Virus record (IMG/VR): IMGVR_UViG_3300037882_001668
Span: 1-34,849 of that record
Length of the DNA stretch: 34,849 nt
Reading direction: 5' to 3' (one strand)
DNA from: a virus
Below, piece after piece: positions 1 through 34,849 of the stretch. Both the position numbers and the translations under genes were made by a program. The notes under the pieces were generated by a model. The model worked only from the letters and a program-made list of their open reading frames with translations, did no database searches and was not told the origin of the DNA. Positions within the stretch are counted from its first letter, which is position 1; the number at the start of each line of letters is the position of its first letter.

Positions 1-99
1 ATAGATTTCAAACGTCATGTTGTTTTGTGGTAACGATCTCGACTGATTATTTTCAATCGTTATCACACTCGGGAAAATGATAAAGTTCGGGTTTTGCAG
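1..99. repeat. Terminal direct repeat, left copy (assembly overlap of a circular genome)
   Basis: These 99 bases are identical to 34751-34849, so the sequence closes into a circle with a unit of 34,750 bp. The length matches a common assembler k-mer. The repeat lies inside a coding frame that runs smoothly across the join. It is therefore best read as assembly overlap, not a biological terminal repeat. P22-like headful packaging would also give a circularly permuted genome. Confidence 0.9.
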
Positions 100-153
100 G
101 CTCTCGAAAAACTCGATTAAATCCCTCTGCTCGTTTATTTCTATTCGTTTCAT
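1..153 (-). pseudogene. NinB-like recombination protein, N-terminal part (gene continues across the circle junction at 34747-34478)
   Basis: An ATG at 153, preceded by GGAG four bases upstream, opens a 51-codon frame that runs to base 1. The next codon in the circle, at 34748-34750, is TAA. The same frame then stays open for 89 more codons to a TGA overlapping the ninG start. The motif RSLPQNNMTFEIY near residues 39-51 resembles the R-S-x-x-Q-N-x-x segment of NinB-type proteins. The two halves make one protein of about 141 residues interrupted once. The family assignment rests on this motif, the size and the position before ninG. The stop could be a real nonsense mutation, a strain variant or a base error. 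Confidence 0.6.
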
Positions 154-250
154 AATGCTCCAGCCAAGGCCCGATTAAATTTTCAGCACACCGAATTTCG
201 CTAGAATTTACAGCACCGCGTCTAATTACTAACGTTTTAAACATATACAC
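53..250 (-). CDS. Small hypothetical protein overlapping the NinB-like start
   Basis: This 65-residue frame opens at GTG 250 or, better, ATG 244, which has GGA eight bases upstream. Its first half (residues 1-33) occupies DNA not used by the NinB-like gene. Its last third overlaps that gene out of frame, which is a large overlap for this genome. The product is basic in the middle and has no recognised domain. It may be a real early gene or a chance frame. No function is assigned. Confidence 0.35.
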   Translation of the reverse strand: MYMFKTLVIRRGAVNSSEIRCAENLIGPWLEHYETNRNKRAEGFNRVFREPAKPELYHFPECDND

Positions 251-323
251 GATCCAAAAAAAACAATGCCGCTGTGACAGCTGTAAAAAATATAAAAATA
301 TATGTCTCGATTTTATCCGTCAT
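237..323 (-). CDS. 28-residue single-helix membrane peptide, paralogue of 4698-4781
   Basis: The peptide begins MTDKIETYIF, continues with a hydrophobic stretch of about 16 residues and ends LDRVYV. A strong GGGGG ribosome-binding site lies five bases before the ATG. The start is 12 bases past the stop of the primase-like gene. A near-identical 27-residue peptide is encoded on the other strand at 4698-4781, with the same first nine residues and the same LDR ending. Retention of the protein sequence in two copies supports a real gene. A short acidic/basic N-terminus plus one transmembrane helix suggests an inner-membrane micropeptide. Its function is unknown. Confidence 0.75.
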   Translation of the reverse strand: MTDKIETYIFIFFTAVTAALFFLDRVYV

Positions 324-334
324 GAAATCCCCCT

Positions 335-730
335 TTATAAATTGTATTTAATTTTTGCTCCTGCGGATCTTGCTACCGCTAACTTGTACCTGATTCGATC
401 TTTGTAGCTGATCACTCTCCCTTGTCTCTCGTGAGCCTCGTATATTTTAATTAAAATTAAATCTTGCTCGTACTCCCTAATAATTTTTTCAGAAACTGAA
501 AAACCACCGCGCTCAACATCTCCGAATAACTCATCTAAATCTAAATCTAAACAGCGGTATAGATCTAATCCATTTGCGCCGCACGCGAAACAATGTGCAA
601 TTATAGAGTTATCATGATTTTGTTTTATCGTCATTGCGAAATCTTTATCTTGATGCACCGGACATTTTGCTAACCAATTTTTACCACTTTTTTTTATGTT
701 ATTCCCGAGTGCCGACATTAAATTATGCAT
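335..730 (-). CDS. Primase-type zinc-finger protein
   Basis: This 131-residue protein carries a CHC2-like zinc-binding module: C23 and H26 in CPVH, then C47 and C50 in HCFACGANG. That arrangement is typical of the N-terminal zinc domain of DnaG/T7-type primases. The catalytic TOPRIM part is absent, so it may be a template-recognition subunit that works with the upstream helicase. The gene overlaps the helicase stop by eight bases, and AAGGGA precedes the start. The C-terminal half is helical and basic, without a recognised motif. A split primase-helicase is an inference from domain content and adjacency. Confidence 0.75.
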   Translation of the reverse strand: MHNLMSALGNNIKKSGKNWLAKCPVHQDKDFAMTIKQNHDNSIIAHCFACGANGLDLYRCLDLDLDELFGDVERGGFSVSEKIIREYEQDLILIKIYEAHERQGRVISYKDRIRYKLAVARSAGAKIKYNL

Positions 731-2216
731 ATTTTTTCATCCCTTTAGCCCACCTTATTTGGTCATGTTTCAACCATTTTCTTGTATCTTCACTGACCGA
801 CGAAAAATCCACATTCGCTGAAATCTTATTGGGCCACACTCCAAAACGCTGTTTATATTTGTTGGCTGCCCACCCTACCTTATACCCCTTCTCCCTGCTG
901 ATCATGATTAAATCACCGTAAAACCGCTCTTTCACTTCCCTTGATATCGTCTTGTTTGCGGCTTTTCCTCCAAGCTCGACAAGGTCACTACCGTCATCAA
1001 GAACCTCTGTATTACGCGCATACAATGCATTCCCACATGCTTTACAAACGATCCCAGACATCAACTGGTAGCATTTAGGACATTCACAAGTTTTTACCTC
1101 TTTCTTTTCTCGCGTTAACTCTCTCTCACTTGTCGTCTTATCCCCTGTGTCCAGGTGATCAGGAACGATATCTTCAGGATACCCAAATCGTTCAAAATTA
1201 GACGCATGATCTAAATATATAGCGTACTCCTTGCCCTCGGATAATCTCATAATCCTTCCTGCACGCTGCACCCATGTCGTTACCGATTTAGTAGGGAAGC
1301 AGTCTATAACACACCTTACGCGAGGTGCATCATAACCAGTGTTCAGGAGCCTAGAACACGATAGAACTTTAAACTCTCCCTTGTCATGCGCTTCAAACAG
1401 AGCCTGCCTATCTTCTTGGCTGAAATCGCAATCTATGTGCTCAGCACTTATCCCACTTTCAATGAACCTTCTCACTAGATCCCTTGAATGCGCCTTCGTG
1501 GGTGAAAAAGCGATTGTTTGCGAGTTCTCACCATGCTTTAGCCAGTTGTCGATAATACAACCAACAAGAATTCCACTTTGCTCTTTTGTCTCCCGATTGA
1601 TATCAGCCGACTTAAACTCGTTCGGGTTCTTAGATCCAATCTTACTCATGTCAATATGCGCCCCGCCAAAATACTTAACAGGACACAAATAACCTTTATT
1701 TAACAATTCTCTTGGTTCAATAGGGACTAGGAGATTGTTATATAATTTTCCCAAACCCTTCGAGTACGGAGTAGCAGTTAATCCGATAATTGGCACGTTA
1801 TTAAATTGCCCAATGATATCTTTAATTATCGAGTACTGAGAATGAGCCTCATCGACTATCGCTAGATCAAAATCAGGTATATATCGACCATGCTTATTAA
1901 CCATCGCCGCAATAGTCTGTATTGAACATATCTGAATAGGAGCGCCAGGATTAGATAACTCATGCTCAGATTGACGAACACCAAAATCTATACCCATTTG
2001 CTTAAATGTCGCTATAGATTGCTCAATCAACTGTATACGGTCACAAAAGAAAAAACCCTTTTTACCTTTGTCTTGGCATGATTTTAGAATAGAGCCAGCG
2101 ACTATAGTCTTACCGAAGCTAGTAGGTGCAGCAATTATCGGCCTTTTCCTACCAGATATAATCGACTCCCTAACCTGTCTTATCGCTAGCTCTTGATGAT
2201 GACGAAGAAGAATCAT
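723..2216 (-). CDS. Superfamily II DEAH helicase with C-terminal zinc ribbon
   Basis: The 497-residue product has the SF2 motifs in order: Walker A PTSFGKT at 31-37, DEAH at 122-125, LTATP at 146-150 and QRAGRIMR (motif VI) at 318-325. A Cys cluster at 378, 380, 383, 392 and 395 makes a likely zinc ribbon. It belongs with the XPB/type III restriction-like helicases that many phages place next to a small zinc-finger primase protein. It probably unwinds DNA at replication initiation or in repair. The start overlaps the preceding stop as ATGA. No nuclease domain is visible. Confidence 0.9.
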   Translation of the reverse strand: MILLRHHQELAIRQVRESIISGRKRPIIAAPTSFGKTIVAGSILKSCQDKGKKGFFFCDRIQLIEQSIATFKQMGIDFGVRQSEHELSNPGAPIQICSIQTIAAMVNKHGRYIPDFDLAIVDEAHSQYSIIKDIIGQFNNVPIIGLTATPYSKGLGKLYNNLLVPIEPRELLNKGYLCPVKYFGGAHIDMSKIGSKNPNEFKSADINRETKEQSGILVGCIIDNWLKHGENSQTIAFSPTKAHSRDLVRRFIESGISAEHIDCDFSQEDRQALFEAHDKGEFKVLSCSRLLNTGYDAPRVRCVIDCFPTKSVTTWVQRAGRIMRLSEGKEYAIYLDHASNFERFGYPEDIVPDHLDTGDKTTSERELTREKKEVKTCECPKCYQLMSGIVCKACGNALYARNTEVLDDGSDLVELGGKAANKTISREVKERFYGDLIMISREKGYKVGWAANKYKQRFGVWPNKISANVDFSSVSEDTRKWLKHDQIRWAKGMKKYA

Positions 2217-2437
2217 AGGTAGCTCTCATCTGTATACGGATTGTAAAACCCCTCTCGCCCTCTTACTTCGTACTTATCGTGATGAACGGCCTTGACTACT
2301 CTAAAGCCCTCTCTAGCGAGCTTAGAGAGATTTTCCATCTTGGTAGTATGTTGGGCTAGAGTTACACCGCGATTAATTAAAGCTTCCTCTAGAAAGCTCT
2401 CAGCACCTTCAAAACCATGAGTTAGCGTATCCATCAC
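2213..2437 (-). CDS. Hypothetical early protein
   Basis: A 73-74 residue protein starting at GTG 2437 or, more likely, ATG 2434, which GGAG precedes by five to eight bases. It stops in an ATGA overlap with the helicase start, so translation is probably coupled. It is mixed-charge with a predicted helical N-terminus (EGAESFLEEAL) and an aromatic, Asp/Glu-rich C-terminus. No known domain is recognised. Its position between two early genes points to a replication-associated role, but nothing more can be said. Confidence 0.7.
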   Translation of the reverse strand: MMDTLTHGFEGAESFLEEALINRGVTLAQHTTKMENLSKLAREGFRVVKAVHHDKYEVRGREGFYNPYTDESYL

Positions 2438-2511
2438 GTCTCCATAAAGGCGATCATCGCCTGAGCTATTGTTATATTATTATCTTTAGCGTGTTTTTCT
2501 ATCGCCATCAT
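2434..2511 (-). CDS. 25-residue hypothetical peptide
   Basis: A tiny frame beginning MMAIEKHAKDNN starts in the ATGA overlap with the stop of the upstream gene. It ends in a TGATG overlap with the next start, filling the only gap in this part of the operon. The amphipathic composition (AQAMIAFMET at the end) fits one short helix. Tight overlap at both ends is the main support. It may instead be a translational-coupling linker with no function of its own. Confidence 0.4.
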   Translation of the reverse strand: MMAIEKHAKDNNITIAQAMIAFMET

Positions 2512-2765
2512 TTTTGGCGAACTGGAAGTCTAGAGGCAGCACGATAAGCAGCGAATTTCATCGCCCTAGATTTTCCCTTCGCCACACTAGAAGGCTCTCT
2601 AAGCTCAAAGATCCTAGCATTTTCATCGCTTATCACTTTATTTTCTACGCGGTTTATCCAACCCCTCGTTGGAGGCCAGTCAATTCCCAACGCCCTTATT
2701 TGTGGTCTCGTCCAAGCTCCGGATGCTGTTTTGTTTTTCTCTATCCACTCTCTACTTACTATCAT
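2508..2765 (-). CDS. Small phage protein of unknown function, first gene of the leftward arm
   Basis: The frame is open from 2789, but the ATG at 2765 has GAGG at good spacing, so I start there (85 residues). The core GAWTRPQIRALGIDWPP resembles small phage proteins with a G-W-T-R/K-x-Q-L-x-x-L-G-x-x-W-P-P signature. I recall these only as uncharacterised. It is basic and probably binds nucleic acid or a replication protein. It is the first leftward gene after the divergent control region, so it should be expressed immediately early. Confidence 0.75.
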   Translation of the reverse strand: MIVSREWIEKNKTASGAWTRPQIRALGIDWPPTRGWINRVENKVISDENARIFELREPSSVAKGKSRAMKFAAYRAASRLPVRQK

Positions 2766-2878
2766 CGGTGTCCTCACATATATACGCAAAGGGTTCAGCT
2801 AGCTAAAAAATGGACATAAGTGCGCCAAGGGAGGTTGTAAAAACAACCAAACCCGAGGCTTTCAAAATACACGCATTA

Positions 2879-2938
2879 GGGACGAGCTGAGCCGTGTTTT
2901 TTGCCAAGGTCTTTCTCCTTGGTTAGAGACTTGTTCCC
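2879..2938. other. Nested stem-loop of unknown role
   Basis: GGGACGAG at 2879-2886 pairs with CTTGTTCCC at 2930-2938, with one bulge and one G-U pair. Inside lies CCAAGG-7 nt-CCTTGG at 2904-2922. It could fold as RNA from either strand. On the minus strand it would be in the leader of the helicase operon. It matches no ribozyme or riboswitch core I know. Confidence 0.35.
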
Positions 2939-3137
2939 GCTAGGGGCTATCAGGGCTCTCTACGCGATCTGTAGTTAGGGGAAGGAATTACCCAATCGAC
3001 CCGCTCAGCATCGCGATGCCACCCTTTACGCTGTGATAACAATTTTCTTGTAGCGTCAATCCGGTAATAGCCCCAATTGGCGAATAAAAGCTATTAAAGA
3101 AACGTGTGGTAACTATGAATGAATTTTAGGCGAAAAA

Positions 3138-3235
3138 AAAGGCTAATTAGTTATCAAGCCCAGTGGGTAAAGGCAGTTCAGGGACAATTGGTAATTAAAC
3201 CCGTGAGCCTCTGGACCTGATACTAATTAACCTTT
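3138..3235. other. Long imperfect inverted repeat, candidate structured RNA or cruciform
   Basis: Bases 3138-3156 and 3218-3235 pair over 17 bp with one mismatch and one bulged T. The 61 bases between contain further short complementary pieces (CCAG/CTGG, GGC/GCC). AATTGGT at 3186-3192 can also pair with ACCAATT at 3237-3243, giving an alternative fold. No gene lies here. A non-coding RNA, an origin element or paired operators would fit. Confidence 0.45.
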
Positions 3236-3484
3236 AACCAATTAATTCAAACTTTCCTAAAGACGTTACCAATCGCCTGTAAAAATTATAGTTATCTCTA
3301 AAATTATTGCAAGTCTTTTGCTGGCATTGTTGCCATTAAAAATAGTAAATCGAAATGCTATATATAGACGCATATATAGACGCAGTAACTCAGAAAATCA
3401 TCTACGCAAAATCACTCTGTAAATCAACACCCCCCTTTATACTATTTTTCACTATACATTCTATTGCATATAGTAAAACAGTAT

Positions 3485-3513
3485 TTCACAAGTTGAATAT
3501 ACTTTATTATTAT
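3485..3513 (+). promoter_or_regulatory. Sigma70-type promoter of the rightward arm
   Basis: TTCACA (3485-3490) and TATTAT (3508-3513) are separated by exactly 17 bases and each matches the consensus at five of six positions. Transcription would start near 3520, about 40 bases before the first well-placed start codon at 3562. This rules out upstream in-frame starts for that gene. It is the best promoter in the divergent region. Confidence 0.7.
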
Positions 3514-3561
3514 ATGCTCAATAGATCGGGAAATGGTTCTCGATGCGAGGAGAGCAAGAGT

Positions 3562-4122
3562 ATGATTACAGCGTATCACGGAATAGGCGCTTTCAGAGGT
3601 CAGAAAAACCCTCTAGCCCTAGCTCGGGCGCTGAAGATGGTTGAGACTGGCGTAGAGATATGCGCCAGTCATCAAGCCATAGGCGCCTTCGGGGCAGTGG
3701 TATACGGCCACTGCCGCGCGGCATTCGCGCTTGACGTGTACTCGGAAATCGGCGAGAACGGTGAGAGGTATGCAACAGGAATCACCGAGGGCGTGCAGCA
3801 ATGCCCCCCGAATACATCAGACGATTATTTTAGCCTGATCGCAGGGCGTGATGCGGATGAGTGGCAGGTTAAATATCATTCGGAAGCTTGGGTCACTACA
3901 GTCAAAGTTTCTGCGTTGTGGGTCAAGTCGTGGGCATCACCGCAGGTTTTCAGAACAGCAGAACTGCTCGCAAAACGGCGAGGTGTAGAGTTGCACGTAA
4001 TAGACAGTCGTATATCAAGTACGACTCTGCTCAAAAATATAGCTATAGAAAATACCAGTTTTAAAACCGGCAAAAACCCAAAAATGGCCGATATTTGGCC
4101 GAGAATAGGAGTAGCAAAATGA
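3562..4122 (+). CDS. First gene of the rightward arm, unknown function
   Basis: The frame is open from 3355, but a promoter lies at 3485-3513. GAGGAG precedes ATG 3562, so I start there (186 residues). I recognise no domain. The short motif IGAF occurs twice (near residues 6 and 35). The rest is a mixed soluble sequence with aromatic residues around WVTTVKVSALW. The first half is markedly richer in G+C than the neighbouring genes and contains a perfect 8-bp stem (3693-3700 with 3708-3715). This suggests separate acquisition. As the first immediate-early gene it could be a host-takeover or anti-defence protein, but that is inference from position only. Confidence 0.7.
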   Translation: MITAYHGIGAFRGQKNPLALARALKMVETGVEICASHQAIGAFGAVVYGHCRAAFALDVYSEIGENGERYATGITEGVQQCPPNTSDDYFSLIAGRDADEWQVKYHSEAWVTTVKVSALWVKSWASPQVFRTAELLAKRRGVELHVIDSRISSTTLLKNIAIENTSFKTGKNPKMADIWPRIGVAK

Positions 4123-4454
4123 TCATCAATCTAACACAACACCCAGCAACATCAGAACAACTCGCTGCGGGCGTAGTTGATATGAAAGGGTCAAAACTGG
4201 AAGCGTTGAAAGATGCTTTAACGTTCGACTCTATACCTTCGCGCGACGATATTGCTGCGCGGGCAGAGTATATAGCAGAGCTGGCAGCTATGTATGATAT
4301 GTCTGATAGTGACGACAGCGTCGGTATATATCCTCGAACTGCAATGATCGGTGGTGCTCCTTTTTTGATGAGTGCGCTTGAGAGTGCCTTGATGGATCGT
4401 TTTATATCGCCTCTTTATGCTTTTTCTGTTATACGGCCGGTCTATCATGAATAA
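4119..4454 (+). CDS. NLTQH-type conserved phage protein of unknown function
   Basis: ATG 4119 overlaps the previous stop as ATGA and has AGGAG seven bases upstream, so I use it over an upstream in-frame start. The 111-residue product begins MIINLTQHPAT. It has a central acidic region and a late AMIGGAPFLM segment followed by PLYAFS. I recall this layout from uncharacterised proteins of phages and bacteria. It has no catalytic motif I can name and no signal peptide or membrane helix. The context is an early gene of unknown role. Confidence 0.75.
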   Translation: MIINLTQHPATSEQLAAGVVDMKGSKLEALKDALTFDSIPSRDDIAARAEYIAELAAMYDMSDSDDSVGIYPRTAMIGGAPFLMSALESALMDRFISPLYAFSVIRPVYHE

Positions 4455-4500
4455 CCCTAATCAATCGGCGACCCGCACCACATTACAGATAGGATTTAAA

Positions 4501-4701
4501 ATGCACGAATTCGAAACATGTTTGGGGACTGATGAAATATCAGTCAGGGTAGTTTATGATTTTGATGATGTTGGCGCTAAAATTTCTGGCGTTTTTGTTG
4601 TGAATTTGTGGGCTAAAAATATTATTGATATTTTAAATTCTGAGACGATTGAGAAATTAGTCTCAGAATGTAACGCCGAAATTGAGGAGTGGGTTATATG
4701 A
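4501..4701 (+). CDS. Small conserved phage protein of unknown function
   Basis: I start at ATG 4501, which follows AGGA by six to seven bases. The frame is also open from ATG 4447 and from 4417. The 66-residue product (MHEFETCLGT...) is acidic with a beta-rich N-terminal half and a helical, Glu-rich C-terminus ending in EEWVI. Similar short proteins starting M-x-E-F-E-T are common in phage early regions without known function. Its stop overlaps the next start as ATGA. Confidence 0.7.
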   Translation: MHEFETCLGTDEISVRVVYDFDDVGAKISGVFVVNLWAKNIIDILNSETIEKLVSECNAEIEEWVI

Positions 4702-4781
4702 CTGACAAAATAGAAACATATATTTTTTTATTTTTTTCAACGGTTACATGTACTTTATTAATTTTAGATAGATTTGTATAG
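4698..4781 (+). CDS. 27-residue single-helix membrane peptide, paralogue of 237-323
   Basis: This peptide starts in an ATGA overlap with the preceding gene and ends nine bases before the ERF gene. It shares MTDKIETYIF with the minus-strand peptide at 237-323, differs through a conserved-type hydrophobic helix, and ends LDRFV. The pairwise match between two strands and two operons is far too strong for chance. It is expected in the inner membrane. Roles such as superinfection exclusion or modulation of a membrane-bound host protein are possible but untested. Confidence 0.75.
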   Translation: MTDKIETYIFLFFSTVTCTLLILDRFV

Positions 4782-4790
4782 AGAGGAAAC

Positions 4791-5369
4791 ATGAATATTT
4801 TCCAACGCATTAATTTAGTTATGCGAGATGCTGAGTACATAAAAAAGGGATCGGCGGGTCAGGGGACAGGTGTTTTGTACGATGAGGTTATAGCAATGCT
4901 GCGAGGTTTGCTGATAAAAAACGGCATCGTTTTAACTGTCGATATTTTAGCAGACAATTCTAGATCCGTTGGAGAGAAAAAAAATTATGTATACGAGGGG
5001 TATTATAAAATATCGTATATTAATATCGAGAAACCAGACGACAGATTAGAGTCGTTTGTTACAGCGCACGCGATGGACTCTGGAGACAAGGCCCCTGGAA
5101 AAGCAATTACATACGCGACAAAAATTAGTATTCTAAAAGTTTTTGCGCTAGAGACCGGCGTGAATGATGAATCTCGCAGTTATGAATCTAGTTTGCCAGA
5201 AATTATTACTGAGTCTGAAGCTGAAAATTTAAAAAAATTAATTGAGGAAGCGGGGGCTGATTTAAAATTATTTTGTAAAAACTTCGGATGCTCATCACCT
5301 GATTTGTTGCCGAAAAAATCATTGATACGAGCGCGCGCAATGTTAAACGCAAAAAAGGGGCAAAAATAA
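4791..5369 (+). CDS. erf: ERF-family single-strand annealing protein
   Basis: The 192-residue product matches the ERF superfamily. It has an N-terminal region of alternating helix and strand and the typical segment GDKAPGKAITYATK near residues 97-110, followed by KISILKVFALETG. A helical C-terminal region probably mediates partner contacts. ERF proteins anneal complementary single strands during phage recombination and repair. The next gene is a YqaJ-type exonuclease and SSB lies just beyond, a standard recombination set. AGAGG precedes the ATG. The stop overlaps the next start as TAATG. Confidence 0.9.
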   Translation: MNIFQRINLVMRDAEYIKKGSAGQGTGVLYDEVIAMLRGLLIKNGIVLTVDILADNSRSVGEKKNYVYEGYYKISYINIEKPDDRLESFVTAHAMDSGDKAPGKAITYATKISILKVFALETGVNDESRSYESSLPEIITESEAENLKKLIEEAGADLKLFCKNFGCSSPDLLPKKSLIRARAMLNAKKGQK

Positions 5370-6169
5370 TGAGTGAATTGCAAGAGCTGAAAGACGCGTT
5401 GAGCGAACACAAGTACGAGTTAAACTCGATTTTAGAAAATGATGATAATTTTGCGCGCGATGAAGGCGCTTATTTTCCAAAAAAATATAGTGAAATGAAA
5501 ATTGAGGCGCTGAATCATGTTATAGATAGTCTCGAAATTAAAATAGCGAACTTGACGTCGATTATAATCACAAGCGATATTGAGCAGGGTAGTGATGAGT
5601 GGTTAGATATGCGTATGGGCGTGATCACTGCGAGCAGATTTTCAGACGTGCTCGCGGGCGGCGCAGGTAAAACACGTCTAGCATACATGTATCAGTTAGC
5701 AGCGGAAACTCTCACGAGAGAGAGGCAGGATTTTTTTACAAGTCCCGCAATGGAATGGGGCACAAAAACAGAGCCAGCGGCTAGAGAAATGTACGAAATG
5801 GTGAGCGGAAATTTAGTTGAGCAAGTTTCTTTTATTAAATTTTCTGGAAAAAATATCGGATGCAGTCCGGATGGTTTAATAAATGATGATGGACTAATAG
5901 AAATAAAATGCCCAAAAACGTCTACACAAATTGAAACTGTTTTATCTGGTAAAATGCCAAAAATCCACACGGCGCAGGTACAGGGCCAGCTGTGGGTTAG
6001 TGGTCGAGAGTGGTGTGATTTTGTGTCATTTGATCCGCGAATTGAAAATGAAAACAGTTTTTTTTGTCAGCGAATTTATAGAGACGAAAAATACATTGCT
6101 GATTTAGACTCGGCATGTTTAAAATTTTGTGACGAGCTAGAAGCCATTTTAAAAATAGTAGGAGGTTAA
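5369..6169 (+). CDS. YqaJ/lambda-Exo-like recombination exonuclease
   Basis: The catalytic domain begins near residue 70 with EQGSDEWLDMRMGVITASRF, the usual opening of YqaJ viral recombinases. It contains the PD-(D/E)xK residues in CSPDGLI and GLIEIKCPK. It continues with QVQGQLWVSGREWCDF, also typical. The enzyme would resect double-stranded ends for the ERF protein. Residues 1-65 form an extra charged, probably coiled-coil extension (ELQELKDALSEHKYEL...) not usual in this family. The gene overlaps erf by one base. Confidence 0.9.
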   Translation: MSELQELKDALSEHKYELNSILENDDNFARDEGAYFPKKYSEMKIEALNHVIDSLEIKIANLTSIIITSDIEQGSDEWLDMRMGVITASRFSDVLAGGAGKTRLAYMYQLAAETLTRERQDFFTSPAMEWGTKTEPAAREMYEMVSGNLVEQVSFIKFSGKNIGCSPDGLINDDGLIEIKCPKTSTQIETVLSGKMPKIHTAQVQGQLWVSGREWCDFVSFDPRIENENSFFCQRIYRDEKYIADLDSACLKFCDELEAILKIVGG

Positions 6170-6170
6170 A

Positions 6171-6359
6171 ATGGGAAACACAATGACAGTACGCGAATTC
6201 ATCGAAAAAAATTATGCGGGAAACCAGCGGGAATTTGCGCGAGCGCATAAAATTGCACCCGCTCTGGTTTCTCAATGGATTAGAAAAAAATTCATTGTTG
6301 TGGATGAAAACAATATGTATAGTTTTAGAAAAACACTAACAACAAAAAACGAGGAATAA
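6171..6359 (+). CDS. Small Cro/YdaS-like helix-turn-helix protein
   Basis: A perfect GGAGG lies six bases before ATG 6171. The 62-residue product has one helix-turn-helix: NQREFARAHKIAPALVSQWI, with the turn at HKIAP and a likely recognition helix ALVSQWIRK. Size and layout fit Cro-like or YdaS-like DNA-binding proteins. It lies between the exonuclease and SSB genes. It may repress one of the arms, perhaps through the palindromes in 2766-3484. It is not enough by itself to argue for lysogeny. Confidence 0.75.
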   Translation: MGNTMTVREFIEKNYAGNQREFARAHKIAPALVSQWIRKKFIVVDENNMYSFRKTLTTKNEE

Positions 6360-6364
6360 AAAAA

Positions 6365-6742
6365 ATGTTTACACAATTAGTAAGGATTGGAAGAGATGCA
6401 GAATTACGCACAACCCAAAACGGCGAGAGCGTTTGTTCTCTAGCGTGCGCGTACGATATAGGGTTTGGAGATCGGAAAGAAACTGTTTGGATTAGTGGGG
6501 CGCTGTGGGGCAAACGTGCGGAATCATTAGTGCATTATTTAAAAAAAGGAATTCAGGCTATGATCGTTTTTGACGATGTTAAGCCGGAAATTTACAACGA
6601 AAAAGCGAGCTTAAAGGGCCGCATAGTTGAAATAAAATTGTGCGGCAAAAAGCCGGAGCAATCATCCCAAGCGCCGATCAAGCCGCGACCAGCACCAGTG
6701 CAACAACAAGCAACTGATTTTGACGATGATATACCGTTTTAA
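6365..6742 (+). CDS. ssb: Single-stranded DNA-binding protein
   Basis: The product has 125 residues. Residues 1-95 resemble an OB fold, with the usual opening LVRIGRDAELRTTQNGESVC and a later VEIKLCG. A Pro/Gln-rich linker leads to the acidic tip DFDDDIPF, the standard SSB tail that recruits partner proteins. It completes an ERF-exonuclease-SSB recombination module. It is shorter than bacterial SSBs, as is common in phages. The start is six bases past the previous stop. Confidence 0.9.
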   Translation: MFTQLVRIGRDAELRTTQNGESVCSLACAYDIGFGDRKETVWISGALWGKRAESLVHYLKKGIQAMIVFDDVKPEIYNEKASLKGRIVEIKLCGKKPEQSSQAPIKPRPAPVQQQATDFDDDIPF

Positions 6743-6815
6743 CGATCCCGCTTAAGCGGCAGTTATGTCGCACACGCACTGTATGAATTAACAGTAAAAA
6801 TAGTTTAAATAGTTG

Positions 6816-6910
6816 TTGCGTTACGTGTAATGTATTGCTATAGTTACATCACTGAAGCGATTGGCGCGACAGAAAAACAAATGGTGATGAAAATGCAACT
6901 ATCAAACAAA
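6816..6910 (+). promoter_or_regulatory. 95-base conserved leader with extended -10 promoter (cassette copy A)
   Basis: These 95 bases are identical to the reverse complement of 23667-23761, while the downstream coding halves have diverged. They contain TTGCGT (6816-6821), a 17-base spacer and TGCTATAGT, an extended -10 with TATAGT at 6839-6844. Exact conservation of a non-coding leader suggests a functional promoter and perhaps a 5' UTR element. It also argues against using ATG 6830 as the start, because that lies upstream of the -10 box. Confidence 0.65.
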
Positions 6911-7114
6911 AAAGCTTTAAAAGAAATAAAAGCAGCAGCGGCAGCGGCAGGCTTAACATTCTCACGGATGAAGAGCGTTGGATCGATTAACGGATCCCCA
7001 GCGTACAAATTTTATCCTCGTGGCGGGGGGTCAGCGGTAATTAGTAACTGTACTATAAGCAGTGCGTATACGCTTGTATGCGCAGGCGATTTAGATAAGT
7101 TTAAAAATGAGTAA
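6881..7114 (+). CDS. Duplicated cassette gene 1, copy A (small conserved phage protein)
   Basis: The frame is open from ATG 6830, but that lies upstream of a promoter -10 box. ATG 6881, 6887 or 6893 (after GGTGAT) is therefore more likely. The product of about 77 residues is strongly basic at the start (MKMQLSNKKALKEIK). It then has INGSPAYKFYPRGGG, followed by SNCTISSAY and LDKFKNE. A paralogue is encoded at 23463-23696, with most substitutions in the helix around residue 20. Short phage proteins with an I-N-G-x-x-A-Y-K-F...S-N-C-T pattern are known to me only as uncharacterised. It overlaps gene 2 of the cassette. Confidence 0.8.
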   Translation: MVMKMQLSNKKALKEIKAAAAAAGLTFSRMKSVGSINGSPAYKFYPRGGGSAVISNCTISSAYTLVCAGDLDKFKNE

Positions 7115-7280
7115 TGATAAGGGCGCGAAAGCGCCCAAGTCTAACGCTGATAGGCAGGCCGCGTATCGAGCGAGGAAAGCCCAAAACGGGCTTATTGAGG
7201 TTCGAGGGATATTTTCGACTGCAGAAAATGCTGAGAAAATTCGGCTCTATGCACAGAAATTGAGCGACCGGGCTGGCTAG
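7107..7280 (+). CDS. Duplicated cassette gene 2, copy A (small basic protein)
   Basis: The 57-residue product starts MSNDKGAKAPKSNADRQAAY and overlaps gene 1 by eight bases. It continues RARKAQNG, then EVRGIF and a helix ending IRLYAQKLSDRAG. It resembles short proteins with a DRQ-x-x-Y-R-x-R...E-V-R pattern that may be ribbon-helix-helix-like DNA binders. A paralogue with the same first ten residues lies at 23300-23470. Just after the start codon the mRNA can form GGGCGC-GAAA-GCGCCC (7121-7136), also kept in the second copy. The last codons run into a repeated hairpin (7266-7301). Confidence 0.8.
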   Translation: MSNDKGAKAPKSNADRQAAYRARKAQNGLIEVRGIFSTAENAEKIRLYAQKLSDRAG

Positions 7281-7301
7281 ATGCCAGTCATTACCCGATT
7301 A
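7266..7301 (+). repeat. 36-base nested hairpin repeat, copy 1
   Basis: Identical to 8011-8046. It contains CGGG (7269-7272) pairing with CCCG (7294-7297), enclosing CTGGC-TAGAT-GCCAG (7273-7287). It lies 18 bases before the ATG of the ParB-like gene. As DNA it is a symmetric operator-like site. As RNA it is a stem-loop at the edge of the ribosome-binding region. Confidence 0.8.
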
Positions 7302-7319
7302 TAAGCCGAGGGTATTAAA

Positions 7320-7739
7320 ATGAATACCCAACAATTGAAAATTAACCCCACGGGAGAAGGTATGGCAGCAAAGAAAAAAAATGATTCAAGAATTCATATT
7401 CGCCAGCGGGAGTCAATGCAAGGGCAAATGGCTAGGCTGGGCAAGAATTGTTGGGCTGTCTCTAGGCTGGTCATGCTCTCAAAGGATTTACCCACTATGG
7501 ATGTTCCGTTGAAGCATTTAAACGTCTACAACACTTACGATAATTTAACCCTGCGGGAGATGGTGTCTCATATGAGAGCTGTGAATGCCAGTGATCTCAA
7601 GTACCCCATTATTTTGGATGAGGATGGCGAGATTATGGATGGCAGACATCGCATTATGAAAGCCATGCTTGAGGGTAAAAAAACGATTAAGGCTGTGCGG
7701 TTTGATGAGAATCCATCTCCTTGTAGCCGAGACGAATAA
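7320..7739 (+). CDS. ParB/Srx-like domain protein
   Basis: The 139-residue product contains IILDEDGEIMDGRHRIMKAM near residues 97-116, the signature of the ParB N-terminal/sulfiredoxin-like fold. In phages this fold often occurs in small regulatory or nucleotide-handling proteins. The N-terminus is basic (AAKKKNDSRIHIRQRE). GAGGG precedes ATG 7320, but ATG 7362 after GGGAGAAGG is equally good in the same frame. The gene follows the first copy of the 36-base hairpin. There is no HTH domain and no parA or parS, so plasmid partition is unlikely. Confidence 0.7.
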   Translation: MNTQQLKINPTGEGMAAKKKNDSRIHIRQRESMQGQMARLGKNCWAVSRLVMLSKDLPTMDVPLKHLNVYNTYDNLTLREMVSHMRAVNASDLKYPIILDEDGEIMDGRHRIMKAMLEGKKTIKAVRFDENPSPCSRDE

Positions 7740-7785
7740 CGACCTGTAATTGAAAATTAACTCTATCAATATGCGGATTTTTAAA

Positions 7786-8004
7786 ATGAATACGATTGAT
7801 TTTTGTTTTTGGTTGCAGGGATATTTTGAAATTAGTGGGAATACTGAAATCACGAAAGAGCAAGCGAATGTCATCAAAGATCATTTGAGTCTTGTTTTTA
7901 AGCATGAGATTGACCCGCTTCGGGAAAAGCAGACTACTACACCTGCCATCACACTTACCGCAGCGCACTCACCTTTAAATAATGATGCGCTAGTGCGATG
8001 CTAG
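7786..8004 (+). CDS. Small conserved phage protein (FCFWLQGYFE type)
   Basis: I start at ATG 7786 (MNTIDFCFWLQGYFEISG). The frame is open from a TTG at 7750, but that adds a low-complexity leader. The 72-residue protein has the pattern FCxWLQGxFE...LTxEQxxxIxxHLxLVF seen in many short phage proteins of unknown function. Its C-terminus is a Thr/Ala-rich tail. It sits between the two exact copies of the 36-base hairpin repeat. The sequence AATTGAAAATTAAC shortly before this start also occurs in the first codons of the previous gene. Confidence 0.75.
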   Translation: MNTIDFCFWLQGYFEISGNTEITKEQANVIKDHLSLVFKHEIDPLREKQTTTPAITLTAAHSPLNNDALVRC

Positions 8005-8010
8005 TAACAA

Positions 8011-8046
8011 GACCGGGCTGGCTAGATGCCAGTCATTACCCGATTA
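8011..8046 (+). repeat. 36-base nested hairpin repeat, copy 2
   Basis: Exact copy of 7266-7301, entirely non-coding here. It lies 28 bases before the ATG of the zinc-knuckle/HTH gene. The inner arms CTGGC/GCCAG are separated by five bases, a usual geometry for a dimeric HTH operator. A degraded third copy is seen at about 8326-8352, at the end of that gene and just before the methyltransferase start. Confidence 0.8.
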
Positions 8047-8074
8047 GCCGCACAGATTATTTTGGAGAAATACG

Positions 8075-8353
8075 ATGGATAGGCAGTGCAGCTCATGCGG
8101 TGGGTTTTGCAAAAAAAGCCGATGCGAAATAATAACGCTAAAGCCAATAACAGGCTCTAACATTAAGCGAATAAGAGAGGCTCGCAAAATGAGCGCGATA
8201 GAACTCGCTCGCGCTGCAAGTGTTCCAAAAAACACGCTTTCAGAGCTAGAAAATAGTACTCAAAACCCGTCTGTGTGGACTATGTACAAAATAGCAAAGG
8301 CTTTGAATTGCAGCATTGAGGAATTGCTAAGATACCAGTCATTACCAGATTGA
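8075..8353 (+). CDS. Xre-family HTH regulator with N-terminal Cys knuckle
   Basis: GGAG seven bases before ATG 8075 supports the long start. Residues 5-17 hold CSSCGGFCKKSRC, a likely zinc knuckle. Residues 29-88 are a standard HTH_3 domain: IKRIREARKMSAIELARAAS, then VPKNTLSELENSTQNPS, then KIAKALNCSIEELL. It probably dimerises and binds a palindromic operator. The 36-base hairpin just upstream is the obvious candidate for autoregulation. Such small repressors occur in both temperate and virulent phages, and no integrase is present. Confidence 0.85.
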   Translation: MDRQCSSCGGFCKKSRCEIITLKPITGSNIKRIREARKMSAIELARAASVPKNTLSELENSTQNPSVWTMYKIAKALNCSIEELLRYQSLPD

Positions 8354-8371
8354 CAAGATGAGGATTTGAAA

Positions 8372-8968
8372 TTGAAAGTATTGATAGCTTGCGAATATTC
8401 GGGTCGTGTGCGTGATGCCTTTGCCGCACTCGGACATGATGCGATGAGTTGTGATTTATTGCCGAGTGACGCGCCCGGTAAGCACTACCAGGGCGACGTT
8501 TACGACATGCTTAACGAGCAGTGGGATTTAATTATTGCGCACCCGCCGTGCACAGCTTTAGCAGTTTCTGGCAACTCAACATACGGCGAGGGGCAACCAA
8601 AGTACGCGGCAAGACTTGCGGCCGTAAAGTGGACGGTTAATTTTTGGGAAGAATGTAAGAAAGTTTCGCCACGCGTTTGCCTTGAAAACCCGGTCGGGGT
8701 TTTGCGCAGATTGGGCGGGATGCACAAGCCTCAATTTGTGCAGCCTTATATGTTTGGGCATCTGGAGCAAAAGAAAACAGGATTATTTTTGCACGGATTG
8801 CCAGAGCTTAAAGAAGCTAAAAATGTTTTTGATGAAATGATGTTGCTGCCGAAAAATGTTAGGGAGAGATTGCACTATCTACCACCGAGCTCGGAACGGT
8901 GGAAAATTCGCTCAACAACATACCAGGGCATAGCGGACGCGATGGCGACGCAGTGGGGCAATACCTGA
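8372..8968 (+). CDS. Phage DNA cytosine methyltransferase-like protein
   Basis: GAGGA lies seven bases before TTG 8372, which I take as start. A TTG two codons earlier is too close to the ribosome-binding site. The 198-residue product begins MKVLIACEYSGRVRDAF, a Rossmann SAM-binding opening. It has AHPPCTALAVSG (the catalytic PPC loop of C5 methyltransferases) near residues 56-67. It also has CLENPVG near residue 108, equivalent to the ENV motif. It is half the length of bacterial enzymes and lacks a large target-recognition domain. Similar short proteins are frequent in phages and probably modify phage DNA against restriction. Confidence 0.8.
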   Translation: MKVLIACEYSGRVRDAFAALGHDAMSCDLLPSDAPGKHYQGDVYDMLNEQWDLIIAHPPCTALAVSGNSTYGEGQPKYAARLAAVKWTVNFWEECKKVSPRVCLENPVGVLRRLGGMHKPQFVQPYMFGHLEQKKTGLFLHGLPELKEAKNVFDEMMLLPKNVRERLHYLPPSSERWKIRSTTYQGIADAMATQWGNT

Positions 8969-9007
8969 TTCTGCGGAAGTCATCTGTGCTGACGTTAAAT
9001 AACTAAA

Positions 9008-9499
9008 ATGATGAAAAAAATAATCCTGATTTCTATTCCTTTTTTGCTTGCGTTAGATTCTGGTGAAACGTCTTACCACAACGACGAAATTATAGCTTTT
9101 GAACAAGCCGTAAAACGCCTGCAAGAAGCAGGCTGTTTAGAGTGGGAGAGAAAAAGAATTAGTTTAGTGACTCAGACTCGCGAGACTGAAAATAAAACAA
9201 TAATTTCAGGGCAGGTTTTTTCGGTTGAGTGTATTAAGTGGCCTACCACAATCGCTCCATTAGTGAGTGTTAAGGTAAGCTGGACACCACCTGAATCTAG
9301 AGAAAATGGCGAGGCATTAACTGCAGAAGAGATCTCACACTACGAGATTCACATCAATGAGGAGGTCTACATTTCTCGAGGTTACGAGTGGATTAAGGAA
9401 TTTCAATACGGCAAGTATTCGCTGAGGATGTTAGCAGTAGATACTGAAGGGCTTAAAAGTGACTTGACTCAGCCCGTCTCATTTACTGTTAGTGGTTAA
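9008..9499 (+). CDS. Exported small protein with a fibronectin type III-like domain
   Basis: Residues 1-16 look like a signal sequence: MMKK followed by a hydrophobic run (IILISIPFLLAL). A helical middle section follows (IAFEQAVKRLQEAG). The C-terminal 85 residues have the FN3 pattern VSWTPP...ENG...ISHYEIHINEE, then YEWIKEF and a final VSFTV strand. It is the last gene of the rightward arm, facing the tailspike gene. No strong ribosome-binding site is visible. It may be a periplasmic or surface accessory protein. A role in adsorption or exclusion is only inference. Confidence 0.7.
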   Translation: MMKKIILISIPFLLALDSGETSYHNDEIIAFEQAVKRLQEAGCLEWERKRISLVTQTRETENKTIISGQVFSVECIKWPTTIAPLVSVKVSWTPPESRENGEALTAEEISHYEIHINEEVYISRGYEWIKEFQYGKYSLRMLAVDTEGLKSDLTQPVSFTVSG

Positions 9500-9534
9500 A
9501 TAACCCACCGCTTGAAGTTGCTAAGCATAGCTTA
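9494..9534. terminator. Possible bidirectional terminator between convergent arms
   Basis: Two short hairpins lie where the arms meet: GGTTA-AA-TAACC (9494-9505) and TAAGC-ATA-GCTTA (9522-9534). On the plus strand the second is followed by a pyrimidine-rich CTTTTACTTTTG. Neither has a strong G+C stem with a uniform T run, so this is a weak call based mainly on position. Confidence 0.3.
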
Positions 9535-9557
9535 CACTGCCTTTTACTTTTGTCACA

Positions 9558-11711
9558 TTAAACTCCTGTCAACCCCAGCCAAGACCCATTGTACCGATAA
9601 TATAACTTGCCATCTTTAACAGTAATCGCGCCATTTTGGACGCCAGATGTTGCCGGTGCTCCTGCAACTAAAGAGTGTCCGATGTACGTCAACCCCGCCG
9701 CAACCCCGAAAACGATAGCGCCCGTATCATCATACAGCCGAAGTCCGTTATTGGTCCCATCGCTCCTACTGTAGACAAGTTTATAATTTTTAACAGTGCC
9801 ATCTGATAAAACTGTTGACAGAAATAAACTAGAACCCTCGCCATCGTCCATCAGTCCCGATTGTAGCGTTAAAATGTTAACAGTACACCCAGAACCAGAC
9901 CCGCCAGTGGTAGCTACAGCAGACGCCACTGAGTAAGCATTGCCAAAATTGGTCATATTAGCAGTCAGGACACCTCCGCTACCGTTAACTGTTAGTACTC
10001 GTATCACTGCATTGCCTTGGCCGCTTGTAATAGTTAAATCATCACCCACAGCATACCCAGTCCCAGCCGCCGCTATTGAAAACGTCCGTATGGTGTTGTC
10101 AATTCTGTAATCTGTTCTGACGTATAAATTGTTGCCAACCTCTACCCCTGCGTCCCCGAATTTAGTAATAGAATTAGTCGTCCCAGCAGCGTTTATAGTG
10201 TCGTTTGGAGTGGTCAGCCGAAAAGTATTATGCTTAGTAGTCCCTTCGCTATAAATGTAACGGATCAACACATCGCCAGTTATTAAACTCTGTTGAATAT
10301 TATTGAGCCTAATACGTTTATTAACAGGTGATTGATTTCTCCCTATATGGAATTCGTTGAAGTATTTATAAGATCCGTCATTGCTGGATGCATCAATTAA
10401 ATAAGCTTTATCGTTCCATGTCGCATCACTAAAGACGCCGCAGCCCTCGAATGCCGTATTGTTGATAATCCTGATACCTTGCACGAGCGCCGGGTAATAG
10501 CTGACATTATCATCCATTAGCGCAACACTATTATTATCATGGCCTAACCGTATTGGTGTATTCTCTGTATTAGCGAAAGAACACGAATCAACTACCGTAC
10601 CACGACCTGAATAGATCCAGAGCAGCACAGATGTCGAGCCATTTGCCTGAGATCCACCATAGAATTTACAGTTGCTTATTGTACTTTCATTAAACCCACC
10701 AGCCGCCACAAAAGTTTCTGACGATTTATAGCCCTGTGCGCCTGAGAATACGCAATTACTGATATTTACACCTTCACAAGAGTAATACCCATAATCTTGG
10801 ACACCGACAACTTTGTGGTATTCAAATTCAAGCATCCGATTACTAAATTTTAAGAATGTCACATTAGAAATATTCACACTATCAGACACGTCTGAGATGT
10901 AAAGACCCTTACAGCCTACGCCAGTATCATTACCTTGGATTGTAAAGTCTCTAAAATTTACTTTCCCCGAAATACTACTACCCGAATAGTACGTGCTGTG
11001 GATCATAAATTTTGCAGTATTCGTCAATAGCGCCCCACCCGCAATAATGTGAGTAGCACTTTGACCAGCACCGTAAAAGTCTCCCTGAATGCCGTTAATG
11101 TTGATAGTATCTGTGATCAAATACGTGCCAGCGGGTATATAAACACTACCATTCCCGCCCTCGCCAACTAAATCTATAGCAGCCTGGAACGCTACGGTAT
11201 CATCTTCCACCCCGTCACCAACAGCACCAAAATCTTTTACACTTACAAACTCTCTTAATTTATCTTGCACAGTGGACGGAGTAGACCCTACCCATCCTGG
11301 GTAATAACCAACCAAACTTGAGCCTTCATTGCTATCTGATCCGTTCGCCAAAGCGTCAATGAACGCATCCAGATTGACTTGGCTTGCCAGTGCAGCCGTA
11401 GCTATATTATCAATGCTCCAAACTGCATTGGTATTATTGTCTGCATCAGCAGAATTTGGGTATAGAACTATTTTGTAATCTTGTTCAACGTGAGGAATAA
11501 ATATCGAATCCTCGCTAGCCTCGCTTCTGACATACCCTTGAGAATTTAATCTCGCCTTTGCCAGCTGAGTACTTCCCGCCGAAGTGGTAGCCATGTAAAT
11601 TGGCGTAGTAGTACCAGCAGCGTAGAATTTAATCCAATAATCTGAGGCAGACACACCTCCTGCCGTTCTAAAATATTGTATTGCTGTTCCGCTTACGGGA
11701 GACCATGTCAT
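9558..11711 (-). CDS. Tailspike protein with pectate-lyase-type beta-helix
   Basis: The 717-residue product ends the leftward arm, as gene 9 does in P22. Residues 1-130 form an N-terminal virion-binding region ([17 protein letters not shown]...). Residue 155 onward starts [20 protein letters not shown], the standard opening of pectin-lyase-fold phage spikes, followed by a long right-handed beta-helix. A Gly-rich segment with two [10 protein letters not shown]-like motifs and a C-terminal trimerisation-type region ([11 protein letters not shown]) follow. It should bind and probably cleave a host surface polysaccharide. The catalytic residues and sugar cannot be read from sequence alone. Confidence 0.9.
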
Positions 11712-11714
11712 TGT

Positions 11715-13751
11715 TTAATCCTCGCTAGATTCTATATCATTCAATAACTGCGTGAACGCTCTACCCGCAGCAGGACTAGCAGGATTGAACTGCCTAATAT
11801 TCTTCATCTCTGCTTTCCATGTCGGATCGTACAACATCTTAGACATAACCCTGACATTGCGGTTGAAGGCCGCATCTTCACCACTAGAAGCTAGTGTGCT
11901 TAGTGGCTCCTTAAGGAAATTCCTAATACTCTGGTAGACTCCACCCCGTAATTCACGCTTAATTTCTTCCCTTGTCGCTGTTTGAGATCCGCCAGGTCGG
12001 CCTAGTTTTGCTCTATTTAAAGCTGTTTGAAGATAGATAAGATTCTGCTTCTGCTCACCATCTAGAGCATTGTACAAGACCTTTGAAGATTTCTCATTGG
12101 GAAATAAAGCTCTCTGCAATTGCCCAGGGATATTCTCCGCCGTTACCTCCTCACCAGAAGCCCTAATTCCTCCAATCCTTCGCTCAAGCTCTGCTCGTAC
12201 AATCTGATCCCATGCTTCAGGATCAACCTCTCTAATTGCAGCCTTTGCGTCTAGAATAATCTTAGGATTAGTCTGTTGAGCGTCAAATAATTTACCCGTA
12301 ATCTGCTTTAACTGAATATCGTCTAATTCTGCGATCTTACCTATAATTGAGTCCTGAACCTTCACAACCCTTGGACTGTTCTTAGCGTAAGTATCTCTAG
12401 CTAATCTATACCCATCACTGGATTCATCCATCTGAGCTAACAATGCATTCTTAACATCTCTGAGTTTAGCCTTCGTCGTATTTCCTAAAGAGTCAGACCC
12501 TCGCTTATCGATCATCTGATCTATTTCTATCTTAGCATTATGTAATTTCTCAAGAGATGGCTTCACCACTCTATCATTTTTAATCAATCGAGAAACCTTA
12601 ATTAATGCTTTCGCCACCTCCCCAGTTTTAGGGAGATTGTCTAAATTATCAGCTATCATCTTTTTAACTGGCCCTAAATCTACATCAGCTCCAACAGTAA
12701 ACGCTTCTTTGTAAATCGGTGCGGATTTCTCTGCTCTGATATTCTTAATTCTTTCCACAACACCCTGAGAAGCTGATCTCAGCTTTTCGCCAGCAGTAAC
12801 TAATGACGAATCTGGGGCTATCGATGCAAGGAAACTCTCAACAGCAGCACTCGCCTCTGTGTTCTGTTGTTTGATGGCATTCATCGCAATAGTAGTTCCA
12901 GCAGGCAAGCTAGATAGGAAAGACTGCTTCTCTAGGGTAGACGGTACTACTGTTTGTTGACCTTGCCACAATCCTATACCAGTCGCTTCGCTGGCTTCCT
13001 GACCTACTCTTATATTACTAGCAACGTCAGAGATCTCCTCTTGAGCAGCGCCCATTCCCTCAGCTTGTTTTGCCGCCCGATAACCTTGGATAGCTGGCAT
13101 AACTACCTCTGCCCCACCACCTAACAAGGTCGCTATGCCTGTGCCTAAAGGATCACGCTCTTGCCTACCAATCACAATACCAGACTCTTGAAGGCCTTGC
13201 TCAGTTGCTCCAGCAGCAGCTCCCCCCATCATGACCTTGCTAGCTAGAGTCTTACCTAAATTGGCAAACTTAGCAGCAGGAATAAAGGCTAGGGCTTGAG
13301 CTATAGCAGTCATTGCATCCCGAGGAGAAAAGCCGGGGCGATTAAGCACAGAGCGCCTAACACCGCCATCTTGTGTTGGGACTTCAATAATAGTTGACCC
13401 ATCTCGCGTAGCTTCAAAGATAGCCTCAGGTATTGTCTCTTGAATAATGTCTCTCTGGGCCTTTGGATCGAAGGTTGACAACATACCTATAGCTAGTCTG
13501 AACGTATCTCCCTCTGGAGTTGTGGAAAATTCAGGCAAAGTCCCCAGCTCTGGAGTCGCAGCAATGCGACCTGACCCAGTTACAAAGTCTCTCATCCCTC
13601 TATCAATAGGAGGTAGTTCAGCCTTTACCTTTTCCTGATACTGAGGAGTAGGGATTAACTTACCAGAGTCTAAATCAATAACCCTAGAACCAGGCTGCAA
13701 CCCCCTCTCTTTCTTCTCAACTGATCCAGAACCAAGGTCAATAATTGCCAT
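11715..13751 (-). CDS. P22 gp16-like ejection (internal virion) protein
   Basis: The 678-residue product is the third of three ejection proteins placed as P22 7-20-16, just before the tailspike. It has a Gly/Ala-rich hydrophobic stretch near residues 145-190 (AIAQALAFIPAAKFANLG, then MMGGAAAG) that could insert into membrane. Long helical charged regions follow. Such proteins leave the virion on infection and help form a channel across the cell envelope. P22 gp16 is similar in size (about 609 residues). Assignment is by synteny and composition. Confidence 0.7.
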   Translation of the reverse strand: MAIIDLGSGSVEKKERGLQPGSRVIDLDSGKLIPTPQYQEKVKAELPPIDRGMRDFVTGSGRIAATPELGTLPEFSTTPEGDTFRLAIGMLSTFDPKAQRDIIQETIPEAIFEATRDGSTIIEVPTQDGGVRRSVLNRPGFSPRDAMTAIAQALAFIPAAKFANLGKTLASKVMMGGAAAGATEQGLQESGIVIGRQERDPLGTGIATLLGGGAEVVMPAIQGYRAAKQAEGMGAAQEEISDVASNIRVGQEASEATGIGLWQGQQTVVPSTLEKQSFLSSLPAGTTIAMNAIKQQNTEASAAVESFLASIAPDSSLVTAGEKLRSASQGVVERIKNIRAEKSAPIYKEAFTVGADVDLGPVKKMIADNLDNLPKTGEVAKALIKVSRLIKNDRVVKPSLEKLHNAKIEIDQMIDKRGSDSLGNTTKAKLRDVKNALLAQMDESSDGYRLARDTYAKNSPRVVKVQDSIIGKIAELDDIQLKQITGKLFDAQQTNPKIILDAKAAIREVDPEAWDQIVRAELERRIGGIRASGEEVTAENIPGQLQRALFPNEKSSKVLYNALDGEQKQNLIYLQTALNRAKLGRPGGSQTATREEIKRELRGGVYQSIRNFLKEPLSTLASSGEDAAFNRNVRVMSKMLYDPTWKAEMKNIRQFNPASPAAGRAFTQLLNDIESSED

Positions 13752-14974
13752 TACTTATTAAGCCTCTGCAATACTTCATCAATAGTAATATTATTATCAA
13801 CAGCGGTATCCTGAAGATCCTGAAGTGTATGCACTCCGCGACGAGTAGTAACGGACTCACCAAAGTTAAAAGAGAACGTATCAGGATCGCCCCCAGCTTT
13901 AACATGCCTGCTGAATTGATCAAACTCTCGCTTGTTAAACCAAGTAGCCCTCTCTAGAGACTTCAATCGAGCCACGTTCGCCGTAGCGGAATCACCTAAT
14001 TCACCCGTAGTGCTCTGAACAACCGTAAACTCGAAGTCCGTTGTCGGCCCTTTGAAAAATTGCAACTGATCAACTGCGAGCTGTTTTAAAGCCTGATCTA
14101 AAACAGCCTCATTCGTTACATCAATATCAGGGAGTAACTTAGCCATTTGAACCTTAACTGAGCCTTGAACGCCCTGAGTAGCCGATCCAGCAAGCTTGAG
14201 AGCTTGATTAAGTCTAATAGACTCTCTAGCGGCTCCGCGATTCCGATCAGAAAGCTCCTTCTTAATAGCGGACACCCTACCCTCTCGCTGAGTAGCATTA
14301 GCAACGCCCTGAGCTTGCCCTACGGCAACGCCAGCCTCTTGGTTAAGCCTATCTATCTTGTACTGCTGAGCACGCTGTATTACGCTCTGACGTTCCACTC
14401 CCGGCGGTATGCGTCTACCCGTAGAAGAAACAACATCAACACTTCCGTCCGGTAATGATTGAATGACAGTTCCATCCTCAAGGATCTGAGTCTTAGCAGA
14501 AGCCATCCCAACACCCCTATCAGAAGGGATTAGCGACATTGCAGGAACTAGTGACTGCCTGAAGGCTGTAATGGCTTGATCATCAGCGACATTAAAGTTA
14601 GCAATCTGATCTTCTGTAATTCCCAAACCTTTGAGTACAGGAATAGATCCTGAAAGAATCTTAGCTCGCTGGTTAATGTCTGGAGTCTGTTGGATCTGAG
14701 CAGCTAGTCCATCCAAAGCCTTAGCTGTTTGAACTTGCCTGCTCATCTGAGCAACATCAAGATTAGACTGACCTATATCCACTGCCTGCTGTCTAGCTTG
14801 CTGCTGGAGAGGGAATGCGTCGATAGATTGTTGAGCTTGTTGCATCAGTAGTGGGAACTGTTGAGACATTCTGCGCTCTTGGTTGAAAGCAGAGCCTAAT
14901 GCCTGACCTCTACCAATAGCCCCAGCAAAGTCCACGCCTTCAGCCATTAGCGGCATTCTAGTGTCTAGCGCCAT
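13751..14974 (-). CDS. P22 gp20-like ejection protein
   Basis: The 407-residue product starts MALDTRMPLMAEGVDF and is rich in Gln and Ala in long helices (residues 30-110). It has GLGITEDQIANF near residue 115. Gln/Ala-rich helical composition, a size close to P22 gp20 and its place between gp7-like and gp16-like genes support a DNA-transfer protein. It would be packaged in the head and released through the portal. The stop shares one base with the next start. Confidence 0.7.
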   Translation of the reverse strand: MALDTRMPLMAEGVDFAGAIGRGQALGSAFNQERRMSQQFPLLMQQAQQSIDAFPLQQQARQQAVDIGQSNLDVAQMSRQVQTAKALDGLAAQIQQTPDINQRAKILSGSIPVLKGLGITEDQIANFNVADDQAITAFRQSLVPAMSLIPSDRGVGMASAKTQILEDGTVIQSLPDGSVDVVSSTGRRIPPGVERQSVIQRAQQYKIDRLNQEAGVAVGQAQGVANATQREGRVSAIKKELSDRNRGAARESIRLNQALKLAGSATQGVQGSVKVQMAKLLPDIDVTNEAVLDQALKQLAVDQLQFFKGPTTDFEFTVVQSTTGELGDSATANVARLKSLERATWFNKREFDQFSRHVKAGGDPDTFSFNFGESVTTRRGVHTLQDLQDTAVDNNITIDEVLQRLNK

Positions 14975-14989
14975 ATTAGCTCCTTAGAT

Positions 14990-15712
14990 TTAAAAACCCG
15001 GGTCCGGATTGAACCCGCCGAGTGCTGGATCTGTTTGATACCCGCCACCACCGCCGGGCATCTTGAATATTTCACTCATTCCACCCGTAGCCAGAGCAGT
15101 TCCACGACTGAACAAATCATTCATAGCCTGATTCTTGGCATTAGCAGCACCGATACGACCTGAAGCTTTAGCACTTGCTGCCCCTGTTTGATAGTCTCCT
15201 ATCTGAGTACCAGCACCTACAGCAGCGTTAGCCCCCAACCCTGTTATGCCGAATAACTGACCAAACCGCTGTTGATTCTCAGCGAGTTTATTTTGGAAAG
15301 TTAGTTGATTGCGCTCAGTAGCAGAGTTCCTAAATTGATCACCCAAGAGGAGCATTTGTCTAGCCATCGCATCTTGACCACCACCAGAGCCAGCCCTGCC
15401 ACCTGCGGCAAGTTGAGCCATCAAAGATCGATTCTGCTGGCCATTCATAGCCCGATAAAACGGATCATTTAGGACTTGTTGAGCAGTTACAGCAGAAGGA
15501 GCTTGACCCACACCATAGACATTCCCCATCATTAACTTAGCCGCTTCAGACCCTAAATCTCGGTAAGGTTGAGTAAACTCCCTAGTCGTAGCCTCAGCTC
15601 TAGCAGCGCCAGCTTGTAGATCGCCAGCAGCCCGTCTAGCAGCTCTCTCCCCAGATGTTTCACCAGTAAGCCCACCAGTCAAATCATTAAACGTACTAGA
15701 ACCCATACTCAC
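14990..15712 (-). CDS. P22 gp7-like ejection protein
   Basis: The 240-residue product is Gly/Ala/Gln-rich and begins MSMGSSTFNDLTGGLTGETS. It has helical segments (QPYRDLGSEAAKLM) and a repetitive Ala/Gly stretch around residues 165-195 (ASAKASGRIGAANAKNQ), much like P22 gp7. The C-terminus is a Gly/Pro tail. It is the first of the three ejection-protein genes and overlaps the gp14-like gene by 17 bases. Confidence 0.75.
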   Translation of the reverse strand: MSMGSSTFNDLTGGLTGETSGERAARRAAGDLQAGAARAEATTREFTQPYRDLGSEAAKLMMGNVYGVGQAPSAVTAQQVLNDPFYRAMNGQQNRSLMAQLAAGGRAGSGGGQDAMARQMLLLGDQFRNSATERNQLTFQNKLAENQQRFGQLFGITGLGANAAVGAGTQIGDYQTGAASAKASGRIGAANAKNQAMNDLFSRGTALATGGMSEIFKMPGGGGGYQTDPALGGFNPDPGF

Positions 15713-16178
15713 CCCGCGTCAAACCGTAACAAACTTGATCCCAGTATTTGCCATTCTTCAAAAAAGATTCCCTACTCAATCCCTCTCTTTTAAACCCGCA
15801 TAATGCGGCAAATCTCTGGTTTTGTTTTCTGTATTCTGGACAAACTACGTTCAACTTATTGACGTTTAGTTTACCAAAAATGTAATCTATTGTCTCTCTG
15901 GCGTACTTCAAAGCTTTAACGCCACGAATATGACTCTTTGCTTTAAAGTGTAGCTCTAAAGTTGAACTATTAACCATTCTAATCTCGGTTAATGCCTCCA
16001 ATTCACCCCCTAGAACCTCATTGAAACAACCTAAAAATGCCCAACCCTTAAAATCTAGCCGCCTGTCGAAGTCTATTTCTTCACCGTCTTCAAAAGACTC
16101 TCTAAAGATAACTTCTTCAAATAAAAATTCATTAATTAGATCTGTATCTTCTTCAGTTAAGACTCTAATCAGAGACAT
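15696..16178 (-). CDS. P22 gp14-like head protein with GNAT-type fold
   Basis: I use ATG 16178 (MSLIRVLTEEDT); the frame extends to TTG 16196. The 160-residue product has the layout of GNAT acetyltransferases. Near residues 70-130 are strand LELHFKAKS, then RGVKALKYARE and VVCPEYRKQNQRFAALCGFKREG, which resembles the acetyl-CoA binding and final motifs. P22 gp14, at the same place before gene 7, has a related fold and a head-assembly role. Whether it is catalytically active is unknown. Confidence 0.7.
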   Translation of the reverse strand: MSLIRVLTEEDTDLINEFLFEEVIFRESFEDGEEIDFDRRLDFKGWAFLGCFNEVLGGELEALTEIRMVNSSTLELHFKAKSHIRGVKALKYARETIDYIFGKLNVNKLNVVCPEYRKQNQRFAALCGFKREGLSRESFLKNGKYWDQVCYGLTRGEYGF

Positions 16179-16464
16179 AAAAATGAACACCGGCAATCTC
16201 GGACGTTTGAAACATTAAAGACCAATCTTGAGGAATAGTCTGGCCGACTAATTGCCAGCCCTCATGAGATTTATTTCTAACAATAATCTGATGATTAATG
16301 ATCTCACGGATGGTAGATCCTTGAGAAATTGCGGCTTTATATGAGACGTTATTACCTGCGATATTCGTAGCAGCATAGCCACCGATTTTAGTATCAACCG
16401 AAGCTGTAAATAAAGTCTCCCACGAGTTTGCTACTGAGTTAATCCCGTCTACAAGTACCGTCAT
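16165..16464 (-). CDS. Small virion-associated protein, unknown
   Basis: The 99-residue product is predicted mostly beta, with WETLFTASVDTKIGG, a stretch around VRNKSHEGWQLVG and a final VHFYVSD. It sits among tail and ejection genes and overlaps both neighbours by a few bases, which suggests a structural or assembly role. Beta-sandwich tail-accessory proteins have this size. No family is recognised with confidence. Confidence 0.65.
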   Translation of the reverse strand: MTVLVDGINSVANSWETLFTASVDTKIGGYAATNIAGNNVSYKAAISQGSTIREIINHQIIVRNKSHEGWQLVGQTIPQDWSLMFQTSEIAGVHFYVSD

Positions 16465-18176
16465 GATATACCTATATCCACTGTCAGATTGTCAGCGATA
16501 AAAGATTCTGTGCCGTCCAAATTCCTAACATAAAGTTCAAAATAGCCATTGCTTGCTATTTCAGTAGGAACCCTAAAAGTTAATGAAGAGGCTCGGTCTG
16601 TAAAATCACCAGACACCGTTCCGTTTATTCGTCTCAGCCCAGATCCGTTATCTCTAAACAACCCAAACTGATACGCTTTAACGGTAGCACCAGACTTCTC
16701 ACCAGAGATTGTACAGCTATAAGTGACAGGTAGCGTTTTGCTGTCTAAAGATCGAAGGCGATTACTAGCAGGCATATCGAAACGTTCAATCGTAGATCCT
16801 GCCGTTGTCGCGCCTGAGATTTTAAACCACCCACCCTCACACGTTACACCGCTAGGAGTTTCCGCTACATAAGCCTTAATAATAGTAAACGAGACGCCAG
16901 CATTGACACTAGCCATCGTATAGACGCCATCGTAATTGACTGAGCCTAGAATCACTACGGGAGCGCCATTGGCCATGTAAGAGAGTGTAGAGGATACCGT
17001 GACATTACCACTGCCTGCATCTGCAAACGCTGTAACCGTAGCTGTAGCGCCCCTGTTTGATATAGTTGTAGTAGCCTGAGCATCTAACGTTAATGACCCA
17101 ATATTCCTAGAGTCCACAATCGTTGCGCCTGCTTTTGTGAAAGAGTACTTCAAGTCTTTCTTGGTAATTCCGCTTAGTGCCGTACCACCAGCACCAAGAC
17201 CGGCAATGTTAGTAGCCTCAAATATCGCCGCAGTAGTGATATTAGCCGAACTAGCATCACCCTTTAAACCACTCTTATTAGCAGCAGTCGAAGTCATACC
17301 TGTAGTTGTTACGATAAAGTTAGAAATCGTTGATCCGGTAATATCACAGCCATCAGACCCTAGAGACAGGATATTGGCCTTACTCAATAAAGCCACCCCA
17401 GCAACCGTGCCTGATATTCTCATACCATTGCCAGTAGTCGAAATAGCATCACCTGAGAAATCCATCCCTTGTATACTTCCTGAAACCTCAACAGCATTAC
17501 CTATCACGTTTTGAATTAAAGCATCACTGATTCTCAACGCTCCAGAAGTGATATTCCCCTGAATATCTATTCCTTTACCGCTTAGGCTAATGGGATTGAA
17601 ACTCCTAATCACTGGGCCTGAATTAGTCGTCCCCGTCATGACTAGACCATTCGTAGCGCCTATCACAGTGTAATTAGTAATGCCAACACCGCCGACATTA
17701 TGGAGTTCAACAGCATTACCCGCAGCAGACGTTAATCCATTGGTAATGAACGCAATCGTACTTGTTCCCTCGATACGAACAGCAGCACCACCGCCAGTAT
17801 TGTTAATCCTAATCCCAGCCGCCCCGATTAGTCCAGATGCAGAAAATCCACCGTTAATAAATGTTAGTGTCGGATTAGCAGAGGAAGACGTTAGGCGCGA
17901 GGATGTAGCATTCGCCCCGTAGATCGTTGTAGCTCCATTGGCAACTAAATTGTAAGTGCCAAGGTTTACATCACCAAGAAAGAATGCTCCTTGATTAAGA
18001 GTAATCACATTCCCAACCGTGACCCCATTATCTTGAACATCAGCAAGGGAGGTTAGCGGTATTGCGATAGAGTACAGCGAATCGAAGTTGCTATTAATGA
18101 GTTCCCATGCATCACGGAGATTAGTCCCCATCCCATCGTTGGGAGCTGCACCTACATTGATTACTTGATGTGTCAT
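16461..18176 (-). CDS. Beta-helical tail protein in the P22 needle (gp26) position
   Basis: I start at ATG 18176 (MTHQVINVGAAPNDG), which overlaps the previous stop as ATGA. The frame extends to 18194. The 571-residue product opens with INVGAAPNDGMGTNLRDAWE, a common start of phage tail fibres and spikes. About 300 residues of short Gly/Asn/Thr-rich repeats follow, as in a beta-helix (NGLVMTGTTNSG, GKGIDIQGNITSG, GNGMRISGTVAG). The C-terminal 150 residues look like beta-sandwich. P22 has the coiled-coil needle gp26 here, so a beta-helical fibre or plug is unusual. Its role is inferred from position. Confidence 0.7.
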   Translation of the reverse strand: MTHQVINVGAAPNDGMGTNLRDAWELINSNFDSLYSIAIPLTSLADVQDNGVTVGNVITLNQGAFFLGDVNLGTYNLVANGATTIYGANATSSRLTSSSANPTLTFINGGFSASGLIGAAGIRINNTGGGAAVRIEGTSTIAFITNGLTSAAGNAVELHNVGGVGITNYTVIGATNGLVMTGTTNSGPVIRSFNPISLSGKGIDIQGNITSGALRISDALIQNVIGNAVEVSGSIQGMDFSGDAISTTGNGMRISGTVAGVALLSKANILSLGSDGCDITGSTISNFIVTTTGMTSTAANKSGLKGDASSANITTAAIFEATNIAGLGAGGTALSGITKKDLKYSFTKAGATIVDSRNIGSLTLDAQATTTISNRGATATVTAFADAGSGNVTVSSTLSYMANGAPVVILGSVNYDGVYTMASVNAGVSFTIIKAYVAETPSGVTCEGGWFKISGATTAGSTIERFDMPASNRLRSLDSKTLPVTYSCTISGEKSGATVKAYQFGLFRDNGSGLRRINGTVSGDFTDRASSLTFRVPTEIASNGYFELYVRNLDGTESFIADNLTVDIGIS

Positions 18177-18457
18177 GCTTGCCCCATATCGCAAGTAAAA
18201 TGATCGTTATCGCACGTAAAGCCGGTGTCATCACAAGTAAGAAACTGACCTGACCCTATTTGATTCTGAACTTTTGATAATAGCGCCCTGCTTGATGCTG
18301 CAGTTGAGTGTTCTGAGTCTTGACCTAGCTGTATCGACAGCCGCCACATTTGATATTGTTGAAACTGAGTATCCACGAGATACCGAAACAATTCAGGATC
18401 TCTCTGAGCAAGCCCCTGTGGTACTTTTTGTGGTGGCGGATTTACTTTAGTAACCAT
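18173..18457 (-). CDS. Small virion protein with repeated TCD motif
   Basis: The 94-residue product has a Pro-rich start (NPPPQKVPQG), a helical middle (RYLVDTQFQQYQMWRLSIQ) and a C-terminus with three near-copies: LTCDDTG, FTCDNDH and FTCDMGQ. It lies between the gp10-like hub and the beta-helical tail protein and overlaps both. The Cys/Asp repeats could be a short metal-binding or beta-arch segment. Family and function are unknown; a head-tail accessory role is likely from context. Confidence 0.65.
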   Translation of the reverse strand: MVTKVNPPPQKVPQGLAQRDPELFRYLVDTQFQQYQMWRLSIQLGQDSEHSTAASSRALLSKVQNQIGSGQFLTCDDTGFTCDNDHFTCDMGQA

Positions 18458-19844
18458 ATAAATCTACATCTATCGACGCGCCTTGGATAGAAAAGAATAT
18501 CGGATCAGAGAACGTCACTCGAAAGACTGCATCATAAAATGAGTCCATGTTGTAAGCTCGTACCCGCCTGGTAAACTCTCCACCCCTACCGATTGGGATA
18601 AACCTCTTGCCCTCAAAAGTATGCCCACCATCGAACGACATCTCAATCATAACATGGGGATCTGAACCCTGACCATTAGGAAGGCCTAATCCAGTTTGAC
18701 AAAGTAACTCAAACCATCTCATTAACAATCTAGCTCGGGGCTTTTGGATAGACTCGCCGCATACGACCTTGGTAGTTCTGCGTCTGATTATAGCCGACCC
18801 CATGTCTGAGAAGGTATAGATATCCCACTCAACAAGGCCGCCATTGCGCCGATCAGCAAGGATGTGCTTACCATAGATATAGGAGTATCCATTACCAATA
18901 TGAGCGCCGCCAAAAGACTCTAAAATAACCCAATCATTCACAGCCTCAGAGAATGCAAAAGTTTTGCCCTCGGTCGGGAAAGTAATCACATAAAATTTCT
19001 GGCCCTGAAATCCGCAAGTGTAACCAATAGCGTCAGATGTAGTAGCATAGGATTGAATCTCCCCCGCTAGAGAAGGGTTGGATACTATTTGCGCGTTATT
19101 CGCTGTTATCCTGTAGATATTAAGATCATTTCCTAAGAAATAAACGAACTCGTCGGTATTAGCTACTGAATGAAGAGCACCTAAACCGACTGTGATTATG
19201 CCGGTATCAATACGATCAAGAGGAGGATTACCCACGCCAGAATTATACCAAGGTTCAATCGTTTCCTCGCCGAAAAAGTAAATCCTCTGACCGAAGGAGT
19301 AGACTCTAACAAGAGAATCGCCGTTACTCTCAGCAATCGCTGTATTAGCAGAGTAGATCGTATCGGGTGCATTCAAGTCTGCCATTGCAAACTCACCGCC
19401 TACACCTGTATCGTAAATAGCCTGGTTATTTAAAATTGCTACGCTTTTGGGCTTAACTAACTTCTCGTGAGTAAACCGAGTGAGAACCGTATCGTACTTA
19501 TAAGTAAATCCATCAGATACGATAACCATAGTCTTGCCGTCATCAGCGAATATACATCTCTTGTCGCCGTGTATCGTTCCGTGACTAGTTGGGACACTAT
19601 CGGCGCTTACAGAATAGAGTGTGTTGTTCGTAACTTTATAAAGTACATTCTTGAAAACATACTGACCTCTGTCAACACCACTAGAGCCGATAAAAGCCTT
19701 TGTTCCAGGAAATGGCATATAAGCACCTTCATTCCTCCCTGCTTGATCGACCTCAGCGTACATATTCACAGTAGCTTGAGATGAGAACTGAACAGACCTT
19801 GAAAGGTAAGTAGGCCCAAGTATCTGAACGGTCGCCAGCGTCAT
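18447..19844 (-). CDS. P22 gp10-like tail hub / packaged-DNA stabilisation protein
   Basis: The 465-residue product matches P22 gp10 in length (472) and place. It has VNMYAEVDQAGRNEGAYMPFPGTKAF near residues 27-52 and later beta-propeller-like blades. Examples are VLYKVTNNTLYSVS, FADDGKTMVIVSDG, VYFLGNDLNIYRI and a final FSIQGASIDVDLYGY. In P22 this protein plugs the portal after packaging and carries the needle and tailspikes. Its start overlaps the previous stop. Confidence 0.85.
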   Translation of the reverse strand: MTLATVQILGPTYLSRSVQFSSQATVNMYAEVDQAGRNEGAYMPFPGTKAFIGSSGVDRGQYVFKNVLYKVTNNTLYSVSADSVPTSHGTIHGDKRCIFADDGKTMVIVSDGFTYKYDTVLTRFTHEKLVKPKSVAILNNQAIYDTGVGGEFAMADLNAPDTIYSANTAIAESNGDSLVRVYSFGQRIYFFGEETIEPWYNSGVGNPPLDRIDTGIITVGLGALHSVANTDEFVYFLGNDLNIYRITANNAQIVSNPSLAGEIQSYATTSDAIGYTCGFQGQKFYVITFPTEGKTFAFSEAVNDWVILESFGGAHIGNGYSYIYGKHILADRRNGGLVEWDIYTFSDMGSAIIRRRTTKVVCGESIQKPRARLLMRWFELLCQTGLGLPNGQGSDPHVMIEMSFDGGHTFEGKRFIPIGRGGEFTRRVRAYNMDSFYDAVFRVTFSDPIFFSIQGASIDVDLYGY

Positions 19845-20464
19845 GGTGTAGACCCTAAATCAATCCTCATATATGGAGCAGGGCCGTAATTGCCCTTCTT
19901 GGTCTGCTTGTTAGCCCCTGCAATCGAAGCTAGAAACTTACCTCGATAGAACTCCGCTCTCTGCTCGTCCATCGCCCACTCGAACAATTTTGACAAAGTG
20001 CCATACAGGTAGATATTAGGATAATTAGCAAGGACGAAGTTACTAGGAGCAGCCTCAGATAATGGCGCAGCTTTCATAAGATACTGCATCTCAACCTCAT
20101 AAGTGCTGGAAGGAATACGATCAAACTCTAACTGAGATGTCACTGTAAAAAACTTAGGAAGGCCAGTAGGCTTGATAATCATTTGATCTGGAGCGCGAAA
20201 TCTTACATCAGGCTCGCCATCGATATTCAATTTCAATCGACGCATCATCAGGAAGTTATCTGGCAATGCTAGGAACCGATCAGATCCGGTATTAGCCGTA
20301 GCTCTCGCCTCCATTTCCCGAACTTGCAGGATATTAAGCTCATTCGCATAAATCTCATTCTCACACTGAGCTATAAAATCATTAATCTGAGCGTCATCAA
20401 TATCATTTCTGTGAGACTGACGCTTAACAGTCGAACGGAGATCTTGCACGCTAGTAAAAGGCAT
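19841..20464 (-). CDS. Head-to-tail adaptor protein, P22 gp4-like position
   Basis: The 207-residue product begins MPFTSVQDLRSTVKRQSHRN. It has an N-terminal helical part with DDAQINDFIAQCENEIYAN, then a beta-rich middle with the typical FLALPDNFLMMRRL. A YLYGTLSKLFEWAMDEQRAE segment follows in the C-terminal half. This matches phage adaptor/connector proteins that attach below the portal. P22 gp4 is the counterpart by gene order. No lysozyme motif is visible here. Confidence 0.75.
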   Translation of the reverse strand: MPFTSVQDLRSTVKRQSHRNDIDDAQINDFIAQCENEIYANELNILQVREMEARATANTGSDRFLALPDNFLMMRRLKLNIDGEPDVRFRAPDQMIIKPTGLPKFFTVTSQLEFDRIPSSTYEVEMQYLMKAAPLSEAAPSNFVLANYPNIYLYGTLSKLFEWAMDEQRAEFYRGKFLASIAGANKQTKKGNYGPAPYMRIDLGSTP

Positions 20465-20778
20465 TAAACTTTCCCGTCAACAGTTCTTAATTTAGAGAAG
20501 TCTCTTGATCTGATTTTAGCCATGAACCAAGGCCTATGTACAGATTTTAAGCAGTTGTCGCCAAGCTCTACATTCCATTGTTCAACAAGAGCAATGGGAA
20601 TTGAAGCTATTTTTTTCATCCCATCAAATGAACGACCTGACGGGTTTAATCTTTCTTGTAGATTTTGCTCCAGGTAAGGAGCTATGTTTTGAGATGTCTC
20701 AACGTGAGATACCCCTGTGCTATGATCGAAATGGTGCGTTCTGATAACGTCACCGTTAACATCAAGAATTTTGGCCAT
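20464..20778 (-). CDS. Small conserved podovirus protein downstream of the coat gene
   Basis: The 104-residue product starts MAKILDVNGDVIRTHHFDHS. It has VETSQNIAPYLEQNLQ in the middle and a C-terminal IASIPIALVEQWNVELGDN followed by LRTVDGKV. This pattern recurs in short virion-module proteins of marine and P22-like podoviruses, to my knowledge without a defined function. It follows the coat gene after a hairpin and may be made at lower level. It shares one base with the adaptor gene. Confidence 0.7.
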   Translation of the reverse strand: MAKILDVNGDVIRTHHFDHSTGVSHVETSQNIAPYLEQNLQERLNPSGRSFDGMKKIASIPIALVEQWNVELGDNCLKSVHRPWFMAKIRSRDFSKLRTVDGKV

Positions 20779-20791
20779 ATCTGCCTCGGTA

Positions 20792-20813
20792 GAAAATGGG
20801 GCGTCCTTGCCCC
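20792..20813 (-). terminator. Hairpin after the coat gene, probable partial terminator
   Basis: On the minus strand GGGGC-AAGGAC-GCCCC is followed by ATTTTC. The stem is strong and the T run short, so it probably reduces rather than stops transcription below the coat gene. This is a common way to set the coat-to-tail protein ratio. Confidence 0.55.
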
Positions 20814-20820
20814 TTGTTTA

Positions 20821-21771
20821 TTAGCTTACTGCGCAACCTACAATAATGCCACTAGACTTCTCGTTCTTCGCTTCCAGCGTGTATTCCACCAGGATCTGCT
20901 TAGAGTTAGAGTCCCCCGTAATCGCTAGTTGGTTAGGCTGGAAGTCTCGCAGTGTGGCCATACACCACATATCCATTTCTAGGATCAGTGCAGATGTCTG
21001 CACTTGAAACCGATTAGGGATAATTGCTAAGTCTCCAAAATCGCTAGAGTAAACATCAATTGCATTCACAAGCGTCTTAGGCTTGCCAACATCTCGAACA
21101 ACTGAAGCGTTACCTACAAACGCAGACATTGCCTGCTTAACAAACGCCCCCACCATGATTGTGTCAGGATTGCCGCCGTTTGTGTAGCAGGACGCGAGTA
21201 CAGTTTTTAACTTAGCCTCAGTGACAGCTACCAAAGTACCGACAGTATTCACAGCCAGCCCGTCAGCAGTGGACGGAGCAGTACCCGTTCCCATCGCACC
21301 AAAGTTAGTCTTAAGCCAAGACTCAATACCCGCACACTCACGGCCAGTTGAAGCGTTACCCGCCACTTTAGCATTATTCGCTAAGAGTGAAGATTCCACA
21401 TCGCGCTTAAGCTCTTTGCTGCGCTTCATGATCTGGTAAGCCATTTCATCGGCACGCCCAGCAGTGTCTACAGCAGATTGAGTGCCCGAAACCTGAGCTG
21501 TTTTGGTCGATATCTGAGTATAGTTACCAAGTCGGACTGTCGCAGTGGTTGCTGAAGCAGTGGCATCATCACCTTCAACTGCGATGTTGACAGCACTAGC
21601 CGCTGCTAAAGCGTCTGTTTGCCATTCGTGGTTAGTAGATTTTGCTGAGGTTTTAGCGATACCACTTAGGAATGGCGTCTCAGTTGGAGACACATCATAA
21701 ATAGCATTAGCTAAATCTTCTCGATTACCAATCGCCTGGTATGTTTGTAGAGTATTCGTTGGAACAGCCAT
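20821..21771 (-). CDS. Major capsid protein, SU10/DUF5309 family
   Basis: The 316-residue product opens MAVPTNTLQTYQAIGNREDL with SPTETPFLSGIAKTSAK close behind. It then has HEWQTDALAAAS and RLGNYTQISTKTAQVSGT, the standard N-terminal pattern of DUF5309/SU10-type coat proteins (HK97 fold). Later segments (TIMVGAFVKQAMSAF, VDVYSSDFG-like strands) fit the A and P domains. P22 coat is about 430 residues with an inserted domain. This smaller unrelated coat in a P22-ordered module is a mosaic feature. The scaffold gene lies directly upstream. Confidence 0.9.
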   Translation of the reverse strand: MAVPTNTLQTYQAIGNREDLANAIYDVSPTETPFLSGIAKTSAKSTNHEWQTDALAAASAVNIAVEGDDATASATTATVRLGNYTQISTKTAQVSGTQSAVDTAGRADEMAYQIMKRSKELKRDVESSLLANNAKVAGNASTGRECAGIESWLKTNFGAMGTGTAPSTADGLAVNTVGTLVAVTEAKLKTVLASCYTNGGNPDTIMVGAFVKQAMSAFVGNASVVRDVGKPKTLVNAIDVYSSDFGDLAIIPNRFQVQTSALILEMDMWCMATLRDFQPNQLAITGDSNSKQILVEYTLEAKNEKSSGIIVGCAVS

Positions 21772-21789
21772 AATAATTCACCTTTAAAA

Positions 21790-22677
21790 TCACACAAATT
21801 GTTTAAATAATTCAAGGCCTGCCTTATTGTCTCGTCCACCACTTTTGCGAAATTTATCTCTCGCATCTTGTATAGATGACTTCTTAGCAGAATTTGCCTT
21901 ATGTGGTTTAACAATCTTTGGTGCTGTGCGTACCTTCTTATCCAGTTCAATGCCCTTACTGCTCGCTTTGCGACCTAAAGCAGCATCACGAGCCATAATG
22001 TACACAGCACTGCTATATTGTCCTTGAGGAACAAATCCAATAGAAGCTAAGTACTTATCAATCTCAGCAAGCTCTTTGGTTCTTGTCGCCTCGTCAGACC
22101 ATGACGGTATTGCAGCCAAGATTTTTTGATTCTCGTTAGCAATATGCTCAGGCGATTCTCGAACCTCCGCCTTAGCGTTTGCGTCAGATAACAATCTATT
22201 GATCTTGTCCTGCTTAGCCCTGAGTTTTAAAAACTTGGGCATGTCATACTCGTCAACCGGTAATCCGTCTGCATCCAGCTCAAAGTCAGCCTCAACCCGA
22301 ACTAAATCACGAACCGCTTTAATAGTGCTCTGTAATTCAGACTGTAATGAAGTCTTCTCAGATTCCCATGCTTTTCGCGCTTCAGCATCAGCTTGACGCT
22401 TTTTTGTGTAATCAGCTTGACGTAAACCGTTATCTTTCCAGCTCTCAACCTCAGCCGCAGAATATTCCTTGCCACCGATTAGGTAGTGGAGTTCCGCTTC
22501 TGGATCATCACCTTCAGGCTCGGTCTCATCTTCTTCTACACCTTCGAGGTCTTCTTCAGCCTCGGTACTAGCCTCTTCTACTTCCTCGCTAGCATCTTCT
22601 ACGGCTTCAAGGTCTGGCTGTTCCGCAGAATCCTCGCTTAATGCCGCTGCAAATCTTTGTAGTAATTCTTCACTCAT
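21790..22677 (-). CDS. Capsid scaffolding protein
   Basis: The 295-residue product has a very acidic N-terminus (residues 15-65, Glu/Asp/Ala runs). A short folded segment LHYLIGGKEYSAAEVESWKD follows, then a long coiled coil (residues 85-150). The C-terminus is basic and helical (AKKSSIQDARDKFRKSG). This charge layout and the place just before the coat gene are typical of podovirus scaffolds, which bind coat through a basic helical end and leave before DNA enters. Confidence 0.85.
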   Translation of the reverse strand: MSEELLQRFAAALSEDSAEQPDLEAVEDASEEVEEASTEAEEDLEGVEEDETEPEGDDPEAELHYLIGGKEYSAAEVESWKDNGLRQADYTKKRQADAEARKAWESEKTSLQSELQSTIKAVRDLVRVEADFELDADGLPVDEYDMPKFLKLRAKQDKINRLLSDANAKAEVRESPEHIANENQKILAAIPSWSDEATRTKELAEIDKYLASIGFVPQGQYSSAVYIMARDAALGRKASSKGIELDKKVRTAPKIVKPHKANSAKKSSIQDARDKFRKSGGRDNKAGLELFKQFV

Positions 22678-22705
22678 TTGTCAGTCCTGTCAGGTTATTG
22701 ACGCT

Positions 22706-22984
22706 TTAAGCTATTTTCAGCTTATTTTTCATTTTTTGCAACCGGCTAATCTCTTGATTGGCCATCTTACCTGTGCTCAGTATAGACGTGAAATAGTGTT
22801 CAATGTCACGTAATGTCTGCATTTTACGCCATAATTCATCCCGAACATCCTGATCACGGAATTTAGTAGCCTCAAAATCCGACATTATTTTGGCTTTTTT
22901 AGCTATGAAAGCTTCCTGAAATAAGGGATTCTCTATAACCTGCCTCGCCATCTCTCCTCTACTTCTTTCGTTTTCTAGACTCAT
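22706..22984 (-). CDS. Small helical protein upstream of scaffold
   Basis: The 92-residue product is almost entirely helical: SRGEMARQVIENPLFQEAF, then RDELWRKMQTLRDIEHYF, and a basic end. Proteins of this size with ENPxFQEAF and LRxIExxF patterns lie between portal and scaffold in several podoviruses. Their role is unknown to me but they are probably assembly factors. A terminator hairpin lies directly upstream, so the gene may need its own promoter or antitermination. Confidence 0.7.
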   Translation of the reverse strand: MSLENERSRGEMARQVIENPLFQEAFIAKKAKIMSDFEATKFRDQDVRDELWRKMQTLRDIEHYFTSILSTGKMANQEISRLQKMKNKLKIA

Positions 22985-23002
22985 TCTTCTCTTCCTCTTT
23001 GT

Positions 23003-23030
23003 AAAAAAAATCGCCCCGCTTAAAGGGCGC
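23003..23030 (-). terminator. Intrinsic terminator inside the head operon
   Basis: On the minus strand a CGCCC/GGGCG stem with an eight-base loop is followed by A and eight T residues. It lies between the inserted cassette with the IS30 remnant and the next head gene. This is a convincing Rho-independent terminator in an operon that should be read through, so late antitermination or a downstream promoter is implied. Confidence 0.7.
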
Positions 23031-23039
23031 GGATTTCAG

Positions 23040-23279
23040 TCGCCAGTGCGACACATTGAATTTTGACGGCCAGTGGGCGAAGCTCACGGTCGACTAAAAC
23101 CCAATGTGAGCTCACAATGCCAAAGACATACACCCGACTGACCAAGACGAACGATACCAGATTTATGAGGGCGTGACAGAACAACGATCACATCGTGAAA
23201 TAGCCACTTTGATCAATAAGCATCACAGTACGGTTTCCAACGAGGTTAAACGTAATACCGGGCTGCGGGGCTATAGTGT
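23040..23279 (+). mobile_element. IS30-family insertion sequence remnant (left end)
   Basis: The segment holds an end-like sequence (CCAGTGCGACACATTGAATT at 23043-23062), whose complement contains the CAATGTGTCGCACTGG type of end I associate with IS30-like elements. The start of a transposase gene follows. The element stops abruptly near 23279, where cassette copy B begins. Only the 5' part remains and no right end is seen nearby. Confidence 0.55.
23117..23279 (+). pseudogene. Truncated IS30-type transposase N-terminus
   Basis: ATG 23117 reads MPKTYTRLTK. From 23146 the reading continues one frame over (DERYQIYEGVTEQRSHREIA), which implies a single-base deletion. Then come TLINKHHSTVSNEVKRNTG and LRGY, the classic N-terminal HTH of IS30 transposases. 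The expected RPKQA continuation is absent because the sequence switches to cassette DNA. The catalytic DDE domain is missing, so the gene is dead. It runs against the head operon. Confidence 0.75.
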
Positions 23280-23299
23280 GCAAACATACAGTGTATTTT

Positions 23300-23470
23300 T
23301 TAGTGGCGTAACTGTAATTCCCTTGCGTATCGCCGGATTTTCGCGGCGTTTTCCTGCGTTGCAAATATGCCGCGCACTTCCTGCAATTTTTCAGCTGCCT
23401 TTTTTGCCCTAAATGCAGCTTGCCGCTCTGCATTAGATCGGGGCGCTTTCGCGCCCTTATCATTACTCAT
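23300..23470 (-). CDS. Duplicated cassette gene 2, copy B (small basic protein)
   Basis: The 56-residue product begins MSNDKGAKAPRSNAERQAAF, continues RAKKAAEK, then LQEVRGIFATQENAAKIRRYARE. It is clearly paralogous to the protein at 7107-7280, about two thirds identical by eye. It overlaps copy B of gene 1 in the same way, and the GGGCGC-GAAA-GCGCCC hairpin just after the start is unchanged (23441-23456). The intact frame despite divergence suggests both copies are under selection. It may be a DNA-binding protein of ribbon-helix-helix type, but that is uncertain. Confidence 0.8.
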   Translation of the reverse strand: MSNDKGAKAPRSNAERQAAFRAKKAAEKLQEVRGIFATQENAAKIRRYARELQLRH

Positions 23471-23696
23471 TTTTAAACTTATCTAAATCGCCTGCATACA
23501 CAAGCGCGTATGCACTTCCAAGGGTGCAGTTACTAATTACTGCATCGCCGCCTCCGCGTGGGTAAAACTTATAAGCTGGCGATCCGTTAATCATTCCAAC
23601 TGTTGTCATTCTCCCAAAAGTTAAGCCAACTTTTTTTGCTGCTGCTTTTATTTCTGTTAAAGCTTCTTTGTTTGATAGTTGCATTTTCATCACCAT
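23463..23696 (-). CDS. Duplicated cassette gene 1, copy B (small conserved phage protein)
   Basis: This is the paralogue of 6881-7114, placed between the portal gene and the IS30 remnant. It keeps INGSPAYKFYPRGGG and the LDKFKNE ending but differs elsewhere (KKVGLTFGRMTTVGM). The frame is open from 23765, but the conserved promoter lies in that part, so ATG 23696 or a start up to 12 bases later is preferred. A gene with its own promoter inside the late structural operon fits a moron. Function unknown. Confidence 0.8.
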   Translation of the reverse strand: MVMKMQLSNKEALTEIKAAAKKVGLTFGRMTTVGMINGSPAYKFYPRGGGDAVISNCTLGSAYALVYAGDLDKFKNE

Positions 23697-23761
23697 TTGT
23701 TTTTCTGTCGCGCCAATCGCTTCAGTGATGTAACTATAGCAATACATTACACGTAACGCAA
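23667..23761 (-). promoter_or_regulatory. 95-base conserved leader with extended -10 promoter (cassette copy B)
   Basis: Reverse-complement identity to 6816-6910 covers all 95 bases. The -35 TTGCGT is at 23761-23756 and the extended -10 TGC-TATAGT ends at 23733, spacer 17. Upstream sequences of the two copies are unrelated, so this leader marks the cassette boundary. Confidence 0.65.
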
Positions 23762-23855
23762 GCACTTTAATGAAATAAATGTAAATAATTTACTCTGCAG
23801 CAAAACATAACAAGTAGCGTCAAAATGAAGCTGTTTAAATATCGGTTTTTAACTC

Positions 23856-25904
23856 TTACTCCCAGCGCGCATTTGCGCTAAGCACTTCACCGGTTAACTC
23901 TTGTTCATTGGCTAACTCCAATTCAGTCACCCGAATAGCAGTATCAGTAGCGATCTCAGTAGCCTTAATCTTCATCTCTGCCTGCCACTTGTCGTGGTCA
24001 TCCGACTGCTTTTGAGACTTCAATTCTAACTCAGCTTGAGCAATCGCTAGTCTACCCTCACGCTCAACCATTGCAGCTTCAGCGAGTGGGTTTTGAAGCC
24101 CCTGAACTTGAGCCTGTAGTGATTCTACCGCGTTCATTAGTATTTCATTCTGAGCAGCTATCGTATCGTCTGGATTACCCGGATCATTAAAGAACTCATG
24201 AGTGTCAATCAATCCCATCCCCTGCACCATCCGAGCGACGGTGTTGTAGACTTTCTTCTCATCAGTCAATACAGATTGATTAAGTTTGAGCTGATTATGT
24301 ATTGTTAAAAGACCGGCCATATTCTGTACGATAGTCGTGTCGTCACCGGCAGCCAGGCCTACGTTAGAAGCCAATCGATGCTCATGCCTCCACTTTCTAG
24401 GATCTACTGTTACAGGTTTACCAAGCACCATGATCTCGTCTTTATCACTTTGATAGTGTGATACCATCCAAGCATAACCGTCATACAACTCTTTAAAGCC
24501 AGTCTCAGCCATGCATCTTGCTACTAATTCTACTTTAGCAAATGAAGCATCCTGAACCCCTTGGAATCTTGTAGCAGTCTCTCGATAAAGAGTATCGGCT
24601 TCGAGACCTTGGGATGCCATCAGCGACCCAGTAGACTGCGATCGTGCATTGTCCCAGTACTGTAGGACTTGCAGAGCCTTATCCCCGATATAAGGAGTTT
24701 CCAGCATAGCCACCGCCATTCGCGGATCAGCAGAATTTGTCCTAACAATACCATTAGGTCTGACCGTCAATAAGTCGTCAATATTAGTGTCATCATCATT
24801 AACAACCACTCGAGCATTATTAACTCGGTAAATATTGTCATTTATTTGACGCGAGATGGCTGTCTTAATGACTTGAGTTTGCTCAGCTACCTCAGCCCTA
24901 GACCTGCCAATAGCACTGTGCGGCATGAGAATCGCTGAGAGTATAGCGTAAGGAACAATCTCGAAAGGCTCATTAGTGAGGATCTTATTGCCTGCTTTGA
25001 ATATATGCCTACGCTCGGCTATGCCATCACCGTCATAGTCTAGCAATGGATAAGTGTCCGAGTACGCTACGAGCTGGCTAGTCCAATGCGTAAAACTAGA
25101 CTCATCCTTCTCTCCTCCCTGCTGTAAGAATCTAATCTGTTTCATGCTGGAGTTTTCGTCAAGATCACCAGACGATACAGAAGGTAAGCCTCTAACATCA
25201 TCCTCATCATATCCCATAGCGATCAGCTCGCCGCGAGAGATACGCCCGAACTCGCCGACAAATTCAGCTTCATCTTTACTAGCCGCATTACGAGAAATCA
25301 AAAAAGACTCAACAGGTACGGGAATAGTCTCAAATGATTTACATGTCATCGTTAACTTAATCTCTATCTCGTCGTCATCATCGTCATACCCGACAATTTC
25401 AACGCTATCAACATCACGATCAGACTCTAGATCTTCAACAAGAATGGCTAATTCTTCAGTACTCAGACCTTTATACTTTAAGACCTTGATCTTCTCCTCT
25501 TCGTTATATCTGAACTTAACAACTCCCATTTTTTGTATAAGAGCGTCTTTAATCCAATCGTGAAGCTTCTTGTAAGCGCCTGGCTGATTCTTAATCAGGT
25601 AGTTGACATAAGCGGTCTTCTCTTTAGCCTCAGCGATTGCAGCAGGGTTAGTACCCTGAGCTTTGAACTGTAGAATGTCCTGATTACCGAGGAAGATCCT
25701 CGCAAGAGAAGGCATATCAGCCTCAATGACATCCTGAACATCCATAGAAATGACCGACGATTGACCCTCGATCTCATCGCCCTGAGCCAGGCCCAAGTAT
25801 CTAGAGAGCAACCGCTCATTAACACCCATGAACTCGCCATTGTGTATAGTCGCGTCTCGTTCAGCAGCATTGATTGCCGCTAGGACTTCACTGTCTGTCA
25901 TCAT
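23856..25904 (-). CDS. Portal protein, P22 gp1-like
   Basis: The 682-residue product is close to P22 portal in size (725) and directly follows the large terminase gene. It begins MMTDSEVLAAINAAERDATI, has the segment RYLGLAQGDEIEGQSSVIS early, and a core with ETIPVPVESFLISRNAASKD. The C-terminus is long and helical (residues 600-680) and fits a barrel-like crown. It forms the dodecameric DNA channel. The four-base overlap with the terminase gene supports co-translation. Confidence 0.85.
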   Translation of the reverse strand: MMTDSEVLAAINAAERDATIHNGEFMGVNERLLSRYLGLAQGDEIEGQSSVISMDVQDVIEADMPSLARIFLGNQDILQFKAQGTNPAAIAEAKEKTAYVNYLIKNQPGAYKKLHDWIKDALIQKMGVVKFRYNEEEKIKVLKYKGLSTEELAILVEDLESDRDVDSVEIVGYDDDDDEIEIKLTMTCKSFETIPVPVESFLISRNAASKDEAEFVGEFGRISRGELIAMGYDEDDVRGLPSVSSGDLDENSSMKQIRFLQQGGEKDESSFTHWTSQLVAYSDTYPLLDYDGDGIAERRHIFKAGNKILTNEPFEIVPYAILSAILMPHSAIGRSRAEVAEQTQVIKTAISRQINDNIYRVNNARVVVNDDDTNIDDLLTVRPNGIVRTNSADPRMAVAMLETPYIGDKALQVLQYWDNARSQSTGSLMASQGLEADTLYRETATRFQGVQDASFAKVELVARCMAETGFKELYDGYAWMVSHYQSDKDEIMVLGKPVTVDPRKWRHEHRLASNVGLAAGDDTTIVQNMAGLLTIHNQLKLNQSVLTDEKKVYNTVARMVQGMGLIDTHEFFNDPGNPDDTIAAQNEILMNAVESLQAQVQGLQNPLAEAAMVEREGRLAIAQAELELKSQKQSDDHDKWQAEMKIKATEIATDTAIRVTELELANEQELTGEVLSANARWE

Positions 25905-27298
25905 GCTACCGATACCCTCTGATATTCCAGTTTGCCCCAGTGCTTACGAATTGGCTTGTTTGCAAAACACATTACTAGAGCGTCAGCCATGTTAGGACTT
26001 GCGCCTGTCATCTCAGACTTGCTCTCTAATTGTATCAAACTATTGACGCCTCGCTTACGCTTTACACGACATAATTCTGACTTTAGCTGAGAAAGGTCTT
26101 TAATCGAAGATGATATTGATATTAACTCATCTGGATCTATGTAGTGTTGCTTATCTACCGCAAGATAGGTTTTCTCAAATCTATCTCTTAAGCTCCACCA
26201 AAACTGCGCTCTTAAATTCCTGAAAGAGTTCTTGTTTAACTTATCATCTTCATACTTTCGATCTGGATCTCGGACGCCAGCCCCACCATCAAAACCCTCA
26301 CAGGGTATATCTTGGCCAGTCTTATCACGCTTCAGTGCCAGCTTAACCCCAGCACCGATACCTACTGAGTCATAGACAAATACATCAACGTTATTAGACT
26401 CAGCACACTTGATAGCCTTTTTGATCGCGTCATCTAAGTCACCCTCCTTCCAGTGATCCAAATACTCAACTACTGAACCTCTGCGAATAGCAATAGCCTT
26501 TTCATCGTCACCCTCGTCAGCTGGATCGAACCCCAAAACCTTAACCCCAAGGCCCTCAAAGTTTAATTTCTTATGCGAATCTATAGCAGCTTCAACCCAC
26601 TCGGGTCGAATAATCGAATCGGCGTAGTCAGAGTTACACTCACCCTCATAAACCCAAAGGTATTTGCGATAGTTATTAACTTTCATCTTGAGCATTTCGT
26701 CTTCTAGCGCGCTACCTGCAAACCAAGGATTATCCCAGTAGTTAACTTTCGTAACGATGATAGAATCGTCTTCATACTGGCCGAGCTGGATTAATTTATT
26801 TAAGTACGGGGCTACAAAACGTTGATAAGTGTTGTCCATTTCGTCGTGAGGATTGAATGATACCCATATTTCAGAGCCTTTCTTCCTGATCGTGGGAGTC
26901 AATACGTCCCATGACATTTCACTGATAGCTTCAGCCTCTTCGCACCAGCAAATGTCTATTCCTTCGATAGATTTAATTTTGGTGATATTAGCTTTTAGAC
27001 CTTCAAAGAAAAACTCCGTGCCGTTCACGCCCTTGATTGCCTTTTCTTGGATAATGTAGAAAGCGTTAAGACCTAATCTCTCGATAGTGTCACACAATAA
27101 CTTATGTACAGATTCTTTGATCGATCCCTGTAATTCTCGAGTGCAGAGAATACGGACCTTTGTAGACGCACCCTTGAGTAAGAGTGCTTCAGCTATACCC
27201 CATGATTTTGCTCCACCTCTACCGCCGTACAGAACCTTCGTCCTTTTGGGCTTATAAAGGCACTGGAGCTTAATCGGTACTTGTATTTTTAGGCTCAA
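25901..27298 (-). CDS. Terminase large subunit
   Basis: The 465-residue product has Walker A GGRGGAKS at 25-32, Walker B ICWCEEAEA near 115-123 with the catalytic Glu pair, and a coupling motif VSFNPHDE. The RNase H-like nuclease domain starts at VLGFDPADEGDDEKA near 247, with later VYDSVGIGAG. It is the ATP-driven packaging motor and headful nuclease. Layout and length fit the PBSX/P22-type terminases. The start lies inside the end of the small-subunit gene. Confidence 0.93.
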   Translation of the reverse strand: MSLKIQVPIKLQCLYKPKRTKVLYGGRGGAKSWGIAEALLLKGASTKVRILCTRELQGSIKESVHKLLCDTIERLGLNAFYIIQEKAIKGVNGTEFFFEGLKANITKIKSIEGIDICWCEEAEAISEMSWDVLTPTIRKKGSEIWVSFNPHDEMDNTYQRFVAPYLNKLIQLGQYEDDSIIVTKVNYWDNPWFAGSALEDEMLKMKVNNYRKYLWVYEGECNSDYADSIIRPEWVEAAIDSHKKLNFEGLGVKVLGFDPADEGDDEKAIAIRRGSVVEYLDHWKEGDLDDAIKKAIKCAESNNVDVFVYDSVGIGAGVKLALKRDKTGQDIPCEGFDGGAGVRDPDRKYEDDKLNKNSFRNLRAQFWWSLRDRFEKTYLAVDKQHYIDPDELISISSSIKDLSQLKSELCRVKRKRGVNSLIQLESKSEMTGASPNMADALVMCFANKPIRKHWGKLEYQRVSVA

Positions 27299-27587
27299 CG
27301 AACTCCACCACCAAGTCTAGATTGACACTCCCACCACTCGGGCCAGAGACTTCAATGTCCGTCTGTTTAAGATCAGGCAGATACTTTTTAACCAACGCTA
27401 AACGAGCATCATTAGCAGCTTTCAATCTTTGTATATCGTTAGACTCTAAAGGTATAGTCAAGTCGGCTAGTTTTTCAGCCGTTTCAATAACATGCTGCAT
27501 AAGACCCTTGGCACGTAATTGCTCACGTAATGCCTCAGCTCTTATCTTTTTATTCTCTTGTGCGCGAGTTACGCCAGAGCCAGCCAT
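27270..27587 (-). CDS. Terminase small subunit (probable)
   Basis: The 105-residue product is basic at the N-terminus (RAQENKKIRAEALREQLRAK), helical in the middle (MQHVIETAEKLADLTI, then RLKAANDARLALVKKYLP) and acidic at the end. It sits right before the large terminase and overlaps it by 29 bases, where the small subunit is expected. No classic HTH is obvious. It should recognise the packaging start site and form a ring. Confidence 0.7.
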   Translation of the reverse strand: MAGSGVTRAQENKKIRAEALREQLRAKGLMQHVIETAEKLADLTIPLESNDIQRLKAANDARLALVKKYLPDLKQTDIEVSGPSGGSVNLDLVVEFVEPKNTSTD

Positions 27588-27616
27588 CGCAGTTCCCCGT
27601 GATTATTGCTTAAATT

Positions 27617-28039
27617 TTAAGTAAGCGTTCCAATGCCTGCTGCATTGATCTGTACTGTCAGAGTATTACCATTAGTTACAGACACATCCACAGTGTCGAG
27701 AACGCAATGGCATACGATTTCATCGGGTGTAGTAGTCGTATCTATGATAGCCGCATAACGACAAGTCAATGTACCACCAGAGGCTGTAAAGACCCCATCA
27801 TCGCTATCAAAAGTTACCGTACCACCTGACCGAACCCAAGTGACTGCTAGTGTGTCTGGAGAATATCCATTACCCGAAACCTCGTTAGTTGCCGTTGTGG
27901 CATCACCCAAACTAGCAGACGTTATATTTGACGCAGAAGTATAGAGCTTCATAACGAAAGTATCGTTATCCATGTCTATTGTATTATCACCCATGTACTC
28001 TTTAAAACGATCATGAAAAACCCATGCACTAGCCGCCAT
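27617..28039 (-). CDS. Small virion protein, possible decoration or tail protein
   Basis: The 140-residue product begins MAASAWVFHDRFKEYMGDNT. It continues with beta-rich Thr/Ser/Gly sequence (TFVMKLYTSASNITSAS, then LTCRYAAIID) and ends QINAAGIGTLT. Phage proteins with this AWVFxDxFKEYxG opening are usually annotated as hypothetical structural proteins. It lies just upstream of the terminase genes and shares one base with the repeat protein gene before it. Confidence 0.65.
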   Translation of the reverse strand: MAASAWVFHDRFKEYMGDNTIDMDNDTFVMKLYTSASNITSASLGDATTATNEVSGNGYSPDTLAVTWVRSGGTVTFDSDDGVFTASGGTLTCRYAAIIDTTTTPDEIVCHCVLDTVDVSVTNGNTLTVQINAAGIGTLT

Positions 28040-28803
28040 TATCCCGCCCTCTTTAAATCCCAGATTGTTGTTACATTGTTTTGATCAGCCCACAACCCTT
28101 GTGTGTTAGGGTATACCGTCCACACACTGCCAGTGTTTATTATAGCCGGTATTGATCCATAAAGGCCAATTATGCCAGCCAACGATGGAACCGTCACCGA
28201 TCCACGATCTAACTCTGGACTGAAACCGCCCACTAAAATTGTGCCAATTGTGGGTGATACAACCTTATTCCCACTAGCAATAAGGTATGGAACGCTACCG
28301 GTGACATCCATACCTATGCTCGGTACAGGAACGACCAGTGACTCACCAGCAGCAGGGACTAACCCTACCAGATTTAGTGCTGCCCTTGGGATGTTTATAG
28401 TTACGTCATCTGCGTCTATAGCAACTGGAGCAAGACCAGACAATGACATTACACTGACCGGAATGCTCAAAATCTGAGGCATTAACACTTCAGGAGCTAA
28501 ACCAGCTAATGATATTCCTGTAGGCGATGGGTATGCTGCAACGCTTAAAAGCAGATCGGGGATTGAGCCGGTAATCGTGATATTGGCAATAGGGACATCA
28601 ATAACCGGCGCCAACAACACATCAGGAGCAAGACCTGTGACATCAATAACCCCAGCCTGTATATATAATATTGACGTTGTTATAACAGCATAGCCGGTGA
28701 TAACTAACCCACCCGTAGGGATGGATCCAGACTGGATATCACCAAAACTTCCGCCTTGAATATCACCAAAGTCTTGATCTTGTATGTCGCCAAATTCAGC
28801 CAT
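28039..28803 (-). CDS. Repeat protein with FGDIQ and GLAP/GSIP repeats
   Basis: The 254-residue product opens with tandem pieces (FGDIQDQD, FGDIQGGS, FGDIQSGS). About seven repeats of roughly 24-27 residues follow, each with a hydrophobic strand, then GLAPDVLL, GSIPDLLL, GLAPEVLM, GLAPVAID, GLVPAAGE, GSVPYLIA or GSIPAIIN. Such regular spacing suggests a beta-solenoid or fibrous shaft. The C-terminus (LWADQNNVTTIWDLKRAG) is different and may anchor it. It lies between the exported esterase and terminase genes. A minor virion fibre is plausible; I recognise no family. Confidence 0.65.
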   Translation of the reverse strand: MAEFGDIQDQDFGDIQGGSFGDIQSGSIPTGGLVITGYAVITTSILYIQAGVIDVTGLAPDVLLAPVIDVPIANITITGSIPDLLLSVAAYPSPTGISLAGLAPEVLMPQILSIPVSVMSLSGLAPVAIDADDVTINIPRAALNLVGLVPAAGESLVVPVPSIGMDVTGSVPYLIASGNKVVSPTIGTILVGGFSPELDRGSVTVPSLAGIIGLYGSIPAIINTGSVWTVYPNTQGLWADQNNVTTIWDLKRAG

Positions 28804-28808
28804 ATATT

Positions 28809-31800
28809 TTAGTCGTTAAACTCCATCTCTTTAATCATGTCTACAATTAAACTGTTCGGCGTTTGAGGCGAGCTAGAAAAGTTAGGCGCTAAATAACTAG
28901 CACCTGACTGTGCAACGATGATATTTAGATAATAACCCTCACCTGACCCAAGACCATTACCAGGATTGCCCGCACCCCCGTCTGTTGAGCTCCAGCCGTT
29001 TAAAACCATTTGAGTATTGGCATTTGTCCCGGCGCCAGGAGCGTCAACTGTTGATGTAGTCTCCCACGCCCAATACCCGCCCTGAGCCGTTGAACAATAA
29101 ACAGTTGGCGCTGCTAGTGTACCGTCAACAGCACTCGAGCAAGCTCCTGTGTTGTCACTAGCGCTTGTTACGTCGTACACATATAGATGTCCCTTCGGCC
29201 CCGAAGTTAAGCCGTTGTGTGCCGCACTGACGACCCATTCGCCATTTGGAAGCCTCACTGTTGAGCATTTAGACTCTGTGCTGGCATCATCCCCTATACA
29301 GATAAATCCGCTCGTGTTCAGCCACAACACGTCAGCGGATCCGGACTGCGACAAAAAATTAGCCTGCGAAATAGTGTTACTAGAAATTACAACGCGAACT
29401 AATTTTAAGTATCCGCCTTCGTTTTGGTTCCACATCGTCCCTGTGTTTGACCACGTTGTACAAGGGTTTCCGGCAGTACACAAGTGTATTGCCAGGTGAT
29501 CTGCGCCGTCATCTAAAGACTTAGCGCCACCGGTGGCCGAGTCATACGCGAGCGGGCCGTTAACACCTGCATAGCTCCCTGCTACAATTTTCCCGATAAC
29601 CGTTGGCTTGCCTGTTAAATTAGGGACGCGCCACTCGGTTAGATCTTGGTTGTTAGTCGTGCAAGGATTTCCGCCCGTACATTGCATTTCTTTTGCTGCA
29701 ACCGGCGTTCCGGATTCCGTATTATACTGTGCGTGCACAATCAAACTAGGTGCAGCCCACGTCGAAGAATAATTCGAACCAGCCGCAGCAGGAGTGACAA
29801 AAGATGGTGATGTCATAGCTGTCCACGCTCCCCACCCAAACCCCGACCGCCACGCTCTTACGCGCACATAATACGCCGTGCCATTCGTGAGCCCTGTTGC
29901 TACTATGCCACTCGCTGTGGGGCACGTACTGCCAAGCGTACACGCAGACTGATCAAAAGTTGGCGAGCTAAAATCAGAATTATTGTCAACCTGAGCCGCG
30001 TATTCTGTTGGAGTACCAACGGTTGAAGACCACGTTATATCAGTAGTAGTATCATCGCCGTCAGTAGCAGTTAAACCAACAACAGCGGGATCTGGAGTAG
30101 CAGACGGCGTTGCAGATGTCGGACTAGATACAGTAGACCAACGCCCCCACGCATTAGCATCTACGCCATCATATCCTCGCACGCGACACCAATACGCCGT
30201 GCCGTTTGTTAAACCCGTTGCGTTTTCCGGCGACGCGGTGTCGCACGTACTCCCAACCGTACAGCCTGAGCTATCATACACAATCGCAGTAAATCCTGAG
30301 TTGCTAGAGCACTGCACGCTATACGCTGTCGAATTTGTTTGACTAGTCCAGCCCACTGAGATGGCCCCGCTGGCAGGAGATAGTGTCACGCCCGAGGGAG
30401 CCGAATAAAAAGGCGTCCCGCTAGCAGTCGTGATCGGCCCCCATCCAGCGCCGCCTGCGTTACCGTCGTCAATGGTTGACGTATTGACTGCTTGCAATCG
30501 TCCGTACCACAACGTTTCGTTAGTTAACCCTGAAACTAATTGCGATGTGCCTGTGATGCAATTAGTGCCGTGTGTGCAACGTGTTCCACCATAAACCGGA
30601 GAACTAAAATCAGAATTATTGTCAACTGTTAGATAGTATTCTGTGTCCGCAGGTAACCCAACCGTATCAGCCGGCCATGACCACGTAATTTTATTGCTCG
30701 CAACAGTCGGCGTTAATGTTAGACCAGCGGGAACCGCTTCGGTGACCGGATTTCTACCAGTTACCTCTAGCCATTTTTGAAACCCTGCGTGCCCTCGTAT
30801 CCGCTGACCCGCCGCCGTAAAATGGATCAAGTTTGTTCCGCTCGGTCCAGTGCCGTTTGGCGCACTAGTAGCAGCAACGTAATGAGCGTTAGTCATGATG
30901 TCCTCTAAAACTGGTACGCCGCCGCCGTAAGTTCCAGCTATGACTGAGTAAATTTCCCCACAATGCGTCCACGTTGTATTGATATTTGGAGTGTCATTCT
31001 TGCAAGCTTCTGTTGCGTTAAAATATAAAAACGGAACACCCGCAAGCTCGGGAATTACGCTAGACAAATAATCGAAAAGTGCTTTTGTATTTTCCGGCCA
31101 AGCCTCAACCGCCGGTATCCCCTGTGCCGATCTCGCTTCCCACTCTCCCTGACTCCACAGAGTAGCTATAAATCTCAAATTGGGAACCGAGCTCAACATT
31201 TCAGTTAAATGAGCAACGGTGTCGGCTCGTCCACCGCTCGCATATGTTGAGTAATTAGCGCCCCAATATCCGTACCCAGTCTCCCCATGGCCCGTCGTAT
31301 ACTTGCCAACAGCGACAATACAAACAGGCCTAACAGCACCACCAGTTCTAAGTTGATGTTCAGTGTTAGTGGTGTCCTCTTGATATGCCAGCCAGTCTTT
31401 CGCGAAAGTAAAAGCTAGCCCGACCTGGTGCGGGATTAAGCCTTCAGCGGTATCGACGCCACCATCAGAAATCAAAAATTGTGAACTAGCTGACGATTGC
31501 CCCGCCCTAGTCCACTGAATTATCCTATCATCTGGAGCATCTAAAACACCATCGACCTCACCGCCAGCGCCCACAGAATTACTCTGCCCACCTTCTAAGA
31601 TCACATCACAGCCGCCCACAATTTCGTTAAAATAAATCGGGTGTAATGCAGATGCTAAAATTATCGCGCCTCCGAAATTTGGTAACTCAAACGCACCCTC
31701 ACTGCTATCACTAGACTCAATAATATCAGTAACGATAAAATCGCAGTGGTCGGCGGGAGCTGTACATCCTAAATCAGATGGGTCGTCGAAATAACCCTCA

Positions 31801-32018
31801 ACCTGCGCCGTTATTAATCTATCCCCGTTTTTATCTATTTTTATAGTATATAACCGACCCTCAGGAGGCATCACATACGACGCAGCGGGTAGGTAAACAT
31901 CTTCAATGATGTTATCTACTGTGCTAGCATCAGACGACAAAAAACGTATATTATTTTCTAATCCTGACGCAAGTGAAACGCTAGAGAAAAACAAAAAACA
32001 TAGAGCAAAATAATTCAT
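28809..32018 (-). CDS. Large exported SGNH/SASA-type carbohydrate esterase with FN3 domains
   Basis: The 1069-residue product starts with a signal peptide (MNYFALCFLFFSSVSLASG, cleavage likely after residue 18 or 19). Residues 135-410 look like the SASA/sialate O-acetylesterase family of SGNH hydrolases: GGQSNS with nucleophile S146, LWSQGEWEA near 287-295, and catalytic-type His399 in NLIHFTAAG. Three FN3-like domains follow (about 425-535, 540-640, 645-750), each with Cys pairs. A C-terminal beta-sandwich of about 300 residues completes it. It would deacetylate a surface glycan. A signal peptide and many Cys residues are unusual for a virion protein. Confidence 0.75.
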   Translation of the reverse strand: MNYFALCFLFFSSVSLASGLENNIRFLSSDASTVDNIIEDVYLPAASYVMPPEGRLYTIKIDKNGDRLITAQVEGYFDDPSDLGCTAPADHCDFIVTDIIESSDSSEGAFELPNFGGAIILASALHPIYFNEIVGGCDVILEGGQSNSVGAGGEVDGVLDAPDDRIIQWTRAGQSSASSQFLISDGGVDTAEGLIPHQVGLAFTFAKDWLAYQEDTTNTEHQLRTGGAVRPVCIVAVGKYTTGHGETGYGYWGANYSTYASGGRADTVAHLTEMLSSVPNLRFIATLWSQGEWEARSAQGIPAVEAWPENTKALFDYLSSVIPELAGVPFLYFNATEACKNDTPNINTTWTHCGEIYSVIAGTYGGGVPVLEDIMTNAHYVAATSAPNGTGPSGTNLIHFTAAGQRIRGHAGFQKWLEVTGRNPVTEAVPAGLTLTPTVASNKITWSWPADTVGLPADTEYYLTVDNNSDFSSPVYGGTRCTHGTNCITGTSQLVSGLTNETLWYGRLQAVNTSTIDDGNAGGAGWGPITTASGTPFYSAPSGVTLSPASGAISVGWTSQTNSTAYSVQCSSNSGFTAIVYDSSGCTVGSTCDTASPENATGLTNGTAYWCRVRGYDGVDANAWGRWSTVSSPTSATPSATPDPAVVGLTATDGDDTTTDITWSSTVGTPTEYAAQVDNNSDFSSPTFDQSACTLGSTCPTASGIVATGLTNGTAYYVRVRAWRSGFGWGAWTAMTSPSFVTPAAAGSNYSSTWAAPSLIVHAQYNTESGTPVAAKEMQCTGGNPCTTNNQDLTEWRVPNLTGKPTVIGKIVAGSYAGVNGPLAYDSATGGAKSLDDGADHLAIHLCTAGNPCTTWSNTGTMWNQNEGGYLKLVRVVISSNTISQANFLSQSGSADVLWLNTSGFICIGDDASTESKCSTVRLPNGEWVVSAAHNGLTSGPKGHLYVYDVTSASDNTGACSSAVDGTLAAPTVYCSTAQGGYWAWETTSTVDAPGAGTNANTQMVLNGWSSTDGGAGNPGNGLGSGEGYYLNIIVAQSGASYLAPNFSSSPQTPNSLIVDMIKEMEFND

Positions 32019-32260
32019 ATTTTTGACCTGATAAATTTTATCAACGCACTAGACAACACAAAAATAACACCCAAAGAACCTATAATTGCTAGACTATCCC
32101 CGACTGTTAAATAGTAATTACTTCCCGCTATTTTGTCGATTATGTGTGCATTTAAAATCGATTGCTGTACCACAGCGGGAGCATTTGTAGTCCCGAGTGA
32201 CACCGCACTCAACGTCCCGACAGCTGCTTCCGTTTTGTAATTTGCTATCGTGTCTCGCAC
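32015..32260 (-). CDS. Small membrane protein, holin-like
   Basis: The start is GTG 32260 with AGGGGA four bases upstream. The 81-residue product has a soluble N-terminal half, then one clear transmembrane helix near residues 55-76 (DSLAIIGSLGVIFVLSSAL), ending in a basic tail (KFIRSKI). Size, helix and position at the end of the lysis-type cluster suggest a holin or holin accessory. It overlaps the next gene as ATGA. A longer frame (32118-32342) overlaps it out of phase. Confidence 0.65.
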   Translation of the reverse strand: MRDTIANYKTEAAVGTLSAVSLGTTNAPAVVQQSILNAHIIDKIAGSNYYLTVGDSLAIIGSLGVIFVLSSALIKFIRSKI

Positions 32261-32342
32261 AAATTCCCCTGATTATTTTAAAAACTAAAAACGCGGCATT
32301 GATGATCAACACGCAGCGCAATACGTCTAGTAACTCGCCCAT
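32118..32342 (-). CDS. Membrane-anchored Cys-rich small protein overlapping the holin-like gene
   Basis: The 74-residue frame starts 14 bases past the preceding stop. It has an N-terminal membrane helix (VLRCVLIINAAFLVF), a basic stretch and a C-terminal zinc-ribbon-like YKCSRCGTAIDFKC. Its last two thirds overlap the holin-like gene in another frame. The first 27 residues use DNA not otherwise coding, which supports it. The ribosome-binding site is weak (GGTAAAAT). It is an uncertain but interesting nested gene. Confidence 0.4.
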   Translation of the reverse strand: MGELLDVLRCVLIINAAFLVFKIIRGICARHDSKLQNGSSCRDVECGVTRDYKCSRCGTAIDFKCTHNRQNSGK

Positions 32343-32356
32343 ATTTTACCACAAAT

Positions 32357-32803
32357 TTAATAACCATTTTCCGCTATTGTTAGCGTGATACCCTCGCCTC
32401 TATTGATTGCAGCTTGGATCATGCTAGTTAGCGCCGCCTCCTGCGTCCCATGAATTTTGTCATTTGATATTCTATTTTTTGCAACCAAAATGCAACCAGC
32501 TGTATCGTCAGACGTGTTGCCGCCGTGAATCCTCAAACCTGCCCACGCGTTGCCGTTAATTATAGCCGTTTTTTTATCTGCTTGATTATACAATATCGGC
32601 ATCAAGCGACCGAACCTATTACTTATCGACAAATCAACTGACAGCGTACACGCAGGTATGCACGTATGCCCTGCAATTTTCACCGCAGGATGCCTCAAAG
32701 CATCTTCCAGCGTATAGCAGAAAAATCTACCGTCTATATACATCTCCCCAGATGTACTGTGCGCAGTTACTTTCCCCAAATCCCTGTAGACTATAATTAT
32801 CAT
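32357..32803 (-). CDS. DUF5675-type protein, possible cell-wall enzyme
   Basis: The 148-residue product contains LRIHGGNTSDDTAGCILVAK near residues 90-109, a signature of DUF5675. It resembles the catalytic loop H-G-x(n)-G-C of L,D-transpeptidase-like folds. The N-terminus has GRFFCYTLEDALR and the middle NAWAGLRIH. These proteins recur in phage lysis cassettes. No muramidase or amidase is seen here, so this is the best candidate for a peptidoglycan-acting protein. Its biochemical activity is not established to my knowledge. Confidence 0.75.
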   Translation of the reverse strand: MIIIVYRDLGKVTAHSTSGEMYIDGRFFCYTLEDALRHPAVKIAGHTCIPACTLSVDLSISNRFGRLMPILYNQADKKTAIINGNAWAGLRIHGGNTSDDTAGCILVAKNRISNDKIHGTQEAALTSMIQAAINRGEGITLTIAENGY

Positions 32804-32985
32804 TTACCAAACTCGTCGTGGAATTTATCAACTGTTGCTGTCATATCATCAATTGCCCACCTGAGCTGATCACGAGTCACCGCGTTGTCTTTTTTTATTG
32901 CTTCGCCAGTTTCTTTGATATCTATGCCAAGCCTAATAAGCATCCCAATCAGCGCAATAGCATCACCCGTTTTTTGAGAGCTCAT
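32800..32985 (-). CDS. Small lysis-cluster protein, unknown
   Basis: The 61-residue product begins MSSQKTGDAIALIGMLIRLG, with a short apolar segment followed by a charged helix (DIKETGEAIKKDNAVTRDQ, then VDKFHDEFG). The apolar part is short for a transmembrane helix. It overlaps both neighbours by four bases inside the lysis cluster. It may be a holin accessory or a small structural protein. Confidence 0.6.
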   Translation of the reverse strand: MSSQKTGDAIALIGMLIRLGIDIKETGEAIKKDNAVTRDQLRWAIDDMTATVDKFHDEFGK

Positions 32986-33293
32986 TTTGTTGTTCTCAAT
33001 TTATATTCTAAAAAATCTATGATGTCCATTGCGTCTCGCAGATCGTAATCAGAATCTCCTGCCTCAGCTGCATTCGTCAGTAGTGTTTTTGCTAGCATCA
33101 ATCTGTTACTGTAATCTGCGCATTCGTCACGCGTAAATGTACCGCGCCTACAGGCCTGCGTTAGCTCTCGCGTGATTGACGTAACTGATCTAACAGCAAC
33201 AAACGCGGCTTCATCTTTCGTATCGACGCCGGAAAAAAACGAGCAAGCTGCTATCCCAGCCGACAAAATTAAAATAGAAATTGCGTGCCTCAT
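32982..33293 (-). CDS. Small lipoprotein in the lysis cluster, possible outer spanin
   Basis: Residues 1-17 form a lipoprotein signal (MRHAISILILSAGIAAC, lipobox IAAC with Cys17). The rest is helical and charged, with two further Cys (RELTQACRRGTFTRDEC). Export and lipid attachment are expected. Lipoproteins beside holin-like genes are often outer spanins, which join the inner and outer membranes at lysis. It is longer than Rz1, and no nested frame typical of embedded spanins was found. Other periplasmic roles remain possible. Confidence 0.65.
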   Translation of the reverse strand: MRHAISILILSAGIAACSFFSGVDTKDEAAFVAVRSVTSITRELTQACRRGTFTRDECADYSNRLMLAKTLLTNAAEAGDSDYDLRDAMDIIDFLEYKLRTTK

Positions 33294-33484
33294 GTCGGTT
33301 TTCTCTGACTTTGCAGATCCTTACCCGCAGCTGTGAATGCTGTTAAAAATGCTACGGCATATTGCACCTCACTAATATCAGCAAAAACCGTCACGCCCTC
33401 GCCGGAAAATAACACAATTAAAATACCGCAAAGCGTTATTAAAAACGTCACGAACAAACTAAAAACCTCATCCAATTTTATCAC
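33290..33484 (-). CDS. Two-helix holin-like membrane protein
   Basis: The start is GTG 33484 (TAGTG overlap), with GAGGTGG just upstream. The 64-residue product has a first membrane helix near residues 9-27 (LFVTFLITLCGILIVLF). A second weaker one lies near 41-53 (VQYAVAFLTAFTA), before a basic tail KDLQSQRKP. Small size, two helices and a charged C-terminus are typical of holins. Its place ahead of the lipoprotein and the DUF5675 gene fits. Confidence 0.65.
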   Translation of the reverse strand: MIKLDEVFSLFVTFLITLCGILIVLFSGEGVTVFADISEVQYAVAFLTAFTAAGKDLQSQRKPT

Positions 33485-33663
33485 TATACCACCTCGTCAA
33501 TTTCGATTCCTGGGCACTCTCGAATTGAATCGCGCGCTAATTCTCGACGTATTTGATCAATTCTAGCATCCTCGATTTCATCAGTTAAAAACTGTTCGAA
33601 AAAATAAATTATAGCACACAACACAACCACTAAAATCATAGCAACAATTAGCAGTATCTTCAT
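33484..33663 (-). CDS. Small type II membrane protein, possible inner spanin
   Basis: The 59-residue product starts MKILLIVAMILVVVLCAIIY, a single N-terminal membrane helix. A periplasm-facing charged helix follows (TDEIEDARIDQIRREL) with one Cys and an acidic end. This topology resembles an inner-membrane spanin but is short. The gene shares one base with the holin-like gene and overlaps the preceding one by four bases, so it belongs to the lysis cluster. Confidence 0.6.
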   Translation of the reverse strand: MKILLIVAMILVVVLCAIIYFFEQFLTDEIEDARIDQIRRELARDSIRECPGIEIDEVV

Positions 33664-33848
33664 TTTTCGCTAGCCCTCAAAAATTGTCTCAATGTTATTT
33701 CGCTGCGCACCCACCCGTGACTATCTGACAAACGAAATATAAAACCATGGGAGCCAATCTTCAACCGACCCTCAGCAATTAGATTTTTTACGGGACTAAT
33801 ATGGTGCGCTATCAATTCAGAGTCAGCGCTACGCCTATTTTTTTTCAT
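33660..33848 (-). CDS. Small basic protein, unknown
   Basis: GAGG lies six bases before the ATG. The 62-residue product is basic (MKKNRRSADSELIAHHISP) and has a beta-like segment GSHGFIFRLSDSHGWV, ending RQFLRASEK. It could be a small nucleic-acid-binding regulator. In lambda-like order the late antiterminator gene sits between ninG and the lysis genes, which is where this gene and the next are. I see no Q-like motif. Confidence 0.6.
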   Translation of the reverse strand: MKKNRRSADSELIAHHISPVKNLIAEGRLKIGSHGFIFRLSDSHGWVRSEITLRQFLRASEK

Positions 33849-33875
33849 TATTAACCTCGCTATTAATTAAAATAT

Positions 33876-34025
33876 CTAGAAAATGCCGCGCTTTTTTTTA
33901 CCCTGCAACGTCCACAGCTCGATAACATGACCATCATCGCCCTCAGAGATCTTTATCTCCCCACCCATAGCTATGAATTTATCTTTTTGTGATCTCATTT
34001 GATCTTCAGTAAGTCTAGGCTTCAT
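33876..34025 (-). CDS. 49-residue hypothetical protein after ninG
   Basis: A strong AAAGGAG lies seven bases before ATG 34025. The product MKPRLTEDQMRSQKDKFIAM continues with GGEIKISEGDDGHV and ends in a basic LQGKKKRGIF. It is too short for a known domain but has good start signals and no overlap with other genes. Position between ninG and the lysis cluster makes a regulatory role possible. Confidence 0.65.
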   Translation of the reverse strand: MKPRLTEDQMRSQKDKFIAMGGEIKISEGDDGHVIELWTLQGKKKRGIF

Positions 34026-34058
34026 TTTCTAACTCCTTTATTTGACTCTTATACTCTT

Positions 34059-34481
34059 TTAAAATCTACTTTCTTGGTTTTTTATCTGCGCTTTAAAATC
34101 CTGAATCATCCCCTCTATCTCAAGCTTGTTACGCTTGAACGGCGCATTTTCGCGCGCCATTTCTTCCAGCTCATTCACAAATTCATCACCGTATGTTTCG
34201 ATCATATACCTACGGTACGCTAATACTGTGCTCGTGTTTTTCATGCCGAACGCATTACAATGCGGGCATTGCGGGTGAATATTTTCTTCTAACAATTTAG
34301 AAAAACTTTTGCCGCGTTCGATAAAATGACCGCCCTGCATTTCTGAAAAATGCTTACTGACTCCACACGTCACGCAACTACAATATCCATTTTCATCAGA
34401 CGCTTTCAGACGTACTAATCGCTGCAATAACGTAGCAGCATCGTTTGTTATCGCTGCAATTGTTTTTGTTTTTCGTTTCAT
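34059..34481 (-). CDS. ninG: NinG (Rap)-family recombination protein
   Basis: The 140-residue product has the NinG layout. A basic N-terminus leads to CSCVTCG (C34, C36, C39), then MQGGHFIERGKSF with H52, and HPQCPHCN (C72, C75), followed by a helical C-terminus. These residues form the zinc and HNH-like site of lambda NinG/Rap, a structure-specific nuclease that resolves recombination intermediates. It is about 60 residues shorter than lambda NinG. Its start overlaps the stop of the NinB-like gene as ATGA, the lambda order. Confidence 0.9.
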   Translation of the reverse strand: MKRKTKTIAAITNDAATLLQRLVRLKASDENGYCSCVTCGVSKHFSEMQGGHFIERGKSFSKLLEENIHPQCPHCNAFGMKNTSTVLAYRRYMIETYGDEFVNELEEMARENAPFKRNKLEIEGMIQDFKAQIKNQESRF

Positions 34482-34747
34482 AAATCCCCGAACGCAACAC
34501 CCTTGAGCGTATATTGATTAATTATAGTATCTATATATTCTGTTAATTGTTTTTTTTTCATTGAGCTAGTAACCGGAAACCACTCCATTAATTCTATTTT
34601 AGTTTCATAATTTAATGGCCTGACAATCGTATCATATCGCGCCGAAAATTCTGGAGAGTCTCTGCGTAAAATTGGAATCCCGTATCTTAATTTACATTCG
34701 TACCTAGCGTGCTCATGATCACCCCCGTATAGCGTTTTTCCAATCCT
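34478..34747 (-). pseudogene. NinB-like recombination protein, C-terminal part downstream of an in-frame TAA
   Basis: These 89 codons continue the frame that starts at 153, after the single TAA at 34748-34750. They read RIGKTLYGGDHEHARYECK, then LRYGIPILRRDSPEF, and end EYIDTIINQYTLKGVAFGDL. The pattern of a conserved CKL followed by a terminal helix ending in a G-V motif fits NinB/YbcN-like ends. No in-frame ATG, GTG or TTG occurs before the Met in IELMEWF. The fragment therefore cannot easily be made without suppression or a corrected base. Confidence 0.6.
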
Positions 34748-34750
34748 TTA

Positions 34751-34849
34751 ATAGATTTCAAACGTCATGTTGTTTTGTGGTAACGATCTCGACTGATTAT
34801 TTTCAATCGTTATCACACTCGGGAAAATGATAAAGTTCGGGTTTTGCAG
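34751..34849. repeat. Terminal direct repeat, right copy (assembly overlap)
   Basis: Identical to bases 1-99. The copy carries the NinB-like coding sequence just upstream of the in-frame TAA. Removing it gives the 34,750-base circle. Confidence 0.9.

Follow-up and report, generated by a model that had tools for sequence, protein, structure and literature searches.

A putative portable promoter-hairpin leader before many small phage genes, and the gene pair that stands behind it twice in one 34.8-kb phage

Two copies of a small-gene cassette

The window analysed here, the whole of a 34,849-nt IMG/VR virus record, contains two copies of a small cassette, each made up of a promoter-like sequence, gene A and a gene B that overlaps the end of gene A (Table 1). 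As a sequence-only reading had claimed, the copies lie on opposite strands: they align with gaps over 6805-7261 (+) and 23770-23316 (−), and the inverted repeat pair I1 (6811-7180 against 23397-23766) forms a gap-free core of 370 nt that is 82% complementary, the four remaining inverted pairs in the window measuring 25-79 nt each. That reading also correctly saw two overlapping ORFs in each copy, a promoter core and leader that are identical in both, and the same internal hairpin (GGGCGC-GAAA-GCGCCC). Copy 1 was rightly placed in the early arm, where it follows an SSB-like gene on the early strand, and copy 2 beside the portal gene, where it adjoins a gene matching SU10_portal (Pfam) on the late strand. 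Copy 2 had further been given a promoter in front and a terminator beyond. Its own promoter-like leader is present, but the terminator is only suggestive, because the scan of the region beyond copy 2 returned 2 sites against 1.4 expected and the folding z score of 23029-23012 is −0.15. The spot that copy 2 occupies has taken foreign DNA; the transposase remnant that abuts it is presumably of IS30 type, and the region of the remnant had no match among plasmids. The ends of the window are identical over 99 nt (1-99 and 34751-34849), perhaps an overlap that the assembler left from a circular map and not a repeat of biological origin.

Table 1. Features of the two cassette copies and of the surroundings of copy 2
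Feature	Coordinates	Strand	Description
Copy 1 promoter core	6816..6844	+	-35-like TTGCGT 6816-6821; 17 nt with TTACgtGTAA inverted repeat; -10 TATAGT 6839-6844
Copy 1 leader	6845..6892	+	TACATC conserved; inferred transcript start 6851; hairpin CTGAAGC..GCGACAG 6852-6872; A-rich stretch; GGTGAT 6883-6888, ribosome-site-like
Gene A, copy 1	6893..7114	+	73 aa; start by comparison with L076
GAAA-loop hairpin, copy 1	7121..7136	+	6 bp; just past gene A stop, within first gene B codons
Gene B, copy 1	7107..7280	+	57 aa
Copy 2 promoter core	23733..23761	-	identical to copy 1
Copy 2 leader	23685..23732	-	5' hairpin 23725-23705; identical to copy 1
Gene A, copy 2	23463..23684	-	73 aa; 81% identical to copy 1
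GAAA-loop hairpin, copy 2	23441..23456	-	same letters as copy 1
Gene B, copy 2	23300..23470	-	56 aa; 71% identical to copy 1
Transposase N-terminal remnant	23117..23275	+	Pfam HTH_38 E 9e-9; PHROG transposase E 6e-5; frameshifted, truncated; abuts copy 2 end
Possible terminator beyond copy 2	23012..23029	-	hairpin and T run

The promoter core starts exactly where a 95-nt block identical between the copies starts. Its −35 element matches the consensus at three of six positions and its −10 element at five of six, with a TG one base upstream. A consensus promoter scan of the window did not list the TTGCGT-17-TATAGT promoter, which we nonetheless judge to be real because of its conservation; similar arrangements are found in L085, L092, L083 and L084. 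Transcript starts were placed from the −10 position only, 7 nt downstream of it (at 23726 in copy 2), and the leader hairpin would begin one nucleotide after this start. The ORF list opens gene A of copy 1 at an ATG (6830) inside the promoter-like sequence. The starts given in Table 1 are the most likely ones, because the related protein of L076 begins at the position matching 6893 and because of the start spacing in similar leaders: in those most like the window's (L083, L084, L087 and L085), the start codon lies 45-46 nt after the beginning of CATCACTG.

Compared between the copies, protein A is 85% identical over 94 aa (in the ORF-list translations) and protein B over 55 aa to the extent given in Table 1. 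At the DNA level the identity comes in blocks and is not uniform. Two stretches are the longest without a mismatch, one of 95 nt (6816-6910, between the −35 and codon 6) and one of 55 nt (7082-7136, at the gene A/B junction); inside these two blocks none of 26 third positions differs, against 62 of 102 elsewhere, a contrast with P of about 3e-11 at equal rates, for blocks that were picked after their identity had been seen. NG86 estimates are dN 0.13 and dS 1.07 for gene A, dN 0.18 and dS 2.2 for its inner part, and dN 0.26 for gene B, for which dS is not computable; both pairs are conserved at the protein level. The earlier description of the coding parts as diverged while staying open holds insofar as both gene pairs are intact with low dN/dS, but the identity is blocky and two blocks are unchanged. 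Its further step, from intact paralogues to selection for two products or two times of expression, finds no support in that form, although the proteins are conserved relative to silent sites. We read the copies as mosaics, which look old and protein-conserving yet homogenised recently in two blocks. The silent sites have diverged by more than a simple, recent duplication would allow, while two blocks are identical, a combination that fits recombination or gene conversion between the copies, or the joining of long-separated versions. Composition does not date the arrival of the copies, because their GC (0.47 and 0.45) is close to that of the genome (0.44).

The leader in other phage contigs

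What the sequence-only reading overlooked is that the front part common to both copies is a leader standing before other genes in many phages. A 16-mer, TATAGTTACATCACTG, that places no constraint on the 3′ side of the hairpin matched 46 IMG/VR stretches, which were divided by eye into 28 leaders and 18 chance sites. In all 28 leaders an ATG lies 39-66 nt downstream, usually after a short hairpin, and opens an ORF (truncated at the contig end in L114); by a script rule 2 of the 18 set-aside sites (L112 and L116) have an ATG as well, the ATG having also been used in the judging. A −35 element matching at least four of six positions precedes 18 of the 28 leaders and 3 of the 18 set-aside sites, the other 10 leaders matching at only two or three, and a stem of at least 4 bp from the first C is found in 21 of 28 against 4 of 18. 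The set-aside sites tend to lie in longer open frames, of 138 to 1190 codons against 15 to 177 at leaders, with overlapping ranges. The genes behind the 28 leaders differ, with many different small ORFs among them; the leaders together with the window and L083 form 14 clusters by DNA and 5 by tblastx of the leader stretches.

The hairpin was counted after near-identical leaders had been reduced to one, which left 27 distinct leaders (eight of them from looser motifs), or 19 when only exact 16-mer matches were taken. A stem of at least 4 bp is present in 22 of the 27 (mean 7.2 and maximum 14 in 1000 shuffles) and in 15 of the 19 (mean 4.8 and maximum 10 in 500 shuffles), the 5′ arm of the stem, CTG, being prescribed by the exact searches. 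For the window, L088 and L092b the script scored 4 bp that come from a pairing other than the proposed CTG/CAG stem, and leaving these three out brings the count to 19 of 27. Stem letters vary on both sides (CTGC/GCAG, CAGTC/GACTG, CTGAC/GTCAG), with two-sided changes in L102b and L115c; the hairpin is absent in L113 and weak in L100. The inverted repeat before the −10, an operator-like palindrome, is a secondary feature only: strong in L085, L083, L117, L109 and L092, it fails to reach significance in the window (shuffle fractions 0.11 and 0.18), and it was scored in 9 of 22 cases, a set that counts the window twice and includes L076, against a mean of 2.3 and a maximum of 7 in 300 shuffles.

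The pattern CATCACTGAAGCN{3,12}GCGACAG retrieved 10 stretches, judged as 6 good, 1 undecided and 3 chance, and the 25-mer GTAATGTATTGCTATAGTTACATCA occurs in no viral contig. L086, L089 and L090 were rejected as leaders, being chance matches to the eye. Searches of named phages listed 6 and 19 records, all weak, and a search of plasmids listed 6, weak only; Aeromonas phage 4L372D, Enterobacter phage phiEap-2, Vibrio phage vB_VnaS-AQKL99 and Salmonella phage FSL SP-031 were set aside as members, the full motif being absent from them. The phages phiEap-2 (L140, at 1543) and FSL SP-031 (L142, at 841) have a stretch in common, TATAGTTC(A/T)CATCACCAACTGATACGGAG, once per record. The undecided L091 (IMG/VR 2585427641_000003) has at 4779-4803 (−) a leader-like CATCACTGAAGC..GCGACAG without TATAGT, before a gene that by eye is TerB-like.

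With up to two mismatches allowed, at least two leader sites per record are found in 6 of 27 leader records and in 2 of 11 coding-hit records, most records being fragments, and a reversed-pattern control gave 0 of 41. The 27 were drawn from 30 leader records, L125, L134 and L135 being left out as near-duplicates; among the six with repeats, L102 and L115 are near relatives, and the second site of L105 was counted from the match alone. The number of sites per record does not by itself tell leaders from chance sites; context makes the case. In L102/L115, L111, L119 and L120 the additional copies are likewise accompanied by a hairpin and an ATG, and contigs hold one to three copies, three being reached in L119 and L115 by a looser reading.

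Pairs of contigs show what happens at the borders of the leader. L109 and L127 are 100% identical over 104 nt through the hairpin (the left side being cut by the stretch end), then carry different genes and then return to homology at 94%, an alignment that shows the leader at what would be the left edge of a gene replacement. One-sidedly, L110 and L119 agree at 93% along 860 nt as far as the start codon, beyond which they carry different genes. The two copies in the window appear to present a similar swap picture within one genome.

Products and relatives of the gene pair

Gene A ends in stop codons, and the GAAA-loop hairpin that lies directly 3′ of it also encodes the start of gene B. This junction hairpin folds (z −2.3 in copy 1) and is kept with other letters in L082 and L092 and in weaker form in L080; we read it as a putative 3′ protective or coupling element. 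An AlphaFold model of protein A from copy 2 (pLDDT 85) has the order helix, strands, helix, and the product of gene A is modelled as a small alpha/beta protein. The model of protein B from copy 2 (pLDDT 87, pTM 0.53, six-row alignment) has a helix at 13-26, strands at 30-32 and 35-37, and a helix at 39-55; a ribbon-helix-helix regulator was rejected for gene B, because that fold needs a strand followed by two helices. The product of gene B, of about 57 aa and basic by its sequence, is possibly nucleic-acid binding, and we would favour both A and B as small host-takeover or regulatory proteins.

Database searches returned little for either product. Structure searches with the A and B models found no neighbour at E 0.001, PDB sequence searches gave best matches of only E 0.044 and 0.24, and Pfam searches returned no family naming a function. 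A BFVD fold search for A had a best E of 5.6e-3, naming no function; PHROGs gave weak matches only, the best being phrog_9651 (E 0.0011, for B of copy 2), which matched in none of 14 control genomes; and PADLOC had no match for any of the four A and B proteins up to E 0.1. The model of gene A has a faint fold likeness to T7 Gp1.2, a dGTPase inhibitor, that is not significant (E 0.12 and 0.65, TM 0.43-0.50). The last codons of gene B in copy 1 come from a second repeat of 51 nt (86%; 7266-7316 and 8011-8061) with a hairpin, GGCTGGC-TAGAT-GCCAGTC; its 20-nt core, with up to four mismatches, occurs in no examined locus except window-derived ones.

Relatives of the two genes were found apart from each other. 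In searches of viral contigs, the only relative of gene A outside the window is in L076, 63% identical to copy 1 and 75% to copy 2, behind a promoter-like sequence and before a gene that looks HTH-like by eye; gene B is absent from that record. Named phages, plasmids and genome contigs gave no convincing match for gene A, and named phages none for gene B. A survey of 50 kin records, 49 found by terminase and L076 found by gene A itself, returned for gene A L076 and, weakly, L047 (25 residues, E 0.0066, judged chance); gene B was found in 0 of 50, a set that holds no positive control for it. Relatives of gene B are present in L080/L081 and L082, and also in L092 and L085, and unexpectedly a leader like that of the window was found upstream of them. 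In L080/L081, L082 and L092, and at the leader loci L084/L087 and L083, the relative of gene B follows a different first gene behind the leader, and in L085 a B-like gene stands directly behind it, with no first gene; the combination of leader and gene B relative is found in four DNA clusters besides the window's. Some of the leader stretches come from distant kin of the window's phage, at 40% in the portal (L092) and 34-40% in terL (L083, L084, L087, L114 and L127).

A proposed portable expression module and its alternatives

We posit that a portable phage expression module underlies each copy and makes it a transcription unit complete in itself; in this module, a sigma70-type promoter ending in TATAGT would be followed by TACATC up to the transcription start, a small hairpin, a ribosome site and an ATG. 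The promoter would work with host RNA polymerase, and the 5′-terminal hairpin would shield the mRNA from 5′-end-dependent decay by the RppH/RNase E route, which is known from leaders of the ompA kind. The repeated leader and the hairpin at the gene A/B junction could (i) offer short homology for recombination, by which genes would be swapped behind the leader, and (ii) allow the copies in the window to be homogenised at two blocks while the rest stays diverged, with gene A (73 aa) and gene B (about 57 aa) as the cargo. By sequence, the same leader is seen before many small ORFs, recurs within some contigs and mostly keeps its hairpin though the stem letters change. We regard it as probable that the window holds such a portable sigma70-type promoter with a 5′-terminal mRNA hairpin, PeSL-like in its working, and that an uncharacterised gene pair is carried by it twice. 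Copy 2 has a moron-like position in the late region; a related phage is its probable source, by acquisition or exchange, in preference to a simple duplication of recent date. A broader proposal is put forward tentatively, with rather less confidence: that non-T4 tailed phages contain widespread, previously undescribed mobile expression cassettes, in which a promoter with a protective hairpin serves as a recombination handle and small genes, or pairs such as A/B, are traded behind a constant, ready-to-run leader, even into a late structural operon. Some text searches of the literature found no paper, and another listed one on a Rhodococcus phage.

Plain duplication within this phage, with the paralogues kept for two products or two times of expression and the identical blocks as their most constrained parts, would suit the open reading frames and low dN/dS of both pairs, as well as the location of one copy on the early and the other on the late strand, each oriented to match. 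The identical blocks nevertheless contain positions that vary between phages (at the gene B start in L082 and in the leader loop of L084 and L083), so that constraint alone does not readily explain 0 of 26 changes, and protein A of copy 2 is nearer to its L076 relative than copy 1 is; we consider this origin unlikely. Far harder to believe is that copy 2 is an assembly chimera. The record is from IMG/VR and an IS remnant abuts copy 2, but the longest exact block common to the copies, 95 nt, falls just under the 99-nt terminal repeat (taken as the assembler overlap), 18% of sites are different between the copies, and copy 2 has an intergenic position on the late strand.

Two further readings concern function. 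If the gene pair were a toxin-antitoxin-like or counter-defence module kept in two copies, one could make sense of two tiny overlapping genes with their own promoter in a moron-like position, of a basic gene B product modelled as helix-strand-strand-helix, and of the faint fold lead from A to the T7 dGTPase inhibitor (E 0.12). The PADLOC, structure and PDB searches described above gave it no match, however, and A and B do not form a fixed cognate pair, gene B occurring with other first genes or alone and gene A without gene B in L076, which makes such a module distinctly unlikely in our judgement. The leader has also been weighed as a ligand- or protein-responsive RNA switch, in which CAUCAC would pair with GGUGAU and hide the ribosome site. 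The window leader can fold in this way (−9.1 kcal/mol, z −1.7), and the pairing recurs in folds of L084, L083 and L124; yet most of CAUCAC would be untranscribed if the transcript starts at 6851, the GGUGAU partner is missing from L088, L092, L117 and the CTGC/GCAG group, and Rfam gave no match to 6700-8200 of the window up to E 10 or, at gathering scores, to the window, L080, L081 and L082. After the Rfam test the riboswitch reading was dropped as first choice, and we now hold it to be quite improbable.

One promoter-leader before many different small genes points to an expression module that phages could use ready-made when trading such genes. Phage early regions are rich in tiny uncharacterised genes that come and go, and a recognisable leader would be a handle by which to find them systematically; it predicts that such genes are expressed as soon as they arrive, and it proposes a mechanism, open to testing, by which they would be exchanged outside the T4 group. 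What was described as a duplicated cassette becomes a possible case of homogenisation limited to regulatory blocks.

Elements of comparable design have been described elsewhere. In haloarchaeal virus HGTV-1, a TATA-like region with an inverted repeat precedes many left-arm ORFs and has been proposed to act in regulation and shuffling (PMC3950731); likened by description, both this element and the leader place a promoter-like sequence and an inverted repeat before ORFs, the HGTV-1 promoter being archaeal. The 13-bp SAS repeat of Cluster K mycobacteriophages occurs in 11-19 copies per genome, is tied to the start codons of a subset of genes and, for about half of the copies, is accompanied by inverted repeats (SAS/ESAS; PMC3203893). 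The leader resembles it as a repeated motif near start codons and differs in that its conserved part is a promoter with a 5′ hairpin. Stem-loops that stabilise mRNA from its 5′ terminus are described for ompA and papA (PMC3997798, PMC7509114), and the leader hairpin would be alike in lying at an mRNA 5′ end, which in the window is placed 7 nt after the −10.

The closest parallel is with the PeSL (promoter early stem-loop) elements, described for T4-type phages as short, repeated, intergenic units of an early promoter and a stem-loop that are thought to mediate gene shuffling (PMC4503421). Most of the 28 leaders likewise appear to combine an early-type promoter and a stem-loop within one intergenic unit, although not all do, L113 being without the hairpin and 10 of 28 having a poor −35. 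PeSLs are reportedly the subject of Arbiol et al. 2010 and of Comeau et al. 2014, whose title is said to call them promoter-terminator motifs, with the stem-loop as terminator of the gene before, whereas the stem-loop of the leader lies downstream of the −10, at the presumed mRNA 5′ end. PeSLs come in many copies per genome, in variable regions, and the leader in one to three per contig. The carriers differ as well: PeSLs belong to T4-like myoviruses, and the window is a 34.8-kb phage with an SU10-type portal, a comparison made for the window only; in a 139-kb Aeromonas phage there is one leader-type site, a weak one. In its working, the leader is best read as resembling a mobile regulatory cassette of the PeSL type whose stem-loop would lie at the mRNA 5′ end, a likeness of function rather than a claim of membership. 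As points of exchange, the two-sided swap of L109/L127 and the one-sided swap of L110/L119 would be the counterparts of PeSL exchange points. The most PeSL-like arrangement among the leader loci is in L092 (445-1045), where two leaders stand in series, a GAAA-loop hairpin lies between the stop codon of the first gene and the second leader, and a relative of gene B follows.

What the first reader, a model, noticed from the sequence alone, without database searches (positions are those of the whole stretch)
28809..32018. Phage-encoded giant esterase with a signal peptide, FN3 domains and many cysteines
An SGNH/SASA-type hydrolase with a secretion signal is unexpected in a phage structural region, because virion proteins assemble in the cytoplasm. 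It may be released to strip acetyl groups from capsule or LPS around infected cells, alter receptors against superinfection, or be a recently captured bacterial surface protein.
Basis: partly seen in the sequence, partly recalled or inferred. Interest (0 to 1): 0.6.

Follow-up and report, generated by a model that had tools for sequence, protein, structure and literature searches.

The report
Phage-encoded exported sugar esterase, probably released
A P22-like virus of bacteria carries, between its cell-bursting and DNA-packaging genes, a large gene for a probably exported, disulfide-rich enzyme that likely removes acetyl groups from surface sugars; phage acetyl-esterases are well known, but one built for export with this domain layout is unusual.

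Summary
It has a Sec-type N-terminus, a divergent SASA/CE6-type SGNH domain (aa ~126-432), three FN3 domains (425-745) and an orphan 324-aa C-terminus. SASA assignment is weak on score (Pfam E 0.0018, below cut-off) but has the family's diagnostic features: GQS block I, QGE block III, and a block V His without the Asp, as in E. coli NanS. Export is supported by 22 cysteines after the signal peptide and a C-x5-C hairpin repeated five times (20,000 shuffles, p~5e-5). FN3 relatives in 44 marine viral contigs have no cysteine in the aligned stretches. The gene is not in the virion-structural block: it overlaps (ATGA) a small membrane-protein gene at the end of the lysis cassette and precedes terS/terL. 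Best reading: a late-expressed exported polysaccharide O-acetylesterase, freed at lysis, analogous to lysis-adjacent prophage NanS-p. A virion-attached role is the main rival, because one phage with a related neighbouring module carries a SASA domain fused to the same kind of repeat, without a signal peptide. Substrate unknown; no structure model of useful confidence.

The parts
28809..32018 (-). 1069-aa ORF: signal peptide, N-domain, SASA-type esterase, three FN3, C-terminal domain
31968..32018 (-). predicted Sec signal peptide, aa 1-17 (MNYFALCFLFFSSVSLA)
   Evidence: crude rule-based prediction, no SignalP
31644..31967 (-). N-terminal region aa 18-125, no match
30723..31643 (-). divergent SASA/CE6 SGNH esterase domain aa 126-432
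31578..31592 (-). Block I GGQSN, aa 143-147: Gln145 oxyanion, Ser146 nucleophile
   Evidence: role after PMC9487903
31143..31157 (-). Block III WSQGE, aa 288-292
30822..30833 (-). Block V NLIH, aa 396-399: His399 base, no Asp
30408..30746 (-). FN3 repeat 1 (aa 425-537) with CTHGTNC hairpin
30096..30407 (-). FN3 repeat 2 (aa 538-641) with CTVGSTC hairpin
29784..30095 (-). FN3 repeat 3 (aa 642-745) with CTLGSTC hairpin
28812..29783 (-). C-terminal 324 aa, two more C-x5-C pairs, no match; presumed carbohydrate-binding (inference only)
32015..32260 (-). 81-aa protein with C-terminal hydrophobic segment; stop overlaps esterase start (ATGA)
32357..32803 (-). DUF5675 protein in the lysis cassette
32982..33293 (-). 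small lipoprotein-like, o-spanin-like (by eye)
   Evidence: sequence
33290..33484 (-). small membrane protein, weak holin match
   Evidence: E 0.15
28039..28803 (-). 254-aa repeat protein; the same kind of repeat is fused to a SASA domain in L004
27617..28039 (-). phrog_644 protein, marker of a variable module
25901..27587 (-). small terminase (by position) and large terminase

Best explanation
A late-expressed, Sec-exported, disulfide-stabilised carbohydrate O-acetylesterase of the SASA/CE6 type. Steps: (1) transcribed with the lysis/packaging operon and translationally coupled to the lysis-adjacent 81-aa gene (layout shown, expression inferred); (2) exported through Sec, signal peptide removed, disulfides formed in the periplasm (inferred from signal peptide and cysteine pattern); (3) a NanS-like Ser146-His399 dyad with a Gln145/QGE oxyanion network removes O-acetyl groups from a host surface polysaccharide (inferred from motifs); (4) FN3 repeats act as spacers and the C-terminus probably binds the polymer (inferred, weak); (5) it is freed at lysis and acts on the surface glycan of debris and neighbours, helping progeny get away and reach new cells (most speculative step).
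For: Signal peptide and cysteine pattern. FN3 relatives in 44 marine viral contigs: 112 Cys on the query side against 0 on the relatives' side over 50 aligned segments; the relatives checked have no signal peptide and 0-4 Cys per ORF, so the Cys hairpins are specific to this protein. SASA motifs and profile scores above shuffles. Low-confidence model whose top PDB matches are the SASA structures NanS 3pt5, 2apj and 1zmb. ATGA overlap with the lysis-side gene and position before terS. A separate ordinary tailspike-type gene exists at 9558-11711. Lysis-adjacent prophage NanS-p and PBR31 gp40 as precedents (PMC10462455, PMC10975493).
Against: No Lys/Arg in the signal n-region. SASA match below Pfam cut-off. 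Structure model poor (pLDDT 43), and NanS relatives were in its alignment, so its NanS match is partly circular. Downstream repeat and phrog_644 genes have relatives near tail genes, and L004 has SASA fused to that kind of repeat without a signal peptide. No homologue of the whole protein, so no conservation test of the active site within its own family.
Confidence: 0.55

Rival explanations
1. Virion-attached receptor-processing esterase: part of a tail or capsid appendage module with the 254-aa repeat protein and phrog_644, deacetylating host glycan at adsorption like G7C gp63.1; the hydrophobic N-terminus is an assembly anchor or is not cleaved.
For: SGNH receptor-binding esterases are common in phages (PMC13123978). 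L004 has phrog_644, a SASA-repeat fusion and a further repeat gene side by side. phrog_644 lies by minor tail proteins in mycobacteriophages.
Against: Signal peptide; patterned cysteines absent from Cys-free FN3 relatives; gene is outside the head-tail block; SASA passes the cut-off in only 1 of 100 records related by TerL or phrog_644, so the module association rests on one case.
Confidence: 0.25
2. Periplasmic lysis helper: removes O-acetyl groups from peptidoglycan or another envelope polymer so that the lysis enzymes can act.
For: Coupled to the lysis cassette; PBR31 authors propose a lysis role for their exported SGNH esterase (PMC10975493).
Against: Size, FN3 repeats and a large C-terminus suit extended extracellular polymers (inference); SASA enzymes characterised so far act on sialic acid or xylan acetates (PMC9487903); known peptidoglycan O-acetylesterases are of other SGNH types (own knowledge).
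Confidence: 0.1
3. Lysogenic-conversion or superinfection-exclusion factor: expressed in the prophage state, it deacetylates the lysogen's own receptor polysaccharide.
For: A Cro/CI-like regulator gene at 8075-8353 hints at a temperate lifestyle; the PBR31 deacetylase is annotated as possible O-antigen modification.
Against: Sits in the late operon without an evident promoter of its own (promoter-like hits at chance level); no integrase match in the ORFs scanned.
Confidence: 0.07
4. Exported lectin-like protein whose esterase domain is inactive.
For: Divergent domain, Block V Asp missing.
Against: EcNanS lacks the same Asp (PMC9487903) and NanS-type proteins are active esterases; Ser, Gln, QGE and His are all kept.
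Confidence: 0.03

Closest known systems
E. coli NanS (SASA, PDB 3PT5) and prophage NanS-p
   Same: GQSN / WxQGE / xxxH motif order, Asp missing in Block V; NanS-p is in the phage late region next to lysis genes and adds a C-terminal lectin-like domain to the catalytic core
   Different: 22-26% identity only; NanS-p has DUF1737 and no FN3; the NanS-p paper read mentions no signal peptide; substrate of ours unknown
Xanthomonas phage PBR31 gp40
   Same: SGNH esterase with export signal beside the lysis cassette of a P22-like podovirus
   Different: 215 aa, GDSL-type rather than SASA, LGAC lipoprotein-like signal, opposite strand to the lysis genes
Phage SGNH receptor-binding esterases (G7C gp63.1, Klebsiella prophage RBPs)
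   Same: Phage SGNH acetylesterase thought to act on surface polysaccharide
   Different: Those are virion fibres; no signal peptide is mentioned in the paper read; ours is Cys-rich and lies at the lysis-terminase junction
L004 SASA-repeat protein (IMGVR_UViG_3300032373_000017)
   Same: SASA domain with NxxH, next to phrog_644 (65% identical to ours) and the same type of repeat
   Different: No signal peptide, repeat fused in the same ORF, LamG-like C-terminus by eye, no FN3; about 22-26% identity over the domain

Membership tests
SASA / CE6 (PF03629) | Profile score above curated cut-off | tested here: not met
   18.4 bits against 24.8, E 0.0018
SASA / CE6 (PF03629) | Block I GQS with Gln next to the nucleophile | tested here: met
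   GGQSN 143-147, aligned with NanS and L004
SASA / CE6 (PF03629) | Block III (H)QGE motif | tested here: met
   WSQGE 288-292
SASA / CE6 (PF03629) | Block V catalytic His; Asp may be absent as in NanS | tested here: met
   NLIH 396-399 aligned to RSSH of NanS
SASA / CE6 (PF03629) | SGNH fold | tested here: inconclusive
   pLDDT 43, pTM 0.49; best PDB hits are SASA structures but TM only 0.27-0.36
SASA / CE6 (PF03629) | Acetyl-esterase activity | not testable with these tools
   needs biochemistry
Fibronectin type III | Pfam fn3 above cut-off | tested here: met
   32.2 bits against 25
Sec-exported protein | n/h/c signal peptide | tested here: inconclusive
   h- and c-region present, no basic n-region residue; rule-based test only
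Prophage NanS-p | DUF1737 + SASA + lectin-like C-terminal domain | tested here: not met
   No DUF1737 match and no match for the N- and C-terminal regions
Phage virion receptor-binding protein | Present in virions | not testable with these tools
   needs proteomics

The most novel reading that the evidence does not exclude
Phages use the lysis-packaging junction to carry Sec-exported, disulfide-rich carbohydrate-active enzymes that are neither virion parts nor lysins, released as soluble 'public' enzymes at lysis. This esterase, the 12-Cys pectate-lyase-like protein in L016 and perhaps the 13-Cys signal-peptide protein in L010 would be examples.
Probability: 0.25. Interest if true: 0.65.

Novelty: new variant of a known kind. 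Interest (0 to 1): 0.42.

Why it matters
Phage acetyl-esterases are normally thought of as virion receptor-binding proteins. An exported, disulfide-built esterase tied to the lysis cassette would mean a phage conditions the outside world before or at lysis (debris, biofilm, neighbours), which can be tested directly by comparing virion and supernatant proteomes.

Tried and rejected
Whole-ORF homologue searches in phages, plasmids, viral contigs, GTDB contigs and 369 gammaproteobacteria: nothing. C-terminal domain: no family, PDB, phage or viral match. Single-sequence AlphaFold2 of aa 20-432: pLDDT 35, useless; with seven SASA relatives 43. A general SASA/phrog_644 partnership was rejected: 1 of 100 records. 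A lipoprotein reading was rejected: the only Cys in the signal (C7) is inside the h-region, not at a lipobox. Recent bacterial capture: no support found. Scrambled copies of the domain were made as search decoys but never used. Literature searches for exported phage FN3 or carbohydrate-active proteins gave nothing useful.

Full report
Observation. The finding is an open reading frame of 1069 aa on the minus strand, 28809-32018. The window is a 34,849-base virus record of a P22-like podovirus: portal, major head protein, Hc3-type head closure, gp7/gp14-like and tailspike matches in PHROGs, terminase 47% identical to APSE phages, capsid about 50% identical to aquatic phages. Late genes run on the minus strand in the order NinG, holin-like, lipoprotein, 61-aa ORF, DUF5675, an 81-aa membrane-type protein, the esterase, a 254-aa repeat protein, phrog_644, terS, terL, portal. 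The esterase start overlaps the stop of the 81-aa gene (ATGA). The gene is therefore at the lysis-packaging junction, outside the head-tail block.

Domain anatomy. aa 1-17 look like a Sec signal (hydrophobic core and AxA-like site, but no Lys/Arg in front). aa 126-432 match SASA weakly (E 0.0018, 18.4 bits, cut-off 24.8). A profile of six natural NanS relatives gives 13.0 bits, above every one of 1000 shuffles (best 7.5) and every other window ORF. Alignment with NanS and with a second phage SASA domain puts GGQSN, WSQGE and NLIH in register with NanS. The SASA family is marked by the Gln beside the nucleophile and the (H)QGE motif, and EcNanS itself lacks the Block V Asp (PMC9487903), so the missing Asp is not evidence of inactivity. 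aa 425-745 are three FN3 repeats. The last 324 aa match nothing.

Export evidence. 23 cysteines, one inside the signal peptide and 22 after it. There are five C-x5-C pairs (CTHGTNC, CTVGSTC, CTLGSTC, CTGGNPC, CTAGNPC), where shuffles give 0.48 on average (p 5e-5). Three of the pairs are at the same place in the three FN3 repeats, so part of this count reflects repeat duplication. FN3 relatives from 44 viral contigs show 0 cysteines over 50 aligned segments where the query has 112 (segments overlap, so 112 counts the same residues many times), and the relatives checked lack signal peptides. In 1036 ORFs of at least 250 aa from the viral loci fetched, 18 have a signal by a similar crude rule; their mean Cys content is 1.42% against 0.76% for the rest. 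Together this is a consistent picture of a protein folded in an oxidising compartment. It is indirect, and the signal predictor is simple.

Relatives and neighbourhood. No homologue of the whole protein was found. phrog_644 sits in variable neighbourhoods, by minor tail proteins in mycobacteriophages and by terminase or tail genes in others. The closest independent case is L004: phrog_644 (65% identical), then a 650-aa protein with a SASA domain (Pfam 33.7 bits) followed in the same chain by the type of repeat seen in our 254-aa neighbour, then another repeat gene. This links esterase and repeat protein but is a single case: the 99 other records searched have no SASA match, and our own divergent domain would also have been missed by that search. 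L004's protein has no signal peptide, which keeps the virion-attached reading alive.

Structure. Without relatives the model failed (pLDDT 35). With seven SASA relatives it reached 43.4, pTM 0.49; Foldseek's best PDB matches were NanS 3pt5, 2apj and 1zmb, the SASA structures named in PMC9487903, at low TM. NanS relatives were in the alignment, so only 2apj and 1zmb are semi-independent.

Known systems. SGNH esterases as phage receptor-binding proteins are widespread and proven (PMC13123978). NanS-p esterases lie in the Q-S interval of lambdoid prophages with a lectin-like C-terminal domain (PMC10462455). PBR31 gp40 is an SGNH esterase with a signal peptide by the lysis genes (PMC10975493; its DNA read shows an LGAC lipoprotein-like signal and the opposite strand). 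The present protein is a new variant: SASA type, signal peptide, disulfide-bearing FN3 repeats and an orphan C-terminus.

Verdict. Exported, soluble O-acetylesterase at 0.55; virion-attached at 0.25; lysis helper, conversion factor and inactive lectin share the rest. Substrate, host and timing are unknown.

Noticed in passing
window 9008-9499 +: A second signal-peptide protein (MMKKIILISIPFLLALDSG..., 163 aa), beside the tailspike gene on the other strand, whose C-terminal part reads like an FN3 domain (SWTPPES...YEIHIN); no database match.
   Followed up: partly
L005 8147-11227: Next to phrog_644 and a repeat protein, two proteins with clear signal peptides: 740 aa and a 281-aa LamG domain protein (Pfam Laminin_G_3 3e-16).
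   Followed up: partly
L016 8915-10522: 535-aa pectate-lyase-like protein (phrog_27797, 3e-13) with an N-terminal signal or membrane segment and 12 Cys next to phrog_644: another possibly exported polysaccharide enzyme.
   Followed up: partly
L010 3872-4996: 374-aa signal-peptide protein with 13 Cys between a lysozyme-like ORF and phrog_644; no family match.
   Followed up: partly
L109 9814-10616: Two small signal-peptide proteins in tandem that look FN3-like by eye, downstream of phrog_644; no Pfam or PHROG match.
   Followed up: partly
L027 3525-11974: Terminase neighbourhood packed with genes that look like sugar-nucleotide epimerase, NeuB-like, cytidylyltransferase-like and radical-SAM-like by eye: a possible surface-sugar synthesis cluster, including ORFs between terL and portal.
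   Followed up: no
window 32118-32342 -: A 74-aa overlapping frame (MGELLDVLRCVLIINAAF..., many Cys) covers the same DNA as the 81-aa gene; which one is expressed is unclear.
   Followed up: no
window 32357-32803 -: DUF5675 protein stands where an endolysin would be expected; its IHGGN...GCI motif resembles L,D-transpeptidase-like enzymes by eye.
   Followed up: no
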